Shown: positions 1 to 64,000 of the stretch, piece by piece
Position numbering within the stretch: the stretch's first letter is position 1
Layout: the number at the start of each line of letters is the position of its first letter
Source of the DNA: Desulfovibrio sp.
GTDB taxonomy: Bacteria > Desulfobacterota > Desulfovibrionia > Desulfovibrionales > Desulfovibrionaceae
Assembly: GCA_016208105.1 (NCBI GenBank)
Contig: JACQYS010000002.1
Span: 62,001 to 126,000, forward strand
Reading direction: 5' to 3'
DNA: 64,000 nt
Program-made: the position numbers and the translations under genes
The notes under the pieces: generated by a model
The model's input: only the letters and a program-made list of their open reading frames with translations
What the model was told of the DNA's origin: nothing
Databases searched by the model: none

Positions 1-1096
<1,096 letters not shown>

Positions 1097-1220
1097 GTTG
1101 CGCCTCCCACAAAAGTGTGTCTGTACATTTGCGGGAACTATGCCTTGGAGCTGTTGCACAACCATGTCGGGCCTGTGGCGTTTTTGTGTCGTCACAGGCC
1201 CTGTGGAAAGTGGAAATCGC

Positions 1221-1955
1221 TTATGCCGTCATATCCACCCCGCCCCGTGACAGCACGCGTTCTTCCAGGCGGCAGGCCGTGCCACTGGCCTGGTGGGCTG
1301 TGCGCACGGCGCGCACCAGGCCGCCGCAACAGGGTACTTCCATGCGCAGCACCGTGCAGGACCGAAGGTCTGCCTGCCGGAATATGGCGGTCAGTTTGTC
1401 TACCGTTGCGGCGGTGTCTTCAAATTTCGGGCAGCAGATCAACAAGGCTTTGGACCCCAGCAATTCTTGAAACTGCGGGGTAACGGGCGCGGCGCAGTCC
1501 GCCGCGATAAGCAGGTCTGCACCATGCAGAAAAGGCGCGTCCGGCGCGACCAGGCGCAATTTGACCGGCCAGGGGGCAGCCCCTGGCGTCCAGCCCGGCC
1601 CAGATCCGGGGCGGGTGCCGGGACAGGTGCCGCGCAGGGGCGATGCGCCCAACTGGGGCGTTAAGGCATGCAGGGACGGTGCTGCGTGCGGGGAAGGTGC
1701 AACACCATTTTTTCTTTCGTCTGTCTTCAGCGTGGCAAGCTGCGCCAGGGCAGCGGCCTCGTCAAAGGGGGGCGCTTCGCGCTGGATAATGCGCAAGGCG
1801 TCGGTCGGGCATCTGCCGATGCAGGCCCCCAGTCCGTCGCAAAAGGAATCGGAAATAACCCTGGCCTTGCCGTCTATAATGGCGATGGCCCCTTCGGCGC
1901 AGTCCGCCACGCAGTTGCCGCAACCGTTGCAGCGTTCTTCGTCAATTTCAATAAT
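1221..1955 (-). CDS. 4Fe-4S ferredoxin-type protein, apparently lacking its 5' end
   Basis: The product carries a two-cluster ferredoxin region (CNGCGNCVADCAEG and CDGLGACIGRCP), a Gly/Pro-rich linker, and a C-terminal domain with CCPKF and the PCCGGL motif. Desulfovibrio-type relatives read roughly M-x-x-x-IIxIDExxCNGCG. Here the IIEIDEERC block follows directly on sequence of the mobile element: no in-frame ATG, GTG or TTG lies between the stop of the upstream helicase gene (1987) and this block, and there is no ribosome site. Only rare ATT codons (1955 or 1952) could start it. The frame can be read on to 2060, but that part overlaps the helicase gene. I think the gene lost its first codons at a recombination junction, so it may be a pseudogene or be read by coupling from upstream. 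Confidence 0.6.
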   Translation of the reverse strand: MIEIDEERCNGCGNCVADCAEGAIAIIDGKARVISDSFCDGLGACIGRCPTDALRIIQREAPPFDEAAALAQLATLKTDERKNGVAPSPHAAPSLHALTPQLGASPLRGTCPGTRPGSGPGWTPGAAPWPVKLRLVAPDAPFLHGADLLIAADCAAPVTPQFQELLGSKALLICCPKFEDTAATVDKLTAIFRQADLRSCTVLRMEVPCCGGLVRAVRTAHQASGTACRLEERVLSRGGVDMTA

Positions 1956-1986
1956 AAGGAGTAGAATAACAAATTGAGCACAGATT

Positions 1987-4900
1987 TTAAGCAGATTTTG
2001 GACGTGATTGCAGGTTTGGAACAGCCATTTGCAAAACAACTGCCCTCGGCTCCCACTCACTCACATAGCCCGGCTCGTCCTGCATACGCTTCAGTTCACG
2101 CATGACAGCACTGTGATTTTCACGCACCAGGGCCAGTTCATCCTGTTGCGGGAACTCCTGCCCCAGAGCGGCCTTAACCGTTGCCAGTTCCGCCATTTCC
2201 TGACGCACATTGCCCTGATAGGTCTGGAAGGATTGATCAAGCCCTTTTTCCAGAAAATTGTCCAGACGCTGAAACATGCCGGACAGACTGAACTTTTCGT
2301 CAAAGCCGTAGACCAAGTTCTCCGGCTGAAATTCCTGTTCGCCCATGCCCTTGAGAGCAAGGCGGAAGCCGTCACCGCCAGCCCCAAGTGATGAACGCAG
2401 CATGGCCACTTCAAAGCCCCGGTACTTGCCCAAGATGGGCTTTGCCCGTGCTTCCCGTGTAATGTCCTTCACTCCGTCTCGCAGAATGTTTTGGATCTGC
2501 TCACTATTTTTTTCAGTCAGCAGCTTGCCGTCCTTCAGCCACTCCAGTCGGATGCGCTCCTTGCCCTTTTCGGTGAACACGCGGGTGTTACCGTCACGCA
2601 GGCCGCAGTTGGCCGCATAGTCCGCTTGCGCCTTGGCAAGGCGACCTTCGGCAGCTCCAAGCCACTTCAGTCGATCCCGCAGGCGGTGTTGCGACCGTTG
2701 ATGCTGTGAATACAGGGCTTCCAGTTTGCGTAGGTCACTGGCCAGCTTCACCTGCATAAGTATGAGCGGGTTGCCAGAGGCCGCAGCCTTCATATCCGCC
2801 GCGTTAGCAGCTTCGGACTGCACATCGTCAATATTGCGCTGGAGCAAGTCCCCCTTGCGGAATTGTTCAATGGCAGCGGCTTTTTGCTCTATTACTTGCC
2901 ACATTCGGCTGTCGTATGTTTGCTTTGTAGCATAATAATAGATGCCTACGGAAAATTTGTCAGGGTCGCGCTCATACAGGCTATTGCCTTGGCGAATGAT
3001 GCGCCCGTTGCGCTGCTCCAGGTCGCTGGGCCTCCAGGGCGCGTCCAGGTGATGCGCGGCCACAAGGCGTTTCTGCACATTCATGCCTGCGCCCATTTTG
3101 GCCGTGGAACCCAGCAGAACCCGCACCCGTCCAGCCTGCATGTCGGAAAAGAGCTTGCCCTTGCGCATGTCGGTATTGGCATCGTGGATGAAGGCAATCT
3201 CATCAGCGGGAATACCACGCTCTATGAGTTTGCGCCGCATGTCGTCGTAGACAGAGAAGCGAGAGCCAGCGGCAACGCAAGCGTCCATGTCTGCGGCCAC
3301 GGATGTGTCTTCACCGGTATCCACTAACGTGGATTCGCCGTCATCGTCGCCAGAGTCCAGCGGGTCTTCGCCAGGTTCTGCATTTGCCGGGTCATCCTCC
3401 GTGGCTGACTCCGTGCCAAAGTCCACACTGGACTCCGTGCCTGACTCCGTATCAACCTGCGCGGCAAAGTCTTCTTCCACAAATTCCAACTTTTGAGTGT
3501 GTGAAGTCGCAGGGGCAGGTGCTGCCGAGCCTCCCTTGGGTGTAGACAAATCGCAGAACACGAGCTGCGTACCCTTGTCCGCCGCCGTGTCTTGCCAAAT
3601 CTGATAGATGCGATCCACGGCGGCATTGGCCTTGGAACCGTCATAGTCCCCAGCCTCCGGGTCAATGAGGCGATAATCCAGCCCAGCCTTTCGGGCGTCA
3701 TTGGTGATTTTCAGGGGATTGTCGATGCGCGGGTCTTTGGGCAGGTGCTCCATGCGGTCGATGATTTCCGTCATATAGCTGGCCTGCACCTCTGAACGCT
3801 CCACCACATGATTGAAAGGCTTGCCATCAGTTAAAGGGGGCGTCAAAGGCCGCAGCCCAGCCTGTTTTGCCTGCTCGTCCAAATCGCCTTTCGTCACCAC
3901 GTCCGCAAAGGTGCGGTACATTGAAAGTAATTCCGGCACGTTCTGGAAGCTGGAAAAACGCGATTTAAGCCTATAATTCACGCCGGTGGCGTCCAATTCC
4001 CAGCCATTGGTAATCTGCCCGAAGGTGGAAGCCCATGCGTCAAAATACTCAATGCCCTTGCTTTTCAGCTCATCAGACTGCAAATAGCGTTGCAGGGTGT
4101 AGACCTCGGCAATGGTATTACTGATGGGGGTGCCGGTCATGAAATACACGCCCCGGCCTTCGTGCTTTTTTTGCAGATACCGGCACTTGATGAACATATC
4201 GAGGGCCTTTGCGGAACCCGTGATATTGCCAAGGCCCGACACATTCATGGTTGTGGTATAGCTGAGATTTTTGAACTCGTGGCTCTCGTCCACAAAAAGC
4301 GCGTCCACGCCCAGGTCGCCAAAATCCACTGAACGATCCTTGGCCCCGGTTCCGGCCATGAGCTTTTCATAGCGGGTTTCCATTTTTTCGCGCTGTTTTT
4401 CAAGCTGCTTGACCGTGGCTCGGCTGCCGTTATTTTCTTTGGATTCTGCTATGGCGGCAATGACCGCATCAATCTGTTCTTGCAGAATTTCTTCCTGCAT
4501 GTCGCGGGGTGTCTCAATTTTTTTAAAGCTGGAATGGGCGACCACAACGGCGTCCCAATCGCCAGTGGCCACCCGGCTGAACAGGCGTTCACGATTCTGC
4601 TTGGTAAAATCTGTCTTGTCGGCCACCAGAATATTGGCCCCCGGGTAAAGCCGGTAAAATTCATCGCGCCACTGGTAGAGCAGGTGATTGGGCACTACTA
4701 CCATAGGCTTGCTGGTAAAACCCATGCGCTTGGATTCCATGATGGTGGCGATGCAGGCCATTGTCTTGCCCGCACCCACAACGTGGTCGAAAAGCGCCGT
4801 GCCTTCCTGAATGCCGCGCCAGACCACATCCTTCTGATGCGGCCGCAGCGAAACATCCGAAGACGCACCCACGAGTTGAATGTGCGAGCCGTCATAACGC

Positions 4901-7695
4901 GGCGGCACATGGGTGTTGAACCGCTCATTGTACAAAGTCGTGAGCATGGTACGGCGCTCATCGTCCGTCCACACCCAATCCAAAAACGCCTGCTTCACCT
5001 CGTCGGCCTTCTGCATGGCAGCGGCTGTAAGTTCCTGATCCACCACCATGATGGGACGGTCGTTGTCGTCGTACTGGCCGCTTTCTTTCTCCACCTTGAT
5101 GGGCCGATTGGTGAGCAGGGATTCCAGAATCTTGGAGGCCGGGTATTCGGGAATGCCCCACACTTCCGTATTGGCCGCGTGGTCGTAGATACTGACCTTG
5201 GCTTCCCAACGTCCCAATATGGGCACATAGTTGATAGTTTGGTGGCCACGGCCCCCATGAATGCGCTCTTCGATGAAGTCAGAAAGCACGTTGCCGGGCA
5301 CCCAGGTGGAGCCGAACTTGACGCCGATGTCCACGGCTTCAATGTCGGGAGGAATAGCGGCGGCAAGGGCCTCCACATTGGCGTGGTACTGCGGGTCTTC
5401 CGCTGCCGCTGCCAGGGCAGCCCTGTGCTTTTCGCGCACATTGCCGGTGAGGTATTTGTCGCTGATCTCCCACTCCGCACTGGCCGGATTGCGGAAAATC
5501 AGGCCCTCATCCTGCAATTCCTTCTGAATGGCCTCCGCTGGCCGGTGCAACAACTGGTTCATGCGGGCAAAGTCCACCTTGCCCGATTCTCGCAGGGAGA
5601 TGACCAGGGCGTCCTTGGTGGTTTCGGCCTTTTCCGCAGCCTGTGTGGGCTTGAGCACCCGTTGCCGAAAGATGGCCGCTTTCCGCGCTGACGCTGGCCG
5701 AAATTCCCGGTCTTGACGCTTGGCTAAGTCTTTGGAAAGCCCCTTGTCGTACTCCAGCTCCAGCGATTCCAAAAGCGAATGCTCCGGGTCGTCGCGCATC
5801 AGCCCCCGGTTGGTCTGGGAATTGAGGTGCCCGTGACGGCGCACAAAGGCATCATACTGCACATTGAGCTGTCGCCGGGCACCTTCAATAAACTTTTCCT
5901 CAGCATCGTTCTTTTCCAGATTGAGAAGGTCACGCAGACTGTCCCGAATCTGGATCATGGAGGCCAGCCGCTGCCGCGCCCCGTCATTTTTGACCGGCAG
6001 CTCTTCATAGCTGGCCTCACCAAAGCCTCCGGCCACTTTGAAGACGATTTTGCGGCTCTGCGGTTCAACACAAAACGCGCCCATTTTGAGAGACTGGAAG
6101 TAGTCGGACGCAATGAATCCTTCATTACGCTTTTCGCTGGTTGCTTCCTCCGCGCTTTCCGTGCGGGGCACATATTGCATGGGCGGCAACACTTGCACCC
6201 GCTTGGATATTTCCGCGCCCAGGTCAATATCAGAAGGAGCCACACAGTTGAGCGCGTCCTGAAACATGCCGCCGGAATAGACCATACTGCCGATGATCTG
6301 GCCGGGCAATTCGGCAAAATACTTGTTGATGACCGCAGGCCGGGTGCCGCCTTCCTTTGTATCGAGGGCTTCTATAGTGGCGGTTTGTGTCCAATCGGTA
6401 CTGCGGATACGCGGGCCGTCATGCTTGCGGAAAAAGAGGATGTCCGTGGTGACATCGGTTAGCGCGTTCTGGCGAAAAGCCGTTTCCGGCAGGCGCACAG
6501 CCCCCAGAAGGTCGGCATATTCTGCAATATGCTCACGGGCAGCGGGGTCTGCCGCATCCATGAAAAAGCGGCTGACCACAAAAGCCCCTATGCCGCCAGG
6601 GCGTAGCAGACTCAAGGACTTTGCTAAAAAGTAGTTGTGAATGGAGAAATTGCGCAGTTCTGGAAAGTTGGGATCGTAGAGGGTCTGCTTGCCAAAAGGC
6701 GGGTTGCCGACAACCAGGTCAAACCTTGCCCCTTGAAGTTCTACATTCTGAAAGCCGTTATTGAGGTGACGAGCTTTCGGGTAAAGATACTTGGAAATGG
6801 CCGCTGTGGTCGGGTCAAGCTCTACAGTTAGGAAGTCAGCATCATAGCCTTGTGGCAGCAGGCCCATGAAGTTACCGATGCCAGCCGAAGGCTCCAGCAC
6901 TCGTAGCGGCCCGCTGCCTTGCAGGCCCATGACATTGAGACCCTGATAAATACCCTTGATAACGGTTTCAGAGGTAAAATGCGCGTCCTGGGTGGAGCGC
7001 CTGGCTTTGACGTATTCGTCTGGCGCAAGCAGGCTTTGCAATTCCTGATATTCCGCAGCCCACTTTTCGTTGCGGGCGTCAAAGGCTTGGGGCAGGCCGC
7101 CCCAGCCCACATAGCGCACCAGCACTTTTTTATCGTCCGGCCCGGCTACCTCCACCTTACGTTCCTGCAAATCCTTGAGCAGACGGATGGCGGCGATGTT
7201 GTCGGCAAACTTGGTTTTGGCACCGCCCTGACCGAGCCGGTCGTCCGAACCTATATGGTAATTTTCAGGCTCGTATCTATCCCTGCGTTCTGCAAAATCT
7301 CCCAATCGCTCATCCCCTGGCGACTCGCTTCCCAGGCTGAATCCGAGTTCAGCACGTTCGCTTCCCTCGTGGCCTGCTGATCCAGCGTCACCATGAAAGA
7401 GATTTCCCCCCTCGCTTCCAAACTGCGCAGGTCGTCGGGCTGGTTCAGTGCCCACCTGTCCAAAATCAAATAAGCGGAGTTGGTGAACGCCGCGCTCTGC
7501 ACTTCGCGGATGGTCTGTGGGCGCAGCACTGTGCGGGCGATGTCCAGTGGATTGGTTGGTCTGTCGAGCATGATATTCCTCCTTGGTATCGGCTTGAGCG
7601 TTCTCGCGCCGAAGTTGTTCTATTTGATCTGCTGTTACGTCAAACGTAAAACTCAACTGCCTGGGGTCATACTTCTGTTTGCGTGGCCGTGCCAT
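1987..7695 (-). CDS. Giant N6-adenine methyltransferase / SNF2-type helicase fusion (DarB-like)
   Basis: This 1902-residue protein joins an N6-adenine DNA methyltransferase to a superfamily 2 helicase. The methylase part shows the AdoMet motif VLEPSAGIGNF near residue 268 and the catalytic NPPF near 330. The helicase part shows Walker A (VVGAGKT, near 973), a DESH box (near 1137), TGTPIS (near 1188) and the C-terminal lobe with EQRNGRIIRQGN (near 1560). A strongly acidic, Ser/Thr-rich stretch (about residues 1400-1470) is inserted between the helicase lobes. The layout matches phage P1 DarB and similar ICE/phage proteins, which protect incoming DNA from restriction. It is the last gene of the unit that starts at 16400 and lies 5 bp after the AbrB-like gene. 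The antirestriction role is inferred from the family. Confidence 0.85.
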   Translation of the reverse strand: MARPRKQKYDPRQLSFTFDVTADQIEQLRRENAQADTKEEYHARQTNQSTGHRPHSAAPTDHPRSAERGVHQLRLFDFGQVGTEPARRPAQFGSEGGNLFHGDAGSAGHEGSERAELGFSLGSESPGDERLGDFAERRDRYEPENYHIGSDDRLGQGGAKTKFADNIAAIRLLKDLQERKVEVAGPDDKKVLVRYVGWGGLPQAFDARNEKWAAEYQELQSLLAPDEYVKARRSTQDAHFTSETVIKGIYQGLNVMGLQGSGPLRVLEPSAGIGNFMGLLPQGYDADFLTVELDPTTAAISKYLYPKARHLNNGFQNVELQGARFDLVVGNPPFGKQTLYDPNFPELRNFSIHNYFLAKSLSLLRPGGIGAFVVSRFFMDAADPAAREHIAEYADLLGAVRLPETAFRQNALTDVTTDILFFRKHDGPRIRSTDWTQTATIEALDTKEGGTRPAVINKYFAELPGQIIGSMVYSGGMFQDALNCVAPSDIDLGAEISKRVQVLPPMQYVPRTESAEEATSEKRNEGFIASDYFQSLKMGAFCVEPQSRKIVFKVAGGFGEASYEELPVKNDGARQRLASMIQIRDSLRDLLNLEKNDAEEKFIEGARRQLNVQYDAFVRRHGHLNSQTNRGLMRDDPEHSLLESLELEYDKGLSKDLAKRQDREFRPASARKAAIFRQRVLKPTQAAEKAETTKDALVISLRESGKVDFARMNQLLHRPAEAIQKELQDEGLIFRNPASAEWEISDKYLTGNVREKHRAALAAAAEDPQYHANVEALAAAIPPDIEAVDIGVKFGSTWVPGNVLSDFIEERIHGGRGHQTINYVPILGRWEAKVSIYDHAANTEVWGIPEYPASKILESLLTNRPIKVEKESGQYDDNDRPIMVVDQELTAAAMQKADEVKQAFLDWVWTDDERRTMLTTLYNERFNTHVPPRYDGSHIQLVGASSDVSLRPHQKDVVWRGIQEGTALFDHVVGAGKTMACIATIMESKRMGFTSKPMVVVPNHLLYQWRDEFYRLYPGANILVADKTDFTKQNRERLFSRVATGDWDAVVVAHSSFKKIETPRDMQEEILQEQIDAVIAAIAESKENNGSRATVKQLEKQREKMETRYEKLMAGTGAKDRSVDFGDLGVDALFVDESHEFKNLSYTTTMNVSGLGNITGSAKALDMFIKCRYLQKKHEGRGVYFMTGTPISNTIAEVYTLQRYLQSDELKSKGIEYFDAWASTFGQITNGWELDATGVNYRLKSRFSSFQNVPELLSMYRTFADVVTKGDLDEQAKQAGLRPLTPPLTDGKPFNHVVERSEVQASYMTEIIDRMEHLPKDPRIDNPLKITNDARKAGLDYRLIDPEAGDYDGSKANAAVDRIYQIWQDTAADKGTQLVFCDLSTPKGGSAAPAPATSHTQKLEFVEEDFAAQVDTESGTESSVDFGTESATEDDPANAEPGEDPLDSGDDDGESTLVDTGEDTSVAADMDACVAAGSRFSVYDDMRRKLIERGIPADEIAFIHDANTDMRKGKLFSDMQAGRVRVLLGSTAKMGAGMNVQKRLVAAHHLDAPWRPSDLEQRNGRIIRQGNSLYERDPDKFSVGIYYYATKQTYDSRMWQVIEQKAAAIEQFRKGDLLQRNIDDVQSEAANAADMKAAASGNPLILMQVKLASDLRKLEALYSQHQRSQHRLRDRLKWLGAAEGRLAKAQADYAANCGLRDGNTRVFTEKGKERIRLEWLKDGKLLTEKNSEQIQNILRDGVKDITREARAKPILGKYRGFEVAMLRSSLGAGGDGFRLALKGMGEQEFQPENLVYGFDEKFSLSGMFQRLDNFLEKGLDQSFQTYQGNVRQEMAELATVKAALGQEFPQQDELALVRENHSAVMRELKRMQDEPGYVSEWEPRAVVLQMAVPNLQSRPKSA

Positions 7696-7700
7696 GAATC

Positions 7701-7898
7701 CTACCTTGGTACGGTCACTGCCTCCCCATTTTTGCCAAAGGATAGTGTGGCCGCGTTCAGTATACGGATGCCCCCGTTTGGGGAGTCGTCTTCAATAAAG
7801 ACAACCTTGTCACCCTGTTGCAAATCCAGTTTCTTACGAACCGCCACAGGGATGGTAATCTGCCCCTTGGAGGTCATGGTGGATACTTCCATTTTCAT
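7701..7898 (-). CDS. AbrB/SpoVT-type transcriptional regulator (65 aa)
   Basis: This small protein has the swapped-hairpin AbrB pattern: MTSKGQITIPVAVRKKL followed by GDKVVFIED. Such proteins bind AT-rich DNA as dimers and act as antitoxins or transition-state regulators. The frame is open for 54 codons further upstream, but the ATG at 7898 has a GGAG ribosome site at good spacing and starts exactly at the domain. No toxin-like gene is next to it; the darB-like gene follows after 5 bp. It is one of two candidate DNA-binding proteins on the element that could read the repeated AT-rich palindromes. Confidence 0.8.
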   Translation of the reverse strand: MKMEVSTMTSKGQITIPVAVRKKLDLQQGDKVVFIEDDSPNGGIRILNAATLSFGKNGEAVTVPR

Positions 7899-7983
7899 GT
7901 GGTGCTCCTTTTCTCTTTCCTTACTTTCCTTGTATCCCTTACCAAGAAAAAAGCAAGTAGAAAAGCAAGGGCACTCCACCCAC

Positions 7984-8748
7984 TCAAAGCATTTTTTCGC
8001 TGAGCTGCCCGTTGGTGATGATGGTGATGACTCTCTCAACCGCCGCGTGATCACCTGCACGGGCCTGCTTGGCTATGGCGAAGGCTTCGCGTAGTTGCAT
8101 GGCCGTGAAATCACAAGACGGAAAGCGAATTCCGGCGAGGATGTAGGTCGGCGTGGAGGTGATGCGCCCATAGCCCGCCAGAATGTCAGCGTTGACGATG
8201 CTGGCAGCGTCTTTACTCAAAGCTTCGCCAAAAGCTTCAGCAGGAATGGTCGCTTCCTGAAAGGCTAGCAGCAGTGAGGCTTCATAGGGGGTGGGAATGC
8301 CCAGCGATGTTTGCGGCAGCACCTTATCCCAAAACAAATTGGCGGCGTTGGCCGAGAATTGTTTTAGGGCTTCGTAGCTCAAGGCCTTTTTGAGGGATTC
8401 GCCATATTGATCGGTCGGAATATGGCGCACCACGATGCACATGTCGCTGTTGGCTCGCTGGGCTTGCAGCGGTTCACGGACGCCACAGTAGGAACATTCG
8501 AGGTTAACCCAATACTCCACCAGGTCGCCCTGGAAGTCTTTAACAGGCCTCCCGTCCAGACATTGCCGGTCGGCTAGAGCTTGAGCGGGATTATAGGGCA
8601 GAGCGAGGTCTTTATTCACTTCAGCCCGAACTTTGGCTGCCACAGACACCCTGTCTGACATGGGTGTTCCGGCATGGGCCGGGGCATTGGCCATCAGAAT
8701 GGCCAACATTGCCAGAGCCACTATCATAGCATTACGCTGCATCTGCAT
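7984..8748 (-). CDS. Periplasmic thiol-disulfide protein, DsbC/TrbB-like
   Basis: A signal peptide (MQMQRNAMIVALAMLAILMA, cleavage after AHA) is followed by a thioredoxin-fold protein with an active-site CSYC motif (LECSYCGVRE) and a TPTYIL cis-proline loop. IncI plasmids encode a similar DsbC-like protein, TrbB, next to trbA and trbC, and here too it sits beside the dotM- and dotL-like genes. It probably forms or repairs disulfides in secreted transfer proteins. The ATG at 8748 follows an AGGAGG site and overlaps the end of the dotL gene by 17 bp; the longer open frame starting at 8841 has no support. Confidence 0.8.
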   Translation of the reverse strand: MQMQRNAMIVALAMLAILMANAPAHAGTPMSDRVSVAAKVRAEVNKDLALPYNPAQALADRQCLDGRPVKDFQGDLVEYWVNLECSYCGVREPLQAQRANSDMCIVVRHIPTDQYGESLKKALSYEALKQFSANAANLFWDKVLPQTSLGIPTPYEASLLLAFQEATIPAEAFGEALSKDAASIVNADILAGYGRITSTPTYILAGIRFPSCDFTAMQLREAFAIAKQARAGDHAAVERVITIITNGQLSEKML

Positions 8749-10507
8749 ACGAAACCTCCTGCCCCAACTGGAGCAACTGCGGCACACGAAGTTGTGCCAT
8801 TTTGAGTGAAGGATTGGCGTAGAACATATCTCCCCGGACAATCTGGCCGGAAAAGATGAAATGGGCTTCGCCCTCGATTTGTTCCTGAAGGTCGCGCAAA
8901 TCCACGCGATCTTCTTTTTCTACAGTGGTGTTCATGGTGTCTGCGTAGGTGGAACCAGACTTGTCATTGACCGAAAAGCCGGAACTGCGCACCACGGTGT
9001 TTTGCCCGGCCTGGCCGCGTATAAGTTCCCATGTCTTTTCGGCATCTTGCAACTTCATGAAGGCTTTAATACTTGTATTAGCTACCATTTGCTGTGCGCC
9101 TTTCTTATCCGCTTCCAGAATGCCCGCGTAATCTTGACTGGCCACAATGGCGGCAATCCCAAGCCCACGGCCTTGAGTGAGCACTACCTCAAAGCCCGGC
9201 GTTACGATGGCTGCGTATTCGTCTACAATGCACAAGTACGGCCCAATACCTATGGTGTCCGTGGGCAAGGCTTCCAGTGTGTCGGCGGCATCGCCTTCAA
9301 TCTGTGCGCCGAGGCCCACGGCACAGGCATTGCGTATGGCCGACAAGCTGATCTTGCCGAGGCTCGCAAGCTCTTGAGGGGCTTTTTCCAGAGAGGGCAA
9401 CAATACTACGAGGATTTTTCTTTGAAGAATGGCGTCAGCGAAATCCACTTCGCCGTCTTCCGCACCGTAGATGTGGCTGTAGGTATCTGTCAGGCTGGAC
9501 AGTGCCTTGCCGAAGTAGGATTGTGCGTAGCCGAACTGCTCCGCAAAGGATGGGGGCTGATCCTTCAACTCCCGCCCGGCAATCCAGCCGGAGGTGCCCA
9601 GAGCCGCCTTGATGGAGGCACTGGATTCCTCATCCAACTCCGGGTGCAGGGCCAGCTCCACACATTTTTCCAAAGCCAAGGCATCACGGATCACGCTGGT
9701 GGAGAGCTTCAGAAAGCCCTTGTCTCGCAAATCCACTAGGGCGTACATGACGCCGGAAATGAGAGCCTGAGCCTTGTCTGCAAAGATGCTGTTGGCTCCA
9801 TCAGACGCGGGCATGAGCGACACTAAGAGCTGCGTGAGGGCTTCGGCACTGCCGAAGGTAAAGGGATTGTTGGTATTGGAAAGGCGGCGCGGCGATTTGC
9901 CCTTCACCTTGCCGGATGTTCCGTAGTTGAGCACGCGGAAATCGTCATCGCGCCCTAAAAACCGTGCCATCTGCCAAATCTGCACGGCCAACTTAGGCGA
10001 AGCCTTGGGGTCGATGTAGAAAAGGCCGCTGCCAGTGGCGAGGGAGTTGTAGGCAAGAGATACCAAGGTCTCCGTCTTACCAGAGCCGGTGGTGCCGAAA
10101 AGCAGCATGTGAGTCAGAATATCTTTGGCTTTCAGCCACAATTCTTTGCCATTCAGGGCGTTTCCCAAAAAGAACAGTCCTTCTGGTTTAGCGTAACCGC
10201 GCCTGCCTGGCAGGGGGTCGCCCTTGTCCTTGCCGCAAAGGCCCAGAGGCATTCGGAAGGGAAGTCGCTCACTGCTCACGCATACACAGCGTAGTACAAA
10301 AAAGAACAGGCCCAGCACAAAGAGTGGCGTTGCCGCCACGGGGAAGGCAAACAGACACACCCCCGCCCCGAACGTGCCGCTGGTCTGCACCGTGCCGTTT
10401 TTAAGAGCGTCCACCAACTGATGCACTGGTGAGCGTACATCCCGCAGCAGTGCTTTGCGCTCTTGTGCCTCTCTGTCTTCCAGGCCGCGAATTTTTCGGT
10501 CGCTCAT
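8732..10507 (-). CDS. Type IVB coupling ATPase, DotL/IcmO/TrbC-like
   Basis: This is the coupling protein that feeds DNA or protein substrates to the transfer channel. Two N-terminal membrane segments (about residues 45-80) precede a VirD4-like ATPase with Walker A (GTTGSGKTE, near residue 139) and Walker B (CIVDEY, near 426). At 591 residues it is much shorter than Legionella DotL (about 780) and lacks the long C-terminal tail that binds effector chaperones there, which fits a conjugation role rather than effector delivery. It follows dotM by 9 bp in the same unit. Confidence 0.88.
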   Translation of the reverse strand: MSDRKIRGLEDREAQERKALLRDVRSPVHQLVDALKNGTVQTSGTFGAGVCLFAFPVAATPLFVLGLFFFVLRCVCVSSERLPFRMPLGLCGKDKGDPLPGRRGYAKPEGLFFLGNALNGKELWLKAKDILTHMLLFGTTGSGKTETLVSLAYNSLATGSGLFYIDPKASPKLAVQIWQMARFLGRDDDFRVLNYGTSGKVKGKSPRRLSNTNNPFTFGSAEALTQLLVSLMPASDGANSIFADKAQALISGVMYALVDLRDKGFLKLSTSVIRDALALEKCVELALHPELDEESSASIKAALGTSGWIAGRELKDQPPSFAEQFGYAQSYFGKALSSLTDTYSHIYGAEDGEVDFADAILQRKILVVLLPSLEKAPQELASLGKISLSAIRNACAVGLGAQIEGDAADTLEALPTDTIGIGPYLCIVDEYAAIVTPGFEVVLTQGRGLGIAAIVASQDYAGILEADKKGAQQMVANTSIKAFMKLQDAEKTWELIRGQAGQNTVVRSSGFSVNDKSGSTYADTMNTTVEKEDRVDLRDLQEQIEGEAHFIFSGQIVRGDMFYANPSLKMAQLRVPQLLQLGQEVSYADAA

Positions 10508-10516
10508 GGCAACACC

Positions 10517-11812
10517 TCAGCAAAGTTCATTTTTCAAAGAATCATCTTCATTGGCGTCATACTCTTCCAGAAGCACTTCTGCCGGAGCAAACGTCATGCT
10601 GTCGTCTAGGTTCAGGCCCGACGACTCGAACAGGCGCGGCATATCTGAAAGCCAGCCCTGTGCGGCCAAATTGTCGCGTAAACGTGACACCGCATGGTCA
10701 AGGTGAGGTTCAAAAAGCGTTTTGCCAGCTCGCTCTTCCGCTGCATAATGCGCCCAGGCTGCAAAGCCTTCCGCCCAGGCAGCGCGGCCCCCGCATTGAT
10801 TGAGTGCGTACCAGAGTGGGCGATCCAAAGGCCGCAGCCAGAGGAACTGTGAGGAGGCCAGCACCCCCTTGCGCCGGGCCAGGGTCAGCAAAGCCATAAA
10901 CCAAGGCAGTTCAAAGGCCGCATGGCGTATCAAAAGCGGCTCAACCAACAGCCCTTGGTGTTTTTGCGCGATTGTATCCAGGGAACGCTGAAATCTGGGT
11001 TTTCCCAGCACTGGGCAGATGGGTTTTTCGACTTCTCGATAGGAGGTGGCCACGGTATCCAGAATATTCAGGCAGTCTTTTTTCCTTCCCGCAGCGTAAG
11101 CCAGCAAGGCGCAGGCCAGCGCCTTGCGTTCGGCGGCAAGGCCTAGGATGCAGGAAAATGCCCCGCCAAGTTGCTCGTGCAACACGGCAGTAGCCTTTGC
11201 TTCATCCAGATAGGCATTGCCGTATGCTGGCAGTTCGACATGCGCGAGGCCTCGCCGCAGAGCTTCATCCACACTGAAGGGTTGCCCGTCCTTGTTCAGC
11301 AAAAGCCCGTGCTCCAGGGCGAACTGCACAGGGCTGCGGGCAATGCGCCAGGGGCCGGAGTCATACGATTCCGGCGAAAGCAGGGCATTGCCGCGCCCCA
11401 CCACAGGCCGCAGGCAGGCAAAGGATTCGGCATTGTGCCTGAGCAAACTGTCCATGTTCAAACGCCGTATCAGCCCGGACGTTCTGCTCATGAAGAGACA
11501 CATCCCGCCGAGTGCCACCAGTATCAGGGCATAGGGCCAACGAACCCACTTGCCGCTGTAGCGCACCACGTTCATGACCTGATCCCAGGAGAGCGCGGCG
11601 GGGTCAGCCTGCGTAATCAATTCCCAAGCCTTGTCTGCTTCTTCAGAAAACGGCGTGAAGGCCACGATTTGCGCCTTTGCCAGTTTCAGCAATCCACCGT
11701 TGATTTTCCCCGCCCGTGCCACATACCAAGCAGGCACCAACAACAGAATGGCGATCATCAGACAGACCAGCAAAAACATGGTGTTGCCGCTGTCTTCGTG
11801 TTGGTTTTTCAT
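10517..11812 (-). CDS. Type IVB coupling complex protein, DotM/IcmP/TrbA-like
   Basis: The product has a membrane segment at residues 12-31 and another near residue 95, then a soluble alpha-helical domain with RSPVQFALEHGLLL and a family-like C-terminus. DotM partners DotL in the type IVB coupling complex at the inner membrane. Its ATG overlaps the stop of the transglycosylase gene (ATGA) and dotL follows within 9 bp, the same pairing as trbA-trbC on IncI plasmids. The assignment rests on the membrane layout, conserved segments and context. Confidence 0.8.
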   Translation of the reverse strand: MKNQHEDSGNTMFLLVCLMIAILLLVPAWYVARAGKINGGLLKLAKAQIVAFTPFSEEADKAWELITQADPAALSWDQVMNVVRYSGKWVRWPYALILVALGGMCLFMSRTSGLIRRLNMDSLLRHNAESFACLRPVVGRGNALLSPESYDSGPWRIARSPVQFALEHGLLLNKDGQPFSVDEALRRGLAHVELPAYGNAYLDEAKATAVLHEQLGGAFSCILGLAAERKALACALLAYAAGRKKDCLNILDTVATSYREVEKPICPVLGKPRFQRSLDTIAQKHQGLLVEPLLIRHAAFELPWFMALLTLARRKGVLASSQFLWLRPLDRPLWYALNQCGGRAAWAEGFAAWAHYAAEERAGKTLFEPHLDHAVSRLRDNLAAQGWLSDMPRLFESSGLNLDDSMTFAPAEVLLEEYDANEDDSLKNELC

Positions 11813-12360
11813 CGGGCACCTCCCGCTTTTGCCAACAGGTCAGCCAGCCCTGTGCGTTCCATCCGGGCCAGATGTTTTCTGACCCGCCCCAGGTAGGCGT
11901 CACGGAAGTGCGGAGTACGGGAATGGTACGCGCCCACGGCATCCCAAATATTGCGGGTACGGTCATACTCCTTACGCAGAATCCATGCCGCAGCATGGGC
12001 ATTGACGCAGCCGTCACGCAGTACCGCTTCAGGCGAAAAGCCCGCCTGCTGAAGTTCGTTGACGTGACAGGTGTTCACCTGGAAGCCGCCTAAATCCCAC
12101 GTTCCGTTGGTATTGCTGAGAGCTTCGCCTGTCTTGCCACCTTCTGTAGCCAAAATGCCCACCAGCGCGGCCAGGGGTAGACTGTAAACATCAGCCGCTT
12201 CCACCACGCACTCCCAGGATAAAGCGCGGGTGGGTGGAACTGCGATCCTGTCCCGATTAACGGAAGAGGCGGCAAGGGCCGTAGCGGGCAGGAGGCAGAG
12301 CCACATAGCGATATATAAATATATTTTTCTATGAAACATATGTTTATAGCTCGCTATCAT
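11809..12360 (-). CDS. Lytic transglycosylase of the conjugation machinery
   Basis: A signal peptide (cleavage near ALAASS) leads into a lysozyme-like domain: the ATEGG segment holds the probable catalytic glutamate (about residue 72), followed by NTNGTWDLGGFQVN and a C-terminal AVGAYHS. Such enzymes open peptidoglycan for the transfer channel. The frame is open upstream to 12510, but the ATG at 12360 overlaps the stop of the preceding gene (ATGA). A start at 12339 is also possible. The codons of the signal peptide contain a copy of the element's 28-bp palindrome (12305-12332). Confidence 0.78.
   Translation of the reverse strand: MIASYKHMFHRKIYLYIAMWLCLLPATALAASSVNRDRIAVPPTRALSWECVVEAADVYSLPLAALVGILATEGGKTGEALSNTNGTWDLGGFQVNTCHVNELQQAGFSPEAVLRDGCVNAHAAAWILRKEYDRTRNIWDAVGAYHSRTPHFRDAYLGRVRKHLARMERTGLADLLAKAGGAR
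12305..12332. promoter_or_regulatory. 28-bp AT-rich palindrome, copy 1 (degenerate, inside a gene)
   Basis: The outer ATAG...CTAT and inner ATAT...ATAT blocks match the 28-bp palindrome found at the other unit starts, at identical spacing; the four bases in each arm between them differ. It lies within the signal-peptide codons of the transglycosylase gene, about 0.5 kb before the dotM-dotL genes. It may be a binding site or internal promoter, or only a relic. Confidence 0.45.
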
Positions 12361-12773
12361 TTCAGTTTGCGAATCAGCGAACCAGCCACATCGCTGCCGC
12401 TGCCGGAGACCTGAAAGGGATTGTTTTTGCCAATGCCAGTCACGCTGGAACGGGCTTCGCTCAAAACCTCGTTCATCTTGCTCTGAATCATGGAATCCAC
12501 CTGACGGCACATGCCGTTGATGATGGAATCCATACTGGGAATAGTCACACCAAGGGAAAAAGCGTCTCCAATGCTGGCGATACTGCCCAGGCAGTTGGAA
12601 AGCGGCCCTCGATCTTCTTCAGGGTCGGGCATTGTGGTGTTATGGGTTTCCTTCACGCGGGTATTACGTTCCTTCATGGCACCAGTGGCCGCGTTCTGGG
12701 TATCGTCGCACGGAGACGCGAGACAGGGAGCCGCTATAAACATGAGCATGAGGGTTAACAGCAGAGTTTTCAT
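12357..12773 (-). CDS. Small secreted protein of unknown function
   Basis: This 138-residue product has a clear signal peptide (MKTLLLTLMLMFIAAPCLAS) and a mature region with three cysteines (PCDD, NCLG, MCRQ) and no domain that I recognise. It is translationally coupled on both sides (ATGA overlaps with the topoisomerase and transglycosylase genes), so it is probably a periplasmic accessory of DNA transfer. The DsbC-like protein of the same unit could act on its cysteines; that is inference. Confidence 0.65.
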   Translation of the reverse strand: MKTLLLTLMLMFIAAPCLASPCDDTQNAATGAMKERNTRVKETHNTTMPDPEEDRGPLSNCLGSIASIGDAFSLGVTIPSMDSIINGMCRQVDSMIQSKMNEVLSEARSSVTGIGKNNPFQVSGSGSDVAGSLIRKLK

Positions 12774-14779
12774 TTCTTGCCCCCCTTTTGGGCATTGAAG
12801 TTGGGCCTGCCGTCTTCCTCTAGCTGATAGAGCTTCTTGCAGCCGGGATAGCCGGAGCAGCCGAAGAACGGGCCTTTGGCACTCTCACGGCGCACCAAAG
12901 GCTTTCCGCAGGTGCATTTGAACTTGGTGGGTTCGGGCTTTTTACGGGCTTCGCCTGGTTTGCCGTCCACATTGGGGTAGCTGGCGTTGCAGGCACGGTC
13001 GGAACATGAAAAGAAGTCATATTCGCCGGAGCCGTCGCGGCGCTGTCCCTTCATGCGCACAAGAGGCTTGCCGCAGGCATCGCACACAAATTCTGTAGTT
13101 TCTGGGGCCTTGCGCTCCTGCTGGGGATACTTGGCCGTGAAGCCGCCAACTTCCTGTTGAAGCTGCTCATAGGCCATTTCCATGATTTCCCTGTAGGAAG
13201 CCGCGCCTCCGGCAATGGCGTCCAGATTGTCCTCCATCCCTCTGGTGAACTCGTAATCCAGAAAGGAGAATGCCCCAGTGAGCAAGTCCACCACCTGTTC
13301 CCCCACGGGCGTGGGCACGAGCTGTCTTTTTTCGACGCGGACATATTCACGCTTGAGAATGGTATCCACAATGGCCGCGAAGGTTGCCGGGCGACCTATG
13401 CCTCGGTTTTCCAGTTCACGAACCAGGCTCGCTTCCGAAAAGCGCGTGGGCGGTTTGGTCTTTTTGGTCAACACCCTGCCGCTGGCGGGAGAAACGCTTG
13501 TGCCCTGGCTCAATATGGGCACAGGGTTTTCCGGTTCGTCACCGTCATCGTCCCGTTCATCCAATGTTGCCGCGTCGGTCGCGAGCAAGACCTTCCAGCC
13601 GGGGTCACGCAATACCCGACCCCTGGCCTCAAAGACGGCTTCTTTGCTATCCAGGGCCGCAGCAAGACGGAGGGTGCGCACGTCATACACGGCATCCGCC
13701 AGTTGCGAGGCCAAAGTCCGCAGGCGGATGAGGCGGTACAGGGCCTGTTCGTCCGGGGTATCTCCGGCTTTTTCTACTTCTGGATGCGTAGGACGCACAG
13801 CTTCGTGCGCTTCCTGAGCGCCTTCCTTGGATTTCCAGACACGGGGCTTATCCACCAGGGACCAGCCGTGCGCCAGGCAAAAAGCGCGAATCTCCGCCAC
13901 AGCTTCTGCCGACAGATTGGGTGAATCCGTGCGCATGTAGGTTATGTGCCCAGCCTCATAAAGTCGTTGAGCCAGTTGCATGGTTTGTTTGGGGGTGAAC
14001 TTTAAGGCGTTGGAAGCCGCCTGCTGCAAGCTCGATGTGGTGAAGGGCGCGGGCGGGGCCGTATGGCTTTCGGATTCCATGCAATCTTTCACAGTAAGAG
14101 CAGGCAAGGCCGCAACACGGTCAGCCAAAGCAGTATCCAGCAGATATTCTTGGCCAGCCTGCAACCAGGACTTGGTAAGCCAAATGGCACTCCAGCCTCC
14201 GGCAAACGCCAGTTCCGCGCCGTAGTGGGTCACGGACACAAAGCCCTTGATAGCTCGTTCGCGCTCTACCACTAGCCGCACAGCCGGGCTTTGCACCCGC
14301 CCGGCAGACAGGCGTGTGCCAGCGGCACGAGAAAGCGGCCCACTGACCAAATACCCGCAAAAGCGGTCGAGAACGCGCCGGGCTTCCTGTGCCGCCACCA
14401 GTGCCATGTCCAGAGGTCGTGGGGCTTTCAGTGCCGCATGTATGGCTGAGGCCGTGATTTCGCTGTAGGTGACACGCTTGGGATTTTTTAGGCGCAGGGC
14501 ATCGGCAACATGCCAGGCAATGGCCTCGCCTTCGCGGTCAGGGTCGGTAGCGAGGTACACCGCACCTGCATCCTTGACCAGGGCTGCCAGCCTTTTGAGC
14601 ACGTCTTTGCCGCGCTCCGTGGGAGTATACGCAGGGGTGAAGTCCGGCAGGGCAATGCCCAACTCGCGCTCCGGCAAATCGCGCACATGGCCAACGGACG
14701 CGGCCACTTTCCAATCGACTCCCAAAATTGCCTGTACTTTTTTGACCTTGCCGGGTGATTCCAAAATGAGCAGATTCAT
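12770..14779 (-). CDS. Type IA DNA topoisomerase
   Basis: The N-terminal Toprim domain (LLILESPGKVKKVQ; DPDREGEAIAWH) is followed by the cleavage domain with the active-site tyrosine in GHITYMRTDS (near residue 278) and RGIGRPATFA. The C-terminus has at least two zinc-ribbon modules (CDACGKPLV..CSDRAC and CTCGKPLV..CSGYPGC). Many ICEs and plasmids carry such a topoisomerase to resolve DNA during replication or transfer. A GTG at 14785 is in frame, but the ATG at 14779 is better placed behind a GAGG site. It overlaps the end of the ArdC-like gene, and its stop is coupled to the next gene. Confidence 0.92.
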   Translation of the reverse strand: MNLLILESPGKVKKVQAILGVDWKVAASVGHVRDLPERELGIALPDFTPAYTPTERGKDVLKRLAALVKDAGAVYLATDPDREGEAIAWHVADALRLKNPKRVTYSEITASAIHAALKAPRPLDMALVAAQEARRVLDRFCGYLVSGPLSRAAGTRLSAGRVQSPAVRLVVERERAIKGFVSVTHYGAELAFAGGWSAIWLTKSWLQAGQEYLLDTALADRVAALPALTVKDCMESESHTAPPAPFTTSSLQQAASNALKFTPKQTMQLAQRLYEAGHITYMRTDSPNLSAEAVAEIRAFCLAHGWSLVDKPRVWKSKEGAQEAHEAVRPTHPEVEKAGDTPDEQALYRLIRLRTLASQLADAVYDVRTLRLAAALDSKEAVFEARGRVLRDPGWKVLLATDAATLDERDDDGDEPENPVPILSQGTSVSPASGRVLTKKTKPPTRFSEASLVRELENRGIGRPATFAAIVDTILKREYVRVEKRQLVPTPVGEQVVDLLTGAFSFLDYEFTRGMEDNLDAIAGGAASYREIMEMAYEQLQQEVGGFTAKYPQQERKAPETTEFVCDACGKPLVRMKGQRRDGSGEYDFFSCSDRACNASYPNVDGKPGEARKKPEPTKFKCTCGKPLVRRESAKGPFFGCSGYPGCKKLYQLEEDGRPNFNAQKGGKK

Positions 14780-14781
14780 AG

Positions 14782-16191
14782 TCACATCCTCATGCGTGTT
14801 GCGTGTGCTTCCGTCCCGGTGGGAGCCAGAGCGGCCCGATTCTTTTCGTCAAGTTCCATGCTCAAAGTGCTGGAAAAGGAGGCACACACATCCGCCAGAG
14901 AGCGGGCAGCGTCACTGTCCTGTTTGAGCACCTTGCTGAGAAAGTCAGGGTTTTGAAGCAGAATGCGGGCCTTGACCACATCCGCGTCCGCATCCTGAAA
15001 TGCCTGAGCTGATGCCGCAGAGGACATCGGCGCGGGTCTGGGCATGGGATCGTCCGTACTTCTGGCTGCCGCAGCTTCCGCCAAAGCCTCTACAGGCGTG
15101 GTCATGTGCGCCCCAGTTACGGCATCACGCTGGGCTTGCTCTTCAATCAGTGCGGGCCAAGTTTCGCTACGCGGGAACCATGCCGCCTTCGGCTGCTCAC
15201 CCATTTCAAACTGGTGCATGATGGTCAGTACCTTGGCCGCTTCTGCTGCCGCCTGAAACACGCCCTTGGCATCTCCCCCGGAAAACTTCTGGTTCCAGTG
15301 ATTGATGTAGGCGGCGGAATTGCTTGCGGGCATGGGCAGGTCGAACTTTGCCCCGGCCAGCATGGAGAACATTTCCGCCCGCATTTCCTCAAAGGCGAAA
15401 TTCTTGATGTTATGCGTCTGCTTTTCCTTGCGGTTCTCCCGATTAGCGTGGCCGGTGGCGTGATAGGTTTCATGCAGCTTGGTGGCGTAATATTCTTCGG
15501 GCACGGTGAAACGCTCAGGGAAAGGCATCTTCACTGTGTCGGCTGCGGGTTCATAGAGGGCATCACCGCCGTGATGTTCCACCGGAATACCTGTGCAGGC
15601 GATGAAGCGTTCCACAAAATCGTTGCGTTCAACCGTTGTCATGGCATGGGCTTGCTGCTCTTTCTGCGGAAATCCCTCTATTTGGGCGGCATTAAAGACT
15701 GTGAACGGATAAAACAGCGTCATGCGCTGCACATCTGGTATTTCCAACCCTTGTTCCTTTTGGGCAGCAAATTCTTTGAGCTGCTTGTCGGTGAGGTATT
15801 GCCACTTGCCGTCCTCGCCCACGATGAAGGCAATTTCTTCGGGCCGCAGGAGCTTGACGCCCTTCGCTCCTTTTTTGATCTTCATGTCGCGGGCAGGATG
15901 ATCCCCCTGAAACTGCTGAAATTGCTTGAATGTCATCCATCTGTCGTCCGAAAAGCCGTTGACGATGCTGGTCAGCATGAGCTTGACCATGTTTGCCCCG
16001 CCGTACTCGCGCCCCGTGGTGGCGCAAAAGGGCATTCCCATCGGGCTGTCAGCCGTCCAGGGCTTTTGCCACTTGCCTGCCTTTTCGGCCAAGGCCAACA
16101 TGTTTTCGGCAACAGAGTTGACGAAATCTTCTTGTACTTCCCGGCTGATCTGAAAGCGGTTTTTCTTTTCCGCAGACCGTTCCTGACTCAT
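14782..16191 (-). CDS. ArdC-like antirestriction protein / zincin metallopeptidase
   Basis: The N-terminus matches the ArdC single-strand-binding domain (KWQKPWTADSPMGMPFCATT followed by REYGGAN), and the middle carries a zinc-peptidase motif HETYHATGH near residue 241 with a downstream glutamate-rich helix (FEEMRAEM). ArdC proteins protect transferred DNA against restriction in the recipient. The C-terminal third is a less conserved extension. Its ATG overlaps the stop of the 70-residue gene upstream (ATGA). With the DarB-like protein this gives the element two candidate antirestriction functions. Confidence 0.85.
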   Translation of the reverse strand: MSQERSAEKKNRFQISREVQEDFVNSVAENMLALAEKAGKWQKPWTADSPMGMPFCATTGREYGGANMVKLMLTSIVNGFSDDRWMTFKQFQQFQGDHPARDMKIKKGAKGVKLLRPEEIAFIVGEDGKWQYLTDKQLKEFAAQKEQGLEIPDVQRMTLFYPFTVFNAAQIEGFPQKEQQAHAMTTVERNDFVERFIACTGIPVEHHGGDALYEPAADTVKMPFPERFTVPEEYYATKLHETYHATGHANRENRKEKQTHNIKNFAFEEMRAEMFSMLAGAKFDLPMPASNSAAYINHWNQKFSGGDAKGVFQAAAEAAKVLTIMHQFEMGEQPKAAWFPRSETWPALIEEQAQRDAVTGAHMTTPVEALAEAAAARSTDDPMPRPAPMSSAASAQAFQDADADVVKARILLQNPDFLSKVLKQDSDAARSLADVCASFSSTLSMELDEKNRAALAPTGTEAHATRMRM

Positions 16192-16400
16192 ACAGCCTCC
16201 TGCACAGACACAATGACGGTATCCGGTTCTTCATGGGGAGAAATAAAGCCCGCAGTAAGGGTGTCTTCCCGGCTCATGAGAAAGGCTCCGGCGTCCAACT
16301 GCCGCTCGATGTCATCAGGCGAAAGCATGATATGTTCTTTCGCCTGACTGCGTACCGGTGCATCAAAAAGGCCGTAGCTGTTGCGGTTTTCGGTATTCAT
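16188..16400 (-). CDS. Small acidic protein of unknown function (70 aa)
   Basis: The product begins MNTENRNSYGLFDAPVRSQA and has no domain that I recognise. The ATG at 16400 follows GGAGG at five bases; an in-frame start at 16412 would lie in the palindrome and is less likely. It is the first gene of the long unit that continues through ardC and the topoisomerase to the darB-like gene, and its stop is coupled to ardC. A copy of the element's palindrome sits 10 bp upstream of the ATG. Confidence 0.6.
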   Translation of the reverse strand: MNTENRNSYGLFDAPVRSQAKEHIMLSPDDIERQLDAGAFLMSREDTLTAGFISPHEEPDTVIVSVQEAV

Positions 16401-16410
16401 GCAAACCTCC

Positions 16411-16438
16411 ATAGAAATATATTTTTATATATTGCATA
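16411..16438. promoter_or_regulatory. 28-bp AT-rich palindrome, copy 2
   Basis: The first arm ATAGAAATATAT and the TTTT centre are identical to the perfect copies; the second arm matches at its first seven bases and then departs (ATATATTGCATA). It lies directly upstream of the ribosome site of the gene starting at 16400, where the promoter of the ardC-topoisomerase-dotM-dotL-darB unit should be. A related CATAGAAAACTATG inverted repeat adjoins it at 16435-16448. Confidence 0.65.
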
Positions 16439-16458
16439 GAAAACTATGTACTCATGCG

Positions 16459-16731
16459 CTACCAGCGGCAGCGTTGCCGCCATTGCACCTCGTTCTGCGT
16501 GGTCTCCCGCCGCCTGCCCATGAAGGCCACACGCAAAGCGCGAAAGCAGGCCAGCGGCGTCATACCCGTGCGTTGCACCAGATACAGGGCAACAATGGCC
16601 CCCCCGGCAACGGCAGCCGTCCACCATGCCCAATGGAACAGCCACAGGCCCAGCGGAAACACCGCGCGGGCATCCAGAATGAAGATTTTTGGGGTAATGG
16701 CGGTATCCCGCCAGAGTACGTCCTGTATCAT
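16459..16731 (-). CDS. IcmT/TraK-like type IVB secretion protein
   Basis: This is a 90-residue membrane protein with WRDTAITPKIFILDARAVFP, a transmembrane helix around residues 28-52, and a basic C-terminal region. The WRD...KIF.LDARA.FP pattern and size match Legionella IcmT and IncI TraK as I know them. Its ATG overlaps the dotB stop (ATGA), the same neighbourhood as traJ-traK on IncI plasmids. Confidence 0.75.
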   Translation of the reverse strand: MIQDVLWRDTAITPKIFILDARAVFPLGLWLFHWAWWTAAVAGGAIVALYLVQRTGMTPLACFRALRVAFMGRRRETTQNEVQWRQRCRW

Positions 16732-17882
16732 TGTTCCTCCTTAGTTATAGGCTGTGATGTTTTGCGCTCCGCCATGATTGCTTGAGTGTTTTCTTTGGTG
16801 ATTTTTCCTGCGTCATAGGCCGCTTGAGCCGCGTCCTGCATCCGTTGGCCGTATTTGATGAGCAGGGTTTCGCATGTCTGGATCAATCGCTCTTGCGGGG
16901 TATCCAGAAGCACTTCCCGAATTTCTGGCGTAAAGGCCAAAAACTCGCGCAGGGCAACACGCCCTTTACCGCCGAGCATGGGCACAAGGCGTTGGTTGAC
17001 CACCAGCCGCAGACTGGAGAGCAGCGTCACCGTGACTTGCAGTCGTTCTTCCACGGGGAACACATTGATGATGCGTGAAAGGGTTTCGGGGACAGAACGG
17101 GTATGCACCGTGGAATATGCGGCAACGCCTGTTTCCGCACTTTCGATCATGCCGCGCAGTGTTTCCGCGTCACGGCTCTCACCGATGAGCACTACGTTGG
17201 GTGCTGTGCGGGTAGAATTACGCACAGCCCGGATGAAGGATTGCAGATGCTCAGGAATAGTGCTTTGCGAGACTGGCCCGCCCTGGTTGGGGATGCTTAA
17301 AAGGTCAAATTCAATGGGGGATTCATAGGTAGCCACGTTGCGGCCTCCTTTTTCAATGATGTGCCGCAAAATGGCGGCAAGCAGCGTGGTCTTGCCTGAC
17401 CCCATGACGCCCGTGACCAGCACGAGGCCGTTTTCCGGGGTAGCGTGATCCAGAATGTTTTGTTCAACGCCCAAATCTTCAAGCCGAGGCGGCATGGAAG
17501 GAATGGTGCGAAAAACGATTTTGACGCCGGTGGAATATCCGTCCGCCACCGCGCCCGCATTGCCACGAAAGCGGCGGCGTACCCCTCTTGTTTCTTCTAT
17601 CTGGTGGGCGAAGTCGTAATCGTCCTGGCTGGATTTGATATAGGCCGCCACGGAATTATTGCGCGTAAGCCGCTCCAATCCTGCCAACAGCTCGTCCGTA
17701 GTAATGGGGCGCGTGGTGATACGCTGCCACACCCCGTCTTTGCGCACCCATACCGGCTGGCCGGAGCAAAGCTGTATGTCCGACATGCCACTGCTGGTCG
17801 CCCAAAGCAGCATGTCGTTGAGATTGTCCGTCTCCCAGCGAATGCGCGGTTCACGCGGGTACATTTCAACGGCTTCAAACAC
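16728..17882 (-). CDS. Type IVB secretion ATPase, DotB/TraJ-like
   Basis: This is a PilT/VirB11-family hexameric ATPase. Walker A (VTGVMGSGKTTLL) is near residue 160, the Asp box and Walker B region include LIGESRDAETL, and the His box is STVHTRSVPET. DotB works at the cytoplasmic base of the channel. I use the GTG at 17882, which follows AGAGGA; an ATG six codons later is an alternative. It lies between dotC and icmT in the compact unit dotD-dotC-dotB-icmT. Confidence 0.9.
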   Translation of the reverse strand: MFEAVEMYPREPRIRWETDNLNDMLLWATSSGMSDIQLCSGQPVWVRKDGVWQRITTRPITTDELLAGLERLTRNNSVAAYIKSSQDDYDFAHQIEETRGVRRRFRGNAGAVADGYSTGVKIVFRTIPSMPPRLEDLGVEQNILDHATPENGLVLVTGVMGSGKTTLLAAILRHIIEKGGRNVATYESPIEFDLLSIPNQGGPVSQSTIPEHLQSFIRAVRNSTRTAPNVVLIGESRDAETLRGMIESAETGVAAYSTVHTRSVPETLSRIINVFPVEERLQVTVTLLSSLRLVVNQRLVPMLGGKGRVALREFLAFTPEIREVLLDTPQERLIQTCETLLIKYGQRMQDAAQAAYDAGKITKENTQAIMAERKTSQPITKEEQ

Positions 17883-17885
17883 GGT

Positions 17886-18851
17886 TCACTTCCTCTTGCC
17901 AGTGTGTGCGGGAACGGTTTGCACTGGAATGAAGGACGAAGGCGCGGTGATGCGGTAGACCTTCTGCCCGATATGCAGCTTGTTGCCGCCGTCCGTGGTC
18001 TTGCTGCCAAGCTCTGCGGAGGCCGTGTTGACCCGGCTCAAGAGATGCTGGGCCGTGAGTAGGTGGTAGAGCATCACACCGCGATAGATGCGCACCATGC
18101 GGGACACATTGTCGGCATAAAGATGATCTGCTTCTGTCAGCCCCTGTGCCCAGGCTTCGCGCACAGCAGTCCGCCAGATGAGCCGCTCTTTATCGTTCTT
18201 TGGCATGACGGCGGGATTGGGCTTTTCTGGCTCAGGGAAGCCGTCCGTCATAAGGAACTCGCGCCAGGTAGGCGCGGCAGCCACATAACGGGCAGGCGCA
18301 AGCAGATCATACGAGGTAAGCGCGGCGGTGGCGGTCTCGCCTGATTCAATGCGCATGGAAGCCCCGGCCCGCGTGAGCACAGGCGGCAAAATCAGGGCAT
18401 CTCCCTGCGTCATCAGGAGTGGCCCAAAGTTGAAGGCAGTATCCATGATGGAACTGTGTTGTTCCGTGGCTGCCACAAGTTGCTTGTAGCGATACGTCAT
18501 CGCCGTCTGGAAGGTGACAAGCTGGGCCGCTTCCTTAATGGCCGCAGGCCGCATGAGGCTGACGGCGGTTTCGTTCTTCGCTGCCCCCTTCATTTCAAGA
18601 AGTGCGGCCAGCTCTTCCGGTTCACCACGGCGAGGACTGCCGGCAGCATCGTCAGGCAGATGGACTGTGAGGGGCTGGCCCTCCTCACTTTTCACGGGAG
18701 CGACTGGCGGTGCAGGTTTTTCAGTGGTTGCAGCCACATTCGTCAGCGGCGGCATGGGCACCAGGGGCGCTGGTTCCTGAACATCATTTTTGACGGCGCA
18801 TCCGCCAAGACACATCAGGAGCACTGCCAGCGTACAGAGTGAACGGTTCAT
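17886..18851 (-). CDS. Outer-membrane core lipoprotein, DotC/TraI-like
   Basis: A lipoprotein signal (CTLAVLLMCLGGC, lipobox LGGC) is followed by a proline-rich linker and a conserved domain with AAPTWREFLMTDGF and AWAQGLTEADHLYADN, patterns of the DotC family. DotC with DotD and DotH forms the outer-membrane part of type IVB channels. The ATG overlaps the dotD stop, and dotB follows within 4 bp. Confidence 0.87.
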   Translation of the reverse strand: MNRSLCTLAVLLMCLGGCAVKNDVQEPAPLVPMPPLTNVAATTEKPAPPVAPVKSEEGQPLTVHLPDDAAGSPRRGEPEELAALLEMKGAAKNETAVSLMRPAAIKEAAQLVTFQTAMTYRYKQLVAATEQHSSIMDTAFNFGPLLMTQGDALILPPVLTRAGASMRIESGETATAALTSYDLLAPARYVAAAPTWREFLMTDGFPEPEKPNPAVMPKNDKERLIWRTAVREAWAQGLTEADHLYADNVSRMVRIYRGVMLYHLLTAQHLLSRVNTASAELGSKTTDGGNKLHIGQKVYRITAPSSFIPVQTVPAHTGKRK

Positions 18852-19321
18852 GATTGCCCCCCGGTGCTGACTGTGCGGGCCAGAGTTATGACCCGGCCAA
18901 TGGGGTCAACGCGCAGCACAGCCTGCGGCTGCACCTGCCAGGCAATGTCTTCCAGCAGCACATGGGCCGGACGATTCAAGCCGCGCACCACCACAGTCAG
19001 TATTTGCGCCGAGGGCTTGCCCGCTTCTTGATAGCGATAGCCAAGTTGCAGGCAGATTTCTTTGACAGCTCCTTCAGCCGGGCCAGTCCATGAGATGGAC
19101 ACCGGCTGGCTGAGGCTGGGATCAGCGGGCGGCAAAAGTGGCTGTAAGCCCTGCCCGCGCAGTTTTGCCAGCATGGCAAGTTCGCCGTGGGCAATCTGGG
19201 CCGCATCACCAAGGGTGACGGTCACAAAGTCAGCCGGATTTGTGGGGTCTTGTGTGGGCTTCTTTCCCGCACAACCCGCCAGGACAAAACAACAGATGAT
19301 AAACGCGCATCTTCGCAGCAT
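18848..19321 (-). CDS. Outer-membrane core lipoprotein, DotD/TraH-like
   Basis: The 157-residue product has a lipobox (FVLAGC) and a C-terminal domain with ISWTGPAEGAVKEICLQLGYRY, resembling the secretin-N-like fold of DotD. It is the first gene of the dotD-dotC-dotB-icmT unit, with an AAGGAG ribosome site, and is divergent from parA. A perfect copy of the 28-bp palindrome lies 29 bp upstream of its ATG. Confidence 0.85.
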   Translation of the reverse strand: MLRRCAFIICCFVLAGCAGKKPTQDPTNPADFVTVTLGDAAQIAHGELAMLAKLRGQGLQPLLPPADPSLSQPVSISWTGPAEGAVKEICLQLGYRYQEAGKPSAQILTVVVRGLNRPAHVLLEDIAWQVQPQAVLRVDPIGRVITLARTVSTGGQS

Positions 19322-19350
19322 GAGAAAGCTCCTTATGTGTTTGTAGGTTT

Positions 19351-19378
19351 ATAGAAATATATTTTTATATATTTCTAT
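19351..19378. promoter_or_regulatory. 28-bp AT-rich palindrome, copy 3 (perfect)
   Basis: The arms are ATAGAAATATAT and its exact reverse complement around TTTT. It sits in the 124-bp divergent region between dotD and parA, immediately before the -35 of the inferred parA promoter. The sequence is identical over all 28 bases to the copy at 23023-23050. Confidence 0.8.
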
Positions 19379-19379
19379 T

Positions 19380-19407
19380 TTTACAGTTGAATATATATTT
19401 ATATAAT
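19380..19407 (+). promoter_or_regulatory. Inferred sigma-70 promoter of parA
   Basis: TTTACA (19380-19385) and a perfect TATAAT (19402-19407) are 16 bp apart. Transcription would start near 19414, about 30 bases before the parA ATG. The -10 box overlaps a degenerate copy of the palindrome. Confidence 0.6.
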
Positions 19408-19412
19408 GCTAT
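19385..19412. promoter_or_regulatory. 28-bp AT-rich palindrome, degenerate copy over the parA -10 box
   Basis: Aligned to the perfect copy seven bases upstream, the inner AATATAT block, most of the centre and the terminal CTAT are kept, while the first four bases differ. A protein bound here would cover the -10 box, as in partition operons that repress themselves. Confidence 0.4.
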
Positions 19413-19445
19413 GGGTTCTCTGGACAGCATCACCAAGGAGAACCT

Positions 19446-20222
19446 ATGAGTAGCATCGTCATCGCCAACAAAAAGGGCGGCGTGGGCAAAACCACCACGG
19501 CGCAGAATCTGGCAGCAGCCCTTGCCGCCCACGGCAAAAAAGTGCTGGCCGTGGATATGGACGCTCAGGCCAATCTGACCCGCGCCTGGGGAGTGCCCCA
19601 TGACGGCAAAAGCGTTCTGGACGTGCTCAGGAGCAAGGCCACATGGCAGGACATTGCCGTGCCGGTGGAAAAGGGGGCGGGCTGTGTCTTGCTTGCGCCA
19701 GCCAGCCGTCAGCTTGCGGCTATGCCGGAGGTTTTTGCTCAGGAGATCGGTAAGGAACTCTTGCTGAAAGAAGCGTTGGAGGCGGTGCAAGGCACCTTTG
19801 ACGTGATCATCATTGACAGCCCGCCCTCGCTGGACTTGCTGGCTATCAACACCTATGCGGCGGCAGACGCCGTGGTCATTCCGGTGCAGACGGAGTTCCA
19901 TTCCCTGGAAGGCCTCGCCCTCATGCAAGACGACCTGGAGCGGGTGCGCCGCCGCCTCAATCCTAATCTGGCGGTGCTTGGCATCGTCCCCACCTTCGTT
20001 GACCGCAGAAAGCGGCTGTGCCGTGACGTGCTGGATGTGCTCACCGAAAAACACGCGACTGACCTCACCCAGAGTGTCATCCGTGACAACGTGACCTTGG
20101 CCGAAGCCCCAAGCCACGGCCAGAGCATCTTTGCCTATGATGCCAAGTCGTATGGGGCGCAGGATTATGCCGCCCTTGGAGCAGAAATAGTAACCAGACT
20201 GGAGGCCCGTTATGGCGCGTAA
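19446..20222 (+). CDS. parA: ParA-family partition ATPase (type Ib size)
   Basis: This is a Walker-type ATPase of 258 residues with the deviant P-loop KKGGVGKTTTAQN at residues 9-21, VDMDAQANLTRAWG, and IDSPPSLDLL. There is no N-terminal DNA-binding extension, so it is of the small ParA type that usually works with a ribbon-helix-helix partner, and such a gene overlaps its 3' end by 11 bp. It segregates or maintains the element, which implies an extrachromosomal phase. It has an AAGGAG ribosome site. Confidence 0.92.
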   Translation: MSSIVIANKKGGVGKTTTAQNLAAALAAHGKKVLAVDMDAQANLTRAWGVPHDGKSVLDVLRSKATWQDIAVPVEKGAGCVLLAPASRQLAAMPEVFAQEIGKELLLKEALEAVQGTFDVIIIDSPPSLDLLAINTYAAADAVVIPVQTEFHSLEGLALMQDDLERVRRRLNPNLAVLGIVPTFVDRRKRLCRDVLDVLTEKHATDLTQSVIRDNVTLAEAPSHGQSIFAYDAKSYGAQDYAALGAEIVTRLEARYGA

Positions 20223-20520
20223 GAAAGGCGGATTGGGGCAAGCTGCCCCCGTGGAACCGCAGGAAGATTTGCTCGACACTGTGTTCGGTGCGCCAAAGTC
20301 TGAGCAGAAATCCACACTAAAGACAGACACACCCCCGCCCGCCGCAGCGGGCAAAGACAAAGATGCCCCCAAAGGCAAGGAAAACCGAGTGGGCAAATAT
20401 TTTCTCATCGACCGCGACCTGGCCAAGGCCATGAAGCTCTTTGCCGTACAGAATGACATGAAAGAAATCGCTGTCATTGAAGCCTCCCTACGCGCCTTTT
20501 TGGGCAAGGCCGACAACTGA
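20212..20520 (+). CDS. ParA partner protein with C-terminal ribbon-helix-helix domain
   Basis: Residues 1-60 are disordered and rich in Lys, Pro and Ala (GKDKDAPKGKENRVG). The C-terminal 40 residues (YFLIDRDLAKAMKLFAVQ and on to LRAFLG) have the beta-helix-helix pattern of ParG/omega/CopG proteins. These bind short operator repeats, repress their own operon and serve as centromere-binding partners of small ParA proteins. It overlaps parA by 11 bp. Its last 33 bp overlap the 3' end of the opposite-strand gene at 20488. It is the first candidate reader of the repeated palindromes. Confidence 0.78.
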   Translation: MARKKGGLGQAAPVEPQEDLLDTVFGAPKSEQKSTLKTDTPPPAAAGKDKDAPKGKENRVGKYFLIDRDLAKAMKLFAVQNDMKEIAVIEASLRAFLGKADN

Positions 20521-20928
20521 GCACAGCCAGCTAGGGAAGGACTGAAAGCGGCGGCGGGAAAGCACGGATAGACGCCAGTAGGTGGTACACAGCCCAAGGC
20601 AACAGGGCACTACTATCAGCACCACGGCGAGCCATACGATTGTGCTATGGCTCACCATCAGTGCAGCGGAACAACCCAGCAGTGGCAGCGCAAAGATCGG
20701 AAGCCGCAAGCGCAGTTCCGCCAGCACATAGGGAATGTGCGTGGCGTCTTCAATGCCCCAGGCCTGAAGCACCCGTGCAAAGTCTTTTTCCATCGCGTCT
20801 TGTTCCTCTGGGGCGCGGTTGGCCTTGAAGTGTTGCAGGCGGTTCCGCAAATCTCCGCGCAATGCTGCCAAATGGGTGCTTGTGGGCTGTATCCGTGCCC
20901 TGAGAGCTTCTTTTGTTTTTTCAAGCAT
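20488..20928 (-). CDS. Two-helix membrane protein of the transfer region
   Basis: The 146-residue product has a soluble N-terminal half (residues 1-70, with basic and acidic helices) and two adjacent transmembrane helices (about 75-118), then a basic tail. I do not recognise the family. It directly follows dotA on the same strand with a GGAG ribosome site two bases from the dotA stop, so it belongs to the transfer operon; TraX occupies a comparable place on IncI plasmids, but homology is not shown. Confidence 0.6.
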   Translation of the reverse strand: MLEKTKEALRARIQPTSTHLAALRGDLRNRLQHFKANRAPEEQDAMEKDFARVLQAWGIEDATHIPYVLAELRLRLPIFALPLLGCSAALMVSHSTIVWLAVVLIVVPCCLGLCTTYWRLSVLSRRRFQSFPSWLCSVVGLAQKGA

Positions 20929-20930
20929 GG

Positions 20931-22997
20931 CTAACTCCTGAAATTATGCTCAGACAGGTTGTCTTTTGGGCCTGCCGCCCCGGCATTGCCGCCTCGGATG
21001 GTGCTACGCAGGCCCTTTGCGCCTTCAGCCCCTGACGAAACCGCATTGGTAGACCCCACAAACACGCCTTTGACGCCGCTTTGGTCTTCCTTTTCCCCAA
21101 GAGAATGGAATTGTTGGCCGATCCAGTTGGTCACATGCTCCGGCAGGTAGTGAATGAGGCTGAAGAACTTGTTGGCCGTCATAATCACCACGATGCCCAG
21201 AATCACGAGCATGGATATGGTGCCGGTAAGACCAATCACCTTGGCTTGCGAGGTTCCGGCAATGAACATTTCAAAGCTGGCCCCGATGAGTCGCCCCAGC
21301 ACATTCATGAGGATGACCGCGCAGAAGAACCCGGCCACCATGAGCGGCGGGCGTATAACAATGCCGAGCAAGAGCAGATAGCCGCGCCTGCCGTGCTGCC
21401 CGGCTGCCCCATCCCCTTCGGGCAGGGCATGGGCGCACAGCCACAGCGGAGCGGCCACAAGCGATTCCACAATGAGGATTACCCAGCCGGTAAGCGCGGA
21501 AACCCAGCGAATAAAAGGAATGGCCGGAAGGTAGTAGGCCAGGGCTAGGCCGTAGAGCAGCAGGGGCAGAAAGACGGAAAACAGGACAAAGGCGATATAT
21601 TTGTCCAGATTGGGAATAGCACTGCCAATGAAGGGAATGGCTTTGCCCATTGCGTGTGTGACATCAAGAACACCCAACGCAGCAGCCAGGCCCCAGGCCG
21701 TGCCGATGAGATAATCCCCCACGTTGGAGACAGCCATAATGGGATCTTTGCTGGAGAGCTTTTCCACCGCAATGGGCAGAATGTTGGCACTTACCAGGCT
21801 GTTCAACGTAGAACGCAGCCAGTTACCCACATCACCGAGTGCCCGAGTTTCGTCTGTCACCGCAGGGTGCGCCGTGGTGTCGGAAATGCCGCGCCGCGTG
21901 GCATAGGCCGTCTTAATGTAATTGGCCACCCGTTCTTTGATCGCTTCATAATCCTGCAAGCCAAAGTTCATGGCGTAGAGTTCGGATGCCGTGTATTCAC
22001 GCGGCGCATACGAAATGCCGGAATACATAGCTTCGCGCACTTCCTGATTGATCCAGGCGATAGACCAGTAGGATGAACCAGCAATAAACCAGCCGTACTG
22101 TTTGGAAATGTCCTGAAAGTCATGCAGCTTGCTTTTGAGCTGGCCCTGCTTGGCATAGCTTTGCAGAGAAGAAAGGATGGTCGCGTTTATGCTGTTGGCA
22201 GCCGAGTGCAAAGCCAGCGGGTCAATGGCGTCAGCAGGAGTATCAGGATTGGCAAGCTGGCTAGCCACCGAAGAGAGCGACGACACCGCCGTGCCCACGG
22301 CATTGACCTTGCCCCGGCACAGCGCGTCACCCTCGTCCACGCATTCCACCATGATGGTGCCGGAATTACCGTTGAACGAAAAACGATATTCGCCGCCTGA
22401 TCGAATCCAATTACCGCTGTAGTTCCATTTTCCCCCAGGAGAAATGCCGAGGCCTCGTCGCTCGTTAAGGTAGTATTGCAAGGTCAAGGATTCCAGCGAA
22501 CCATTGGCAATGGCGGCATAATGGGTCACATTCTGGTCAGGAGCCTGTATAGTGATCTGCCCGCCGTGCTCGACAAAGTAGTCTGTGCCCAACTCCCAGA
22601 CGAAATTGCCCAAGTTGATGGAAAAGCCGATGCAGGCCAGAATAGCTACCTGAAAGAAACTCAGCCCTTTGAAGATAGGAGCCAGTGCCCCCATTGCCCC
22701 CACAAAACGCAGCGGCATCCACAGTGAACTGTAGCGTTTGCCAAAGGGCGTTCCCTCGTGGGCCGTGCCTGCCACAGCCATAGCCAGCACCCAGATAAAC
22801 AGAGCCGAAATGGTTGCCAACGCCACTATGTTGAAAGCACTGAACAGTTGCAGCATGAGTTCCGCAGCTTGCGAACCGCCAAGCCCCTGGCCCCATGCGT
22901 CCCAGCCTTGCCCCAGCAAGGTGTCCAAAAACTGTTTGCTGGCGTCACTTTTGAGCAACACTTCAGAGGTTGCGGGGATGTCGGGTGAAGCGGCCAT
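20931..22997 (-). CDS. Integral membrane transfer protein, DotA/TraY-like
   Basis: This 688-residue polytopic protein has N-terminal membrane helices (about residues 50-75 and 100-135), a long periplasmic loop with cysteines (VECVDEGDALCRG), and a C-terminal cluster of about five helices (residues 425-600), the DotA/TraY arrangement. DotA is an inner-membrane component of type IVB systems. It begins a unit with its own copy of the perfect palindrome 25 bp upstream and an AAGGA ribosome site. Confidence 0.85.
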   Translation of the reverse strand: MAASPDIPATSEVLLKSDASKQFLDTLLGQGWDAWGQGLGGSQAAELMLQLFSAFNIVALATISALFIWVLAMAVAGTAHEGTPFGKRYSSLWMPLRFVGAMGALAPIFKGLSFFQVAILACIGFSINLGNFVWELGTDYFVEHGGQITIQAPDQNVTHYAAIANGSLESLTLQYYLNERRGLGISPGGKWNYSGNWIRSGGEYRFSFNGNSGTIMVECVDEGDALCRGKVNAVGTAVSSLSSVASQLANPDTPADAIDPLALHSAANSINATILSSLQSYAKQGQLKSKLHDFQDISKQYGWFIAGSSYWSIAWINQEVREAMYSGISYAPREYTASELYAMNFGLQDYEAIKERVANYIKTAYATRRGISDTTAHPAVTDETRALGDVGNWLRSTLNSLVSANILPIAVEKLSSKDPIMAVSNVGDYLIGTAWGLAAALGVLDVTHAMGKAIPFIGSAIPNLDKYIAFVLFSVFLPLLLYGLALAYYLPAIPFIRWVSALTGWVILIVESLVAAPLWLCAHALPEGDGAAGQHGRRGYLLLLGIVIRPPLMVAGFFCAVILMNVLGRLIGASFEMFIAGTSQAKVIGLTGTISMLVILGIVVIMTANKFFSLIHYLPEHVTNWIGQQFHSLGEKEDQSGVKGVFVGSTNAVSSGAEGAKGLRSTIRGGNAGAAGPKDNLSEHNFRS

Positions 22998-23022
22998 AGG
23001 GTATCCTTGCGTTATATTTTTG

Positions 23023-23050
23023 ATAGAAATATATTTTTATATATTTCTAT
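23023..23050. promoter_or_regulatory. 28-bp AT-rich palindrome, copy 4 (perfect)
   Basis: It is identical to the copy at 19351-19378. It lies between the TraW-position gene and dotA, overlapping the stop codon of the former, and so marks the start of the dotA unit. As a hairpin it is almost pure A/T with no GC stem, so an operator is more likely than a terminator. Confidence 0.8.
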
Positions 23051-24147
23051 TGTTGTGCCCCAACCATGCGGGCATACAGATCATTGAGTTCACGGCCTGT
23101 GGTGCCGTCCATGCGAGTCAGATAGTCCAGCGCGGTGATGAAGCTCATGCGGTCAAGTAATTCGTTGTTCTTGCGGGTGAGTTCAAGCTGCATGGCCTGC
23201 ATCATGACTATTTCCCGTAGCAGTCCGGCTTCCGTGGCGGTCGTCACCTGATTGAACCAGTTGGGATTGCCGAGGCGCATTTGACTGAGCAGCTTGAACA
23301 GCCCGGCCTCAGACATTTTGCCATTTACAAGGCCGGGAGGCGTACCGCTGCCGCCCGCTTCCTGCCACTGGCTCTTCGCCCAGGCTGTTACGTCATCGGG
23401 CAGCGTGGGCGCGTGTGTGGCCACATGACTATTGAGGACATCCATAGCCACAGCCAGCCGCCCTTCATGGATTTTGCGGGCAGCGGTATACGTCTGGCCG
23501 GAGGGGGTTTCTTTTTGGGCTTCCGTGACCACGGGCAAAGGCCGGGGATTCGCCAGACTTTTGATGGATTCGTGGGCCTGTGAGAGCTGTTCGTCGGTGA
23601 TGGTGTTTTCCAGAGGAAAGAGTGAATCCACCATTTCTTGTTCCGAGGGATGGCCTTCATCCAGCACACGCCCCAAGTATTCCACGGGCCGTGCATCCGC
23701 CTTGTTGGAATACTCCAACTGTTTGCTACGCATAGCCTGATGCACCTGACGAGAAGCCTGCGCACCAAGCTGCACTCCGGCACCAAGGGACGTTGCCCCG
23801 CACAACCCAGTGGGCTGCGCGGCCTTGCCATACAAGTCCTCAGTACGCGTGGCTTCGCCCGCCGTAGCCTGCCCCTTAATCATGGCAGCATTGCTTTCTT
23901 TTAAGCTGATGATGGCCCGCACAATCGTGGCACTTTCCGTCTTGATGGTGCCAATGATGCTTTGCGCCGCAAGGAGGATTTCCGAGCGAATGGCCGTAGC
24001 TTCTGCTGTAGTGTTCAGGTTGACCGTCTGGATGGTCTCCATCTTCGCCATTGTGAGCATGGCGTTGATGGAGCCGCAGTCGCACCCTGCCGCCAAAGCC
24101 TGCGCAGGAAGTGCAGACAGCAACAAGGTCAGGATCAGTTTTTTCAT
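23047..24147 (-). CDS. Secreted conjugal transfer protein (TraW position)
   Basis: A signal peptide (cleavage after LAAGCDCG) leads into an alpha-helical, Ala/Thr-rich protein of 366 residues with few cysteines and a C-terminal helix typical of coiled-coil pairing (EAGLLREIVMMQAMQLELTR). I do not recognise a domain. It lies between the dotO/traU-like and dotA/traY-like genes, where IncI plasmids carry traV-traW-traX, and its ATG overlaps the dotO stop. It is probably a periplasmic or surface part of the transfer apparatus. Confidence 0.65.
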   Translation of the reverse strand: MKKLILTLLLSALPAQALAAGCDCGSINAMLTMAKMETIQTVNLNTTAEATAIRSEILLAAQSIIGTIKTESATIVRAIISLKESNAAMIKGQATAGEATRTEDLYGKAAQPTGLCGATSLGAGVQLGAQASRQVHQAMRSKQLEYSNKADARPVEYLGRVLDEGHPSEQEMVDSLFPLENTITDEQLSQAHESIKSLANPRPLPVVTEAQKETPSGQTYTAARKIHEGRLAVAMDVLNSHVATHAPTLPDDVTAWAKSQWQEAGGSGTPPGLVNGKMSEAGLFKLLSQMRLGNPNWFNQVTTATEAGLLREIVMMQAMQLELTRKNNELLDRMSFITALDYLTRMDGTTGRELNDLYARMVGAQQ

Positions 24148-27100
24148 GATGTCCTCACAGAGTTGGCGATTTCGTGGACGATTTCCTGAATCACGTTGAC
24201 CACGGCATCGTCGGCACCGGACTGGTCAGTGACCTGACGGCGGCGGCGTTCCACCTCGGACTTTGCCGAGCCACCCGGAAAACGGGCCGCCAGACGCCGC
24301 AAGGCTTCAGCAGGTTCCATGCGTTTGTAGAGATGATTGCGGATAGCCACGTCTTCCGTGGTGGTGGAGAAGGCCCACAGGGCTTGTCCGCCGATGGTCA
24401 GGCTAAGCACCAGTTGTGATTTACCGGCACCCGTGCGAAAAAGTGCCACCAGATTGGCACCAGCCGGGCCGGGTTTGCCCAAGTGCCCAAGCGCATGACG
24501 GCAAGAACCGTTCAAGCCAAAGCGTTCGGCCATGTCCTTGATGCTGTCATCCGTTCCAGCTCCAAGAATGACGATGGTAGTAGCCAGTTCAATGATGATT
24601 TTCGGAATATCGTCGATGGACTGCGTATACAGACCGATGGAAAGGTTCCATTTGCGCGATTCCCGCGCCATTGTGGTCATATCCGCTTCAAGCTGGCCTG
24701 AGACGGAGGTGTTTTTGGTCACGCGATGCGCTTCGTCGTAACAAATCCTTTTTGGATCTTCCCGAATGGCTTCAATGCGTTCGGCGTGGTAGTCTTGATA
24801 GCGTTCCGGCATGAGCTTCACGTCATCAGGCATAAGGAAGAACCGCGCCCCCAGCACATGCCGCGCCAGCATGTACATGACGGCAGATTGCCGCTCCGCA
24901 GCAGGCCCGCCGCGTGTGGCCACTTCATCCAGATCAAGGCTGACGATCTGCGCGTCACCCAAATCAAAGCGCGTGGGTTCTTTCAGCACGGCATAGGCGG
25001 TGATGGCGTCGAGAATCGAACGCCAGGCCTCACGCCGGGTTTTTTCTTCATAGGTATTGAGGATGCCCTGATTCTGGTTGATCTGTGTGGTGAGGTCGCC
25101 CAGCAGCGGCACGGCATAGCGTTGTGCCTGAATGGCTTCATGCACAAAACCGCGTTCAAAGAGAGCGTCTACCACCTCCCACCAGGAGGGCATGGCGTTC
25201 AGCACGATGTTTTCGCACATCAGCAATTCATGGAGTTCCGGCAGCACATTGGACTGGTACAGTCTTGGCTGATGCTTGTCCGACAGCTCCTCATAGGCCA
25301 GTTCAATGGCCCTGCGTACCAGCCCCGGCACATCCTTGTCCGGTGGCGTATTTTCCAGCGGGGTACACAGCAGGGTCAGCAGGTTGACCAGAAAGGCCAT
25401 GTGCGATGGCAGCGGTTGGCGGCAGCCCAGCGGCGTATCAAAAGGATTGATGGCGAAGTCTTCGGTCATGCGCAGCCGGTGATAGGCTGCCATGTGCTTT
25501 TTGCCTTCCGGCAGATTCTCCTGAATAAGCGTGATTAATCCCGAACTGGATGGGCCTACGTCGATAATGGAGACCCACGGCAGGCGCGAAAGCCCGGCCT
25601 GGGTTACAAAGGCGAAGTTCATGGCGTTGAGGAACACCGATTTCCCCCCGCCCATTGGGGCTACCCCCAAATCAATCCATGCCGCCTGTTCCGAAGAATT
25701 GGGCGCAAAGGGAAAAAGCTTGCCGTCCTGGGTGCGCAGCAGGAGCGAACCTTCCTTCCAGGGCGAGGCAGAGCGCAGCGGCAACATGCCGATGGCCTCC
25801 TGCAAGGGAGCCGCAGTGATCGGAGCCGGGCTTGACGGCATCATGGCGGGCACTGTGGCAGCAAGGCCCAGCAGCGGATCGCCCACGGCTTCGGACACGT
25901 CCGTGGTGCCCCAGCCCTGAATGGCCTTGGTGAGTTCTGCCATGCGCCGCCGCAGTTGCAGGTGGGCCTCTTTTTCCGAAAGCCCCGCCGTGCCAATAGT
26001 TGCCCAAGTCCCGCAGCAGATGCGGAACTTCACACTGCACACCCCTCCCAAATCCAAAGCGGTCAGGGCTGCCACCGCATTATTGAAGCGTTTGTTGTCC
26101 GAACTGGCAAAGGCCAGAATGCCCGAAAGCAGAGGCTTCATGCCCATGTGCAGGCCGCCCGGCTCCAGCAAAAACGACATGCGGTACGGCAGGCGTTCAT
26201 CCCGCCGCGACAGCACCCGGAAGAACTCCTGAAAGGGCTTGGGAGTCTGAGGCATGAGGGTCATGATGAGCGGGCCGAACACCCGATCCCCCACCGTAAT
26301 GGCACTGCGGGAAAGCAAATGCCCCTCACGCGGCCAGAGCTGGGTTTTGAAATCTGGGTAAATTACATTATGCAAAAGCGCAGATGAGCGCGCACCCCCT
26401 TCATATTGAGGATCAGGCAGGCGTAGAGGTAAGGCGTCCCCCGGAATGCGAGCCAGCCACTCTCTGCTGGTGAACTCCGGGTCAACGCAGATGCGGATGT
26501 CCCGCAACGCCTCATGTGGCGTCAGCGGATAGAGCAGAAGCTCTTCTTGCCGAAAGGCGTCCAACACACCGGTCACAAAACCGCTATGTGCATCATGCAA
26601 GGCGGCAATGGCGGCAGAAATCTGCTGGCAACCCGGCTGCATGGGCGCTTTGCGCATGGAAGCGGCACGTTCCTGGAGCGCGGTTTTGCGCAAGCCCTCC
26701 GACAGAACGCCGGGCCGCGTCCACAAGATCATCCAGCAGGTTTCATGCGAACAATACCGTTCAAGAGCCTGCCCCCAATTTTCCAGCAAGGGGCCGATGT
26801 GCAGCCCAAGGTTTTGGGCAGTGCGGCGCGAGGGCAGCAACATTTCGCGGATACGCCCTCCGCTGGCTTCTGGGTCGTATTCAAACACCACCTGAATGCA
26901 GTGACCTGGCCTCGAAAGCGTGGATTGCAGTTTTTCCGTCAGGCCGCGCACGATGGTGGCATATTCATCCACCCCCACCTGTTTGAGTGCCCCTTCCAGA
27001 CGCAAGACAGTAATCAGGCTGCCGTCATCGGCCACCAGTACGCCCCTGTCTACCGTTTCCAGCTTGCAGTAGCTGCCCACCGGGCCGTAAAAAGTTTCGG

Positions 27101-27149
27101 ATAAGGCGCGGATACCGCGATCAATGCCGTGTACGAGGGAGTCCAACAT
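24144..27149 (-). CDS. Type IVB secretion ATPase, DotO/IcmB/TraU-like
   Basis: This 1001-residue ATPase of the VirB4 group, about the length of Legionella DotO, has Walker A (APMGGGKSV, near residue 500) and a DEAH-like Walker B (CYDEAHRV, near 804). It energises assembly and substrate passage at the cytoplasmic side of the channel. It is preceded by a 41-residue ORF and dotI, and coupled (ATGA) to the next gene. Confidence 0.92.
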   Translation of the reverse strand: MLDSLVHGIDRGIRALSETFYGPVGSYCKLETVDRGVLVADDGSLITVLRLEGALKQVGVDEYATIVRGLTEKLQSTLSRPGHCIQVVFEYDPEASGGRIREMLLPSRRTAQNLGLHIGPLLENWGQALERYCSHETCWMILWTRPGVLSEGLRKTALQERAASMRKAPMQPGCQQISAAIAALHDAHSGFVTGVLDAFRQEELLLYPLTPHEALRDIRICVDPEFTSREWLARIPGDALPLRLPDPQYEGGARSSALLHNVIYPDFKTQLWPREGHLLSRSAITVGDRVFGPLIMTLMPQTPKPFQEFFRVLSRRDERLPYRMSFLLEPGGLHMGMKPLLSGILAFASSDNKRFNNAVAALTALDLGGVCSVKFRICCGTWATIGTAGLSEKEAHLQLRRRMAELTKAIQGWGTTDVSEAVGDPLLGLAATVPAMMPSSPAPITAAPLQEAIGMLPLRSASPWKEGSLLLRTQDGKLFPFAPNSSEQAAWIDLGVAPMGGGKSVFLNAMNFAFVTQAGLSRLPWVSIIDVGPSSSGLITLIQENLPEGKKHMAAYHRLRMTEDFAINPFDTPLGCRQPLPSHMAFLVNLLTLLCTPLENTPPDKDVPGLVRRAIELAYEELSDKHQPRLYQSNVLPELHELLMCENIVLNAMPSWWEVVDALFERGFVHEAIQAQRYAVPLLGDLTTQINQNQGILNTYEEKTRREAWRSILDAITAYAVLKEPTRFDLGDAQIVSLDLDEVATRGGPAAERQSAVMYMLARHVLGARFFLMPDDVKLMPERYQDYHAERIEAIREDPKRICYDEAHRVTKNTSVSGQLEADMTTMARESRKWNLSIGLYTQSIDDIPKIIIELATTIVILGAGTDDSIKDMAERFGLNGSCRHALGHLGKPGPAGANLVALFRTGAGKSQLVLSLTIGGQALWAFSTTTEDVAIRNHLYKRMEPAEALRRLAARFPGGSAKSEVERRRRQVTDQSGADDAVVNVIQEIVHEIANSVRTS

Positions 27150-27151
27150 CG

Positions 27152-27277
27152 CTATTCCCCCCTACTTATGAAATGATTGCGCCTACTCCGGCGCATACGG
27201 TGGAAGTGAATTCCGCCTACGCCTTCGTAGCGGGCGTCTGCTCGCGCATACGCCTGAAGAGGGATGAACAATTTCAT
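27152..27277 (-). CDS. Possible 41-residue basic protein between dotI and dotO
   Basis: The ATG shares one base with the dotI stop (TAATG), has a strong GAGGGGGG ribosome site and ends 2 bp before the dotO start. The product (MKLFIPLQAYARADARYEGV..) is basic with many Arg and no recognisable domain. Its only support is the start signal and the exact fit between two coupled genes. It may be a short leader that couples dotO translation to dotI. Confidence 0.4.
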   Translation of the reverse strand: MKLFIPLQAYARADARYEGVGGIHFHRMRRSRRNHFISRGE

Positions 27278-28005
27278 TATTCCCCCCTCTTCAGCACAAC
27301 TTGCTGAATGACCACGCCGCGCGGCGTGAGCACTGTGGATGCGCGGGCCACCAGCACCGTGGCCATGAGACGCTGGGTGCTTTCCACACCCTGACTGGAT
27401 TCGTAGGAAAGGATGAGGGGGAACTCGACCTTCCAAGTCATGATGCCGCCCACCAGGCCCGATGCGCTGATGACCGGGGCACGAGTGACCACGGCAGAGG
27501 CGGAAAGCCGCTTGTCGCGGATCATGTCCAGAATGCCGGAAGATTGGAGGGCCGCCAGAAATGATTTGTAGGCTGCCTCTTCAAAGTTTTCTCTGGTATT
27601 AGAGAGTTTTTCCCGCCATTCCAGAAAATCCAAAGACACAGCATTGCTGATGGTTTCTGTGACCCAATTCAAAAGCCCTTGCTGGCTGAGAACTGGCTTA
27701 TCCAGAGGAATGAGCGGAGCCAGGCGAAGATCGGGCGTTGCCGCAAAATAGCGTGGTGTGGGCTGCCGGACGATGAGCAAAGCAATGACCGCAATGCACA
27801 CAATGAGTACGAGCACCAGTCCCACGGCCAATTTCATGGCGCGTTGGTACTGACTGCGATACCAGCCCAAGCCGCCAATGATGGTTTCGGCAGTGTAGGT
27901 CGGAGGCGGGCTTTCGCTTGCCTCTGCCATTGTTTCTACCATTTCCGAAGGCTGTGCTGGCTGCACATCTTCCGGTAAAGGTTTTTTCTTTTTGAACCAG
28001 TTCAT
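27277..28005 (-). CDS. Type IVB inner-membrane protein, DotI/IcmL/TraM-like
   Basis: The 242-residue protein has a short cytoplasmic N-terminus (proline-rich near residues 31-36), one membrane helix (about 58-79) and a periplasmic domain of the VirB8-like DotI fold. It contains RYFAATPDLRLAPLIPLDKP and a C-terminal VLTPRGVVIQQV, patterns typical of the family. It lies between the dotP-like gene and dotO. Confidence 0.85.
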   Translation of the reverse strand: MNWFKKKKPLPEDVQPAQPSEMVETMAEASESPPPTYTAETIIGGLGWYRSQYQRAMKLAVGLVLVLIVCIAVIALLIVRQPTPRYFAATPDLRLAPLIPLDKPVLSQQGLLNWVTETISNAVSLDFLEWREKLSNTRENFEEAAYKSFLAALQSSGILDMIRDKRLSASAVVTRAPVISASGLVGGIMTWKVEFPLILSYESSQGVESTQRLMATVLVARASTVLTPRGVVIQQVVLKRGE

Positions 28006-28016
28006 ATGCCCCCCGC

Positions 28017-28415
28017 TTACCGAAGCCCAAGTTCATCAAGACCGGTAGTCTGGTCAGAGCCGAAAAGTGTGGCCGAGCCGGAACCAAGAAACTCTCCGAT
28101 ACCAAGAGCCAGAGCACCAATGACTACCTTGGCAACACCCGGCGCATAGTTGCCCGACTGACCAGACTGGCTTTTGCTGGCCTTATAAAGGTCAATACAA
28201 CCCCAAACCCCCATGCCCGCGCCGGAGGCAAAACCCGCCATTGTAACGCCCTTGGCTACCCCCTTGGCACTGTCCGCCACGTTCTGGCCGATGTCGCCAA
28301 AGGTTACGGCAGCCAGGGCCAACTCCGGCACGAGAAGCCACACAGCGGCGGCAGACAGAGCCGCTGCTGTGAAGCGGACAGGGGAAACAGCTTCAAGAGA
28401 AAAACAGGTTTTCAT
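28017..28415 (-). CDS. Small membrane protein, DotP/IcmD/TraR-like
   Basis: The 132-residue protein has an N-terminal signal or membrane segment (residues 15-36), then FGDIGQNVADSAKGVAKGVT and a glycine-rich second helix pair, and ends in GSGSATLFG. Size and the .DIGQN.....G.....G pattern resemble IcmD. It lies between the DotE-like gene and dotI, as expected for the traQ-traR neighbourhood. Confidence 0.7.
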   Translation of the reverse strand: MKTCFSLEAVSPVRFTAAALSAAAVWLLVPELALAAVTFGDIGQNVADSAKGVAKGVTMAGFASGAGMGVWGCIDLYKASKSQSGQSGNYAPGVAKVVIGALALGIGEFLGSGSATLFGSDQTTGLDELGLR

Positions 28416-28429
28416 ACAATTCTCCTTAT

Positions 28430-28936
28430 TTACCCGATGATTTTTGCGATGGTTGTTTGCACATCACCGCCCAGCGTGGCCCCGATGCCGCGCAGGAAGG
28501 TGACGAGGTTGACTGCGATAATGCCGCCGAAGAGATGCACAATGCAGCGGCTCAAGTTCATGCTTTGGTTGGGAGTATCTCTGAGCAGACACAGCCCCCG
28601 AATGATGCCAATAATGCCCACCGTGGCGATGCCGTAGACAGCGAACTGAATGTAGACAGAGCCCGGCGATGCCGGAGGCGAATAGCTCAAGGCCTGTTCC
28701 GAAGTCTGGTTGAAAACGGTCATAGCAAGAGAATCCATGAGCGCGGGGATGTTCAGGAGCAGGACAGCAGCCCACAGTGACCAGACGGCGGTACTGCGGT
28801 TGAAACGGTGCTTATGGCTAATGCTCTGCGCCAGCGATACCATCGCAAAGGCAATGCCGATGAGGTAGGCCAGCACAATGACCACGGGCCACCATTGCTG
28901 CAAATGCGGAATGACGTTGGCGACGTAATTCTCCAT
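28430..28936 (-). CDS. Small polytopic membrane protein, DotE/IcmC/TraQ-like
   Basis: The 168-residue protein has four predicted membrane helices (around residues 15-37, 50-67, 95-115 and 130-150). The segment FAVYGIATVGIIGIIRGLCLL resembles the IcmC/DotE/DotV group. It follows dotG by 3 bp and precedes the DotP-like gene. The name rests on size, topology and position, and DotV cannot be excluded. Confidence 0.65.
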   Translation of the reverse strand: MENYVANVIPHLQQWWPVVIVLAYLIGIAFAMVSLAQSISHKHRFNRSTAVWSLWAAVLLLNIPALMDSLAMTVFNQTSEQALSYSPPASPGSVYIQFAVYGIATVGIIGIIRGLCLLRDTPNQSMNLSRCIVHLFGGIIAVNLVTFLRGIGATLGGDVQTTIAKIIG

Positions 28937-28939
28937 ACA

Positions 28940-30055
28940 TCACCTCGCCTTCACGTTGAGCACAAGAATGCCCACCACCGTACCGCTTTCCAGGTAGACC
29001 GTGGGAGGCCGCTCAAAATTCTTCTCAAAGATTTTCCCGGCCTTTTCTCCCACCTTGCCCGCCGCAATCCAGGCCTGATCCGCAGGGCTATAAGTGTTCC
29101 AGACCATCTGATCCGTGGTTTGGCCGTTCATCCCGCCCCCATAGCTTCCGTAGATGGTGCTCTGTGCGCCGCTGTACTTTTTGGCGTTGGACAGACCTTC
29201 CAGAAAGGCCGTGGCAATAAGCCCTCCCCAGCGGCTGAAGAAATGCGTATCCACCGAAGAGGCCACAGAGGCTTCAGACGTGGCCGGGTCAACCGCATAG
29301 CCCTCAATCTGGGCATCCGAACCATCCGGCAGAATGACTCTGGTGAAGGCGAGTACCAGCCGTTCTTCAAAACGCTGAAACTTGCCAAGGAGACGTGCGT
29401 TTTTGAGCTTGCCCGAAGCCACCGTGGCCATGACGGCAGAAGGAACGTCAGAATTTACGCCAGTGTCGATGACGGCGTAGAGAAGATCGCCAGGCTTCAA
29501 AGTCAGAGTGTTGGATGCCAGTGACTCCCCATCGCTGGACACAAACGCAGGGGCAGGGAGGGGTTTGTCCTTGGAAAAATCATGCACAAAAACGACTTTT
29601 CCCTGTTCCACAGATACCGAGGATAATTTGGCATCCAGAGCCGCTAGGTCTTCCAACATCCTTTTTTGCAGGGTGTTGTCCGTGCGCGGAGCCTGTATAG
29701 GAGCCACACGCGGAGGCGTGACCGGCGGGGGAGGCGGGGGTGTGTCTTGCTTTCGTGTTACTGCCGGGGTTTTGGTGCCCACAGGCGTGGGAATAAAGCT
29801 CTCGCCCGCTGCAAGGGCACTGTTGGCCTTTTGCTGGTCGTGAGCTTCCAGCTTTTTGTTGTACTCTTCCGAGCCTTCACCGCCCGCCTGCCCTTTGACG
29901 GAATCCGTGCGGGCCGAGGCCAGCGTGGCCGAAGCCGAAGGCTTTTTCGGCGCGAACAGCGCCATGTAGCCCACCGCAAGGACAACGGTCACAGCCACTC
30001 CCAAAAGGGCGAACATGACGAAACGGCGTTTCTTTTCCGTGCTGGTGACGCTCAT
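28940..30055 (-). CDS. Type IVB core channel protein, DotG/IcmE/TraO-like (short form)
   Basis: The product has one N-terminal membrane helix (about residues 13-31), a proline-rich linker (PPPPPPVTPPRVAP) and a C-terminal VirB10-like domain ending with ESGTVVGILVLNVKAR. DotG spans the periplasm and links inner and outer rings. At 371 residues it lacks the long repeat region of Legionella DotG (over 1000 residues). The frame is open to 30211, but the ATG at 30055 overlaps the dotH stop (ATGA) and has a GGGAGG site, so I start there. Confidence 0.87.
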   Translation of the reverse strand: MSVTSTEKKRRFVMFALLGVAVTVVLAVGYMALFAPKKPSASATLASARTDSVKGQAGGEGSEEYNKKLEAHDQQKANSALAAGESFIPTPVGTKTPAVTRKQDTPPPPPPVTPPRVAPIQAPRTDNTLQKRMLEDLAALDAKLSSVSVEQGKVVFVHDFSKDKPLPAPAFVSSDGESLASNTLTLKPGDLLYAVIDTGVNSDVPSAVMATVASGKLKNARLLGKFQRFEERLVLAFTRVILPDGSDAQIEGYAVDPATSEASVASSVDTHFFSRWGGLIATAFLEGLSNAKKYSGAQSTIYGSYGGGMNGQTTDQMVWNTYSPADQAWIAAGKVGEKAGKIFEKNFERPPTVYLESGTVVGILVLNVKAR

Positions 30056-31125
30056 GGCTTCACCTCCCCATGCCCCTTGCCGGGTTCCGGGTCTTTCAGC
30101 ACCAGGGTCTGCATTGTGCCGCCCACGGAGAGCATGATCCGTGATGTAACAGGCACCTCGTAGCACTTCATGTTGCCCGCGCCGTTGACCACCGCCGTCC
30201 AAGCAGGCCACATCATGCTGTGACTGGTGCGGACGTAGTGATTTGCGCCGAGCTTCCAGACCTGCACCTTGTCCGGCGTGGGTTCCATGCGCACGCGAAC
30301 GGCCCCTGCTGGCGGCACATGATCCAGAAAGGCTAACATGGAGGAGTTCACGGTTTCCTTGATGTCCTCAATGACCGGCACTTTGGCGCGTGGGCCATGC
30401 TGGGAAATCTGAAAGAGCACCAGGGCGTCCGCCTTGCGCTCCGGCCCGCGCACAGAATCCGATTCCAGCCGGATGACCAGCGGAATGTCCTGTTTCTCCA
30501 GCGTCACGACCAGGGTTGTGGTGCCGTAGGCCTGTATGGGCGTGATGTTCAACAGATTGCCGTCCGGCAGTTCAGGGCGCAGAACTTGGAAAAACGAAGG
30601 CCCACCGTTGGTGACGGAAGTGATGGGCCAGGGCTGCCCCGTGGAATCGTGGATGAGCAGCGAGGTGGCAATATTGGCCGTGGTGAACACCCGCACCGGC
30701 GCACTGCCAGGTTCCAGCGACACCCGCGCTGTACGCGAGGCCAGTGAAGGCGACACCGGCAGCAAAGCCCGCTCGCGCTGATCCGACCGCTCCCGGTACT
30801 CCTGAATCTGACTGTCATCCAGCGGCATCATCTGACGCAGGCTTTCTTGAAACAGTGTTTGGGCATCGGGCTTTTTGCCTTCCTGGGGCAAAGCAGCCGT
30901 AACGGCAGGCGCAGCTGGAGTTGGAGGCACAGCCGGGGTAGCCGTGACAGGATCTGCCGTTGTAGGTCTTTGAGCGTCCGTTTGACCTAGGACAATGCCC
31001 TGCTGCCCGATGACGGGGGCAGGTGGTGCCACAGGCACAGGCGGCTGTTCCGCCGCCCAGGCCATGCTTCCCCAGAGCAGCACAAGTAGTGCCGGGAGCA
31101 GACGAAAAATGTGTTGTCGTTTCAC
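30052..31125 (-). CDS. Outer-membrane core protein, DotH/IcmK/TraN-like
   Basis: A signal peptide (LLPALLVLLWGSMAWA) and a Pro/Ala/Thr-rich linker precede a C-terminal domain with ANIATSLLIHDSTGQPWPIT, NLLNITPIQAYGTTTLVVTL and VWKLGANHYVRTSH, typical of DotH. It forms the outer-membrane ring with DotC and DotD. The GTG at 31125 lies six bases after AAGGAG; the TTG at 31146 is in frame but lacks a ribosome site. It starts 24 bp after the HTH protein gene. Confidence 0.87.
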   Translation of the reverse strand: MKRQHIFRLLPALLVLLWGSMAWAAEQPPVPVAPPAPVIGQQGIVLGQTDAQRPTTADPVTATPAVPPTPAAPAVTAALPQEGKKPDAQTLFQESLRQMMPLDDSQIQEYRERSDQRERALLPVSPSLASRTARVSLEPGSAPVRVFTTANIATSLLIHDSTGQPWPITSVTNGGPSFFQVLRPELPDGNLLNITPIQAYGTTTLVVTLEKQDIPLVIRLESDSVRGPERKADALVLFQISQHGPRAKVPVIEDIKETVNSSMLAFLDHVPPAGAVRVRMEPTPDKVQVWKLGANHYVRTSHSMMWPAWTAVVNGAGNMKCYEVPVTSRIMLSVGGTMQTLVLKDPEPGKGHGEVKP

Positions 31126-31149
31126 TGAAATCTCCTTGGTTTGCAATCG

Positions 31150-32331
31150 TCACATGGCTCTGGCCAGGGCCGGAGACACAGGCTGTCGTGAAAACATTGG
31201 GTGATGCGGCAAGAGAGCACCGAAGGCGGTGAGCTTGTTGCCTCGTGGCTCAGTGAACGCCCCAAACGCGGTCTGTGCCGTGCGTTCCGGCACGACAGGT
31301 TTCCGCCATGCCGCTTCTTCGCAACGCCGCTTGAAGGCTTGCAGAAATTCGCCAATACCAAGCTGATTGTCGGCAGGCACGTCAGAAGGCGTGGGCGCAC
31401 GATGTGTGTTGTGCAGGTGCATCCACAGACCAAAGGCCATTGGCCTGATCCAGGGCTTGTCGTGAATTTGAAAGCTCTTGGCAAAGGCATCAAAGCGGGG
31501 TCTGAGAGCTTCGCGCTCTCTGGCTCGTGCAGCATTGTTGGCTTCCTCTTTTTGCTGCATAGCCTGAAGGGCAGCGACAGATCGCTGTCTGGCTTCTGCC
31601 TCATTGGCGGCTGCCATCACGTCATCATCCAGCCAACGCTGACCTTTTAGCCAGTTGCTCATCTGCGGCACAAAGCGGCCTTGTTCACGCTGCCAGGTCT
31701 CCGAGGTCATGAAATGCCTGATGCTGGATTCAATTCGAGACAAAGGCGGCAACAAGCCCTCTCGCTGGAGACGTAGCCAGGCAGAACGGGCAAGGCCCTT
31801 GGCCTCTTTTTTGGGGTAGAGTTCCCATACTTTTTCAAAATTAGAGACAGACACACCCCCTCCCCCTGACACGGAAGGTAGAGGCGAGGCCGCAAAATCT
31901 GGCAACGCAGAACGCACGGGGGGTAAGGGGGGATTTTGTATTTCTCTTTGCTTGTTAAGAGTATTTATGTAGCCAACTTTTGGCTGTGGGCAGGCAGAGT
32001 CTGCCTGACGGCAGGCAGGATTTGCCTCTTGGCTTACCGACTTCAACGCAGCCGGTTCCAACATATAATAAACGGATGAGCGGTATTGCTCACGCCGAAC
32101 ATGCACGAGCTTGATTCCTACCAGCTCGGCCAGGTACTTCTTAACGCTGCTCACACTGCACGAAAGCCGAGCGGCCAGCTTGGCCTGGGAGGGCCAGCAG
32201 CGGTCGTTGTCCGAAGCGTAATTGCACAGCAGGGCATACATAATTTTGGCTCCAAAACTGATTGAGGTTTCCAACACAAATTGCGGTAAAATCGGCCCGT
32301 GAATCCGTCCTCTTGGTGCAAATGTCTGCAT
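31150..32331 (-). CDS. Replication-type helix-turn-helix protein
   Basis: Near the N-terminus is a winged-helix domain (SFGAKIMYALLCNYASDN; CWPSQAKLAARLSCSVSSVKKYLAEL) like those of plasmid RepA/RepO-type initiators and HTH_36 proteins. A low-complexity linker and a second region (VWELYPKKEAKGLARSAW.RL; WLKGQRW) like phage replisome organizers follow. I use the ATG at 32331, after GAAGAGAG; the frame is open to 32430. It is the first gene of the minus-strand transfer operon and lies beside a hairpin-rich non-coding region that could hold its binding sites. A role in starting replication is inferred. Confidence 0.72.
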   Translation of the reverse strand: MQTFAPRGRIHGPILPQFVLETSISFGAKIMYALLCNYASDNDRCWPSQAKLAARLSCSVSSVKKYLAELVGIKLVHVRREQYRSSVYYMLEPAALKSVSQEANPACRQADSACPQPKVGYINTLNKQREIQNPPLPPVRSALPDFAASPLPSVSGGGGVSVSNFEKVWELYPKKEAKGLARSAWLRLQREGLLPPLSRIESSIRHFMTSETWQREQGRFVPQMSNWLKGQRWLDDDVMAAANEAEARQRSVAALQAMQQKEEANNAARAREREALRPRFDAFAKSFQIHDKPWIRPMAFGLWMHLHNTHRAPTPSDVPADNQLGIGEFLQAFKRRCEEAAWRKPVVPERTAQTAFGAFTEPRGNKLTAFGALLPHHPMFSRQPVSPALARAM

Positions 32332-32997
32332 GGTTCGCGCTCTCTTCCCCAAGCGGGGTAGGCCGAAAAAAAGCAAAAACAAGCAGACTCGATGCACTTG
32401 ACAAAGAGGAACCTTGCGGTTTAGTGTCATCTCACTGCAAAGAGAGATTTCACTCTGCTGATAAGCCGATACGCGCCAACGTATTGGCTTTTCGCCTTTC
32501 TAGGCCTTGGTTTTCCTCAACGTGTTTCCTTTGCTTGAGGTGATTGTCTGAGCGGCTGGCTCGTCAGGCCGTGGGCACCACCCACGACGCCCCCGCACCT
32601 GCATGACGCAAGTTCCCCTGCTGCTGTGGCGTAGAGCCACAAGCACAAGAGCGCGAGGTTTCGCCCTTCTTCCGTGAACACGGGAGGGGGGCGAATTTTT
32701 TGTGAGGGAGCGTGTACCGTGAAAGGAGACTGGGACTGAGAAAACAAAAAAGCCCCCCTTGGGCATTCGAGACGAATGACCAAGAAGAGCTTTGACAAGG
32801 TGAGCTTTGTAAGGGAAGGACGCGCCGCAAGCGCAGAGAGTCTCCCCCACGAAAGGTGGGGGCAGCGACAAGTGGGTACCCCAAGAAATTTTAGCAAATT
32901 TCCAGGGGTGGGGGCATAGTGGGGGAGAATTGCTGTGGGGGAAAAAGAAAAGCGGGCTAAAAGAAAGACTTTTTCTTCTAACCCGTTGATTTTCTTA
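32332..32997. other. Non-coding, hairpin-rich region between rep-type gene and tRNA-Leu (candidate oriT/oriV/att)
   Basis: No convincing gene is present. Perfect short hairpins occur at 32570-32586 (CGGTGGG-like stem CGTGGG/CCCACG), 32625-32641 (TGTGGC/GCCACA), 32672-32683 (CCGTG/CACGG), 32764-32778 (CATTCG/CGAATG) and 32844-32862 (CCCCCAC/GTGGGGG). An inverted repeat GAAATTT-TAGC-AAATTTC is at 32885-32902. GTGGGGG occurs four times at 32856, 32908, 32919 and 32935. Density of hairpins and repeats suggests a transfer or replication origin or an integrase arm region; which one is not shown by sequence alone. Confidence 0.55.
32941..32985 (-). terminator. Rho-independent terminator of tRNA-Leu
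   Basis: Reading the minus strand, the CGGGTTAGAAG arm pairs with CTTTTAGCCCG (two mismatches) and is followed by CTTTTCTTTTTC. It begins 12 bp past the CCA end of the tRNA. Confidence 0.7.
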
Positions 32998-33084
32998 TGG
33001 TGCCGAAGGGGAGACTCGAACTCCCATGCCCTTGCGAGCACTAGACCCTGAACCTAGCGTGTCTACCAATTCCACCACTTCGGC
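32998..33084 (-). tRNA. tRNA-Leu (anticodon CAG)
   Basis: The minus strand folds into a class II cloverleaf: acceptor GCCGAAG/CTTCGGC, D-loop with TGGTAGAC, anticodon stem CTAGG/TCTAG with loop TTCAGGG (anticodon CAG), a long variable arm, GTTCGAGTC T-loop, and an encoded CCA at the 3' end (32998-33000). tRNA-Leu genes are frequent integration sites; the mobile element lies on the 3' side, as expected for such an insertion, but no repeat of the 3' end of the tRNA was found at the other side within the window. Confidence 0.97.
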
Positions 33085-33096
33085 GCGGGAGAAGAG

Positions 33097-33125
33097 CTAC
33101 TAGCGCCGGGTATCTTTTTTGGCAA
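33097..33125 (-). promoter_or_regulatory. Possible tRNA-Leu promoter
   Basis: On the minus strand TTGCCA (33125-33120) and a weak TAGTAG (33102-33097) are 17 bp apart, which would start transcription a few bases before the tRNA. The -35 match is good and the -10 match poor. Confidence 0.35.
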
Positions 33126-33219
33126 GCATTTTTTCGCGTCTGGAGTTTTTTTACCTTGTTGAAGCCCCTGGCTCTTTGGGGTAACCACAAGTACGGCATT
33201 ACGCCCCACCGGAAATTAC

Positions 33220-34161
33220 ATGATCATAGCCCGAACATTCGACGATCTCGAAGGCGTCCTCAACGGCAGCTGTCTTACGATAGGCAACTTCGACGGCGTG
33301 CATCTGGCCCATCAGAAACTTCTGGCTCGCGTTCGCGAGAGGGCAAAGGCCTTGAATCTCGTGAGCCTGGCCGTCACCTTCGAGCCCCATCCAAGACGCG
33401 TGCTTCTGGCCAAGAACGATCCTCCCCGTCTCACCACGCCGGAGGTCAAGCTCGAGCTCATTGCGGCCAGCGGTATCGAGGCCTGCCTGGTGCTGCAGTT
33501 CACCCGCGCCTTTGCCGCCTTGGAACCCGAGGAGTTCGTTCGTGAGTGCCTGGTGCGCGATCTTGGCATGCGCGAGCTGATCATCGGCCACGACTGGGCC
33601 TTTGGGAAGGGGCGTCGGGGCGGGTATGAAACCCTCTCCGCTCTGGGCAGGGACATGGGGTTTGTTGTGGAGCGTCTTGCTCCGGTCCTGGTTGAGGACG
33701 CAGTGGTCAGCTCAACCCGCATCCGTGATATGCTCACCGCCGGAGACGTTTGGGATGCCAGAACCTTGCTTGGCAGGTTCCACAAGGTTCGCGGCGAGGT
33801 GATCCATGGTGCGGACAGGGGCGGAAAGCTCCTGGGTTTTCCCACTGCAAACGTCAATGTCACGGATCAGCTTCTCCCCAAAACGGGAGTGTACGCGGTT
33901 TGGGTCACCAAGGGTGAGCAGACGTGGTCAGGTGTGGCCAACATCGGCATGAATCCCACCTTTGGTGGCGACCACTTGAGTGTGGAGGCGCATATCTTCG
34001 ACTATTCGGGCGATCTCTACGGCAAGGCCGTGGACCTGCATCTGGTGCAGCGCCTGCGCAGCGAGAAAAAGTTCTCTGGCGTGGAAGAACTCAAGGCCCG
34101 CATTGCCGAAGACGTGAAGCTGGCCAGGAGAATTCTGGCCGAACCAGAGGCCGGGCTTTAA
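33220..34161 (+). CDS. ribF: Bifunctional riboflavin kinase / FMN adenylyltransferase
   Basis: This enzyme phosphorylates riboflavin to FMN and adenylates FMN to FAD. The N-terminal adenylyltransferase domain has GNFDGVHLAHQ (residues 22-32) and VVSSTRIR; the C-terminal kinase domain has GKLLGFPTANV, GVYAVWV and the NIGMNPTFGG loop. Length (313) is standard. It lies next to the element's tRNA-Leu border and is the first chromosomal gene on the right. A large palindrome follows its stop. Confidence 0.95.
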   Translation: MIIARTFDDLEGVLNGSCLTIGNFDGVHLAHQKLLARVRERAKALNLVSLAVTFEPHPRRVLLAKNDPPRLTTPEVKLELIAASGIEACLVLQFTRAFAALEPEEFVRECLVRDLGMRELIIGHDWAFGKGRRGGYETLSALGRDMGFVVERLAPVLVEDAVVSSTRIRDMLTAGDVWDARTLLGRFHKVRGEVIHGADRGGKLLGFPTANVNVTDQLLPKTGVYAVWVTKGEQTWSGVANIGMNPTFGGDHLSVEAHIFDYSGDLYGKAVDLHLVQRLRSEKKFSGVEELKARIAEDVKLARRILAEPEAGL

Positions 34162-34187
34162 AAAAGATTTCTTCGTCATCGAATCTA

Positions 34188-34234
34188 ATGAGTTAAGCCC
34201 CCGTGTCGGCTGCCGACACGGGGGCTTAACTCAT
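34188..34234. repeat. Long near-perfect palindrome between ribF and the Liv binding protein gene
   Basis: Two 22-bp arms (perfect match, containing AAGCCCCCGTGTCGG) flank a three-base loop (CTG). It could end transcription from both sides of the two converging genes, but neither side has a clear T run, so a structural or REP-like repeat is also possible. Confidence 0.6.
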
Positions 34235-34244
34235 AAATGCGGGT

Positions 34245-34265
34245 CCAGGGGGATCATCCCCCTGG
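34245..34265. repeat. Second palindrome (CCAGGGGGAT-C-ATCCCCCTGG)
   Basis: Ten-base arms form a perfect hairpin 10 bp from the preceding one, followed by GGGC-AGC-GCCC. GC-rich elements of this look are scattered between genes in Desulfovibrio genomes as I know them. It is probably part of the terminator region of the minus-strand operon that ends at 34298. Confidence 0.5.
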
Positions 34266-34297
34266 TGGGTGCAGGGCAGCGCCCCAACAAAATACCC

Positions 34298-35458
34298 CTA
34301 CTTAGCCTCCACGAACTTCCCGCCTTTCACCTGGACCATGACCAGCGAGTCAGTGGCCAGTCCGTTGTGGTCCTCCGGCGTGACGTTGTACACGCCAGAG
34401 ATGGCCACCACGCCCTTCAGGTTCTCCAGGGCCTCGCGCAGCTCGGCCTGCTCTGCCTTTCCGGCTTTTTTCAAACCTTCCACTAGAAGCGTCAGGGCGT
34501 CGGCCGCGTAACCGGAGTGGGTGTTCATGGGAAACTTGGACTGGAGCCCGGCGCCTTCGTAGTTTTTTACGAAAGACTCGATCACGGCTTTTTGCGGATC
34601 GGAGGCGGCCAGACCCTGGGCGACCATGAGCTTGGTTGCGGGCATGAGCACACCTTCGGCCCCGGCTCCGGCCAGTTTGAGGAAGTTGGGGCCTGCGATG
34701 CCGTGGGATTCCACGACAACGGGCTTGTCTCCCGGCAATTCTGAGAGGTTCTTTGCCGCGATGGCCGCGGCTGGGCCGATGGTCCAGATCACGACAGCCT
34801 GGGGTTTGGCCATGGCCACTTTGAATGCCTCGGCCGAGAAATCAGCACCCTTGGAGTCGATCCCCTCCTCGGCCACGATGGTCATTCCGTGCTTGGCCGC
34901 AAGGGTCTTCAGGGCCTCAAGCCCGTCCTGGCCGAAGGGATCCTTGGCGGTGAGCAGGGCCACCTTGGTCAAGCCTTTCGCCTTCAGGTGCGCGAAGATT
35001 TTCTCCACGGCCGTGTTGGTGCGCTGGGGCACCTTGAACGTCCACGTGAAGGGGCCGTACTTGCCTCCGGCAACGATGGCGTCGCCACCCACGGTCATTA
35101 TGGCCGGAACCTTCTGCTCCTCGGTGTACTTCTTCACGGCCATGCCCTCACCAGTGGAGGTGGGGCCGATCAAGGCCAGCACCTTGTCGGACTCAACCAA
35201 CTGGCGGGCCATGCGCAGCGCCACTTCGGGGGTGGACTGGGTGTCGTAGGCGATGAGCTTGAGCGGCCTGCCCATGACCCCGCCTTTGTCGTTAATTTCC
35301 TTGAGGGCCATCTCGGCTACCAGGCGCGTGGCCGTACCGATCTCCGCGGTTGGGCCGGATTCGGCGAAGATGCCGCCGATGAGAATGGGATCAGCGGCAA
35401 ATGCTTTGCACGCCAGGCTAATCAAGACCAGGACAGTGAGCAGGATTCGAAGCGGCAT
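34298..35458 (-). CDS. Branched-chain amino acid-type ABC transporter substrate-binding protein (LivJ/LivK-like)
   Basis: A signal peptide (cleavage after AFAADP) precedes a type I periplasmic binding protein (PILIGGIFAESGPTAEIGTA; ALIGPTSTGEGMAV; AYDTQSTPEVALRMARQLV) of 386 residues. It captures hydrophobic amino acids or related small ligands for the LivH/LivM permeases encoded just upstream in the same unit. No livG or livF ATPase genes are nearby, so the pump must borrow ATPases coded elsewhere. Confidence 0.88.
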   Translation of the reverse strand: MPLRILLTVLVLISLACKAFAADPILIGGIFAESGPTAEIGTATRLVAEMALKEINDKGGVMGRPLKLIAYDTQSTPEVALRMARQLVESDKVLALIGPTSTGEGMAVKKYTEEQKVPAIMTVGGDAIVAGGKYGPFTWTFKVPQRTNTAVEKIFAHLKAKGLTKVALLTAKDPFGQDGLEALKTLAAKHGMTIVAEEGIDSKGADFSAEAFKVAMAKPQAVVIWTIGPAAAIAAKNLSELPGDKPVVVESHGIAGPNFLKLAGAGAEGVLMPATKLMVAQGLAASDPQKAVIESFVKNYEGAGLQSKFPMNTHSGYAADALTLLVEGLKKAGKAEQAELREALENLKGVVAISGVYNVTPEDHNGLATDSLVMVQVKGGKFVEAK

Positions 35459-35504
35459 ACGCCCTCCCGGATATGGTGGTTCCGGGAGAAGTACACGCGA
35501 AAGG

Positions 35505-36428
35505 CTATCTGGGCAACAGACGCAGCCTTCCGGTCTCGCGCCAGTACCCGGCGATAAGGGCGGTGGTCAGGATGAGGCCGTGCACCAGCACCGTTGCCTC
35601 GCCCAGGGCATGGAACCAGGCCAACAGGGATTCCAGAACCACCACGGCTAGCAGGGGGCGAACAAGACGGCCTGGACCGCCGATAACCAGGAAGAGAAGC
35701 GTTTTGAGCGAAAGCCCCAGGTCGAATTGACCTGGGCTAATAAAACCAGTGGAGTTGGCCAGGATCATCCCGGCCATGGCGGACAACGCTCCTCCCACTC
35801 CAAAGGAGAGTGCCCGGGTGGAAACGCGGTCTATGCCGCAGCTGGACGCGGCCAGGGCGTCGTCCTTGCAGGCGAGAAGGGCCCTTCCCTGGCGCGAATG
35901 GCGCAATGCGGTGAAGAGATATCCTCCGAGCGCAAGCAAAGCGAGAAGGGCAGCGAAGGTGGCCCGGTCTCCTTTCAGTTCGCCGAGAAACGGCAGGGAG
36001 GGATGGGCAGAAACCATCATGCCGTTGGACCCGCCGGTTAACGGGGTGAAGGTCAGGATCAGGTTGACGAAAATAAGGCACAAACACAGCGTGGCCATGG
36101 CCAAGAAGCCTTCGCCGAGTTTTTCCAGGGGTTTGCTCACTCCGGCCGCGCAAACATAGGCGAACAGGGCTACCGCGGGAACGATTACAAGAGTTCCCTG
36201 GGGCCACAGGCCGTGCAGGATGACCGAGGCGTAGGCGCCCAGGCCACAGAAGGCGCCGGTTGCCATGGACGCCTGCCCGCCGAGGCCAAGGCTGAAGTTG
36301 AGGGCGAGCACGTTGGCGGCCAGGAAAAGGTGCTGGTTCAAGGTCAGCAGATGCACGTTGGGCAGGAAGGCGCCCAGGGCCATGATGAGGGCCAGAAAGG
36401 CTGAAAGATTCCTGAGCTCTCTGGCCAC
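35505..36428 (-). CDS. livM: Branched-chain amino acid-type ABC permease (LivM-like)
   Basis: This 307-residue membrane protein has about eight helices and LivM features: ALNFSLGLGGQASMATGAFCGLGAYAS near the start and LACKDDALAASSCGID (the ATPase-coupling loop). Translation starts at a GTG that lies 3 bp after the livH stop. With LivH it forms the transmembrane channel. Confidence 0.87.
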   Translation of the reverse strand: MARELRNLSAFLALIMALGAFLPNVHLLTLNQHLFLAANVLALNFSLGLGGQASMATGAFCGLGAYASVILHGLWPQGTLVIVPAVALFAYVCAAGVSKPLEKLGEGFLAMATLCLCLIFVNLILTFTPLTGGSNGMMVSAHPSLPFLGELKGDRATFAALLALLALGGYLFTALRHSRQGRALLACKDDALAASSCGIDRVSTRALSFGVGGALSAMAGMILANSTGFISPGQFDLGLSLKTLLFLVIGGPGRLVRPLLAVVVLESLLAWFHALGEATVLVHGLILTTALIAGYWRETGRLRLLPR

Positions 36429-36431
36429 GCC

Positions 36432-37304
36432 CTAGACCTTCTGTTGCCTGTCCTGGGGCAGCCGGGCGAACACCAGCAATGCAACCAGCAGACTGTAGGT
36501 GAGGGTTTCCTTGAGATCCGCCGAGAAGGCCAGTGTCAGGCATGCCTCAATGACGCCAAGAAGCAGGCCTCCGGCAAACACCCGTGAGAGGGAGGAATAG
36601 CCGCCCAACGTGGCCGCCACGAATCCCTTGAGGCCAAGCCCGAAGCCCATGTCGTAGCGCAGCATGGTCTGGGGACCTATGGCCATGGCAGCCAGGGCCG
36701 CGAGCATTCCGGACAGGGCGAAGGACAGGGCCTGGGCCCTCACCGGGTTCACCCCCTGAAGCCTGGCGGCTAGGGCGTTCATCGACACGGCCCGGATGGC
36801 CCTTCCTGTGCGCGTAAGGGTAAGAAAAGCGGACAGCGTGGCCACGCTGGCCACTGCCAAAACCAGGGACGTGACGGTGTTGGCGCTAAGAAAGAATGCA
36901 CCCAGGCGGAAGGGCGGGAGAACGACGAACTGTTCGAGCTTGAGAGGGTTCTTCCCCCAAATGAGAATGGCCGCACCCTGCCAGACCAGGCTTGCCGCCA
37001 CGGTGAGCATGAGCTGGCGGAGCGGTTGGGCCGTGAGCGTCATTCCCAGGGTGGTGGCGTAGAGAACCTGGCCTAGAACGAAACCGAAGACGCCGGTGGC
37101 CAGAAGCGCGGTGACAGGCCCCAGTTCGAGGGCCTGGGAAAGGCTGTACAAGACCAATCCGCCCAGGAGGAGAAGTTCCCCCTGGGCGAAATTGATAAGC
37201 CGGCTCGAGTTGTAGACCAGGGAAAAGCCCAGGGCCATGAGCCCGTAGACAGCCCCCAGCGCCAACCCGGAGTTTACGGCCTGGGCCAGGTAAAGCGCCA
37301 GCAC
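36432..37304 (-). CDS. livH: Branched-chain amino acid-type ABC permease (LivH-like)
   Basis: This 290-residue membrane protein has LivH features: NSGLALGAVYGLMALGFSLV, RLINFAQGELLLLGG and a coupling loop RTGRAIRAVSMNALAARLQGV. It starts at a GTG, 18 bp after the stop of the FG-GAP protein gene. It pairs with the LivM-like permease and the binding protein downstream. Confidence 0.87.
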   Translation of the reverse strand: MLALYLAQAVNSGLALGAVYGLMALGFSLVYNSSRLINFAQGELLLLGGLVLYSLSQALELGPVTALLATGVFGFVLGQVLYATTLGMTLTAQPLRQLMLTVAASLVWQGAAILIWGKNPLKLEQFVVLPPFRLGAFFLSANTVTSLVLAVASVATLSAFLTLTRTGRAIRAVSMNALAARLQGVNPVRAQALSFALSGMLAALAAMAIGPQTMLRYDMGFGLGLKGFVAATLGGYSSLSRVFAGGLLLGVIEACLTLAFSADLKETLTYSLLVALLVFARLPQDRQQKV

Positions 37305-37322
37305 GCCGTTAAAGCGGGCGGG

Positions 37323-38984
37323 CTAGTTGCCCACCTCCTCCATGTTGCCGAACTGACCGGTCTGCTGAGCGGAGTTCAGGTCAAGAGGGTAGGCCAACAC
37401 CAGGGTGCGACGGTTTTTGAGGCCCGTGGGTCCCGGGTAAGTGTTGATGCACACGATAAGGCTCTGGGAACCCTGGTTCTCCAGGTCGCCCACCTCGTAG
37501 CCGATGATGGTGCCCTTGATGCGCCTGGTCTTCCATTTCAGGTTGAGGCCCACGCCGTCCCAGGCCAGGGAGTGGATTTCGCCCTGGGAGAAGAAGCGGA
37601 AGTGCTCGAAGAACTGGGAGGCAATGGAGATGTTCTTGCTCACCAGAAGTTCAGGAGTCTTGCCGAGGACCACGGGCACCAGCGGCAGAGGCACATAGTA
37701 GTAGGACCAAAGATGGTTTTCGTTGGGCGTGGCCGTGGGGGGCAGCAGGGAATCGTGTTCGATGCCCATGCTGGACCCGGCGTACAGCTCCTCGGTCTTG
37801 GCGATCACGTCGTTCTTGCCGGAGACAACGTTCAAGTGGTCGCTGTCGTCGACGAACACCAGCTTGTAGCCGGCTTCCTCGGGCAAATAAGCGAAGTTGA
37901 AGGGATTGCACTTGGAGGGCAAGTTCAGTCTGGCACCAGGGGTAAGCTTGCCGCCCGAGTAGCTCATCTCATACACTCCGCCGGTGAAGAGCGCCTTGCG
38001 CTCTCCCTTGGAGCCGACCAACTGGGCCTGGAAACGGGGGGGGAGCTTCACAGAGGCAAGGTACCAAGGTTGGCGTTCGGCTTCCGCAACCAGCTTGTTG
38101 CCTTCCAGACGGTAGATGGTGGACTGGGGAAGCCTGTCGAAGTGGGAAGAGACGATGATGCGGCCGCTCTTGTCAGCTCCAAGCTTCAAGATGGAGACGC
38201 GGACGTTCTTCACTCGGGTGGAACCTTCAATCTTGGCCAAAAGAGCGAGCTGGCGGTCCTGCCAGCGATAGACGTATACTTCGGATTCCGAGATCATCAC
38301 CACTTCGTTCTTGCCGTCGCCATCCACATCGCCCACGGCCATGCCGGTGGCGGCGTAGGGCAGGCTCTGGCTACGCCAGGATCCGGGGGTCTCGCTGTTG
38401 CCCGCGTACCGGAAGTTCGGGTTCAGATAGACCTGCTGGTTCTCTGCGGTCTGGTTGACCACGAAGCCGGGGTTCATCTGGTTGATCTTCTCCACAGGCT
38501 GACCGGTCTTGGGATCGCGGGCAGCCTCGGGGCGCTTGAACACCTGGGAGTTGATATCCTTGGCCACGCCTTCCATGGCCGGGATGATGGTGTTCAACTT
38601 GGTCTGAGCGGTTTGGGGGATGACTTGGCCCTTGGAATCCATCACCTTCACATCAAGGCTGGCGTCGTCTCCGGCGATGGTCATGGAACCGTAGACCACA
38701 TAATCGGCCTTCAGGGCCGTCAAAAGGGCCTTGGCGTCGGAATCGGATTTCGGAGCGGTCTTTGCTTTCTGGTCGATCGCGGATTTATCCAGGGGCTGGA
38801 ACTTGCCCTGCCATGTCAGGCGCGACACCAGCATGTCCTGGATGCCCTGGGAGAGATAGGCGAATTTGTCTGGGCCGTTGACGGTGAAAGGCAGTACGGC
38901 GAAGCTTTTCACCTGGGCCACTGCGGCCGAAGCTGACAATATGATGGCCAGTGCGGCCAGGAACACCACGCGGACGCGGATCAT
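37323..38984 (-). CDS. Secreted protein with CsgG/LpoB-like N-terminus and FG-GAP/beta-propeller repeats
   Basis: A signal peptide (ALAIILSASAAVAQ) is followed by a region like curli-assembly CsgG/LpoB-type domains (KSFAVLPFTVNGPDKFAYLS; DYVVYGSMTI, residues 25-150). The rest has beta-propeller blades, including an FG-GAP calcium loop GDVDGDGKNEVVMI near residue 216. It is 553 residues long with a GGAGG ribosome site. It is the first gene of a unit that continues into livH-livM-binding protein. Its function is unknown; an envelope sensor or assembly role is possible. Confidence 0.75.
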   Translation of the reverse strand: MIRVRVVFLAALAIILSASAAVAQVKSFAVLPFTVNGPDKFAYLSQGIQDMLVSRLTWQGKFQPLDKSAIDQKAKTAPKSDSDAKALLTALKADYVVYGSMTIAGDDASLDVKVMDSKGQVIPQTAQTKLNTIIPAMEGVAKDINSQVFKRPEAARDPKTGQPVEKINQMNPGFVVNQTAENQQVYLNPNFRYAGNSETPGSWRSQSLPYAATGMAVGDVDGDGKNEVVMISESEVYVYRWQDRQLALLAKIEGSTRVKNVRVSILKLGADKSGRIIVSSHFDRLPQSTIYRLEGNKLVAEAERQPWYLASVKLPPRFQAQLVGSKGERKALFTGGVYEMSYSGGKLTPGARLNLPSKCNPFNFAYLPEEAGYKLVFVDDSDHLNVVSGKNDVIAKTEELYAGSSMGIEHDSLLPPTATPNENHLWSYYYVPLPLVPVVLGKTPELLVSKNISIASQFFEHFRFFSQGEIHSLAWDGVGLNLKWKTRRIKGTIIGYEVGDLENQGSQSLIVCINTYPGPTGLKNRRTLVLAYPLDLNSAQQTGQFGNMEEVGN

Positions 38985-39231
38985 GCAAGAACCTCCATTG
39001 GCTTGGGAAAGCCTTTCCCGGCGTTACCGGGCGGGCAAGCTGTTAGCATTAACGCACATGCGAGGCAAAAGAAATGTGCGGGGTCATCCCTCGCCCCGCC
39101 AAGGGTTTAGGACACTGGAGAGGGAATGAACAAAATTTCATCTTTGCCGGTTCCACCCGGCCAGCTGATTCTTATACAACGACGTCCGTTCGCGGGATTC
39201 GGTTACAGCCGCTCTTGCAAAGGCCGGCTGG

Positions 39232-40656
39232 TTGAGCCATCCTGACCGCGTGGCACGATCCTTCCGTCTTGTCTGCGCAGCTTCTGAAGTGCCTCTGGTG
39301 GGGGCTCTGCTCACGGCTCAGGGGTTTGCCTTCGAGCCCGAGCCCTTCAGCCCGTGGTGTTTCAGGCTCGTGGCCGAGCCTTTCCCATTAGGCGCGTCCC
39401 TGGCCGCCAGTTTCGGCCTCCTCTACATTCAAGACCGTTCTTCCATGCTCCCCCCGCTTGCCCTGGCCCCTGGGGAAGGGGCAGCTGTCCTGGATATGTG
39501 CGCAAGCCCCGGGGGGAAGACTTCTTTTCTTGCCCAACTGACCGGCCGCTCCGGCTACGTGCTGGGCAACGAGCCCAGTGCCGACAGGCTGGCCACTCTT
39601 CGCCAGAACATGGCCCGCATGAACCTTCCCCAGGCAGTCACCTCCGGGGCCAAGGGCCAAGACCTGGACTTGCCCGACTCTTCGTTCGGCTGTATTCTTT
39701 TAGATCCTCCATGCAGCGGCTGGGGCACTGTGGAAAAAAATCCTCAAGTGCTCTCGCTCTGGCGCCCGGACAAGGTTGAACCGCTTGTTACCCTGCAACG
39801 CGAGCTTTTGACCAAGGCGAACAGGTTGTTGGCCCCAGGAGGGAGCCTTCTGTATTCCACCTGCACCACCAACCGGGACGAAAACGAAGAACAGGTTGCC
39901 TGGGCTGCGGCAGAGCTTGGGCTTTCAATATCGCCCTTGCCTCTGTTCGAGGGATTCAGCTTTCATGAACCGCTGCTCTTAGCCGCTCAGGGGACGTTGC
40001 GTGTGGACGGGGAGGGGTCGCAGGCCCAGGGATTCTACCTCGCTCTTCTCGTCAAACCAGAGTCAGCTGGTGGACCCGTGGAAGAAAAAAGTAATTCTCA
40101 TCCCATTGCATTCGGCCAGGTGAACCCGACGGATTTGGCCACAGCCGGTTCGCGCGGGGAGGGGGGCAGGAAAAGCCGATCCGACTCTGTCCCAGGCAAT
40201 TCGGGCCGGGCGCAACGCAGGAAGAGGCAGGCGCGAAAAGTGAGAAATGCAGAATCCTCAGGCGATATATCTGGAGATCTTCCGGCTGAGGCATTGAGCG
40301 ATGAGAGCCTGGCCTGGGGGAACCTCCCTCCCGGTTTTTTTGAATTGTTTAAAGATGAGATGTGCTTCATACCCGCCCGGGGCGAGGGGTTGTTGCCTCT
40401 GCGCCGCAAGGGCCAGCGAGTGGGTTCGCTGAAGGGTGGGGTTTTCAGACCGTGGGCCAGGGCCAGGCTCTTGCTGCAAAGGCCCGGCATTGGACCGGAA
40501 CTGAACGTGGATGAAACCGAGCCACTCTTGGCTCTCTTGGAGGGCCGGAGCATTCAGACGGATGTGAAATCCGTTCGGATGGGGCTTTATTTTCGGGGAC
40601 TCCCCCTGGGATTTTTGACCGTCAAAGGGGGACGGGCCCTCTGGTCCGACAGGTGA
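39232..40656 (+). CDS. RNA cytosine-C5 methyltransferase, RsmF/NSUN family
   Basis: The AdoMet-binding motif LDMCASPGGKTSFLA and the two catalytic cysteines (DPPCSGWG near residue 160; YSTCTTNRDENEEQV near 208) mark a Nol1/Nop2/Sun methyltransferase. The C-terminal region (PARGEGLLPLRR..GLYFRGLPLGFLTVKGGRALWS) matches the PUA-like tail of RsmF-type enzymes; the linker (about residues 285-355) is low complexity. The probable target is 16S rRNA. The start is a TTG; no good ATG is nearby. Confidence 0.85.
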   Translation: MSHPDRVARSFRLVCAASEVPLVGALLTAQGFAFEPEPFSPWCFRLVAEPFPLGASLAASFGLLYIQDRSSMLPPLALAPGEGAAVLDMCASPGGKTSFLAQLTGRSGYVLGNEPSADRLATLRQNMARMNLPQAVTSGAKGQDLDLPDSSFGCILLDPPCSGWGTVEKNPQVLSLWRPDKVEPLVTLQRELLTKANRLLAPGGSLLYSTCTTNRDENEEQVAWAAAELGLSISPLPLFEGFSFHEPLLLAAQGTLRVDGEGSQAQGFYLALLVKPESAGGPVEEKSNSHPIAFGQVNPTDLATAGSRGEGGRKSRSDSVPGNSGRAQRRKRQARKVRNAESSGDISGDLPAEALSDESLAWGNLPPGFFELFKDEMCFIPARGEGLLPLRRKGQRVGSLKGGVFRPWARARLLLQRPGIGPELNVDETEPLLALLEGRSIQTDVKSVRMGLYFRGLPLGFLTVKGGRALWSDR

Positions 40657-40765
40657 AAGCATGATCAGAAACGTGATGCCACGAACCAGGCTCAGGCAGG
40701 GCTCCAAAAGCTATCCCGTCCCGGCCAGGTTCTTCGATTTCCACAAGATGCAGAAGGAAACGCCC

Positions 40766-41560
40766 ATGACCGGTATTTTCCGCCGACTCGGACGCCTCTT
40801 CGACCCCGTGAGCGGTCGTGCAGTGATTCTGCCTTTGGACCACGGAGTCGGCGAGGGAATGCTGCCGGGGCTTGAAGCGGTGGGACGCCTGCTCGGGATG
40901 CTCGATGGGCGAAACGTACAGGGCGTGGTGTTGAACAAGGGCCCGGCCAGGGCTCACGGTGCCGTTCTCCCCCTGAACGTGAGCGTGATCGTGCAGCTCT
41001 CCGGCGGAACCAAGCACGCCTTGCCTCCCTACGGTCGCACGGTGGTCTGCTCCGTGAGCGAAGCCCTGCGGCTGGGGGCCGACGCGGTGAGCCTGCAGAT
41101 TAACGTGGGCAATGATCAAGAGGACAGGATGCTCGCGGATTTCGGGGCCATGGCGGACGATGCCCACCAGGCTGGCCTGCCGGTACTGGCCATCATCCAG
41201 CCCAGGGGCGGGCATATAGTCAATGAGCTGGATTCGAGTCTCATTTCACACTGCATCCGTCTTGGCTCGGAACTTGGGGCGGACCTGACCGGAGTGCCAT
41301 ACAGTGGAGACCCGGAGAGCTTCGCCGAGGCGGTTGAATCTTCGGATGCGCCGGTACTGGTCACGGGTGGCCCGGGCCGGGGTGATTACCCCCGCTTCCT
41401 CTCAGCCATGGAGGAAGCCCTCAAGTGCGGTGCCGCCGGGTTGTGCGTCGGGCGAAATATCTTCCAGAGCCAGGACCCGGGCGAGGCCCTGGACCAGATC
41501 ATCGCCTTGGTCCACTCCGAGCAGCCCGAACAGCAGGGACAACCGGAACAGTCCGAATAG
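40766..41560 (+). CDS. Class I fructose-bisphosphate aldolase / ADTH synthase-family enzyme
   Basis: This is a DhnA/LacD-type TIM-barrel enzyme: VILPLDHGVGEGMLPGLE, Schiff-base region with YSGDPESFAEAV, and the phosphate-binding GGPGRGDY and AAGLCVGRNIFQ. Archaeal and Desulfovibrio relatives act as fructose-bisphosphate aldolase or make 2-amino-3,7-dideoxy-D-threo-hept-6-ulosonate for an alternative shikimate route; the sequence does not settle which. The frame is open to 40661, but the ATG at 40766 follows AAGGA. The C-terminus is a Gln/Glu-rich tail. Confidence 0.8.
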   Translation: MTGIFRRLGRLFDPVSGRAVILPLDHGVGEGMLPGLEAVGRLLGMLDGRNVQGVVLNKGPARAHGAVLPLNVSVIVQLSGGTKHALPPYGRTVVCSVSEALRLGADAVSLQINVGNDQEDRMLADFGAMADDAHQAGLPVLAIIQPRGGHIVNELDSSLISHCIRLGSELGADLTGVPYSGDPESFAEAVESSDAPVLVTGGPGRGDYPRFLSAMEEALKCGAAGLCVGRNIFQSQDPGEALDQIIALVHSEQPEQQGQPEQSE

Positions 41561-41724
41561 GGAACCCACCGGCGCAGCGGGATAGGGAGATAACCCGGAA
41601 AGGCGGTTGTTCGCGTTTCTTGCGTGTTATCGCTGGCAGCGGACGGGCTGGCATTGAGGGTTTTGCAGGAGTTTTCCCCCGCTCGTGATGGAGATCGACC
41701 ACCGCAATCTTGCCGGAGAGCCGC

Positions 41725-42324
41725 ATGGAGCTGGCACGCCTGTTCGTGGGACTTCCCCTGCCCGAAAACTACCAGCGCGGATTGGAGCGACTCGTCCAAT
41801 CTCTCAAGCCCGTTGTGCCAGGTTCATGTTCCTGGACCAGGCCCGGCAATTGGCACATCACGCTCGCCTTTTTGGGAGACATTCCCCTTGCACGCGCGCC
41901 AGAGCTCAGTGCCGTTCTGGCTGGTATTTCATGGAACGCCTTTTCCTTCATGGCTGGCGGGGGAGGGTTCTTTCCTTCAGCCAAGCGTCCACGGGTGGTG
42001 TGGGTGGGGGCAGCCGAAGGGGGAGACCGTTGCCGGGAGCTGGCTTCGTCCGTAGCTGGCGCTCTTGTCAGCCTGGGGCTCACATTGGATGAAAAACCAT
42101 TCTCCGCGCATTTGACCGTGGGCCGAATAAAGTCCTCTCGGCCTGGTGCTGATTGGCAAAAAGTATCGGTTCTGCTCGAATCCGCACAATGGCCCGTCGT
42201 GAAGATGGATCGTTTCGTGCTTTGGCGATCGTTTCTTGGAGGAGATAAAGGAAGGGGCGGTGCGGCGGCAGGGCCGCCGGGGCCCCGTTACGTCCCTCTC
42301 GGGGAGTACGGAGCCTCCGGCTGA
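41725..42324 (+). CDS. thpR: RNA 2',3'-cyclic phosphodiesterase
   Basis: This is a 2H phosphoesterase with both catalytic motifs, HITLAFLGD (near residue 43) and HLTVGRI (near 128), and LARLFVGLPLP at the start. It hydrolyses 2',3'-cyclic phosphate RNA ends. The ATG at 41725 lies after GGAG; a TTG at 41710 is in frame. The C-terminus is Gly/Pro-rich. Confidence 0.88.
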   Translation: MELARLFVGLPLPENYQRGLERLVQSLKPVVPGSCSWTRPGNWHITLAFLGDIPLARAPELSAVLAGISWNAFSFMAGGGGFFPSAKRPRVVWVGAAEGGDRCRELASSVAGALVSLGLTLDEKPFSAHLTVGRIKSSRPGADWQKVSVLLESAQWPVVKMDRFVLWRSFLGGDKGRGGAAAGPPGPRYVPLGEYGASG

Positions 42325-42359
42325 TCCCTTCGGCCTCGTCAGGGCTGGGGCGAGCCTGG

Positions 42360-42842
42360 CTACAGGTAGTCGCCCCGGTTGAACTTGATCTGTTCCGTCA
42401 CGGTCATGACTTCCAGTTCATTGACCAGCGACGAGAGTTGCGGGCTGTGCCCGTCCAGACCGGGGTGCTCGTCCTTGAGCTTTTTCACGTCGGCCTGAAT
42501 GGTTTCGAGGGTTCCGTACGCCTGACGCAGCTGGGAGCTAGACCCGCTGGTCAGTTGTCCGGAATATTTTTCCCACTGGTTGAGAATGCTGTCCACGTTG
42601 TCCATGACCGCCTGCCTTTCGCTCGACACATCGGCGACCTTCTCGGCCGCCTGGGCGGCCACCGCCTGGGCCAAGCCGGTTACGCCGGCAAGGGAGGACA
42701 ACGCGGCCGTGCCGGTTGCCGCTTGGCTTCCGTCAACCTCTTTGGCCAGAATTTCACCGAAATTCGTGGCCGGGGCGGACGTGGCCTTCTGGACCCTTCC
42801 CGTCTGCTGGGTGGGGGCGATCTGGTCGGTTTGGATTTTCAT
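42360..42842 (-). CDS. Hypothetical protein, Ala-rich with helical C-terminus
   Basis: This 160-residue protein has a disordered N-terminal third, an alanine-rich middle (LAQAVAAQAAEKVADV), and a helical C-terminal half (SSERQAVMDNVDSILNQWEK; ELEVMTVTEQIKFNRGDYL). The last motif resembles C-termini of flagellar-hook-associated or flagellar export-related small proteins, but I cannot assign it. The ATG at 42842 follows GAGGAG; a start at 42851 would place the ribosome site too close. Confidence 0.65.
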   Translation of the reverse strand: MKIQTDQIAPTQQTGRVQKATSAPATNFGEILAKEVDGSQAATGTAALSSLAGVTGLAQAVAAQAAEKVADVSSERQAVMDNVDSILNQWEKYSGQLTSGSSSQLRQAYGTLETIQADVKKLKDEHPGLDGHSPQLSSLVNELEVMTVTEQIKFNRGDYL

Positions 42843-43175
42843 AGGCTGCATCTCCTCGCCCTGACGTATTCCTCGGGCTTACAATAGCAAAGCCCTTGCC
42901 AAAACCTGCTCGAATATAAGTGTCTAAAACAATTGAGTATCGTTGTTTTCAGCAGGGAACATTTTTCCCTGCTCAGTAAAAGGGAGCGGGACGTTGGGCC
43001 GGAAGACACATCCCTGTCCCTGGTCGGCAGCCGGAACCGGCCTAAGCGAACAGCCGGCTTCAAGATGGCATGCCCCATTGGCCCTGACACTAGTACACCC
43101 AAAACCCCTTGTCTATTCTCGTACCAAACGGCTAAGATACGCACCCGTACAACATGAAAATCATTGGAGGCGGCC
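42843..43175. other. Non-coding region upstream of uspA-like gene, with a hairpin
   Basis: No gene is evident. A perfect hairpin with AGCAGGGAA/TTCCCTGCT arms and a five-base loop lies at 42951-42973. It has no T run on either strand and may regulate either divergent gene. Confidence 0.4.
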
Positions 43176-43637
43176 ATGGCCGAGTTCAAGAAGATTCTCT
43201 GCGCGGTGGATTTTTCCGATCACAGCCCCAAGCTGGCCGATTACGCCAAAAGCCTTGCCAAGTGTACAGGGGCAAAACTCTTGTGCGTGTATGTGGCGCC
43301 ATCTCTTTCACAGTATGTGGGGTTCCACGTGCCGCCGAGTTCCATCGAGTCCTTTGTGGGCGAGATCGTCGCGGGCGCGGACACCAGCATGCAATCCTAC
43401 CTGGATGCGCATTTTCAGGGAGTGGAAACCCAGGGCAAGGTGCTCGTGGGCTATCCAGCAGAAGAGATTCTCAACCTGGCGGAGGACGAAAACGCTGATC
43501 TTATCATCATGGGCACCCATGGGCGTACCGGTATCGACCGCATTCTCTTCGGCTCAGTGGCTGAAAAGATAGTCAAGAGTTCCAAGTGCCCGGTGTTGAC
43601 CATTCGCCCCGAGCCGCACGGCGAGGATAAGGACTAA
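43176..43637 (+). CDS. Universal stress protein (UspA family)
   Basis: The 153-residue protein has an N-terminal KKILCAVDFSDHS and the C-terminal nucleotide-binding loop GTHGRTGIDRILFGSVAEKIV, so it probably binds ATP. Such proteins help cells survive stress and starvation. The ATG at 43176 follows TTGGAGG; an upstream TTG is in frame. It lies 28 bp before hisC. Confidence 0.9.
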   Translation: MAEFKKILCAVDFSDHSPKLADYAKSLAKCTGAKLLCVYVAPSLSQYVGFHVPPSSIESFVGEIVAGADTSMQSYLDAHFQGVETQGKVLVGYPAEEILNLAEDENADLIIMGTHGRTGIDRILFGSVAEKIVKSSKCPVLTIRPEPHGEDKD

Positions 43638-43665
43638 GAACGAAGGATTTAAGGATTAAGGACTC

Positions 43666-44775
43666 ATGAATCCACAGGATACGTTACGACCTGAGATACT
43701 GGAATTCACACCATATTCTCCGGGCCTCTCCATTGACGAGATAAAGGAGCGTTACAAGCTTCCAAGCGTGATCAAGCTGGCCAGCAACGAGAATCCCCTC
43801 GGGGCTTCCCCGCTTGTCCAGCGCGTGCTGGCCCGCCGGGCCGAGGTGGTTTTTCGGTATCCCCAGTCCGGTAATCCCAAGCTGACCCAGGCCATTGCCG
43901 ACTTCCACGGCGTTTCCTCCAAATGCGTGGTGCCGGGCAACGGCTCGGACGAGATCATCGACCTGTTGCTCCGGGTGAAAGCCAGGCCGGGAATTGACAA
44001 TGTGGTTGCCTTTGACCCGTGTTTCAGCATCTACCGCCTCCAGGCAAAACTCTGCGGCGTGGAGATTCGCCAAGCCAGGCTCTCACCGGATTTCAGGTTT
44101 CCTTTCGAGGACCTGCTTGGCTTGTGCGATGAATACACCGCCCTGGTGTTTGTCACCAACCCGGACAATCCTTCGGGGCATGCGGTGAAGGCGGCGGAGC
44201 TGGCGTATCTGGCCAAGGCATTGCCGCCCCAAGCGCTCCTTGTGGTTGACGAGGCCTATGTGGAATTCGCCGACCCTGAGGAAGAATACTCGGTTATGGG
44301 TCGGCTGGGCAGTTTGGAGAACGTCGTTGTCCTGCGGACCTTCTCCAAGCTTTACGGCTTGGCGGGGCTTCGGCTTGGCTTCGGCGTCATGCCGGAGTGG
44401 CTGGCGGATCTGGTCATGAGAGTGCGCCTGCCGTTTAGCGTGAACCTGCTCGCGGAGGCTGCGGGCATGGCCGCGCTTGAGGACCGCCACTTCCGTCAGG
44501 CCACCCTGGAAACTGTGCGCAAGGGAAGGGCTTGGCTTTCCGGGGAGCTTGAGCGCCTTGGGTGCGACGTGCGCCCCTCCCAGGCAAACTTCATCCTGTT
44601 CACGCCCCCCATGGGGGCCAAGGCAGTGTTCGAAGCGCTCCTGGCCAAAGGAATCATCATTCGTCCGCTTGCCAGCTACGGGCTGCCAGAATGTCTGCGG
44701 GTGAGTATCGGGAGCGAGTCGGAAAATCAGTCTTTTGTGCAGGCTCTTGAAGCAATCCTCGGCGCCCATGGCTGA
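43666..44775 (+). CDS. hisC: Histidinol-phosphate aminotransferase
   Basis: This fold-type I PLP enzyme has KLASNENPLG, GNGSDEIIDLL, NPDNPSG, VVDEAYVEF and the PLP lysine in TFSKLYGLAGLRLGF (near residue 227). It converts imidazole-acetol phosphate to histidinol phosphate in histidine synthesis; some homologs transaminate aromatic amino acids. Four AAGGA-type repeats precede the ATG. The gene overlaps cmk by 8 bp, a coupling common in Desulfovibrio. Confidence 0.93.
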   Translation: MNPQDTLRPEILEFTPYSPGLSIDEIKERYKLPSVIKLASNENPLGASPLVQRVLARRAEVVFRYPQSGNPKLTQAIADFHGVSSKCVVPGNGSDEIIDLLLRVKARPGIDNVVAFDPCFSIYRLQAKLCGVEIRQARLSPDFRFPFEDLLGLCDEYTALVFVTNPDNPSGHAVKAAELAYLAKALPPQALLVVDEAYVEFADPEEEYSVMGRLGSLENVVVLRTFSKLYGLAGLRLGFGVMPEWLADLVMRVRLPFSVNLLAEAAGMAALEDRHFRQATLETVRKGRAWLSGELERLGCDVRPSQANFILFTPPMGAKAVFEALLAKGIIIRPLASYGLPECLRVSIGSESENQSFVQALEAILGAHG

Positions 44776-45433
44776 GAAGCTGATCATAACCATCGACGGC
44801 CCGGCCGGGGTTGGCAAGACTACCCTGGCCAGGAAAGTGGCCCAGGCCATGGGCATCGCCTATTTGGATACCGGGGCCATGTTCAGGACCACCGCGCTTA
44901 AGCTCGGCGATAAGGCATGGGGACTCTCAGCCGCGGAACTTAAGTCGCGGATGAGCGGCTTGAGCTTTGAGCTTGCGGGGAGTGGGACAAGTTCGGTTCT
45001 CTTGTGCGACGGGCGTCCGGTGGGGGATGAGGTGCGTACCGAGCAGGTTGGCATGTGGGCCTCCAACATGGCCGCCCGGCCGGAGGTCCGCGATTTCCAG
45101 AAGGCCGCGCAGCGTGCCATCGGCGAGCGGACGTCGCTCGTGGCCGAGGGGAGGGACATGGGCACCGTGGTCTTCCCTGGAGCCAGCCGCAAATTCTTTC
45201 TGGACGCCGATCCGGCCATCAGGGCCGAGCGAAGGGCGGAACAGTTGCGGGCAATGGGGCAGGATGCTGATGTCTTGGCCATTGAAGAATCCATCCGAGC
45301 CCGCGACCATCAAGACAGAAACCGCGCCGTCGCCCCTCTTATTCCGGCCGAAGATGCGGTGGTCATCGACACGTCGCAGATGAACTTGGAGCAGGTCTTT
45401 CAGCGGATCATGGATGACTTGAAAGAGTCATAG
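44768..45433 (+). CDS. cmk: Cytidylate kinase
   Basis: The P-loop IDGPAGVGKTTLA is at residues 8-20, with DTGAMFRTTAL, GRDMGTVVFPGAS and DQNR-like RDHQDRNRAVAPL. The enzyme phosphorylates CMP and dCMP. The ATG at 44768 overlaps the hisC stop by 8 bp, and its last 6 bp overlap the convergent hydrolase gene. Confidence 0.94.
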   Translation: MAEKLIITIDGPAGVGKTTLARKVAQAMGIAYLDTGAMFRTTALKLGDKAWGLSAAELKSRMSGLSFELAGSGTSSVLLCDGRPVGDEVRTEQVGMWASNMAARPEVRDFQKAAQRAIGERTSLVAEGRDMGTVVFPGASRKFFLDADPAIRAERRAEQLRAMGQDADVLAIEESIRARDHQDRNRAVAPLIPAEDAVVIDTSQMNLEQVFQRIMDDLKES

Positions 45434-46210
45434 AGGATTTATCTCCAGGAACCTCTCGAGCATCGCGTTCACCTGACCTGGCACTTCAAGCGTCATGAAG
45501 TGGCCCGATCCCACCACTTGTCCTGTTATCAACTGGGGACACAGCTCACGCAACAGGACCGTGTCCGTCCTGGGCTTCGTCGAGCTCACGTACAGAAAAG
45601 GGGTACGGCAGGCCTGTGCGGCCGCTGCTCCGTCCGCGATTCGCCATTGTTCGAACAGGCTGACCACCACATGCTGCGGAGTGCCGAGCATCCTTCGGAG
45701 GATGGCTTGTTTGCGGTCGGGGTCGTCCGTGGGTTCGAATGCCGCCTCGAAGTAGCGGAGGAAATATCCCTGCCACGCTTCGGACTTAAGACCTTCCAGA
45801 AGTGAGTGGATGCGGCTTGGCCGTCCGGGCGGGGTAAGAACCGTGGAGTCCAGGCAGGCCAGGGTCAGGACCAGTGCCGGGTGACGGTGGGAGAGTTCGA
45901 GGGCAACGCCCCCTCCCATGCTGTGCCCGACGACGTTCATGGGAGAAAGCCCCATCTGTTCGGCCATTTCGGCGATGTCGTCGGACAAACGGGCGAACGT
46001 GTACGCGCAGTCGGGTTTGTCGCTGGCGCCGTGCCCGCGCAGGTCAGGGGCAATGACTCTGAAGCGCGCGGAAAAATACTCGATCTGCGGGGCAAGGAAG
46101 GTATGGTCGCAGCTGTTGCCATGGAGGAACAGGATGGTCCGGGCGCCTTGACGGGAGTCGTACACCGAGAGGCTGGTCTGGTCTTTTAGCGTGACTCGAG
46201 AATAACTCAT
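45428..46210 (-). CDS. Alpha/beta hydrolase
   Basis: This 260-residue hydrolase has the HGN oxyanion loop (LFLHGNSCDHTF), a nucleophile elbow GHSMGG (Ser near residue 96), an acid near KPRTD and the catalytic histidine in GSGHFMTLE. The substrate is unknown; the fold includes esterases and lactonases. Confidence 0.87.
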   Translation of the reverse strand: MSYSRVTLKDQTSLSVYDSRQGARTILFLHGNSCDHTFLAPQIEYFSARFRVIAPDLRGHGASDKPDCAYTFARLSDDIAEMAEQMGLSPMNVVGHSMGGGVALELSHRHPALVLTLACLDSTVLTPPGRPSRIHSLLEGLKSEAWQGYFLRYFEAAFEPTDDPDRKQAILRRMLGTPQHVVVSLFEQWRIADGAAAAQACRTPFLYVSSTKPRTDTVLLRELCPQLITGQVVGSGHFMTLEVPGQVNAMLERFLEINPL

Positions 46211-46632
46211 GTGAGGCTTTTACGGATTGTGAGGCCTGTCGGCAAGGAGCAGCCATCCGGGAGCTACGGATGACCTTCGATCGGGGCCAACCGGAAACAG
46301 ACATGGAGCGTAAAACGCGGCACGCTCAAGCCAACACCCACAAGATGAGATGGGAAACCCCATTGAGGCTTGTTATAATTGAGAAACTTTAATTTTTTCA
46401 GGAACCAGGCGTAAAAGCAGAGTTTCTTCTTGGCTTGGGAATAACCGGCTTTTCTGCCAGATGTTTTTTTTCTTGCGGGAGACTGTGCAGGGCGTATGAG
46501 GGAATCAATGTCAAGGGTGGTCTTTGGCAGATGTCACAACCGCAACGGAGGGTATTGATCGTTAATCCGCAGTCCCATAGCGGGCGATTGAGCGCCCTTG
46601 AGGATTCGTCAGACGCGCGGTAGGCCCCGCAA
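46211..46632. other. Intergenic region without a supported gene
   Basis: These 422 bp hold the upstream region of the hydrolase and the downstream region of the exonuclease gene. A 62-codon plus-strand frame from a TTG at 46435 has no ribosome site and no domain. No clear structure was seen. Confidence 0.5.
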
Positions 46633-47286
46633 TTAATCAGGGCAGGGCCGGTCACCCGGCAGGGCGCGTGAGGGCGAATCCTTTTTTTTTGGTTTTATAT
46701 TGAGTGCGCGCATGGCCAGGTAGAGTTCCCGGCTTACCCAGGCGTCAGTTGCGGCGTAGCAAATCTGCGCCTCGGAAAGAATTTTAACCTCCCAGTTGGT
46801 GAGGCGGGCTTTTTTTGAAACGCGCACTCCCAGAAGAGACGCCGCGAGATTGCGCAGTCCCGTCACGGGCCAGCCGAACTTTCTGGCCCACTCGCCTATG
46901 TCTTCGAACCCCTTCGGCTCCACAGGCCCTATCCTGCCAAGCGCATTGAGGTCGTCGCGAACAGCCACGCCGGCCTTGACCACGGAAACGTCCCCAATGA
47001 CTTCGGCCAAGGCCTCCCAGGCACCGAAACCGCCGGAGCGAACAAGTACCACCACGTTGTCCCCGGCAAGCTGGACGAGAGATGGTGAATATCTGACGCC
47101 ACGCTTGAAGGTCGGGCGGGTTTCCGTGTCAAACCCGAGCACCGGGTTTCCTTTCAGCAGTTTCAATGCGTGCAGGGCCTGGTCAGTTGTTTCGGCCACC
47201 ACGACGTTCCCTGGGAACCGGGCCTGGGGTAGGCACGCGAGTTCTTCCGGGAGCAGGGCACGGGGTGGTTCGAAATGAGTGCTCAT
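46633..47286 (-). CDS. DEDDy-type 3'-5' exonuclease domain protein
   Basis: The product shows the exonuclease motifs FDTET (near residue 53), a central VAVRDDLNAL and the YAATDAWVS motif of the RNase D-like 3'-5' exonuclease family, but no HRDC domains. It is 217 residues and probably trims RNA or DNA. It is coupled (ATGA) to the AlgX-like gene, an unexpected partner for a nuclease. Confidence 0.82.
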   Translation of the reverse strand: MSTHFEPPRALLPEELACLPQARFPGNVVVAETTDQALHALKLLKGNPVLGFDTETRPTFKRGVRYSPSLVQLAGDNVVVLVRSGGFGAWEALAEVIGDVSVVKAGVAVRDDLNALGRIGPVEPKGFEDIGEWARKFGWPVTGLRNLAASLLGVRVSKKARLTNWEVKILSEAQICYAATDAWVSRELYLAMRALNIKPKKKDSPSRALPGDRPCPD

Positions 47287-48479
47287 TGGGCCATGGGGGG
47301 CGCGGAAAGCGCTGATGGGGGAGGAGGTTGGGTGAAATAGCGTTCCACGAACTCGTCGATGACGATGTCCGGTTTTTCGCTCAGGATGGTCTGCGTGTCG
47401 AATGCACGCACATGTACGGCATCAGTGGGGAATGGCCAGACAAAGTACATCCGGGAGAAGTGCTCGGCTAAGTAGGGTATGATCTCGTGGACGAATGAGT
47501 CCCGGATCACCACGGCCCTGGGTAGAGAGGTGTCCGGATTTTCATACACGGTCAACGGTTGAAAATGGTTCAGTTGGGCTTCAACGCCATGAATCTCACG
47601 GGCTCTGCGCGGTTTTCTGGGCTCGAGGATGATGACGTTCTCCGGATAGAGATCGCCCAGGGCGATCATGTATGAGAGGCCGCCCAGAAGGCCGGGCCGT
47701 TCGGCCAGTGAATATTCAGACAAGTCCGATGGGGTGAGGGCGGGAAAATACTTTTGAAGCCTCTTGGCCAGATGCTGGTAGGCGAAGAAGGCTCCGAACG
47801 GCGTCCAGTGGCTGTCGGTGCGGTAGTAGCTGAGTCCTTTGGATTTGGCCTCGAAAAGCGCTGGGCGCAGGTCCACGATGTCAACGCCCGCTGCCGTAAG
47901 AGCCTTGGCCATCTGGTCCAGTTTGGAGTTGTCCCTGGTCTTGTTGAATCGATCAGGAATGAATTCAGGGTAGATGCTTGCCTTGTTCGGGGCCACCACC
48001 ACCATGTAATGAATGCCCCTCTCGGCGAGCCAGTCCCGTCGGGCGGTAAATATCCTTACCCATGTATCGATTTGGTTCTGGGGGAGGGGAGATATGACGC
48101 GGTAGTCGTAGATGACGTTCAACTGCGGGTTTTCCTGAGCCAGGAAGAGCCAGTCGTCCTTGCCGACCAGAACCGGATCGTGGGGCATGGATGCCCCGAG
48201 CAGCCGTACGTCCATCAGTTGCTCCCAGCGGACCAGCACCTTGCGCAGGCCGAAGTTGCGGTCAAGCCAGTTGCGCCTGAGGTTGTAAACCACCTGGCCA
48301 AGAGTGGGCAGGTCGAGCTGGAACTCGGGCATGAAGTTAGGCTGGGAGTCCTGCAGGGGCACGTACGGATTTACTCCGAACATTTGTGCTGTAGGAGGGG
48401 CGCAGATGGCGGCCAGAAAGAGCGCCGAGGTCAGAATGGCTGCGGCCAGTCCGAGCCTGCGTGCCGGTGTTCTCTCCAT
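47283..48479 (-). CDS. Polysaccharide O-acetylation protein, AlgJ/AlgX-like (SGNH family)
   Basis: An N-terminal membrane anchor (residues 10-25) precedes a periplasmic SGNH-like domain with KDDWLFLAQENP, the TDSHWTPFGAFF motif (near residue 222) and RDSFVHEIIPYLAEHF, as in AlgX/AlgJ. These enzymes receive acetyl groups from AlgI and transfer them to an exopolysaccharide. It directly follows the AlgI-like gene (3 bp gap). Confidence 0.85.
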   Translation of the reverse strand: MERTPARRLGLAAAILTSALFLAAICAPPTAQMFGVNPYVPLQDSQPNFMPEFQLDLPTLGQVVYNLRRNWLDRNFGLRKVLVRWEQLMDVRLLGASMPHDPVLVGKDDWLFLAQENPQLNVIYDYRVISPLPQNQIDTWVRIFTARRDWLAERGIHYMVVVAPNKASIYPEFIPDRFNKTRDNSKLDQMAKALTAAGVDIVDLRPALFEAKSKGLSYYRTDSHWTPFGAFFAYQHLAKRLQKYFPALTPSDLSEYSLAERPGLLGGLSYMIALGDLYPENVIILEPRKPRRAREIHGVEAQLNHFQPLTVYENPDTSLPRAVVIRDSFVHEIIPYLAEHFSRMYFVWPFPTDAVHVRAFDTQTILSEKPDIVIDEFVERYFTQPPPPSALSAPPMAQ

Positions 48480-48482
48480 GGT

Positions 48483-49937
48483 TTAGAACTGGAAGTAGAT
48501 GAAGGGATTGTGCGTGCCGCTCGCCAGAGACATGCAGGAGAGGATGAGAATGATCGGGGTGGCCACCAGGCCGACCAGCGCGTCGATGCCGGGGCCAACG
48601 GCCAGGCTGGGTGACCGTTCCAATTGACGATGCCTCCAGTCGCGTATCCAGGGGATGATTGGAAGCGAACCGATCACTCCCAGGCCAAGCATCATAATTA
48701 CCTTGGGGTTGAGGAACAGGTTTACGTGCCATTCCTTGCCGCTGCCCAGGCTGATCCCGGCCATGGCCTTGAGGAATGCCTCGGCCTGTCCAAGGCTCTC
48801 CGCCCGGAAGAACACCCAGCCAACCATGAACACCAGGATGGTGTAGACGTGTGATACCGGGCGCCAGGTGGTGTCTATCCATTTGCCGAAGCGCGTGCGC
48901 TCAAGACCCAGGAATGCTCCGTGGTACAGGCCCCAGACGATGAAGCTCCAGCTTGCGCCGTGCCAGAGGCCGCACAAGAAAAATACGAGAATGAGGTTGA
49001 AGGTCACCCTGGCGTTGGAGCAGCGGTTGCCGCCCAGCGGAATATAGAGGTAGTCGCGGTACCAGGTTGAAAGAGAGATGTGCCAGCGGCGCCAGAACTC
49101 GCGGATGCTCCGGGAAATATAGGGGTAGTTGAAGTTCTCCATGAATTTGAATCCGAACATGTGGCCCAGGCCTATGGCCATGTCCGAGTATCCGGAGAAA
49201 TCGAAATAGATTTGCAGGGTGTAGCAGATCACGCCCAGCCAGGCCACCGGCGTGGTGAGCTGGTCCGAGGGTATGCTGAAAATCTTGTCCGCCGGAAGAG
49301 CAACCACGTTGGCGATCAGTACTTTCTTGCCGAGTCCGCTCACGAAGCGGTTGACCCCGTATGCGAAGCGTTCCACGCCAACGGTCCGCTTGCTGAGCTG
49401 GTCGGCGATGTCCTTGTAGCGGATGATGGGGCCGGCCACGAGCTGGGGGAAAAGGGCTATGTAGAGGGATAGCTGCGGCAGAGAAGTGTTCGGAGGGGTC
49501 TGCTTCCGGTAGATGTCCATCAGGTAGGATATGCAGTGGAACGTGAAGAAGGACACGCCGATGGGCAGATGGATCTTGCCGATCTCCATCCGGGCGAGGC
49601 CGAGAGGGTCGGCCACGTAGAGATTCAAGTTGTCGACGATGAAGTTGGTGTACTTGAAAATTACCAGCAAGGTTATGTTGAATGCGATGGCAAGGCCTAT
49701 CTGGAGTTTGGCCGAGGAGTTTTCATGGGCCCGGTGCACCCAGAGGCCGAAAAAGTAGTTGGCCATGATGGATATGGCCATGACCACGGTGTATATCCCC
49801 TCTCCCCAGGCGTAGAAGATAAAGCTGGCAACCAGCAGGACAAGATTGCGAAGTCCCAGGGTCGGCGCAGCCACGTAGTAGAGCAGAAGCACCAGGGGGA
49901 GGAAATAGAAGAGAAAGGACGCTGAACTGAAAACCAT
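48483..49937 (-). CDS. Membrane-bound O-acyltransferase, AlgI-like (MBOAT)
   Basis: This 484-residue polytopic protein has MVFSSASFLFYFLPLVLLLY at its start, FDFSGYSDMAIGLG, SIREFWRRWHISLSTW and the MBOAT histidine motif LCGLWHGASW (near residue 327). It passes acetyl groups across the inner membrane to its SGNH partner. The frame is open to 50111, but the ATG at 49937 begins at the family start. The substrate is probably an extracellular polysaccharide; no polymer synthase genes lie nearby. Confidence 0.9.
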   Translation of the reverse strand: MVFSSASFLFYFLPLVLLLYYVAAPTLGLRNLVLLVASFIFYAWGEGIYTVVMAISIMANYFFGLWVHRAHENSSAKLQIGLAIAFNITLLVIFKYTNFIVDNLNLYVADPLGLARMEIGKIHLPIGVSFFTFHCISYLMDIYRKQTPPNTSLPQLSLYIALFPQLVAGPIIRYKDIADQLSKRTVGVERFAYGVNRFVSGLGKKVLIANVVALPADKIFSIPSDQLTTPVAWLGVICYTLQIYFDFSGYSDMAIGLGHMFGFKFMENFNYPYISRSIREFWRRWHISLSTWYRDYLYIPLGGNRCSNARVTFNLILVFFLCGLWHGASWSFIVWGLYHGAFLGLERTRFGKWIDTTWRPVSHVYTILVFMVGWVFFRAESLGQAEAFLKAMAGISLGSGKEWHVNLFLNPKVIMMLGLGVIGSLPIIPWIRDWRHRQLERSPSLAVGPGIDALVGLVATPIILILSCMSLASGTHNPFIYFQF

Positions 49938-50059
49938 GTTTCCCTGCGGCAAGGCGGATTGTTGGGCGAGAATCGCACGCGAGTCGCAGCCCCTTACCCG
50001 ATGGAGGATGTTTTGACAACTCTGGTCCAGGAGCTGTAGCTGCTGTGCCGGAGGTACGC

Positions 50060-51538
50060 GTGAAGCAGATCGGAACACGTGTGGGAGTGGCAATTCCGTC
50101 CACGGGGGCAAGGAAGTGGCATGATCTCATGCTGGAGTGCCTTGGCGAAGCCGGGATCGCGGTGGCCTGGGGAGGGGTTTCATTGTCCGAGGTGCCAAGC
50201 CCCTGGTGCTGCCTGCTGCCATTGGAGAGGCTTATAGCGGGGCCTCGGCCGGACCTGTTCGCACACACACCGATTGATGCGGTCTCTTTGGAACACGTCT
50301 CGGCGGAACTGCTTGTCCTCTCTCCCGGACAGCGAATTTCCGACGAACTCCTCTCCCGCTTGCCTCTGGGAGCTTTCGAGATCGCGCCCATCCATCCAAA
50401 ACTCATGGGGAACGGAGTACTTGAGGGGCGGGTGGTGTGGCGAAGGGCCGGATGCGTGCCACGGCTTGCCGCCTCAACCTTTACGTGCCTTAGCGGACCG
50501 TTTCCGCTCTCCTGGGCGGGACCGCATATGGCAAAGATGGCGAGGCTGCCCGCAAGGCTTGCGCGACGACTTGCTCTTGAGGGTGAATCGTTCTGGGATT
50601 CTTGCCCTGAGGCTGAACCGCTACCGCTGTTTTCACCTGGGTTAGGGGATTGGATACGCTTCTTTGGCGGTCTTGCTGCGTTCGGACTCAAGCGGGCCTG
50701 GCAGGATATTTTCCACCGGCGTCAATGGCATCTGGCGCTCCGCCCTGGAAACGGCGATCCTCTCCGGTCGGGGTTCTCCATACAGCGGTTCACTCCGGTG
50801 TACCCGCCCAAAGGATTAGGCTGGGCTGATCCGGTCGTGTTCGTAAAGGACGGGCGCAGGTGGCTCTTCATCGAGGAAATCCCAGGCCAGGGAAAAGGTG
50901 TGCTCAGCGTGATGGAGCTTACTCCAGATGGCGGCCTGGACAAGCCCAGCAGGGTATTGGAGGAGCCGTTTCACCTCTCCTATCCCAGGGTGTTCGAGCA
51001 TGAAGGGACCGTGTACATGGTCCCGGAGACCGCCCAGGCCAAACAAGTACGGCTTTACAGGAGCACGGAGTTCCCGGGAGGCTGGGTGTTGGACAGAATC
51101 CTCTTGGACGATGTTTCAGCCACGGACGCGACTTTTCTGGAACACGGCGGGAGCTGGTGGATGTTCGTGAACATCCGGGAGGAAGGGGGATCGTCCTGGG
51201 ACGAGCTTCATCTGTACCGGAGCGATACTCGTTTCGGGCCGTTTGAACCCCACCCGCTAAACCCGGTAGTGTCGGACGTGCGCCGGGCCAGGCCCGCAGG
51301 CCTCATCATCAAGCGAGGGAGCAGGCTCTTCAGGCCGGCTCAGGATTGTTCGAGCTGGTACGGTCGCGCCCTGTCGATGATGGAGATCATCCGATTGGAC
51401 GAGAGCGGCTATGAGGAAAGAGAGGCTGCACGGCTCGAACCAGAACTCATTCCCGGCAGCTTCTGCCTACATACCTTTGAATCCGAGGGAACCCTTGAGA
51501 TCGTCGACGGGCAGCGGCGCGTTCCCTTTTGGCGCTGA
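50060..51538 (+). CDS. GIPC-transferase-like beta-propeller protein with N-terminal transferase-like region
   Basis: The C-terminal half (about residues 250-480) has a five-bladed propeller (GWADPVVFVKDGRRWLFIEE; YPRVFEHEGTVYMVPE; SATDATFLEHGGSWWMFVN) matching the glucosamine inositolphosphorylceramide transferase-type domain. The N-terminal half resembles degenerate formyltransferase-like regions in related bacterial proteins. The GTG at 50060 lies five bases after GGAGG; another GTG at 50045 has no such site. It is divergent from the algI-like operon and likely acts on surface polysaccharides, by association. Confidence 0.7.
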   Translation: MKQIGTRVGVAIPSTGARKWHDLMLECLGEAGIAVAWGGVSLSEVPSPWCCLLPLERLIAGPRPDLFAHTPIDAVSLEHVSAELLVLSPGQRISDELLSRLPLGAFEIAPIHPKLMGNGVLEGRVVWRRAGCVPRLAASTFTCLSGPFPLSWAGPHMAKMARLPARLARRLALEGESFWDSCPEAEPLPLFSPGLGDWIRFFGGLAAFGLKRAWQDIFHRRQWHLALRPGNGDPLRSGFSIQRFTPVYPPKGLGWADPVVFVKDGRRWLFIEEIPGQGKGVLSVMELTPDGGLDKPSRVLEEPFHLSYPRVFEHEGTVYMVPETAQAKQVRLYRSTEFPGGWVLDRILLDDVSATDATFLEHGGSWWMFVNIREEGGSSWDELHLYRSDTRFGPFEPHPLNPVVSDVRRARPAGLIIKRGSRLFRPAQDCSSWYGRALSMMEIIRLDESGYEEREAARLEPELIPGSFCLHTFESEGTLEIVDGQRRVPFWR

Positions 51539-51901
51539 AGAGTCCGCATCCTTGGAGGCGCTGACCGGGCCAGCTTTGACGAGTTCCACGAATTCGCAGC
51601 TGATCCCCTGCTTCACCGCCTTGAACGCGGTCACCTTCATTTCCACCTCCTGGTTTTCCTCGAGAGTGGGTGGGGTGTGCTGCAGCAGATACTGCCCGGT
51701 GAATTTCACCGCGTAGCGAACGCCCTCTGAATCGACACCCACAGCCCGGAGCACACCGTCCTGTTCCTGAAGTCCGGTTACCGTGCCGCGCAAGAGCACT
51801 GGTTCGGTAGGCTTCTCCTGGCCGAAGTAGATCATGAAGAGAAAGACCGCCAGACAGGCGATGATGAGCTTCTTTGGGGATTTCAGGTCATTGACCCGCA
51901 T
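51467..51901 (-). CDS. Membrane-anchored small protein, unknown function
   Basis: The 144-residue product has one N-terminal membrane helix (residues 12-27) and a soluble region with beta-like VLLRGTVTGLQEQDGVLRAV. AAGGAG lies six bases before the ATG. Its last 72 bp overlap the end of the gene on the opposite strand. I do not recognise the family. Confidence 0.7.
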   Translation of the reverse strand: MRVNDLKSPKKLIIACLAVFLFMIYFGQEKPTEPVLLRGTVTGLQEQDGVLRAVGVDSEGVRYAVKFTGQYLLQHTPPTLEENQEVEMKVTAFKAVKQGISCEFVELVKAGPVSASKDADSSAPKGNAPLPVDDLKGSLGFKGM

Positions 51902-51967
51902 ATCGTCTCCTTCATTTGGGCCATGGCTCGCATCTTGCTAAGATATGTTCCAAACAAGGAGGCCGCC

Positions 51968-52306
51968 ATGTCACCTAACAACAATGACTTCTTGGACGCG
52001 CTGGCCGCCACCCAGAACACCAGCAGAAACAAGCTCCATGAACTCGACACCGGCGACGTGGCCATCTCGCCTGCGGCCTTGCGGGCCATGGGCAAGGCCG
52101 CGAGGGCCCTGCTGGTCAAGGTCCTGGGCGCGGGCAACGCCCAATCCATGTCGCTTACGGAGATCGTGAGGATCTTCGCGTCCAAACTCTACTGGAACGA
52201 GACCGGCGGAGAGCTCATCATGTGCGCCGATTTCGACGGGCGCACAGTGTGTCTTCCAATCCCGGCCGAGCATTGGAACGTCAACGTGAACGGACGGCTC
52301 CAATAG
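51968..52306 (+). CDS. Hypothetical protein (112 aa)
   Basis: A strong AAGGAGG site precedes the ATG at 51968. The product (MSPNNNDFLDALAATQ..) is soluble with Ala/Lys-rich helices and an acidic C-terminus ending CLPIPAEHWNVNVNG. It has no recognised domain. The frame is also open upstream to 51923. Confidence 0.65.
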   Translation: MSPNNNDFLDALAATQNTSRNKLHELDTGDVAISPAALRAMGKAARALLVKVLGAGNAQSMSLTEIVRIFASKLYWNETGGELIMCADFDGRTVCLPIPAEHWNVNVNGRLQ

Positions 52307-52337
52307 CGGACTGTTGGAAGAGGGCGTAGCGCCGGGG

Positions 52338-53123
52338 TTATTTTTCCCCGGCCTTCACCTCGTTCCAGAGTCCGTCCCAATCAGTAAGCTTGAATTTCGA
52401 GGTGTCCAGGCCCCGGGTTCGGGCCAACTCCTCCATGGCGTTGAACCGGGCCAGGAACTTGGCGTTCGCTCCTTCCAAGGCAGCGTTGGCCTTTACTCCG
52501 AGCCTGCGGCCGTATTCCACCAGGCTGAAGAGATAATCCCCGAATTCAGATTCCACCCTGGCCAGGTCTCCGGAGGCTTTGGCTTCCTGCAACTCGTCCC
52601 ATTCCGCGGCAAGCTGGGCGGTCTGGTCCTGGTCGGACTCCCAGGTGAAATGGTGCCTGGCCGCCTTGGAGTTGAACCGGTAGGCCTTGAGCAGGGCGGG
52701 CAGGCCCTTGGGCAGGGACTCGAATATTCCCTCTTTGTTGTCCTTCTCTTCGCGCTTGATGCGCTCCCAGTTCTTGAGAAGTTGGTCCTGGTTCTCCACC
52801 TTGAGCCCCTCGAACACGTGGGGGTGGCGCCGGATCATCTTGGCGGTGATGGAGTCCAGGGAATCGCCCAGAGTGAATGAGCCTTTCTCTTCATAGAGCT
52901 TGGCGATGAAGCACAGGAGAAACATCACGTCCCCCAGTTCCTCCATGGCGGCCGGCGTATCACCGGCGCGGATGGCCTCCACCAGTTCGAATGCTTCTTC
53001 GATGACGTAGTCGCACAGGGTGTCCGGGGTCTGCTTGCGGTCCCAGGGGCAGCCGCCGGGGCCAAGAAGTGTGGCGACCACCTGGCGCAGTTTGGCCAGG
53101 GATTCGCCGGAAGTGTCGGCCAT
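52338..53123 (-). CDS. mazG: Nucleoside triphosphate pyrophosphohydrolase MazG
   Basis: The N-terminal MazG domain has CPWDRKQTPDTL, the metal-binding EEAFELVEAI (near residue 43) and MEELGDVMFLL; a second degenerate copy follows near residue 185 (SEFGDYLFSLV). At 261 residues it is a standard two-domain MazG, which hydrolyses NTPs including non-canonical ones. It precedes cvpA by 18 bp in transcription order. Confidence 0.93.
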   Translation of the reverse strand: MADTSGESLAKLRQVVATLLGPGGCPWDRKQTPDTLCDYVIEEAFELVEAIRAGDTPAAMEELGDVMFLLCFIAKLYEEKGSFTLGDSLDSITAKMIRRHPHVFEGLKVENQDQLLKNWERIKREEKDNKEGIFESLPKGLPALLKAYRFNSKAARHHFTWESDQDQTAQLAAEWDELQEAKASGDLARVESEFGDYLFSLVEYGRRLGVKANAALEGANAKFLARFNAMEELARTRGLDTSKFKLTDWDGLWNEVKAGEK

Positions 53124-53141
53124 GGGTGTATCCTTCGCTAA

Positions 53142-53765
53142 TCAGGTCTGGTTGGAGCCGGGCTTGGCCCGGTTGTCGGGAGGGTTGCCCGTTTTCTTTG
53201 GCTGGGTCGGAGCGTTCTGCTTCGGCTGGGGCTGCGGCTCCTGAACCGGCTTTTTCTGGGGAACCACTGGAGGGGGCGTCAGGCTTTTGAGCTTCTGTTT
53301 CCAGTCCGCAGGGATGAATTGGGAGAGGTAGGAGTCAACCTTTTCAAGCACCGGCACCAGCCTGGAGGATTGCATGAAGTCAGGCTTGGGAAGGAGCACG
53401 GTCCACACCCAAAGAACCAGGGCGGTGATGAAGATGCCCTTGGCCAGGCCGAAGAACCCGCCGAAAAATTTGTTGGCCCAGTCGATGAGAGTGAGCTTCA
53501 TGAGCGCCGTAAGCCCGGACACCAGGAGCGAGCAGGCGATCATCACGCCAACGAATATCAGGATGAAGGCGGCCGGGGCCGCGAAGGCCGGGTTGGAAAC
53601 CAATGAGGTTAAGTGCGGGGAGACCTGGGGCGAATAGAGCACGGCCACCTTGAAGCCCAGAATGAGGGCCAGGATGGAGGCAGCCTCTTTGATTAGGCCC
53701 CGGAAATAGCCCCGGAAAAAGAAGAAGCCCCAGATGACCAAAAGGGCCAGGTCGGCGATGTTCAC
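53142..53765 (-). CDS. CvpA-family membrane protein
   Basis: The product has four membrane helices (from NIADLALLVIWGFFFFRGYFRG) typical of CvpA, with a proline/glutamine/lysine-rich C-terminal tail. CvpA proteins are linked to envelope homeostasis and colicin V export; the exact function is uncertain. It starts with a GTG and is followed by mazG. Confidence 0.82.
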   Translation of the reverse strand: MNIADLALLVIWGFFFFRGYFRGLIKEAASILALILGFKVAVLYSPQVSPHLTSLVSNPAFAAPAAFILIFVGVMIACSLLVSGLTALMKLTLIDWANKFFGGFFGLAKGIFITALVLWVWTVLLPKPDFMQSSRLVPVLEKVDSYLSQFIPADWKQKLKSLTPPPVVPQKKPVQEPQPQPKQNAPTQPKKTGNPPDNRAKPGSNQT

Positions 53766-53865
53766 GAAGTTTGCCTAACAGTTTTTTTTTCAGGAGGCAA
53801 AAGGCGATACGATCATGCCGGGATGGCTAACATTATTTTGTTCGATGTGAGCGGACACCGGTGAG

Positions 53866-54333
53866 TCAGAGAGCGCCCTCCAATTCCAGCAGCCACTTCT
53901 TCATCTCAAGGCCAGGACCGAACCCGCCAAGCCCTCCTCCGGAAGCCAGCACCCTGTGACACGGGTACACCAGCGGCCACGGGTTCTTGGCCATCACCTG
54001 CCCCACTGCCCTGGCCGCCTTGGGGCTGCCGCATTTGGCGGCCAACTCTCCGTAACTCATCACTTTGCCAGCGGGGATTCGCGCGAGTTCCTCAAGCACC
54101 GTCTTATGAAACGCCGGCAGCACACTTAGGTCGACTGGCAACTCTGGCCAATCAACCTTTGCGCCGGTAACGTACTTGGCAAGCGCCTCTTCCAGCTTCC
54201 GGCCCGTAGGAGTGGAATGCTTCGATTTCACCGTGTCCGCCGCCCAGGTCAGCCTGATGGACTTGAGCACTTCATTGTTCCATTCCAACCGCAAGGCCAG
54301 GGGTTTTACCACGATGATCTCGGTACTGCTCAC
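53866..54333 (-). CDS. O6-methylguanine-DNA methyltransferase family protein
   Basis: The C-terminal DNA methyltransferase domain has SYGELAAKCGSPKAARAVG and the active-site motif PCHRVLASGG (Cys near residue 125), so it is a real methyl acceptor rather than an alkyltransferase-like protein with Trp in that place. The 155-residue length includes a reduced N-terminal part. It starts with a GTG that overlaps the preceding gene's stop. Confidence 0.85.
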   Translation of the reverse strand: MSSTEIIVVKPLALRLEWNNEVLKSIRLTWAADTVKSKHSTPTGRKLEEALAKYVTGAKVDWPELPVDLSVLPAFHKTVLEELARIPAGKVMSYGELAAKCGSPKAARAVGQVMAKNPWPLVYPCHRVLASGGGLGGFGPGLEMKKWLLELEGAL

Positions 54334-54953
54334 TGTTTGCCCTCCGGTTTGTATTCGAGTTCCTGTGAGAGCTTAACGCTCATGGCCGATTGGTGCAAAA
54401 CGGATTCGTACGCGCGCAGCTGGTCCTCGTCCACGAACCAGGCCACGCGCAGGAAGCCTCGGCTGGTCAGGTAGGTGTAAGCTCCCATGGCGATCTTCTT
54501 GCCCTGGGCCGGACTGTAGCTGACATCCTTATAGTAGTGCATACGCTTGGTGGGCATGTGGTCCTTTTCCAGGAAACGGTGCCCGTTTCCCGTGGCATGG
54601 GCCTCGCTGTCCTTTTCCGCCAGGACATGGTCCATGAAGAGCTCCTGGGGGCCGCGCTTCTTGCCGGTCTCCAGGGTTATGATCATGTAGGGCGTGGTGA
54701 ACCACTGCTCGGCGGGCTTCTGGAAACCCATGCGGGTCTTGCGGAACAGAGCGATCTCTTCGGGGGGAACGGGGCCTGTTCGGCCGGGATTCTCGAAGAG
54801 GTAAAGCTCAAGAGCCGGAATGGCTACCCAGCCCGAGGGCACGGATATGGAAAAGGATTTGTCTTCCGGGCTGAATCCGCTCTGGCCGGGGGAAGGCAGG
54901 GCAGTCACCAGAACCAGCGCGACAACGAAGAAGGCCTGAACGAACCGGATCAT
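54330..54953 (-). CDS. Secreted protein of unknown function
   Basis: A signal peptide (MIRFVQAFFVVALVLVTALP) leads to a 207-residue soluble protein with EDKSFSISVPSGWVAIPALE, a motif often seen in PsbP-like secreted proteins. The ATG at 54953 lies eight bases after AGGAGG; the frame is open to 55001. Coupled (GTGA) to the methyltransferase gene. Confidence 0.7.
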   Translation of the reverse strand: MIRFVQAFFVVALVLVTALPSPGQSGFSPEDKSFSISVPSGWVAIPALELYLFENPGRTGPVPPEEIALFRKTRMGFQKPAEQWFTTPYMIITLETGKKRGPQELFMDHVLAEKDSEAHATGNGHRFLEKDHMPTKRMHYYKDVSYSPAQGKKIAMGAYTYLTSRGFLRVAWFVDEDQLRAYESVLHQSAMSVKLSQELEYKPEGKQ

Positions 54954-55035
54954 GAGGAGTTCCTCCTGAATCGCGTACGGTGCGGGCGAGCGAACCATCA
55001 TTTCGGTTCGCTGCGCATGGTGTATTGTAAAACCA

Positions 55036-55968
55036 CTAACGCCAATACATCCCCTGACGGACGTTGCCCCTGGAAATGGCGTCAGCTATGGAATCAAGCA
55101 CCAGTCGTTTGTCGCCGGCCCAGTTTGGGGCCACCAGTTCGCCAGGGGCGGGATCGGCCGCGATCCGGTGGACAACAATGTCTGGACGAAGCTTTGCCAG
55201 CGAATCAGCCACCCAGCCCGCATACGCTTCCAGGGTGAGAGGCGAAAAACCGCCCGCGCGGAACTCTTCGGCCAGCGGAGTGGATGTGGCCACGTACAGG
55301 TTGTGGAACTTGATGCCGGCCACGGGCAGTCGGTTCACAAAGTCCACAGTGGCGGACCAATCCGCAAGCGTCTCGCCGGGCAGCCCAGCCACCACATGGG
55401 CCAGCACTTTTATCCCACGATTCGCGGCGTTCTCCACGGTGCGGGCGAAACACCCCGGCCCGTGCCCCCGGTTCACCCGGGCAAGGGTTGCCGGGTTGGA
55501 AGATTGCAAGCCCAGTTCCAACCAGAGTTCGCTGGTGGGAAAGGCCGCCAGCAGGTCGAGCTTTTGGTCGTCAAGGCAGTCCGGCCGGGTTCCCAGGCAG
55601 AGCCCGGAGAGGTCCGGGAGGGAGGAGAGCTCTCCCAAAATTCCTTCAAGTATCGAAGCCGGTCCGTGCGTGTTGGAGAAGGATTGCAGGTATGCGATGA
55701 GGGCCACGTCCCCCCACTTGGCCTGCCTGAGTTTCCTCCAGTGCTCCCATTGCTGGGAAAGGGTCATGGCGCTGCTAAAGCCGGTGCCTGACCCTTGCTC
55801 GTTGCAGAATGTGCAGCCGCCAAAAGAGATCGTCCCGTCACGATTGGGACAGGTGAATCCGGCATCCAGCGGGATCTTTCGGGAGCCCTTGCCAAAGAGC
55901 GCGCGCCAGCGAGCGGATACGGTATTGTAGCCACAGGAAGGAGCGGAGGCCAGTGGGTCGTGCTTCAT
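55036..55968 (-). CDS. TIGR01212-type radical SAM protein
   Basis: The N-terminal motif DAGFTCPNRDGTISFGGCTFCNE contains the cysteines CX14CX2C that are characteristic of TIGR01212/YhcC radical SAM proteins, followed by LGLQSSNPATLARVNRGH and VAGLPGETLADW. Function is unknown in detail. The frame is open far upstream (to 56856), but that part lies antisense to mreB; the ATG at 55968 gives the family N-terminus (MKHDPLASAPSCGYN). Confidence 0.87.
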   Translation of the reverse strand: MKHDPLASAPSCGYNTVSARWRALFGKGSRKIPLDAGFTCPNRDGTISFGGCTFCNEQGSGTGFSSAMTLSQQWEHWRKLRQAKWGDVALIAYLQSFSNTHGPASILEGILGELSSLPDLSGLCLGTRPDCLDDQKLDLLAAFPTSELWLELGLQSSNPATLARVNRGHGPGCFARTVENAANRGIKVLAHVVAGLPGETLADWSATVDFVNRLPVAGIKFHNLYVATSTPLAEEFRAGGFSPLTLEAYAGWVADSLAKLRPDIVVHRIAADPAPGELVAPNWAGDKRLVLDSIADAISRGNVRQGMYWR

Positions 55969-56061
55969 TGATGCAAAATCCCGTTGACATCGGGGCGGGA
56001 ATTGAAGAACACCAGCGTCGAAACGGGCGAGGGCCGGTTGGTTCCCGCTTTGCCGACCCGA

Positions 56062-56090
56062 GGGCCGGCCGCGCGCGGCCGCCTTTTTTT
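56062..56090 (+). terminator. Strong intrinsic terminator upstream of mreB
   Basis: A GC-rich stem (GGCCGC/GCGGCC, extended to GGC..GCC with one bulge) is followed at once by seven T. It points along the plus strand, yet no plus-strand gene lies upstream, so it may end a short RNA that starts after 55980, where a TTGACA is found at 55983-55988. Confidence 0.7.
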
Positions 56091-56157
56091 GTCGGCTGCA
56101 GTACCTTTTTGGGCCGCTCTCCGCGCGCTTCTGTAATACGTTAGGCTCCTTAAGTGA

Positions 56158-57213
<1,056 letters not shown>

Positions 57214-57247
57214 GCCCACGCCCCAGCGCATAGCACTGGGTCTGCTG

Positions 57248-58195
57248 GTGGTCTTGTTCGTCTATCTGGGCCTGTTCACCTGGAACATCCGCACCGGATA
57301 CGTCGACACCCTGGCCAGCCATACGGGCCTTGAGCTCACCCGGTGGGTGCTTACCCCCGGCAAGTGGGTGTGGACACGTCTATCCTCATTCTGGGATCGC
57401 TACGTCTACTTCGTGGGGCTTAGGCAGGAGAACGAAACCCTGCGCGGGGACCTGGCCAAAGCCAACGACGAACTTGTCGGCGCCCGGGAGCAGGCCTCCC
57501 TTGCCAAACGCCTCACCGAACTCCTGCTCATAAGCCCCCCCCCACAATGGAGCAGGGAGGGTGCCAGGGTCATTGCGCACAGGCTGGGACCCAACGCCGC
57601 CCTGGAAACGTTCGTCATTGACAAGGGAAGCCGGCACGGAGTGGAGATGAATACTCCCGTCGTAGCTCCCGAGGGTGTTGTGGGCCGGGTGCTGCGCTAT
57701 TCCATGAGCGCGGCCACCGTGATCATGATCACCGACCCCAACAGCAAGATTCCGGTGGTCTCCCAGAAAACGCGCACCCAGGGAATTCTCTTGGGGCGTG
57801 GGCCCAACCAGCCCTTGCAGCTTCAGTACGTTTCCCTCTCTTCCCCGGTGGAAGCGGGAGAAACCCTTGTCACCACAGGACTTGAAGGGATTTTCCCCAA
57901 GGGGCTGCCCGTGGCCAACATTTCCAGCGTCTCTCGGGAGGGTGCTTCCTTGTTCCTGAATGTTCAGGCCCAGCCACTATTCGAGCAGAAACGACTCGAG
58001 GAAGTGGTCCTGCTGAAGAAGCTTCCGCCTCCAAAGGCTGAAGAGGGCGAGGAGGCCCTGCCGGACACCTCCACAAAACGCCCCAAAGGCGCGGCCGAAC
58101 GCAAAGGTGAGGTCAAGAAGCGCGGGCGCAACGAACCGCCTGAGGCCAGACCTCAGGAATCGACCCCCAAAAAGCGCCGGGGCGAGGCCCAGTGA
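57248..58195 (+). CDS. mreC: Rod-shape-determining protein MreC
   Basis: MreC is the periplasmic scaffold of the elongasome. The product has an N-terminal membrane helix, a coiled coil (LRQENETLRGDLAKANDELV) and a beta-barrel C-terminal region with GVVGRVLRYSMSAATVIMITD and LVTTGLEGIFPKGLPVANIS. The C-terminus is a basic, disordered tail. The GTG at 57248 has no ribosome site and cuts into the membrane helix; an ATT at 57209, overlapping the mreB stop, would give KPTPQRIALGLLVVLFVYLG, a more natural start (see findings). Confidence 0.9.
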   Translation: MVLFVYLGLFTWNIRTGYVDTLASHTGLELTRWVLTPGKWVWTRLSSFWDRYVYFVGLRQENETLRGDLAKANDELVGAREQASLAKRLTELLLISPPPQWSREGARVIAHRLGPNAALETFVIDKGSRHGVEMNTPVVAPEGVVGRVLRYSMSAATVIMITDPNSKIPVVSQKTRTQGILLGRGPNQPLQLQYVSLSSPVEAGETLVTTGLEGIFPKGLPVANISSVSREGASLFLNVQAQPLFEQKRLEEVVLLKKLPPPKAEEGEEALPDTSTKRPKGAAERKGEVKKRGRNEPPEARPQESTPKKRRGEAQ

Positions 58196-58662
58196 GCGGC
58201 CTTCGCCTGACGTTCTGGACGGTGTTCACCCTGGGGGGGCTGTGGCTGCAAAGTTTCATGCCGGGAGTGGACTTTCTTGCCCCAGGGCTCATCTTAAGCC
58301 TGCAGGAGGAAAAACCTCGCACCTCGCTCATCATGGGGCTTATCTGGCTCATGCTTCAGGAAGGCACAGGCTCTCTTGCGTTCGGCACTGTGGTCCTGTG
58401 GTACGGTGTGCTGGCGGCAGTTTTTTTTCTGGGGCATTGGCTGTTCGAGGCAAAAAATTTCTTGTTCGTGGTTATCCTTGGGGCCTGCCTCGGAGTTTTG
58501 CATTTCGGCCTGATGAATGTCATGACCCAGCTCCAGGATTGGCGCGTACCAGCTGGACGTGTGCTTCTTGAGTCAATCGTGCAGACAGCCGTATTCCCAG
58601 TGGAATGGGGACTTCTTTACATAATTTACAACCATCTGCCGCAAAATGCCCAAGACGTATGA
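58192..58662 (+). CDS. mreD: Rod-shape-determining protein MreD-like
   Basis: This 156-residue polytopic protein has about five membrane helices and sits between mreC and mrdA, as MreD does. It starts with a GTG that overlaps the mreC stop (GTGA). Sequence similarity across MreD is weak, so context carries most of the weight. Its 3' end overlaps mrdA by 17 bp. Confidence 0.78.
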   Translation: MSGLRLTFWTVFTLGGLWLQSFMPGVDFLAPGLILSLQEEKPRTSLIMGLIWLMLQEGTGSLAFGTVVLWYGVLAAVFFLGHWLFEAKNFLFVVILGACLGVLHFGLMNVMTQLQDWRVPAGRVLLESIVQTAVFPVEWGLLYIIYNHLPQNAQDV

Positions 58663-60487
58663 GCCCGACGGAGGGCAGCAAAAACCGCGCGGCGGCCTGA
58701 TACTGCTCCAGAGTCTTATTCTGGTCCTCTTCTGTCTGTTCACCCTGCGCCTGTGGTACCTGCAGGTGCACAAAGGCGAGCACTTCGCGGATTTGGCCAG
58801 GGAAAACCAGTTGCGCCAGGCATCCATCATCGCCGGGCGCGGCATGATTCTGGACCGCAACGGGAAGACCCTGGCGGTCAACGAACCTTCGTTCGCGCTG
58901 GGGCTCATCCGCGAAGACTGCGAAGACATCCAGGGCACTCTCCAGAAGGTCTCCGAATGGACGGGCATCGACTACCATGTCCTGCTCGACACGTACATCC
59001 GCGGCAAGAAACGCTCCAAGCCTTTCGAACCCATGGTGCTCATCTCCAACCTCTCCTACGAACTGCTCGCCAAGATCGAGGCCAATGCCGTGTCCTGGCC
59101 GGGGTTGGAGATTCTCATCCGGCACAAACGGTTTTATCCCGACGGCAAGCTCCTGGCCCACGTCATGGGGTATGTGGCCGAAGCCAACGAGGAGGAACTG
59201 GAGAAGGACTCCAGCCTGGCGCTAGGCGACCATGTGGGCAAACAGGGTCTTGAATTCACCCTGGAGCAGCGGCTGCGGGGCGAGAAGGGGCTCAAACAGA
59301 TCGAGGTGGACGCCTATGGGCGCGAGCACGACCAACAGGTTATCCTGGAACCGCGCTCCGGGAACAATCTGCGTCTCTCCATCGATGCCGATCTGCAGGC
59401 ATTCGCCAGCAAACAGCTTGAAGGGCAGGCCGGGGCCATCGTGGTGCTCCAGCCGGACACAGGGAAGGTTCTGGCCCTGGTCAGCCAACCCAGCTACGAC
59501 AACAACCTCTTCGTGCTGGGTATTCCTGCCAAGACATGGAAGGAGCTTCGCGACGATCCCATGCACCCGATACAAAACCGGGTGGCACAGTCCGTGTATC
59601 CTCCAGGCTCGACATTCAAGGTGCTCATGGCTGCCTGCGCCTTGTCCGAGGGGTTGGTCAAAACTACGGACACGGCCTTCTGTTCAGGCTCTTACAGGGT
59701 TGGCGATCACGACTTTCACTGCTGGAAGAAGGGCGGCCACGGAACCGTGGACATGCGTTCGGCCCTTGTACACTCCTGCGACGTCTATTTTTACCAGCTT
59801 GGGGAAAAGCTGGGTATCGACCGTATCAACAGGTATGCGCTTCAGGCGGGGTTCGGCACTCCGACTGGTATCGACCTTCCACACGAACGGTCCGGGCTCA
59901 TTCCCTCCACTGCTTGGAAGAAGCGGCGGTACGGCGAAAACTGGACCAGGGGTGAGACGCTCAACTGCTCGATCGGGCAGGGCTATGTACAGGTGTCGCC
60001 TCTTCAGCTGGCAAAATTCATAGGGTCCGTGTTGAACGGGGGCAAAGTCATCCGGCCAAGCCTGGTCCTGGACGATCCGGTAGACGTTCAATCCAAGCTG
60101 GCTTTGTCCGACAAGGACCGGGAGTTCATAGTTAAAGCCATGGCCGACACGGTCCAGGCGGGAACGGCGCAGAGGCTCAAACGTCCGGATGCGGTACTGG
60201 GAGGCAAGACGGGCACAGCCCAGGTGGTTAAGCTCGTGAACGCCGATGTGCGCCAGAAGGTGCACGACATGCCCTACAAGTACCGAGACCACGCCTGGCT
60301 GGCCTCCTGGGGCATCAAGGACGGCAAGAGCTACGTGGTGGTGTGCATGGTGGAGCACGGTGGCCATGGCGGCGAGACAGCCGGTCCCATGGTCAAGGCA
60401 GTCTATGACTATCTTTTCGGACCTGTTCCCGGGCAAGCCAAAACCGTGAAATCAGAACCGCAGCCTCAGGGTGAGATCGGAGATTAA
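58646..60487 (+). CDS. mrdA: Penicillin-binding protein 2 (elongasome transpeptidase)
   Basis: This class B PBP of 613 residues has an N-terminal membrane anchor (about 18-38), a pedestal domain with GRGMILDRNGKTLAVN, and a transpeptidase domain with SXXK (PGSTFKV, near residue 321), SXN-type SCD (near 377) and KTG (GGKTGTAQ, near 520). It cross-links peptidoglycan during rod growth with RodA. Confidence 0.95.
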   Translation: MPKTYEPDGGQQKPRGGLILLQSLILVLFCLFTLRLWYLQVHKGEHFADLARENQLRQASIIAGRGMILDRNGKTLAVNEPSFALGLIREDCEDIQGTLQKVSEWTGIDYHVLLDTYIRGKKRSKPFEPMVLISNLSYELLAKIEANAVSWPGLEILIRHKRFYPDGKLLAHVMGYVAEANEEELEKDSSLALGDHVGKQGLEFTLEQRLRGEKGLKQIEVDAYGREHDQQVILEPRSGNNLRLSIDADLQAFASKQLEGQAGAIVVLQPDTGKVLALVSQPSYDNNLFVLGIPAKTWKELRDDPMHPIQNRVAQSVYPPGSTFKVLMAACALSEGLVKTTDTAFCSGSYRVGDHDFHCWKKGGHGTVDMRSALVHSCDVYFYQLGEKLGIDRINRYALQAGFGTPTGIDLPHERSGLIPSTAWKKRRYGENWTRGETLNCSIGQGYVQVSPLQLAKFIGSVLNGGKVIRPSLVLDDPVDVQSKLALSDKDREFIVKAMADTVQAGTAQRLKRPDAVLGGKTGTAQVVKLVNADVRQKVHDMPYKYRDHAWLASWGIKDGKSYVVVCMVEHGGHGGETAGPMVKAVYDYLFGPVPGQAKTVKSEPQPQGEIGD

Positions 60488-60493
60488 CCGCGC

Positions 60494-61609
60494 ATGTCAC
60501 CCATTGATCGCAGACTGCTCACCCATATTTATTGGCCCCTGTTGGCCATAATTGCCGTGCTTTTTTCAGTGGGCGTGCTCAATCTCTATTCGGCAAGCGG
60601 TTTTCGAATGGGCGACGGCGTATCCTTGAACCCCTTTTACCAGAAGCAGTGCATCTGGGGGTTGGTCGGGTTCTTCTGCATGATAAGCCTGACGCTCTTC
60701 GATTACCGGTATCTGAAACATCTTGCCTGGCCGCTCATGATAGCCACTCTGGTGCTCCTGGCATTGGTGCCGGTCATGGGCAAGACTGTCTACGGCGCGA
60801 AACGCTGGCTGGACTTCGGTGTGTTCAGCTTCCAGCCGAGTGAGCTGGCCAAGATCGCCACTCTCGTGGTGGGCGCCCTCATTCTTTCAAAGGATACCGG
60901 GCGGCTGGGCTGGCTGGGTCTTCTGGGCGTGCTGGCCGTGGCCTTGCCGCCCGCGGCCATGGTCATTGTCCAGCCTGATTTGGGCTCGGGGCTCAACATC
61001 CTGCTTCTTCTATGTGGCATGATCCTCTACCGTGGCTTGACCGGGCGTGTTTTCAAGGTGCTCCTCCTGGTGGTGCCCATACTGGTCCCCTGCGGGTGGT
61101 TCTTCCTTAAACCCTACCAAAAGCTCAGAATTTTGACCTTGTTCAATCCTGAACGAGACCCGCTCGGCTCGGGCTATCACATTATCCAATCCCAGATCGC
61201 CATCGGGTCGGGCCAGATGTGGGGCAAGGGATTTCTGGAGGGAACCCAGAGCCAGCTTCGGTTCCTGCCGGAAAAACACACGGATTTCGCCGTGGCCGTA
61301 TTCGCCGAGGAGTGGGGTTTTGTGGGCACCATTGCCCTGGTGGTGCTTTTCTCCCTGTTTCTATATTTTCTGGCCGGGGTTTCCCGCGACGCCAAGGACC
61401 GATTCGGGTCGTTTCTGGCCGCGGGGGTGTTCTTTTATTTCTTCTGGCAAATACTCATCAACATGGGTATGGTTTTAGGAATAATGCCGGTTGTGGGCAT
61501 TCCGCTGCCGTTTATCAGTTACGGAGGCAGCGCGACCATCGTGAACTTCTGCCTTATTGGCATCGTACTCAACGTTTCCATGCGCCGCTTTGTCTTCAAA
61601 AAGACCTGA
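60494..61609 (+). CDS. rodA: Rod-shape peptidoglycan glycosyltransferase RodA
   Basis: This SEDS-family polytopic protein of 371 residues has FGVFSFQPSELAKIATLV, VQPDLGSG, KHTDFAVAVFAEEWGF and the C-terminal LPFISYGGSATIVNF. It polymerises glycan strands and is partnered by PBP2, whose gene ends 6 bp earlier. Confidence 0.95.
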   Translation: MSPIDRRLLTHIYWPLLAIIAVLFSVGVLNLYSASGFRMGDGVSLNPFYQKQCIWGLVGFFCMISLTLFDYRYLKHLAWPLMIATLVLLALVPVMGKTVYGAKRWLDFGVFSFQPSELAKIATLVVGALILSKDTGRLGWLGLLGVLAVALPPAAMVIVQPDLGSGLNILLLLCGMILYRGLTGRVFKVLLLVVPILVPCGWFFLKPYQKLRILTLFNPERDPLGSGYHIIQSQIAIGSGQMWGKGFLEGTQSQLRFLPEKHTDFAVAVFAEEWGFVGTIALVVLFSLFLYFLAGVSRDAKDRFGSFLAAGVFFYFFWQILINMGMVLGIMPVVGIPLPFISYGGSATIVNFCLIGIVLNVSMRRFVFKKT

Positions 61610-61637
61610 CGCGCCTTAAGCTTCGGGAGGTTCAGCC

Positions 61638-61988
61638 GTGGCCAAGGATGAGATCAACGCATTTCTGGGAGTAGGCACCACCTATCGTGGCCGTCTCGAT
61701 TTCACCGGTTCGGTGCGGATCGATGGGGTTTTCGAGGGTGAGGTGGAATCCGAGGGAACCCTGGTGATTGGTCGCGAAGCCGTTATCACCGGCCAGGTGA
61801 AAGTCGGGCAATTGGTGCTCGGCGGTACCCTGCGCGGCGATGTTGTCGCCGGGACCAGGGTGGTTCTTCACAAAACCGCCCGGTTCACTGGAACCATGAC
61901 CACCCCGGCTCTTTCAGTCGAGGAGGGGGCAGTGCTTGACGGGCAGTTGTGCATGTGTTCTCCGAGTGGAAACGGGGCGGTGGAGTAA
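61638..61988 (+). CDS. Bactofilin
   Basis: This 116-residue protein has the bactofilin beta-helix pattern (IDGVFEGEVESEGTLVIGRE; ITGQVKVGQLVLGGTLRGDV) with short flexible ends. Bactofilins polymerise without nucleotides and help to place cell-shape or surface structures. A GTG start lies seven bases after GGGAGG. Its place between rodA and the ATP synthase genes suggests transcription with the shape genes. Confidence 0.92.
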   Translation: MAKDEINAFLGVGTTYRGRLDFTGSVRIDGVFEGEVESEGTLVIGREAVITGQVKVGQLVLGGTLRGDVVAGTRVVLHKTARFTGTMTTPALSVEEGAVLDGQLCMCSPSGNGAVE

Positions 61989-62147
61989 GCTTCCCGGATA
62001 TTCGTGAAATCCATAACAATCCCCGGCAAATCGTTTATTTACCATGGGTTTTGTCGTCTTTTTCTAAAAAGGGCCTAGACACCATATGGGAAATCAGGTA
62101 GGAACCCCCCGGGCTTGAAACAAAATTCACAATTAGGGGGGCGGTTG

Positions 62148-62579
62148 ATGGACATATTGGTTCTCGACAAATGGTTCTTCGTACAAGTAGCCAACTTCCT
62201 CATCATCCTGGTGGTTTTGAACGTGGTGCTTATTGCGCCGGTTCGCAGGATGCTCAAGTTGCGCGCTGACACTGTCGCCTCCCAGACCTCGGAAATCGAC
62301 GGCTTCACTTCCTCCGCCGAAGCGAAAATCAAAAACTACCAGGCCGCTCTTGAAGATGCCCGCCGTCAGGCCAGTGCCGTGCGCACCAGCCTGCGCGAAG
62401 AGGGTGCCGGCCAGGAGAAGGCCATTCTTGACGCCGCCAACGAGGAGGCCTTGGTCTCCTTGAAGGGGGCGCGGGCCACGGTGGCGAACGAATCGAAGGT
62501 GGCTTTCGATACCATGCTGGCTGGGGTGGCTGGCATGGCTGACAAGGTCACCGCGAAGATCTTGGGCAAGTCTCTCTAA
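62148..62579 (+). CDS. ATP synthase F0 subunit b' (AtpF')
   Basis: The product has one N-terminal membrane helix (about residues 10-29) and a long charged helix typical of b-type stator subunits. It comes before a second b-type gene, so it is the b' form. The ATG at 62148 follows AGGGGGG; the frame is open to 62115. Confidence 0.9.
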   Translation: MDILVLDKWFFVQVANFLIILVVLNVVLIAPVRRMLKLRADTVASQTSEIDGFTSSAEAKIKNYQAALEDARRQASAVRTSLREEGAGQEKAILDAANEEALVSLKGARATVANESKVAFDTMLAGVAGMADKVTAKILGKSL

Positions 62580-62611
62580 CCGGCAGCCCCGAGCGTTTAA
62601 GGAGGATGGAA

Positions 62612-63178
62612 TTGAACAAGGCGCGTGTTGTTCTCTTTACCTTGGCGGTTTGCCTGCTGACCGCCGCGTGTGCTTGGGCGTCGGGCGACGGCCAGGATGG
62701 CCCCAACTGGAAAAACTTTATTCTGCGTACCGTTAACTTCGTCCTGGTCGTGGGCGTGGTCTGGTGGGTGGCTGGCAAGAAGATCGCCAACACCTTCAGC
62801 GGTCGCAAGCTGGGCATTGAAAACCAGCTGGCCGATCTTGAAGAGCGCAAAGTGTCGGCGCAGAAGCGCCTGACCGAGGTCGAGCGTTCCATCGCCGACC
62901 TGGAGACGGAGAAGGCCAAGATTCTGGCCGACTACAAGGCTCAGGGCGAAGCTCTGAAAGCCTCCATCATCAAGGCGGCTGAGGATCAGGCCGCCCGAAT
63001 CGCTGCTCAGGCAAAGCTTTCCGCCGAGCAGGAAGCCAAGATGGCCATGGACGCACTGCGCATTCAGATGGCTGACAAGATCATCGAAGCCGCCCAGGAC
63101 GCTTTGGCCAAGAAGCTTACCACAGAGGTTCAGGACAAGCTGGTTGACGACGCTATAGGCAAGGTGGTGCTCAATTGA
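62612..63178 (+). CDS. atpF: ATP synthase F0 subunit b
   Basis: The product has an N-terminal hydrophobic segment with a signal-like end (LLTAACAWASG), a membrane helix (NFVLVVGVVWWVAG) and a long charged helix (EKAKILADYKAQGEALK). It is a stator subunit pairing with b' and delta. The TTG at 62612 is six bases after AAGGAGG; an ATG at 62606 directly abuts the site and is less likely though in frame. It overlaps atpH by TTGA. Confidence 0.9.
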   Translation: MNKARVVLFTLAVCLLTAACAWASGDGQDGPNWKNFILRTVNFVLVVGVVWWVAGKKIANTFSGRKLGIENQLADLEERKVSAQKRLTEVERSIADLETEKAKILADYKAQGEALKASIIKAAEDQAARIAAQAKLSAEQEAKMAMDALRIQMADKIIEAAQDALAKKLTTEVQDKLVDDAIGKVVLN

Positions 63179-63720
63179 CCGGGAACATCGTCGCACGCAG
63201 ATACGCCAAGGCGCTGTTCGCTCTGGGCGTAAAGGAAAAGGCCGCCGACACGTTCGGCAAGGACCTCGCGGGCTTGGCAGGAGCAATGACAGCCGCCCCC
63301 GAGCTTCTGAAACTCTTTAAAAGCCCAAGCTTCAACACGCATGAGAAGAAGTCGGTCCTCAAGGACGTTGTGGCCAAGTTGGACATGGCCCCCTTGTCCG
63401 TGAACTTCCTCTCTGTGCTGGCTGATAAAGGCCGTCTGGATTGCCTGCCGGACATTCAGAAAACCTACGCGGAACTTCTGGACGAAACCAGCGGGGTGGT
63501 GCGCGGCAAGCTGACCACCGCGGTGGAGCTCCCGGGCAAACGGCAGAAGGACATCAAGGCCACGCTTGAGAAGAAGTCTGGCAAGAAGCTGGTGCTCGAC
63601 TTCGGCGTGGAGCCCGCCATTCTTGGCGGTGTTGTCCTGCGGGTGGGGGATAAGGTCCTGGACGCTAGCCTTCGGGCACAGCTGCAGCTGTTGAAAGAAC
63701 AAATCAAGAGGGGTGAGTAG
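63175..63720 (+). CDS. atpH: ATP synthase F1 subunit delta
   Basis: The 181-residue protein has the delta N-terminus [18 protein letters not shown], the central [17 protein letters not shown] and the C-terminal [32 protein letters not shown]. It connects the stator to F1. The TTG start overlaps the atpF stop (TTGA). Confidence 0.94.
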
Positions 63721-63724
63721 GGCC

Positions 63725-64000
63725 ATGCAGATCAAAGCCGAAGAGATCAGCAAAATCATCGAGCAGCAGATTCAGAATTATGAGTCTCGCGTCGAGATGA
63801 GCGAGACCGGCACCGTGCTCTCCGTGGGTGACGGCATCGCTCGTGTCTACGGCTGCCAGAGCGCCATGGCCATGGAGCTTCTGGAGTTCCCCGGAGGCAT
63901 CATGGGTCTGGTGCTGAACCTGGAAGAGGACAACGTGGGCGTGGCCCTCCTGGGCGAAGACACCCACATTAAAGAAGGCGACCCGGTCAAGCGTACCGGA
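63725..64000 (+). CDS. atpA: ATP synthase F1 subunit alpha, partial
   Basis: The first 92 codons are visible: [20 protein letters not shown], followed by [16 protein letters not shown] and [18 protein letters not shown], the beta-barrel domain of AtpA. The gene continues beyond the right edge. It starts 4 bp after atpH. Confidence 0.96.

Follow-up and report, generated by a model that had tools for sequence, protein, structure and literature searches.

Recurrent AT-rich palindromes as putative shared operators of partition and transfer genes in a Dot/Icm-type conjugative element of Desulfovibrio

The principle that partition and transfer of a mobile element can be coupled is already known from several well-studied plasmids. 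ArtA of plasmid pSK41 is a ribbon-helix-helix (RHH) master regulator that acts through several operators on conjugation and segregation genes (PMC6540685), and the omega protein of pSM19035 is an RHH protein of the ParB kind with sites in several promoters (PMC9499535). In NAH7, the inverted-repeat parS is repeated upstream of the conjugation gene mpfK and ParB regulates transfer (PMC12421886). KorB of RK2 is a partition protein doubling as a plasmid-wide regulator (PMC11790492). StbA of R388, a single DNA-binding protein, balances stability against transfer, and its motif recurs in other promoters (PMC3098194).

Here we describe a locus in Desulfovibrio sp. that combines features of these systems, as predicted from sequence. 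The window, i.e., the whole stretch of DNA analyzed, comprises 64,000 nucleotides (positions 62,001 to 126,000 of contig JACQYS010000002.1, assembly GCA_016208105.1, hereafter G000) and contains a Dot/Icm (type IVB)-type conjugative gene array on a mobile element in the chromosome. On balance, the AT-rich palindromes that recur in this array are probably operators of the element's partition cassette, and the RHH protein of the cassette would bind every copy, regulating its own par genes as well as transfer genes. What is new here is not the coupling itself but the combination of an RHH-type protein with ParA, the kind of element in which it is found, and its possible gain together with the cassette.

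The likeness to each known system is partial. As with ArtA, an RHH protein would act at several operators, and those predicted here lie at both transfer and segregation genes, the segregation side having a parA promoter-like sequence; ArtA, however, is a regulator in its own right, the gene of which lies at the tra region of a Gram-positive plasmid, and it is not the partner of a ParA. Omega is an RHH centromere-binding protein that accompanies a ParA and whose sites overlap several promoters, as we predict for our protein, but omega recognizes arrays of the 7-bp repeat WATCACW, located at copS, delta and omega, and no transfer genes are among the named targets. The NAH7 partition site recurs upstream of a conjugation gene in the same manner, but it is an 18-bp inverted repeat of unrelated sequence belonging to a parA-parB-parR-parC cluster, and NAH7 ParB activates, whereas repression is proposed for the G000 element. 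KorB shares the double role of partition protein and plasmid-wide regulator but is a ParB DNA-sliding clamp rather than an RHH protein, acting with KorA over long range. StbA likewise serves both stability and transfer and has its motif in other promoters, but it recognizes direct 9-bp repeats, and no ParA is described as its partner.

The array includes genes for DotH, a TrbI-like DotG, DotM, a TraG-type coupling protein, DotA, DotB, DotC, DotD, ArdC, a topoisomerase, a transglycosylase and a very large helicase-methylase; the best named match of the DotA protein is from a Nitratidesulfovibrio plasmid. Almost all of these genes are directed leftward, and the parA-rhh pair, located between orf146 and dotD, which are adjacent to each other in most relatives, is directed rightward. 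The product of parA (19446-20222, plus strand) is a Walker-type partition ATPase with a KGGVGKTT motif (Pfam AAA_31, E=7e-49) that matches ParA-type ATPase families with scores under the NCBIfam cut-offs. Downstream of it, as in type Ib-like partition loci, lies a small gene with an RHH DNA-binding domain, rhh (20212-20520, plus strand, 102 aa). The assignment of the latter comes from a profile search (SvtR, PDB 2kel, E=3.7e-5), from a structure model and from Foldseek, the best matches of which are RHH proteins with weak E-values and high probability; several members of the rhh alignment also match RHH Pfam families. The model is confident over about 36 residues only, with a C-terminal beta-alpha-alpha unit and a low-confidence, probably disordered N-terminus. 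GLG and DLL..VFG motifs at the N-terminus are common to the parA-linked members of the alignment, and the GLG-type N-terminus presumably resembles the ParA-contacting tails of ParB proteins. The rhh product is most likely a ParB-like, centromere-binding partner of ParA.

The palindrome ATAGAAATATATTTTTATATATTTCTAT is present in two exact 28-bp copies, as the first-pass annotation had reported. One of them (19351-19378, hereafter site I) is located between the divergent dotD and parA genes, directly 5' of the parA -35 element, and the other (23023-23050) overlaps the stop codon of the gene preceding dotA, in a short gap between genes of the same direction. Site I precedes dotD (18848-19321, minus strand, identified by synteny), which heads a dotD-dotC-dotB-orf90 group, and the 23023 copy precedes dotA (20931-22997, minus strand, with DotA/TraY relatives). 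A third copy (16411-16438, 24/28 matches), one arm of which is degenerate, occupies the 58-bp gap between co-directional genes upstream of orf70 (16188-16400, minus strand), which heads orf70-ardC-topB and onward. The distances to the first ATG of dotA, dotD and orf70, 25, 29 and 10 bp, respectively, are as annotated earlier. The degenerate fourth copy (12305-12332) also matches at 24/28 positions, to the reverse complement, but it is not intergenic: it is found inside the first codons of slt (11809-12360, minus strand; transglycosylase, Pfam SLT, E=1e-8), the ATG of which (12360) overlaps the stop codon of the upstream gene. To these four copies, all of which are present, must be added a fifth that had been overlooked, site II (19385-19412), which matches imperfectly (21/28) and overlaps the parA promoter. 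In the scan of the window the five sites score 28 (19351), 28 (23023), 24 (16411), 24 (12305) and 21 (19385), and matches elsewhere, away from these sites, reach at most 18/28; when up to 3 mismatches are tolerated, none of 100 shuffled windows reaches the same number of matches (mean 0.00).

The proposal that the copies mark starts of transcription units holds insofar as they lie at gene 5' ends, but a clear divergent promoter is present only at dotD/parA. There, a promoter-like sequence TTTACA-16-TATAAT (19380-19407, plus strand, 11/12 match) begins 2 bp past site I and overlaps site II. On the strand that carries the transfer genes, a promoter search at dotA, dotD and orf70 gave no good sigma-70 match.

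By pattern search of the 4.18-Mb assembly, the palindrome is not scattered over the chromosome but confined to the element. Allowing up to 3 mismatches, the genome has two occurrences of the 28-mer. Allowing up to 1, it has four of the 18-bp core AATATATNNNNATATATT, including site II with one mismatch, compared to about 0.07 occurrences of the core expected from base composition; the four are spread over 6.6 kb of the element (16416 to 23045 of the window). Among 288 genomes of the family that were surveyed, only G000 and the genome G094 have such a palindrome without mismatches, and four further genomes have one with a single mismatch. In three of these four, G042, G095 and G282, the AT palindromes were considered as the same operator and rejected as chance occurrences, since their neighbors look chromosomal and the element genes have no match there. 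The exact 28-mer had no match in the GTDB r220 and IMG/VR collections.

G094 carries the closest related element, with an RHH protein 85% identical to ours, and it is the only close relative with the same site sequence. Three of the four positions are kept in it: dotD/parA, where site II is also conserved, orf70, where an aligned counterpart is found at the same place, and slt, where the counterpart has 12-bp arms with one mismatch. The dotA site is absent, about 690 bp being inserted in G094 between orf366 and dotA, so that the expectation of palindromes at the same places is borne out in this relative except at dotA, where the copy is unique to the G000 element and where many relatives have an inserted gene. 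Within the dotD-parA gap, the stretch 19351-19411 is identical to G094 at 55 of 61 bases (90%), and its flanks at 14/29 (48%) and 14/34 (41%). The 28-mer itself has two changes in G094, which fall on symmetric partners (positions 4 and 25) and convert ATAG..CTAT to ATAT..ATAT, preserving the palindrome. The chance of two random changes being symmetric is about 0.012, and such a pair is what would be expected of a site for a dimer.

A DotA search returned more than 20 close syntenic relatives, and 30 stretches were taken for gene mapping. Nineteen of the loci, with dotA 76-83% identical, have an intact orf146-dotD junction and lack parA-rhh there; two of these, G090 and G099, carry a parA-rhh-like pair, but on another contig. 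We defined an AT island as a 30-nt window with at most 4 G+C. As far as each contig reaches, the dotA, dotD, orf70 and slt positions of the 19 loci have no AT islands; their upstream sequences are ordinary, and a few have a different palindrome beside a gene inserted at dotA. Elements carrying parA-rhh do have AT islands: at dotA, orf70 or slt they are present in 3 of 4 loci with the cassette versus 0 of 19 without it (Fisher p=0.002, a descriptive value because the loci are related). Since homologues of rep, AbrB, dot and darB occur in both groups, parA-rhh is the only co-varying locus seen. In L043, L046, L047 and others, the gene inserted between orf366 and dotA is an antitoxin-like gene on the opposite strand, and some of the inserts at this position bring their own GATATTGATA-type palindrome. 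In L043 and L046, the AT palindromes close to dotA are a different motif beside antitoxin-like inserted genes and were rejected as copies of the same operator.

We infer from this evidence that the RHH protein, as a dimer or a higher multimer, would bind sites I and II in the divergent promoter region between dotD and parA and so regulate its own par genes as well as dotD-dotC-dotB; the same two sites with the bound protein would probably form the centromere. The protein would also bind the copies in front of dotA and of orf70 (with ardC, topB and onward) as well as the one at the 5' end of slt. We expect it to act as a repressor, because the sites either coincide with the parA promoter or hold TATAAA/TATATT hexamers just before ribosome-binding sites. 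Transfer would thus be restrained in parallel with partition until dilution or titration of the RHH protein releases it. The earlier idea of a shared operator for partition and transfer genes gains from the confinement of the sites to the element, their conserved positions in a relative, the footprint-like constraint, the symmetric change and the co-occurrence with parA-rhh; the imperfect match of the orf70 and slt copies, the latter of which is in a coding sequence, counts against it.

Alternatively, the copies could be mainly dispersed centromeres (parS) or anchoring sites that serve segregation of the excised element and have little or no effect on expression of transfer genes. The sites adjoin parA-rhh and share its distribution, and RHH proteins of the ParB type do use centromeres located in promoters (PMC9499535). 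We nevertheless regard this as unlikely, given that every copy lies at a gene 5' end, that in all three cases the centre reads AAAA on the strand of the transfer genes, and that in the genome G073 a short RHH gene is located beside dotD without parA and without the N-terminal tail.

The binder may also be a protein other than the RHH one, such as the AbrB-like protein (7701-7898, minus strand, AbrB/MazE fold), the rep-type HTH protein or a host nucleoid protein attracted to AT-rich DNA. AbrB-type proteins often bind AT-rich operators, and in positions 1-30000 of the window the palindrome sites are the sole AT islands. Yet AbrB and rep homologues are present in relatives that have no sites, so that the distribution of the AbrB gene does not follow that of the palindrome, and exact identity over 28 bp together with a symmetric substitution ill suits a general AT binder. 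Of the two candidates put forward in the first-pass annotation, the RHH protein is therefore favored and the AbrB-like one disfavored, and we consider any of these other binders quite improbable. Still less credible is that the palindromes are RNA hairpins between genes, stabilizing or processing a polycistronic transcript: the perfect copies do have folding energies of about -10 kcal/mol (z about -7 and about -10) and the symmetric change would also keep RNA pairing, but the stem is degraded at orf70, where the fragment from G094 is no more stable than shuffled sequence (z -0.26), the loop is conserved, and sites I and II precede or overlap the likely parA promoter and are not in the parA transcript.

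Elements with more diverged RHH proteins are consistent with the RHH protein being the binder. In G090 (RHH 62% identical) the AT block upstream of par occurs twice, before parA and before another gene. In G103 and G104 (RHH about 40%) a palindrome AAAAATATTTTT is found at the par promoter and in the region before orf366, from which it is separated by an insert in G104. In G073, inverted repeats with AGATATA/TATATCT arms are found beside dotD and before another gene. These motifs were called by eye, which makes them weaker than the G094 comparison, but the palindrome changes its spelling along with the RHH protein, as it should if this protein binds it. The RHH protein has no relative among the plasmids and viral contigs searched, and genome contigs contain one distant match, from Fibrobacteraceae.

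We tentatively entertain a broader, somewhat doubtful scenario in which gain of the parA-rhh cassette rewired transfer control in this type IVB family: the operator would have spread to dot genes, ardC and slt, it and the RHH protein would then have diverged in concert between elements, and G073, with its RHH gene by dotD, would be a case lacking parA. If this is true, the partition protein is a modular, exchangeable switch for transfer. The locus provides a sequence-defined case of a partition protein proposed to govern conjugation in a chromosomal Dot-type element, beyond the well-studied plasmids, and the roughly two dozen related elements, some having the cassette and others not, lend themselves to a comparison of how control circuits are gained and rewired.

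Several observations concern the borders of the element. At its right edge, beside the rep-type gene, lies a tRNA-Leu (CAG) gene (32998-33084 of the window); a direct repeat of the tRNA-Leu end, sought on the left as the element border, gave nothing convincing. Positions 1-1956 are identical over all 1956 bp in G137 and G139, which belong to the same genus, with an abrupt break at 1956, and ribF of these two genomes is only 75% identical to that of the window, which points to a recently shared cargo island abutting the left side of the element. A relaxase-like gene (L070, G000 C2:51765-54029), 45-69% homologous to genes of related elements, lies about 8 kb beyond the left end of the window, and the element therefore appears to extend past the cargo island. 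Just past ribF, a very strong inverted repeat with 24-bp arms (34186-34236; GTTAAGCCCCCGTGTCGGC...) is likely a transcription terminator.

Follow-up and report, generated by a model that had tools for sequence, protein, structure and literature searches.

The locus considered here raises the question of what a dense cluster of hairpins does between a replication-initiator-like gene and a tRNA gene: whether it acts as DNA, in the form of a transfer origin, a single-strand initiation site or a replication origin, as a preliminary description had proposed, or whether it acts as RNA. The cluster occupies positions 32332-32997 of the window, which is the whole 64,000-nucleotide stretch of Desulfovibrio sp. 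DNA that was analysed (G000:C2:62001-126000) and to which positions refer below unless a contig or locus is named. In our reading, which we put at roughly three chances in four, this region unites the attachment-site end of a ~67-kb conjugative element with an RNA control leader of the element's replication-initiator-like (rep) and type IV secretion system (T4SS) genes. The earlier reading as DNA notwithstanding, comparison among related loci points to the hairpins being mostly parts of RNAs.

All five hairpins listed in that description can be read. Four of them (32570-32586, 32625-32641, 32764-32778 and 32844-32862) have perfect arms of 6-7 bp, whereas the arms of the fifth, at 32672-32683, reach only 5 bp, and this hairpin caps a longer, imperfect stem at 32660-32695. 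Their density, which had been judged high for non-coding DNA, is indeed above chance: 32332-32997 holds six perfect stems of 6 bp or longer, where dinucleotide shuffling leaves 1.23 on average; none of 200 shuffles reaches six, and among 666-bp windows tiled with half overlap across the 64 kb none exceeds five. The excess is weaker when the minimum arm length is set at 5 bp (8 observed, 4.41 expected; 8/200 shuffles reach 8) or at 7 bp (2 observed, 0.32 expected; 5/200 shuffles reach 2). Folded as RNA, 32431-32997 has a z-score of -5.2 for the plus strand and of -6.2 for the minus strand.

The rep gene and the attachment-site end of the element

The adjoining gene (31150-32331, minus strand) encodes an HTH_36 protein that matches PHROG 270, replication initiation, at E = 4.3e-32, so that its earlier description as replication-type holds. 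Its conserved start is M34 (codon 34) of a longer open reading frame, at position 32331, where the homologs also start; upstream of this true start the DNA is conserved and the protein is not. By sequence the protein is related to known initiators (PHROG 270, 9474 and 9327), and tblastn gave weak matches to phage O/RepA-like proteins. The predicted structure (pLDDT 70, pTM 0.32) consists of a winged helix and further helices; a Foldseek search with this pLDDT-70 model returned nothing at E <= 0.001, initiator chains being found among weak matches to many winged-helix proteins, and a search of solved structures by sequence returned nothing at E <= 1. Plasmid searches gave no match at E <= 1e-5 with the longer rep frame or at E <= 0.01 with the DNA, and weak matches to 57 records when relaxed to E <= 1. 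Of 288 genomes in the bacterial family, 62 have a rep homolog (E <= 1e-10), and a class-wide search of 348 genomes, mostly of the same family, found a match in 71, three of them outside the family. From the matches in family genomes, 70 rep loci were taken for comparison, 30 in a first set and 40 later, the matches outside these 70 being mostly fragments or second copies. Near-duplicates (e.g., L043 and L044) and many closely related loci occur among them, and the counts given below are therefore not independent.

Rep heads a row of Dot-like T4SS genes on the minus strand, which comprises DotH, a TrbI-like gene, DotI, DotD, TraI, an ATPase, DotM and a coupling protein; a topoisomerase and ArdC are also found among the minus-strand genes to the left of the tRNA. 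The dotH-like frame (30052-31146, minus strand, putative start; PF12293, 8e-43) begins 3 bp past the rep stop codon. Among loci L019-L048, 30 in all and some of them truncated by contig ends, a dotH gene lies downstream of rep in 20 and was not found in the other ten, so coupling to transfer is not general. Close to the T4SS genes, positions 1987-7695 encode a protein of 1902 aa in which an N6-methylase domain is joined to an SNF2-type helicase domain, a combination typical of large conjugative elements.

On its other side the region adjoins, as had been noted, a tRNA-Leu(CAG) gene (32998-33084, minus strand). A repeat of the 3' part of this gene stands next to a tyrosine integrase gene 67 kb further left, and the 14-nt att core CACTAGACCCTGAA, which lies in the anticodon region at 33039-33052, recurs there at L003:1542-1555. 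From this comparison of att sites we infer an integrative conjugative element at C2:~27,890-95,050, inserted in the anticodon loop, from which the tRNA would take its 3' part and its terminator (window 32998-33084; L003:1501-1558), so that the present tRNA gene would be a chimera of a host 5' part and an element-borne 3' part. The tRNA-Leu terminator stands at the element end, at 32943-32985 on the minus strand (32953-32985 in the terminator scan). Att repeats, a tyrosine integrase, a relaxase, a coupling protein and a T4SS were all found. On sequence grounds, then, a ~67-kb integrative conjugative element occupies tRNA-Leu, and the hairpin region forms one of its two ends. The gene that flanks tRNA-Leu on the left was not found in 15 loci of relatives, which consequently show no empty site; ribF was found in five of these 15.

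Within the region, GTGGGGG direct repeats (32855-32945) are candidate integrase arm sites of attP. A pair of them, contained in the 18-nt GTGGGGGCATAGTGGGGG at 32908-32925, is common to the integrase end, where the same sequence stands at L003:1652-1669 (E 1.6e-6), and the hairpin at 32844-32862 includes one repeat of this type. Short direct repeats could also belong to a replication origin (oriV), or to a primase-dependent single-strand initiation site, overlapping the leader and the arm repeats, and such an origin would suit both the adjacent initiator-like gene and the RepB-type primase domain carried by the relaxase of the element. The occurrence of GTGGGGG at the integrase end argues instead for arm sites, no iteron array longer than three families of two copies was found, and RNA explains most of the conserved features of the region; we therefore regard an origin here as unlikely, although it is a serious competitor.

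Hammerhead ribozymes and terminators upstream of rep

Reading the region as an element end with an RNA leader accounts for two of the hairpins as pieces of a degenerate type II hammerhead ribozyme (32550-32666, minus strand): the hairpin at 32570-32586 is its stem I, and that at 32625-32641 lies inside a 55-nt insertion which enlarges stem III. The match to RF02276 scores 23.5 bits against a cut-off of 37 and was seen in a permissive scan only; at the gathering score, Rfam finds only the tRNA in the window. GAAA and CUGACGA are kept and U16.1 is replaced (aligned to G), whereas L025, L036 and L046 have the whole conserved core of GAAA, CUGANGA and NUH at the cleavage site. The relatives share the fold, core and stem order of the type II hammerhead. 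Since the window copy falls below the Rfam cut-off and lacks U16.1, it is probably inactive, the decayed remains of a self-cleaving ribozyme.

Among 69 rep loci, RF02276 matched at 40 (7/16, 16/20, 9/20 and 8/13 by set), 35 of them at or above the gathering score, in a sample whose later 40 loci were chosen once the locations of hammerheads in the family had already been seen. The best of these scores 74.3 bits, and the scan left 29 of the 69 loci without a hammerhead. All 40 share the strand of rep; 34 of them stop 187-258 nt short of rep, the remaining six lying 497-1961 nt from it. Type II hammerheads above the cut-off occur in at least 99 of the 288 family genomes, at a frequency which by our own arithmetic amounts to roughly one in every several megabases; well below one would then be expected by chance within 1 kb of 69 rep loci. 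The association is not exclusive, as a rep-like gene was found in only one (L077) of the best 30 family hammerhead loci (L061-L090) when the longest downstream frame was inspected by eye. Several of these 30 adjoin Mu-like gp16 genes, an identity which we presume for the genes beside the strongest family hammerheads, and one genome (G084) carries at least ten hammerhead matches at E <= 1.

Loss or replacement of the hammerhead can be followed in several relatives. In a sister element (G031, L038) the CUGA core is seemingly lost and there is no hammerhead match. The RF02276 scan found none in the group L030, L031, L032, L034 and L092, whose upstream DNA is nearly identical and hence uninformative. 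Loci L023, L024, L026-L029 and L091 also have no hammerhead and carry another conserved block in the corresponding position, between a minus-strand terminator and the leader; another ribozyme in its place was considered and rejected, as there was no Rfam match and no clear structure.

Bacteria commonly carry type II hammerheads, and bacterial hammerheads often lie near integrases or prophages, their precise functions being described as unclear (Perreault et al. 2011, PMC3088659). The contexts of RF02276 given in the parts of that survey used here are those of prophages and integrases, whereas the matches reported here stand at a fixed distance before the rep gene of a conjugative element. Oleidesulfovibrio alaskensis has one type II hammerhead, whose role is given as unknown in the part of the source cited (PMC11124144). 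The haloviruses HF1 and HF2 offer a parallel: 13 nt ahead of a DNA helicase gene, in the leader of a presumed replication gene, they have a hammerhead variant, and a transcript 5' end is mapped near the cleavage site; they differ in being archaeal viruses with another gene, and the passages on them in PMC3088659 that we draw on describe no antisense RNA.

Further hairpins of the region resemble terminators. One, followed by T6, lies on the plus strand at 32660-32702; another, on the minus strand at 32741-32793 (stem 32749-32793, then a U-run), was recognised by eye and is absent from the terminator scan. In 23 of 70 loci, the strand of rep also carries a tRNA gene 439-1322 nt upstream, and the leader is therefore often exposed to transcription coming in from a host tRNA gene. 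Rep, like the T4SS genes that follow it, is read leftwards, in the same direction as host tRNA-Leu, and the terminators, together with the hammerhead where it is intact, may insulate this row of genes from tRNA-side transcripts. In Tn916, a terminator (T1) at one end of the element likewise acts as an insulator, shielding replication and transfer genes from host transcription, and the portion of the source consulted describes no comparable ribozyme or antisense RNA (PMC11658703). With this precedent and the same-strand tRNA genes, the terminators and the hammerhead could be thought to do nothing other than block read-through from tRNA-Leu, with no control of copy number. We find insulation as the sole function distinctly improbable, because it leaves unexplained the antisense promoter and the covarying leader described below, both of which occur also in loci with no tRNA in the stretch compared.

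A predicted antisense RNA opposite the rep leader

The control leader in our reading is the part of the region next to rep, where features are found on both strands. On the plus strand, a candidate promoter (32398-32427) is composed of TTGACA at 32398-32403, an 18-nt spacer and TAGTGT at 32422-32427; it would drive a ~59-nt RNA with a putative start at 32434, ending at 32492 in the intrinsic terminator SL-C (32463-32492), whose stem covaries. A strict promoter scan of the window region found no promoter because TAGTGT is a poor -10 box. The argument for this promoter comes from its relatives. The motif TTGAC[AG]-N16-18-TAnnnT, which was derived from an alignment of the first 18 loci and later widened to TTGAC[AG], stands opposite rep, 30-110 nt from it, in 50 of 68 loci (two of the 70 being too short); L021, whose -10 box lies outside the pattern, was added by hand at a later stage. 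Its start positions are 33-100 nt before rep, mostly 46-68. The sense-strand control found it in 0/68, and single-letter shuffles lead to an expectation of 0.085; it is absent at 18 of the 68 loci. In a position-free scan with the textbook consensus, the highest-scoring antisense promoter falls between -110 and -30 in 57/68 (mean score 6.56), against 21/68 (mean score 5.62) for the sense strand, and a search for a conserved sense promoter of rep found none.

A hairpin and a T-run follow the motif in the 50 loci, so that the predicted RNAs measure 57-93 nt (mean 65.6) and have terminators of -18.4 kcal/mol on average. The terminator stems vary between lineages yet remain paired; in antisense-controlled replicons, terminator stems diversify between lineages. 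The conserved sigma70-type promoter motif, the hairpin and the T-run together predict a short RNA complementary to the leader of the rep mRNA; this RNA, transcribed counter to rep, would repress rep as well as any T4SS genes co-transcribed with it.

The leader itself, on the minus strand, can be folded into SL-D (32429-32459), a two-part covarying hairpin with the segment J1 (32454-32458) at its 5' side; SL-E (32410-32421), a small hairpin with a GNRA-type tetraloop, here GCAA; and a segment J2 (32383-32387) that can pair with J1 and is followed by U-runs before rep (32366-32387). Covariation was assessed on a sequence-only alignment of 16 leaders (A3), in which the more divergent groups of a 27-row alignment (A2) are left out. 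With SL-C, SL-D, SL-E and J1-J2 taken together, 84.8% of cells are paired against 77.0 in shuffles, and double-change cells number 39 against 13.0, with 0/500 shuffles reaching either figure. Slid structures are paired in 26-44% of cells, a control that favours the structure because it was chosen after folding these same sequences. Further pair types on A3 are not significant (29/500 shuffles), and the outer stem of SL-D is paired in 61% of cells only. The J1-J2 helix is 93.5% paired on A3, with two pairs changed on both sides. The wobbles of SL-D are those of the minus strand, and the U-G wobbles of SL-C those of the plus strand.

J2 is also linked to the predicted antisense RNA, as it pairs with the target of this RNA more than shuffled J2 does in 43 of 50 loci, the window's own J1-J2 pairing being no stronger than that of shuffled J2 (4.9 vs 4.7). 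When the target is masked in folding, local pairing of J2 rises from 5.5 to 9.8 nt. In these models, the local pairing and the U-run after J2 are consistent with attenuation: the small plus-strand RNA would cover J1, J2, no longer engaged by J1, would fold into a local hairpin ahead of the U-run, and transcription of rep would stop. Alternatively, translation would be blocked.

The covariation of SL-E and J1-J2, the U-run after J2 and the minus-strand wobbles of SL-D would also be expected of a cis-acting, riboswitch-like leader on the rep mRNA, with the opposite promoter as an incidental feature. To this view we give little credence: the TTGAC-TAnnnT motif outlasts the loss of SL-E pairing in the L030 group and is found in 50/68 loci, the wobbles of SL-C favour the plus strand, and the terminator stems differ by lineage yet are paired, as in antisense-controlled replicons.

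A counter-transcribed repressor would resemble the RNAs that control plasmid rep genes, such as those of ColIb-P9/IncB, pT181 and pIP501. In these, likewise, a short RNA with its own promoter and terminator stands opposite a structured rep leader, and the stems are diversified. Unlike the plasmid systems, the locus described here belongs to an integrative conjugative element, has a T4SS directly behind rep and a hammerhead upstream, and its repression is putative. The family ctRNA_pGA1 (RF00236), an antisense RNA of plasmid replication, gave only a sub-threshold match (L035:3724-3802, 34.4 bits, cut-off 45), which lies away from the rep leader. Comparison with related elements, named in the preliminary description as a check on its proposals, thus finds part of the region conserved, namely the antisense promoter and terminator, the covarying leader and the hammerhead.

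A possible two-part RNA device and the site of transfer

A wider proposal can be made, which we consider possible rather than probable. The element family may share a two-part RNA device for replication and, through the shared operon, for conjugation, in which a type II hammerhead would cut host-side transcripts and define a rep mRNA with a 5'-OH end, while a diversifying antisense RNA would set rep expression by attenuation and create incompatibility groups. Literature searches that combined hammerhead or other self-cleaving ribozymes with either conjugative elements or replication initiators, and antisense RNA with the replication of integrative conjugative elements, brought up no such module among the papers listed, as judged from titles and the beginnings of abstracts. 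The fixed distance before one gene family would give bacterial hammerheads a concrete, testable job. If the proposal is true, copy control by an antisense RNA would, on such an integrative conjugative element, tie copy number to incompatibility and, through the T4SS behind rep, to conjugation, with a reach over a bacterial family in which the rep family is present in 62 of 288 genomes.

The transfer origin is to be sought elsewhere in the element. A TraI/MobP-like relaxase, which scores 240 bits against an NCBI cut-off of 250, is encoded with a NikA-like gene at C2:~51.4-54.0 kb, ~43 kb from the hairpin region. In 12 of 17 relaxase loci (17 of 20 were examined), an inverted repeat followed by YATCCTGCC, which we take to be the nick consensus, precedes the NikA-like and relaxase genes; what is conserved in the hairpin region agrees with RNA parts rather than with a nick site. 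Dense hairpins in the non-coding DNA of a conjugative element may call to mind a transfer origin (oriT) with hairpins flanking a nick site, but this claim of the preliminary description is scarcely tenable, given the recurrent site beside the distant relaxase, stems that covary as RNA rather than preserve a fixed site, and a degenerate hammerhead that explains two of the five hairpins.

The relaxase is itself a relaxase-primase fusion (G000:C2:51765-54029; L050:9765-12029), preceded by the NikA-like gene and the conserved oriT-like inverted repeat. RSF1010 MobA-RepB is a relaxase-primase, and the protein found here is like it in the fusion of a relaxase to a RepB-type primase; the setting differs, in that the element is large, its T4SS is Dot-like and its relaxase is of the TraI/MobP type. 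In another family genome (G147:C1:2317841-2321359), two rep genes lie on the same strand 2.4 kb apart, which suggests elements in tandem.
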